Shown here piece after piece: positions 1 to 6,825 of a stretch of DNA of 6,825 bases. The notes below the pieces were generated by a model. It made no database searches and was not told the DNA's origin. It worked only from the letters and a program-made list of their open reading frames with translations. Made by a program: the position numbers and the translations under genes. Each line of letters begins with the position of its first letter. The first letter of the stretch is position 1. Origin of the DNA: Deltaproteobacteria bacterium RBG_13_61_14 (lineage in GTDB: Bacteria > RBG-13-61-14); contig MGQK01000064.1 of assembly GCA_001797815.1 (NCBI GenBank), positions 1,102-7,926 on the forward strand, given 5' to 3'.

Positions 1-1
1 C

Positions 2-394
2 CGCAACTACCAGGTCGAGCCTTATGCCACCTTTTTCGGGTTCGACCGCATCCGGATCGGGGATGACTTCGTGTGCGGCTGCCTGGCCACGGTGCGGGCG
101 GTGGCCGTGGAAATCACGATCGGGAACAAGGTCTCGCTCGGACCCATGACCGCGCTGATCGGGGCCAACCACGGTTTTGCCGACTTGAACGTCCCCATCC
201 AGGACCAGCCCCAAACCAGCGAGCCGGTGCGCCTCGCGGACAACGTCTGGGTCGGGACCGGCGCCATCATCCTGCCCGGCGTGAGCATCGGCGAGGGCGC
301 GGTGGTCGCCGCCGGCGCGGTGGTGACCCGACCAGTCGCGGCCCGGACCGTGGTCGCCGGCTGCCCGGCCCGGCTGATCCGGGAACGGCGATGA
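2..394 (+). CDS. Hexapeptide-repeat (left-handed beta-helix) O-acyltransferase, 5'-truncated by the window edge
   Basis: The visible C-terminal 130 residues are open from base 2 to a TGA at 392-394; the real start lies upstream of the window. Repeats of the I/V-G-x-x hexapeptide type run through it: IRIGDDF, ITIGNKVSLGP, then VRLADNVWVGTGAIILPGVSIGEGAVVAAGAVV, which is the standard final coil of the maltose/galactoside O-acetyltransferase group. A histidine in GANHGF (codon 170-172) is where this group keeps its catalytic His, so the enzyme probably transfers an acetyl or similar acyl group from acyl-CoA to a sugar hydroxyl or amine. The chain ends with a short tail (GCPARLIRERR), as usual for the family. 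Its stop codon overlaps the start of the downstream methyltransferase, implying translational coupling. Together they suggest sugar decoration in a polysaccharide cluster. An internal GTG at 71 is not a credible start because the repeat structure begins before it. The acceptor sugar cannot be told from sequence. Confidence 0.9.
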   Translation, partial: RNYQVEPYATFFGFDRIRIGDDFVCGCLATVRAVAVEITIGNKVSLGPMTALIGANHGFADLNVPIQDQPQTSEPVRLADNVWVGTGAIILPGVSIGEGAVVAAGAVVTRPVAARTVVAGCPARLIRERR

Positions 395-1383
395 GCTACG
401 AGTCGCCGGAGCTGCTCGATCTTCCCTTTGACCAGTACCAGCGCTACCGGATGCTGGCCGAGGTGGCGGATATCCTCCGTCCGGACGAGCAAAGGCTGCG
501 GGTCCTGGAGGTCGGGGGTTACCCGCCCCGGCTGCCCCGCTTTTTAGCGCACGACGAGGTGATCGTCACCGATCAGCCGGCCGGCGATTTCCCCGGTTAC
601 CTGCAAGCCGACGGCACCCGGCTGCCGTTTCGCGACCGCGAGTTCGACCTGGTGGCCAGTCTGGATACGCTGGAACACCTCCCGGCGGACCGGCGCGGTG
701 TTTTTCTGGATGAGCTTTGCCGGACCGCCAAGGATTACCTGGTGGTGGCGGCGCCGTTCCAGTTCGAGGCGGCGCGGGAGGCGGAGCGGATCATCTTCGA
801 TTTCATCCGGGTGCACGCCGGCTACGAACACATTTTTTTCAAGGAACACCTGGAGCGGGCGGCGCCGGACCAGGTGGAAGCGGAGAAGCAATTGATCGCG
901 GCCGGTTTCCATACCCTGGTCCTGGCCAACGGCCGGCTCGACCACTGGCTGATGCTGATGGCCATCTATTATTTCCTCGACGGCCGGCCGGAATACGAGC
1001 CGGTCAAGGCCCGGACCATGTCCCTCTGGAATAAGAATTACTACCGCTCCGATAACCAGGAACCGGCCTACCGCCATTTCCTGGTGGGCTCGCGCCGGCC
1101 TTTCGGCCGGGCCGAAGCCGGGCTCTTGGCCCTGAGCAGCCGGGAACCGGCGCCAGCCTTGGACCTGGAGTCGGTGAAAGCGGTCATCGAGATCGCCCGG
1201 CTGGACAGCGACCGCCGGCTCCGGGGCAAGATCGCGGAGTTGGAAAACCTGCTGAGCGCGCGGGAGCGGGAAGTGGAAGGCTTAAAGGCCGAGATGGAAG
1301 GGCTGAAAAATTTTGTGGCGCGGCTCAAGTCCAGTTTGGCCTTTCGCGTTTACTCTTTCCTTTTTCAGCGAGCGAAGAGTTGA
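391..1383 (+). CDS. Class I SAM-dependent methyltransferase with C-terminal coiled coil
   Basis: The 330-aa protein starts at ATG 391, overlapping the preceding stop as ATGA. The frame stays open far upstream, but that part lies over the acyltransferase gene and reads as Arg/Gly-rich nonsense. Residues 36-125 show the Rossmann methyltransmethylase core: motif I VLEVGG (38-43), an acidic end of strand 2 at D61 (VTDQP), ADGTRLPF (73-80) and FDLVASLDTLEHLP (85-98), the usual motif II/III region. Motif I is followed by YPPR rather than a full GxGxG, which is common in this subgroup. Residues 126-250 form a helical substrate region with no motif I can assign. Residues about 262-313 are a charged heptad-like coiled coil (KIAELENLL, EVEGLKAEMEGL), ending in a hydrophobic tail SSLAFRVYSFLF that could bind membrane or partner proteins. 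Such tails are frequent on cell-surface glycan enzymes. It probably methylates a sugar or a glycan end, perhaps using the coiled coil as a scaffold or ruler; this role is inferred. The acceptor is unknown. Confidence 0.85.
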   Translation: MSYESPELLDLPFDQYQRYRMLAEVADILRPDEQRLRVLEVGGYPPRLPRFLAHDEVIVTDQPAGDFPGYLQADGTRLPFRDREFDLVASLDTLEHLPADRRGVFLDELCRTAKDYLVVAAPFQFEAAREAERIIFDFIRVHAGYEHIFFKEHLERAAPDQVEAEKQLIAAGFHTLVLANGRLDHWLMLMAIYYFLDGRPEYEPVKARTMSLWNKNYYRSDNQEPAYRHFLVGSRRPFGRAEAGLLALSSREPAPALDLESVKAVIEIARLDSDRRLRGKIAELENLLSAREREVEGLKAEMEGLKNFVARLKSSLAFRVYSFLFQRAKS

Positions 1384-1390
1384 AGATGGC

Positions 1391-1396
1391 AGGGGG
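1391..1396 (+). promoter_or_regulatory. Purine-rich ribosome binding site of the FAD-fold gene
   Basis: AGGGGG lies only 2 bases before ATG 1399 (4 bases if AGGG alone is the core). It is closer than ideal, but no other in-frame start exists between the upstream TGA and the Rossmann-like segment. Confidence 0.4.
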
Positions 1397-1398
1397 CC

Positions 1399-2745
1399 AT
1401 GGCCAGGACGTTTGATTTCACGGTCTGGGGCGACGGTCTGGGCGAGTGGCTGACCGCGGCGGCGCTGGCCATGGCCGGCCGGCCCACGGCGCTGGTGCTC
1501 ACCCGGGCCCTGGACCGGGAGGCCGGGGTCTTTCCCGAAGCGCCGGTGGATCTCTCCGGCTCGGAGGTGATCGCCAACTATTTCGGCGAAGCCCCGGCCG
1601 GAGGGCCCGAAGACCGCTTCGAGGCGGACTTCCAGGTGATCTGGCCGGAGGCCCGGCTCGACGTGTTCGCCGACCCGGAAGAATTCCGCTTCGGGCTGGA
1701 ACGCGATCTCCCGGCCCACGCCCAGTCGGTTCTGGCCGCTTCGACCGGGCTCCGCAAACTGGCGGAAAAAATCGAGCGCGAGATCCTGTCCCGGCCGGAT
1801 TACCCGCCCCTCACCTGGACCGAAAAACTGGTGCTGCGCCTGAAAGGGCTGGGCCGGGGATTCCCGGAACTGGGCCGCTCGCTCGGAGAATTCCTGAAGG
1901 AACTGGCCGTGCCCAAGTCGCGGCAATGGATTTTTTTGCTCCCGCTCAAAGCGCTGTGTCCGGGCCTGGGCGAGAACCCCGGCCTCGGCTCCGCGGCCTT
2001 GCTCTGGAATTTCCTTTGCCGGCAAAAGCGATCGCAAGGGATGACCGCGGACCTGCGCCTGCGGCTGCGCGACCTGATCCAGAGAAACGGCGCGGTCTTT
2101 GACTCCCGGCCCGAACGGGTGGTCCTGGAAAAAAGGATTTTGCTCAGCGTTCATCTGGCCGACCGGATCGAGCTCCAGACCGGCCTGCTCATTGCCGAGC
2201 CGGCCACCTTGTTCTCGGTCCTGGATCCGATTCAGCGGGAAGACCGGGCCGGCCGCCAGCTCGCGCTTTTGTTCGCGCGCTCGGTCCAACATACGCTCTA
2301 TTTCCGGGTGGAACGGAGCGCCCTTCCCGAGGTCATGGCCCGGCGCACGCTGGTGCTCCATGACCCCTCCCAGCCGCTCCACGGCACCAACTTCATGGTG
2401 CTGTGCCGCATCCCCCGCGTGCCCAAGTGGGAGACCCTGGCCGTTACCCTGAGCTATCCCAAGGGTGACGTGCCTCCGCCCTTGCCGGAAGAGGTGGTCA
2501 AGACCCTGCATTGGCTGCTGCCCTTCCTGGGCCGGGAACAGGTCGAGCTGGACGAAAACCGGCCGGTCGTTTCCCGCTACCATTATGCCCTTCCCAAGAG
2601 CAACGGCTTTTGGCCCCGCTCCTGCCGGACACCCCTGAAGAACGTCTTCCTGCCCCCGGACCAAGTGCTGCCCGGACTCGGGCCGTGGGCGAACTTCCTG
2701 GTCGCCGGCGCCCTGAGTCAGCGCCAGACCAAGCGGTCCGCTTGA
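1399..2745 (+). CDS. Degenerate FAD/NAD(P)-binding amine oxidase-/phytoene desaturase-like protein, possibly non-catalytic
   Basis: A 448-aa protein whose only in-frame start after the upstream stop is ATG 1399. AGGGGG at 1391-1396 serves as a rather close ribosome binding site. I do not recognise a named gene, but the layout follows FAD-dependent oxidoreductases of the phytoene desaturase/GDI type. Residues 6-34 look like a beta-alpha-beta dinucleotide fold (FTVWGDGLGEWLTAAALAM). Residues 222-270 resemble the second FAD-binding segment (LIQRNGAVFDSRPERVVLE, then LQTGLLIAEPAT). Residues 416-440 resemble the closing flavin motif (NVFLPPDQVLPGLGPWANFL). The first site is damaged: the third Gly of GxGxxG is Glu16, and the acidic residue expected near position 35 at the end of strand 2 is missing. 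Cofactor binding is therefore doubtful, and it may be a structural or regulatory relative. It lies 15 bases after the methyltransferase, so it is probably co-transcribed and may serve the same surface-glycan locus. Fold assignment is by eye; function is unknown. Confidence 0.75.
   Translation: MARTFDFTVWGDGLGEWLTAAALAMAGRPTALVLTRALDREAGVFPEAPVDLSGSEVIANYFGEAPAGGPEDRFEADFQVIWPEARLDVFADPEEFRFGLERDLPAHAQSVLAASTGLRKLAEKIEREILSRPDYPPLTWTEKLVLRLKGLGRGFPELGRSLGEFLKELAVPKSRQWIFLLPLKALCPGLGENPGLGSAALLWNFLCRQKRSQGMTADLRLRLRDLIQRNGAVFDSRPERVVLEKRILLSVHLADRIELQTGLLIAEPATLFSVLDPIQREDRAGRQLALLFARSVQHTLYFRVERSALPEVMARRTLVLHDPSQPLHGTNFMVLCRIPRVPKWETLAVTLSYPKGDVPPPLPEEVVKTLHWLLPFLGREQVELDENRPVVSRYHYALPKSNGFWPRSCRTPLKNVFLPPDQVLPGLGPWANFLVAGALSQRQTKRSA
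2730..2744 (+). repeat. Perfect inverted repeat overlapping the stop codon of the FAD-fold gene
   Basis: CAAGCGG and CCGCTTG flank a single T, and the right arm runs into the TGA at 2743-2745. Flanking GAC (2727-2729) and GTC (2746-2748) can extend the pairing with A2745 bulged. As RNA it would form a 5-bp stem with a 5-base loop plus the extension. It could slow or protect the 3' end of the transcript. No T-run follows, so it is not an intrinsic terminator by itself. Confidence 0.4.
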
Positions 2746-2777
2746 GTCCTTCGATCTGCTTTCATCACCCCAATCGC

Positions 2778-2801
2778 AGGGGCGTGATTCATCACGCCCC
2801 T
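2778..2801. repeat. GGGCG-framed palindrome, copy A
   Basis: Arms GGGGCGTGAT (2779-2788) and ATCACGCCCC (2791-2800) are perfectly complementary around TC, and A2778/T2801 adds one more pair. As RNA this is a 9-bp stem with a 4-base loop. It lies 32 bases after the FAD-fold gene stop, in the gap between convergent genes, and is one of four related palindromes in this window. It may act as a transcript-end hairpin for either strand. Confidence 0.75.
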
Positions 2802-2808
2802 TGGGAAA

Positions 2809-2826
2809 GGCGCAATAAATTGCGCC
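2809..2826. repeat. GGGCG-framed palindrome, copy B
   Basis: Arms GGCGCAAT (2809-2816) and ATTGCGCC (2819-2826) are perfectly complementary around AA. The right side continues CCTAC, matching the oriented CGCCCCT edge of the other copies. On the left the matching G-run is displaced by AAA (GGGAAAGGCG), so only one edge is intact. It starts 8 bases after copy A, making a tandem pair. A T5 run (2835-2839) follows 8 bases later, too far for a textbook terminator. Confidence 0.7.
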
Positions 2827-2834
2827 CCTACCAC

Positions 2835-2870
2835 TTTTTCATCGAGGTCATGAAACCAGTCCTCGAAAAA
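2835..2870. terminator. Inverted repeat between convergent genes, possible weak bidirectional terminator
   Basis: TCGAGG (2842-2847) pairs with CCTCGA (2861-2866) around a 13-base loop. Outside it, a T5 run (2835-2839) faces an A-run (2866-2870), extending the pairing after a 2-base bulge. The position between convergent stops (2745 on +, 2901 on -) suits transcription ending. On both strands, however, the T-run is on the 5' side of the stem, so it is not a canonical intrinsic terminator. Confidence 0.3.
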
Positions 2871-2900
2871 TTATAAATTTCTGAATAGCCGCTCCAGTCT

Positions 2901-4070
2901 TTAGGCCGGGCGGGAGGTAGCGCGCTTCATCAAGGTCCATCCCACGGCCATCCCGATGAGAATGATCCCGCAAGATAAGACGTAAGGCCCGCGCAGGGAG
3001 ATGTAGCGGGCAGTGGGTCCGCCGAGGAGCGGGCCGAGGAACCCGCCGACGCCGATGAAGAACTCGTGGATGCCGGTGTTGTGGCCGACGGTGGAAGGCT
3101 CGGCTTCGCCGGGCTTCTTGGAGAAGTGGAGCGCGTAATAGAGACCGGCGGAGTAGGAGTGGCCGGAAGAGAGTCCGGCGATAATGAAGCCAAGCAGGAG
3201 GAGGGGGATACTGGAAGAGACCGCGATCAGGGCTAACCCGATCAGGGAGAGAAATTGGGTAAAAACTAATAAGCGGTAGCGGAAGTGCCAGAAATGGGTG
3301 AAGGTGAAGAGCACAAAGACCAATAACATGGACAAACTCATGGAAGCGAGCAGGATGCCGATCCAGGTGGCGTTGAGGTTCAAGGTGAGCGCGAGCTTGG
3401 GAAAGAGGTTGCGGAGGATCCCGAGTGCGAACCAGAAGCAGAGGTTGGTGACCCGGGCGATGGTGAGGTGCACCGGATGCTGGTGGGGATGGCTTTCTGG
3501 CGGGAGCGAGACCGGGGCGTCGTTATGATTGGAGAGCGGCGGAAAGATCAGGAAGAGGGCGGGCAGGAGCGCGGCGCCGGCCGCGGCCAGGTAAAAGGGC
3601 ATGACCGGAGAAAAGTCAAAAATATAACCGGCCGACAGGGTGCCCAGGCCGATGCCGGTGGACCAGGAGATGTTGTAAAGCCCGGTGCGCTGGGAGAGCT
3701 TGCCGGTGTGGAGCACGTGGGCGAGCTGCGACTCCAGCGAGGGCCAGAACAGGGCGAGGGCGAAGCTGTAGAGCGCGACCAGAAAATACAAGGGCCTCAG
3801 GGTTTGGGTCGCGGGAAACAGGGCCGCGGCGCCGGCGAAGATAAAAGCGGCCAGGGTGCTGATCCGGCGAGGGTTATAGCGGTCGGAGAGCCGGCCGGTG
3901 AAAGGCACGCACAGGAAGTAGACGAGCGAACCGATCGCGCCCAGGTAGCCGAGCTCGAGCGAGGTAGCGCCGTGGCTGAGCGCCCAGACCGGGACGGCCA
4001 GCAAAATGAACGCAAAGAAAAAGCTCATGGCCGCGGGGATGGCCATGAGCGGGATCATCGCATGACTCAT
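2901..4070 (-). CDS. Major facilitator superfamily (MFS) transporter
   Basis: The 389-aa inner-membrane protein has about twelve hydrophobic helices in two halves, the normal MFS length and layout. The loop after helix 2 carries the MFS signature motif A as GRLSDRYNPRR (59-69). Other marks are FWPSLESQLA (108-117) and the helix pair around YNISWSTGIGLGTLSAGYIFD (132-152), as in drug- and sugar-efflux-like MFS proteins. The central cytoplasmic loop (about 178-205) is rich in Pro and His, with His at 182, 194, 196, 198 and 201. The second half includes GLSSGHSYSAGLYYAL (299-314) and GHNTGIHEFFIGVGGFLGP (329-347), with His residues inside predicted helices that might take part in proton coupling. 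It begins 53 bases after the SDR gene stop and is probably co-transcribed with it. ATG 4070 has no clear Shine-Dalgarno, and Met5 is an alternative start. Substrate and direction of transport are unknown; the SDR neighbour only weakly suggests a small organic compound. Confidence 0.9.
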   Translation of the reverse strand: MSHAMIPLMAIPAAMSFFFAFILLAVPVWALSHGATSLELGYLGAIGSLVYFLCVPFTGRLSDRYNPRRISTLAAFIFAGAAALFPATQTLRPLYFLVALYSFALALFWPSLESQLAHVLHTGKLSQRTGLYNISWSTGIGLGTLSAGYIFDFSPVMPFYLAAAGAALLPALFLIFPPLSNHNDAPVSLPPESHPHQHPVHLTIARVTNLCFWFALGILRNLFPKLALTLNLNATWIGILLASMSLSMLLVFVLFTFTHFWHFRYRLLVFTQFLSLIGLALIAVSSSIPLLLLGFIIAGLSSGHSYSAGLYYALHFSKKPGEAEPSTVGHNTGIHEFFIGVGGFLGPLLGGPTARYISLRGPYVLSCGIILIGMAVGWTLMKRATSRPA

Positions 4071-4083
4071 TTCAGTTCATAAT

Positions 4084-4105
4084 GGGCGGACACGAATGTC
4101 CGCCC
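4084..4105. repeat. GGGCG-framed palindrome, copy C, between the SDR and MFS genes
   Basis: Arms GGGCGGACA (4084-4092) and TGTCCGCCC (4097-4105) form a perfect 9-bp stem. The loop is CGAA on the + strand and TTCG on the transcribed - strand. It fills nearly half of the 53-base SDR-MFS gap. In - strand RNA it lies 18 bases after the SDR stop and 13 bases before the MFS start, so it could shield the SDR 3' end or lower MFS expression. No T-run follows. Confidence 0.75.
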
Positions 4106-4123
4106 CCCTTCCAGACACCTGGG

Positions 4124-4888
4124 TCAGGCCGTGGTCCCGCCGTCAATCACGAAGATCGCGCCGTTGGTGAAGGAGGCGGCGTCGCTCGCCAAATACAGCG
4201 CGATCCCGGCCAGTTCCGAAGGCTGGGCGTGCCGCTTGAGCGGGATCTGGGCGATGGCCATGTCGTGGATGGGCTTGGTCTTGATCAGCACGCTGGCAAA
4301 ATGAGTCTCGGTCAGGCCCGGGCAGATCGCGTTCGAGCGCACCTTGAACGGCCCCAGCTCCTTGGCATAAGCCTTGGTCATCAAGATCACCGCGGCCTTG
4401 GTCATGCCATAGACGCCCTGCATGGGCGGACCTACCAGGCCGGCGATGGAGGCGATGTTGATGATGCTGCCCCCGCCCTGCTTGACCATGCGCTTGGCCA
4501 CGCCCTGGGCCATGAAGAAGTAACCCTTGGTATTGACCTCAAAGGTCTTCTCGAACTGGCTCTCGTTGATCCCGAGCACGTCGCCGAAATAGGGGTTGGT
4601 GGCCGCGTTGTTGACCAGGACATCAATCCGGCCGAACTCGGACGCGGTCTTCTCGATCAAGGCGTTGATCTGCTCCAGGTTGCCGGTGTGGCAGGCCACC
4701 GGCAGGGCCACCCCGCCGGCCTGCTTGATCTCGGCCGCCACCTTGTCCAGGCTTTCCTGCTTGCGGCTGGCGATGACCACCTTGGCCCCGTTGGCCGCAA
4801 AGGTCCGGGCAATGGCCTCGCCGATGCCCCGGCTGGCGCCGGTTACAATCGCCACCTTGTCCTTCAAACTAAAACTCACTTCCGCCAT
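4124..4888 (-). CDS. Short-chain dehydrogenase/reductase (SDR), DHRS4-like carbonyl reductase type
   Basis: A classical 254-aa SDR, the typical length. Visible motifs are the cofactor loop TGASRGIG (16-23), NNAA (93-96), and the catalytic tetrad Asn119 (VNTKGY), Ser147 (NIAS), Tyr160 and Lys164 (YGMTK). After Lys164 comes CPGLTETHF and the C-terminal FVIDGGTTA. Arg20 in the glycine loop and Arg42 after strand 2 favour NADP(H). The segment VACHTGN (64-70), in place of the more common CDV/ADV, together with TNPYFGDVL, matches what is known of DHRS4-type carbonyl/retinal reductases and their bacterial relatives. It would reversibly oxidise or reduce a hydroxyl/carbonyl substrate in the cytoplasm. 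The start is placed at ATG 4888 because GGAGG (4896-4900) sits 7 bases upstream. A TTG at 4894 in the same frame would be only 1 base from that site. A promoter lies about 95 bases upstream and the MFS gene follows. The substrate is not identifiable. Confidence 0.93.
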   Translation of the reverse strand: MAEVSFSLKDKVAIVTGASRGIGEAIARTFAANGAKVVIASRKQESLDKVAAEIKQAGGVALPVACHTGNLEQINALIEKTASEFGRIDVLVNNAATNPYFGDVLGINESQFEKTFEVNTKGYFFMAQGVAKRMVKQGGGSIINIASIAGLVGPPMQGVYGMTKAAVILMTKAYAKELGPFKVRSNAICPGLTETHFASVLIKTKPIHDMAIAQIPLKRHAQPSELAGIALYLASDAASFTNGAIFVIDGGTTA

Positions 4889-4895
4889 TTTCAAA

Positions 4896-4900
4896 CCTCC
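4896..4900 (-). promoter_or_regulatory. Strong ribosome binding site deciding the SDR start
   Basis: On the - strand GGAGG is followed by a 7-base spacer and ATG 4888, which is ideal spacing. This rules out the in-frame TTG at 4894, which would lengthen the protein by two residues. Confidence 0.85.
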
Positions 4901-4924
4901 ATTCCATCGTTCACTTACGCTTAG

Positions 4925-4946
4925 GGGCGCGAATCCAATCGCGCCC
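4925..4946. repeat. GGGCG-framed palindrome, copy D, in the SDR 5' leader
   Basis: Arms GGGCGCGA (4925-4932) and TCGCGCCC (4939-4946) form a perfect 8-bp stem with a 6-base loop (ATCCAA on +, TTGGAT on -). The extended CGCCCCTAA edge is on the - strand here, so this copy is inverted relative to A, B and C. It lies between the predicted SDR promoter and its ribosome binding site (24 bases before GGAGG), so it should be part of the mRNA leader. Confidence 0.75.
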
Positions 4947-4982
4947 GATGATAACGGGATCCATCAGAAGTAATCGGGGGGC

Positions 4983-5012
4983 ACCATAGCATCCTTTTCC
5001 CGATTTTGACAA
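4983..5012 (-). promoter_or_regulatory. Sigma70-type promoter with extended -10, driving the SDR (and probably MFS) gene
   Basis: On the - strand, TTGTCA (5012-5007, 5 of 6 to the consensus) is followed by an 18-base spacer and TATGGT (4988-4983, 4 of 6). TG-C directly before it makes an extended -10 element. Transcription would start near 4976, giving a leader of about 88 bases that includes palindrome D. It begins about 30 bases after the radical SAM stop, implying that SDR-MFS can be transcribed independently of that gene. The assignment is by consensus only. Confidence 0.55.
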
Positions 5013-5042
5013 ATCCACCCCAGGGCATTCGCATCTCCATTT

Positions 5043-6656
5043 TTATTTCCGATCCTGCTCCAGGTAAGGAGCAATCAGGTTTTCCGGCACCCGGGCGACC
5101 ATGCGCCAATATTTCCGGGCGGCGCGCTGGTTCAAGAGGTCATGGAGGCGCAAAGATTCGTATTCTGGATCGTTCAGGCGTTCCAGGGCTTTGGTCTCGC
5201 CCCGGATCGAGTAGTCATACAATGCCTGTCGGTATTTCCGGTTGGCGATCCGCTCCTCGACAAAGGCCAGGTATTTAAAGGTGGGCCAGAGCACCATGCC
5301 CAGGTAAGAGAGCCAAGGCAACTGCCGCTGATAGCTGAACGCTTTCCGAAAACCCTTGACCACCTGCTTCAACCGGAAGAATTCGTAGTAACAGCGGTTG
5401 ATCTCGTCAAATAATTCCAGCGGGGTCATCAACTTGGGATGATACACCACGTGTTCCACATCGTAGAGTTCCCAGTTCTTGGTAAAGATTCTCCCCTGGC
5501 GCTCGAGGTCTTCATAAAAAGGGGTGCCGGGAAAGGGGGTCAGGGGCATGAAGCCGGCCACATCAACATCTTCCTCAATGACGAAACGCAAGGTTTCCCG
5601 GATGGTGTCCACGGTATCGTAATCGGAGCCGAAGACCCAAAACCCGATGATGCCGATTTCACGCTCGTGCAGGTTCCTGATCGCCTGGCGGATTTTTTCC
5701 GGGGTCTGGCCTTTTTTCATGTAGTCCAGGGTCTGGGGATTGATGGACTCGAACCCGCAGGTGACGAGCAGGCAGTTGGTCCGTTGCATCAAGTCCAGCA
5801 TTTCTTTATCCAAGGCGGCGTCCACCCGCATCTGGGAATGCCAGCCGTAAGGCGGCACCAGGTTTTCGGTCGCGATCCGGTCGAGAAGCTGCTTGAAATA
5901 ATCGAGGTCACAAGCCAGCGAGTCGTCGAGAAAGAAGAGATGCCCTTGCGAGGGCCGCGGCCGGGTTTTCAGTTCTTCGATGACGTTGTCAATGCTTCGC
6001 GCGCGGAAACGTTGGCCAAAGACGCGGGTGACGGAGCAGAAGTTGCACGAAAAATTGCACCCGCGGGAGACCTGGGTGAAATAGATAAAGAAGTTGAACG
6101 GGTTCATCAGCACCTGTTCCCATCCATCAATCAGACGAAAATTGGGAAAGGGCACCGAATCCAGATTCTCGATGAAGGGCCGGGCCTGATTGTGAACTTG
6201 TTTTCCGCCCTCCCAGTACGATAGCCCCTTGATGGCCGAATAATCCGGTTGCGGGGCCCCCATTTCATTCACCAGTTCCGCCAGGGTCTCCTCGCCCTCG
6301 TTCCGGATCACAAAATCGGCGTGCTGGAGCGCCTCGGAGGGGTTGAGCGAGGCATGGACCCCGCCGATCACCACCGGCACGCCCTGTTCCCGCACCGCGC
6401 CGGCCAGGCGGTAGCCCTGGAGCGCGTCCATGGTCTGAATGGAAATGCCCACCAAGTCGGCCTCGGTCAGCTTGCGCAAGGGCACCGGCGCGATCCGCTC
6501 GTCAAACACCCGCACCTCATGCCCCTTGCTCATCAGGATCTCCGCCAGGATGGTCAGGCCCGAGTGGGCCGTGGCCAGCCCCGTCACCCGGTGGGTGGAT
6601 AAATTGCCCGAATAGCGCCGGGCTTGAGGATAAATCAGCCGGATCACCTTGCCCAT
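5043..6656 (-). CDS. B12-binding-domain radical SAM enzyme, substrate unknown
   Basis: A 537-aa protein with two recognised modules. Residues 1-150 form a cobalamin-binding Rossmann-like domain: LAEILMSKGHEVRVFDE (37-53), VVIGGVHASLNPSEAL (95-110) and RNEGEETLAELV (118-129). The classical DxHxxG cobalt ligand is not seen, as is common in radical SAM members. Residues 192-400 form the radical SAM barrel: SRGCNFSCNFC supplies the 4Fe-4S cysteines C200, C204 and C207, followed by FLDDSLACD (242-250), CGFES (300-304) and TPFPGTPFYEDL (373-384). The C-terminal region (about 430-537) is basic and helical with a hydrophobic stretch at 446-465, so membrane contact is possible. Family members do methylations, ring closures or C-C bond changes on lipids, pigments or secondary metabolites; the C-terminal extension recalls those acting on hopanoid or other lipids, but no hopanoid genes are nearby. 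Start ATG 6656 is supported by AGGTG (6669-6665) 8 bases upstream. The gene ends 154 bases before the SDR start. Confidence 0.92.
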   Translation of the reverse strand: MGKVIRLIYPQARRYSGNLSTHRVTGLATAHSGLTILAEILMSKGHEVRVFDERIAPVPLRKLTEADLVGISIQTMDALQGYRLAGAVREQGVPVVIGGVHASLNPSEALQHADFVIRNEGEETLAELVNEMGAPQPDYSAIKGLSYWEGGKQVHNQARPFIENLDSVPFPNFRLIDGWEQVLMNPFNFFIYFTQVSRGCNFSCNFCSVTRVFGQRFRARSIDNVIEELKTRPRPSQGHLFFLDDSLACDLDYFKQLLDRIATENLVPPYGWHSQMRVDAALDKEMLDLMQRTNCLLVTCGFESINPQTLDYMKKGQTPEKIRQAIRNLHEREIGIIGFWVFGSDYDTVDTIRETLRFVIEEDVDVAGFMPLTPFPGTPFYEDLERQGRIFTKNWELYDVEHVVYHPKLMTPLELFDEINRCYYEFFRLKQVVKGFRKAFSYQRQLPWLSYLGMVLWPTFKYLAFVEERIANRKYRQALYDYSIRGETKALERLNDPEYESLRLHDLLNQRAARKYWRMVARVPENLIAPYLEQDRK

Positions 6657-6664
6657 CGTTCCAT

Positions 6665-6669
6665 CACCT
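6665..6669 (-). promoter_or_regulatory. Ribosome binding site of the radical SAM gene
   Basis: AGGTG on the - strand lies 8 bases before ATG 6656. Good spacing supports this start. An ATG at 6664-6662 is out of frame. Confidence 0.55.
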
Positions 6670-6748
6670 ATCCTTCGCGCTCAAGCCTTCAGCCCGCTCC
6701 TTACGACCAGGCTAGACTCAATTTACCTCTCATTCAAGCGTCTTCGCG

Positions 6749-6802
6749 GGTGCCATTGGGTAGCCCACTCTTCCGCAGGAAGGGTGGGTTACTCCGGCAA
6801 CC
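6749..6802 (+). repeat. Long imperfect hairpin at the right window edge
   Basis: GTAGCCCACTCTTCC (6760-6774) pairs with GGAAGGGTGGGTTAC (6778-6792) around a GCA loop, giving 15 bp including two G-U pairs (T6769-G6783, G6763-T6789). It extends through G6759-T6793 and G6758-C6794. After an internal loop, TGCC (6751-6754) pairs with GGCA (6796-6799), and G6749/G6750 pair with C6801/C6802. The G-U pairs hold only in + strand RNA; on the - strand they become A-C mismatches. It lies upstream of and divergent from the radical SAM gene. It could be the end of a + strand transcript, a structured RNA or a dispersed palindromic repeat. Confidence 0.65.
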
Positions 6803-6825
6803 ACGAGTTGGCCAGCATTACCGCC

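Follow-up and report, generated by a model that had tools for sequence, protein, structure and literature searches.

What kind of element are the short palindromes that lie between genes in this stretch of a deltaproteobacterial genome, and do they belong to one set? The stretch, referred to here as the window, is 6,825 nucleotides long and corresponds to positions 1102–7926 of contig C64 in a 4.74 Mb draft genome (132 contigs, 95% complete). The original prediction described four palindromes (A to D) as copies with a shared GGGCG/CGCCC frame, and suggested that they are REPs linked to a RAYT/Y1 transposase. A REP consists of a hairpin preceded by a 5' GTAG tag, and such elements are very short genomic parasites found across much of the bacterial world. 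Single-strand fold scores for the four palindromes were set against dinucleotide-preserving shuffles, and hairpins, doublets and stems were counted in a genome sample of 1.14 Mb (24%), taken as stretches.

Hairpins were found at all four predicted places, and all four fold well below their shuffled counterparts. None of the three gaps in the 2746–5042 interval is without a hairpin. Palindrome A (2776–2801, plus strand, fold z of –6.77) is composed of GCAG, a decayed GTAG, and the hairpin AGGGGCGTGATTCATCACGCCCCT, with the plus strand reading GCAG-GGGCGTGATTCATCACGCCC-CTTG. B (2808–2831, minus strand, z of –3.53) is GTAGGGGCGCAATTTATTGCGCCT, with the plus strand reading AAGGCGCAATAAATTGCGCCCCTAC. 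A and B are the GTGAT and GCAAT variants, respectively, of a hairpin family designated F1, and they form the left and right halves of an inverted doublet with the tags outward, that is, one REPIN. The nearest doublet elsewhere, at L048:4872, reads GTAG-GGGCGTGATTCATCACGCCC-ttcgggga-GGGCGCAATCAATTGCGCCC-CTAC. C (4084–4105, no strand assigned, z of –5.44) is a perfect 9-bp stem, GGGCGGACACGAATGTCCGCCC, and D (4925–4946, minus strand, z of –3.9) is GGGCGCGATTGGATTCGCGCCC, which reads TTAGGGGCGCGAATCCAATCGCGCCCGATG on the plus strand. The hairpins are thus real, but the common frame held only in part, given that B does not have the full left frame (AAGGCGC, with the first stem pair mismatched). 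Perfect pairing of each copy with its own arm was confirmed for C and not for B, and D has eight pairs and an unpaired 6-nt loop at its centre. The single extended edge ascribed to every copy proved to be the REP tag in A (GCAG) and in B (GTAG on the minus strand); A is, however, extended symmetrically (AGGGGCG...CGCCCCT), C has no tag, and the only tag of D, TTAG, is located on the end opposite that of its family.

The view of the four copies as one set was not upheld. A and B belong to F1, D to a second family (F3), and C is a singleton. The sample contained 16 F3 hairpins including D, and 13 of these have "gta" at the GTAG-side edge; D carries CATC at that position and is an F3 member that has lost its GTAG. 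Inspection of both edges of C revealed no GTAG, and a search for its stem as a repeat yielded a single site, with no second copy in the genome. C is at most a putative decayed REP. Differences among A to D are in part a matter of membership of separate REP families. A fifth REP of the window, at 6760–6788 on the plus strand, was identified from the list of GTAG hairpins (L035:7865-7889). It consists of GTAG and CCCACTCTTCCGCAGGAAGGGTGGG, is written GTAG-CCCACTCTTCC...GGAAGGGTGGG, and belongs to family F6, which differs from the families of A, B and D; it lies outside the 2778–4946 region.

Hairpins of this kind were far more frequent than expected by chance. Perfect GGGC...GCCC hairpins numbered 136 in the 1.14 Mb sample, compared with 28 to 46 in order-2 Markov shuffles. 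GTAG was the most common tetramer at the edge of these hairpins (88 times, with the next tetramer at 9), and 38.2 hairpins were opened per 1000 GTAG in the sample, compared with 3.6 to 13 for control tetramers. The GTAG-anchored hairpins sorted into discrete families. The most common is F1, with CRATTNATYG; F2 is characterized by (A/G)(C/T/G)GGC-NN-GCC, and F3 by the loop on its stems, TTGGAT or TCGGAT. Further families are represented by GGTTCGCGAACC and GGCTCGCGAGCC, by GACCGGCCGGTC, by GTAG-CCCACCC, by GTAG-CCGCGACCG, and by GCGCGGGTG...CACCCGCGC. Exact matches of the F1 pattern GTAGGGGCGCRATTNATYGCGCCC to the genome came to 114 over the two strands, 52 on the forward and 62 on the reverse, a count in which "double foot" sites enter both strands; the reversed pattern, used as a control, gave none in this genome, and the exact pattern was also absent from two relatives of the same order. 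Double-foot hairpins, with GTAG at both ends (GTAG...CTAC), were found at 13 intergenic sites.

The hairpins were also largely extragenic, as the original prediction had anticipated. Only 22 of 152 GTAG-anchored hairpins were located inside called genes and 130 outside, with ~77% of the sample called coding, an approximate figure obtained with a simple codon-usage script; for most control tetramers, the majority of hairpins were genic. Such a distribution could also be considered as the outcome of selection at gene 3' ends, with the hairpins serving as intrinsic terminators of transcription or as RNA elements of another kind. The A/B doublet does lie between convergent genes, with C and D between tandem genes, and REPs are often transcribed (PMC3733652). 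None of the four hairpins is followed by a T tract, however, Rfam gave no match for them, and GTAG plays no part in termination. Moreover, GTAG hairpins showed no strong preference for 3' ends, being present in 12 of 84 convergent, 50 of 374 tandem and 8 of 93 divergent gaps. We therefore consider a terminator or RNA function very improbable, and mobile-element origin remains the preferred reading. Elsewhere in the region there is a single terminator-like site, at 4023–4050, where a 10-bp hairpin followed by TTTTTCTTTG lies within the start of a transporter-like gene (minus strand, start at 4070); it is possibly an attenuator or possibly a chance occurrence, given that shuffles yield 2.5 such sites.

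To examine the stems, we used the word GTAGGGGC as an anchor, left the 3' arm free, and scored nine pairs, with thirteen control words treated in the same way. A perfect 9-bp stem was formed behind 82 of 115 GTAGGGGC words in the sample, compared with 0 to 7 for the control words. Ten of these gave 0, and the three others, GCAGGGGC (7), GTAAGGGC (4) and ATAGGGGC (1), are all near-GTAG variants. The 82 perfect stems comprised 24 distinct stems and were accompanied by only 6 one-mismatch copies. Pairs 1 to 4 were constant, the anchor fixing their 5' letters and leaving their 3' letters free, whereas pairs 5 to 9 each showed two to four pair types. Complementarity is thus confirmed to be kept while the stem sequence changes, genome-wide, as had been proposed on the basis of the arms of A to D. 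The rarity of one-mismatch stems might also reflect a copying process that rewrites one arm from the other (hairpin template switching or quasi-palindrome correction), but we regard this as a slender prospect, since few mismatches are equally expected if a transposase multiplies only paired stems and the copies are young, stems with a mismatch are poor substrates for cutting in vitro (PMC8266576), and the variation among the four copies in part separates discrete, separately amplified families.

Selective multiplication by a transposase is the reading that we retain: the palindromes are real, structured, derived from mobile elements, and of an already known kind, and A, B and D are very probably REPs of the GTAG superfamily, with A and B constituting one REPIN, spread by a RAYT-type transposase. 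The hairpins of this genome share with that superfamily a tag 5' of the palindrome, high copy number, a mostly extragenic location and a variable, paired stem, and the A/B pair shows the feature of REPIN/BIME doublets, two inverted REPs close together. Together with the presence of RAYTs in the genome, these features bear out the suggested REP and RAYT/Y1 connection. By the published mechanism, the DNA would become single-stranded and a RAYT (TnpA-REP) transposase would bind the folded hairpin, the predicted substrate here being GTAGGGGCGCAATTCATTGCGCCC; GTAG would guide the choice of a CT or CA cleavage site, and cutting and strand transfer would spread REPs and inverted doublets between genes. 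Recognition would require GTAG, pairing of the stem and a few bases of the loop and would be lax on stem sequence, so that compensated stem changes would be tolerated and mismatched stems would not be multiplied. Such selective multiplication of paired stems would give rise to the constant GGGC foot, the family-specific loop, and the variable but complementary inner arms.

Single-strand cleavage by RAYTs at CT or CA near the hairpin has been demonstrated for three other REPtrons (PMC8266576). In that study of perfect-palindrome REPs, GTAG mutations impaired cleavage, with GTAG serving as a guide for the cut site, and one or a few loop bases were essential; stem sequence mattered little, whereas a stem mismatch seriously reduced cutting. 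The GTAGGGGC stems constitute a natural covariation set that agrees with this in vitro rule, according to which RAYTs recognize GTAG, the loop and the pairing of the stem, not its letters. For the copies in this genome, we infer mobilization.

Comparison with described systems revealed many likenesses. As in the GTAG-tagged REPs of Di Nocera et al. (2013, PMC3733652), the 5' tag is GTAG, with GYAG and other variants, stems are 6 to 13 bp long and loops in many families 2 to 3 nt, there are sub-families with complementary stem changes and head-to-head dimers that prefer heterodimers, and several families coexist in one genome, some common to distant species; the likeness is one of described features. 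REPs and RAYTs of TnpA-Y1 subclass 2.4 (PMC6006769) show the same foot of three G-C pairs, double-foot REPs (GTAG...CTAC), in-frame REPs inside the RAYT gene (as in loci L244 and L245, below), and a patchy distribution across phyla. Assignment to subclass 2.4 is made here by resemblance rather than with the profiles of those authors, and no such RAYT was found in this genome. The Pseudomonas REPINs (PMC3116915) are the same unit of two inverted REPs; the sequences here differ, and the spacers are short, mostly 5 to 13 nt. The constant GGGC foot, the variable paired stem with a conserved loop, doublets that are heterodimeric, REPs lying in frame in RAYT genes, and TIR-flanked RAYT relatives have all been described (PMC3733652, PMC6006769, PMC8266576).

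Doublets were a regular arrangement in the genome, with GTAG pointing outward and members mostly 5 to 13 nt apart. Inverted doublets of the 20-nt type numbered 21 in the sample, and all but one, which has GCAG, carry GTAG at both outer ends. The spacer is not conserved overall and is common to a few doublets. Two different stems, usually GCGAT with GCAAT, were joined in 17 of 18 F1 doublets, compared with a mean of 10.2 for random pairing (P of 0.0005, the true value being larger because copies sharing descent are not independent). This heterodimer preference of GTAG families has been reported previously as having "no obvious explanation" (PMC3733652). The F3 REPs showed the opposite arrangement to the head-to-head F1 doublets, pairing tail-to-tail with GTAG inside, one hairpin being of the GCGATTGGATTCGC type and its partner of the AGGT or GGGT type (L065:17754-17836, L056:4266-4339, L064:4403-4475 and L084:6836-6908).

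A scan of one genome per species for the F1 family yielded at least 117 stretches. Among the matches listed are Deltaproteobacteria, Chloroflexi, Armatimonadetes, Gallionella, Acidobacteria, Poribacteria, Omnitrophota, Bacteroidales, Oscillospiraceae and Eggerthellaceae, mostly as MAGs, for which some binning error is possible. Across these loci and the accompanying RAYT loci, 224 of 281 GTAGGGGC words opened a perfect stem of 8 bp or more, giving 52 distinct hairpins, a proportion ascertained through F1 and not an unbiased frequency. Neighbouring pairs were heterodimeric in 34 of 48 cases at loci of other phyla, with tags not outward in all. A tblastn search with the RAYTs of our genome against loci with F1 REPs identified one RAYT, in a deltaproteobacterial MAG (L162), whose frame has at its 3' end a doublet of F1 REPs. 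The RAYT of an Armatimonadetes MAG (L245) has F1 REPs at its 5' end and upstream, and a further one within the gene is in frame and translates as GAINRAPT. In a Myxococcales MAG (L244 and L255), F2 REPs adjoin and lie inside the RAYT frames.

The genome itself gave 19 matches to Y1_Tnp (PF01797) and 22 to REP_Tyr_transpos (NF047646). The RAYT of L030/L096 is flanked by REPs of the GTAG-CCCACCC type, which is F6, the family of the 6760–6788 REP, and that of L033 lies between GCGGGTG hairpins, one 27 nt upstream of the start and one 7 nt downstream of the stop. Hairpins of the GCGGGTG or a similar kind are also present at L032, L034 and L114, and an imperfect hairpin that ends in CCCGCCCTAC comes after L095. 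Cognate RAYTs flanked by their own REPs are thus present for F6 and the GCGGGTG family. For F1 and F3, the RAYT subfamily that flanks GTAGGGGC REPs elsewhere was not found in this genome (95% complete), and a search of the genome with the L162 protein revealed no close relative, the two distant matches both being RAYTs with other REPs. The F1 to F3 REPs therefore look orphaned, or their gene lies in missing sequence, and A, B and D may be orphans; we infer that the GTAGGGGC families have lost their cognate RAYT here, that it has diverged beyond recognition, or that it is encoded in the unassembled part. REPs unaccompanied by their RAYT are already known (PMC3686654, PMC3733652).

F1 (GTAGGGGCGCRATTNATYGCGCCC) and its stem variants are letter-for-letter common to unrelated phyla and to this genome, are without a detectable cognate RAYT here, and are almost strictly heterodimeric. 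That REPs cross phyla, or are held in doublets of unlike hairpins, under some rule still to be understood, perhaps with stems being actively re-symmetrized, is an unlikely interpretation. The present results add one genome to the known spread of GTAG REPs and show identical REP families in many phyla. The loose ends are the cross-phylum identity of F1 and the heterodimer rule, neither of which is new in principle, the latter having been noted in 2013.

Twelve long Y1 proteins (312–327 aa) were considered as mobilizers and rejected, given that their genes have no GTAG hairpin within 500 bp and are instead bounded by inverted terminal repeats. These repeats start with GGGGTCAG or a close variant, only the left end being evident at L017, and the genes fit the "TIRYT"/TIRtron type with the motif GGGGWSAS (PMC3733652). 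At these loci (L017-L023, L026-L029 and L031), each copy has its own inner word in the repeat, on which its two ends agree, and several copies repeat this word at the left end. In addition, the RAYT frame of L114/L116 (G000:C63:15805-16290) contains in-frame hairpins resembling REPs, GCGCCTGAGGTCAGGCGC and GCGGCTGACCTCAGCCGC, between its conserved motifs, and it stays open despite their presence.
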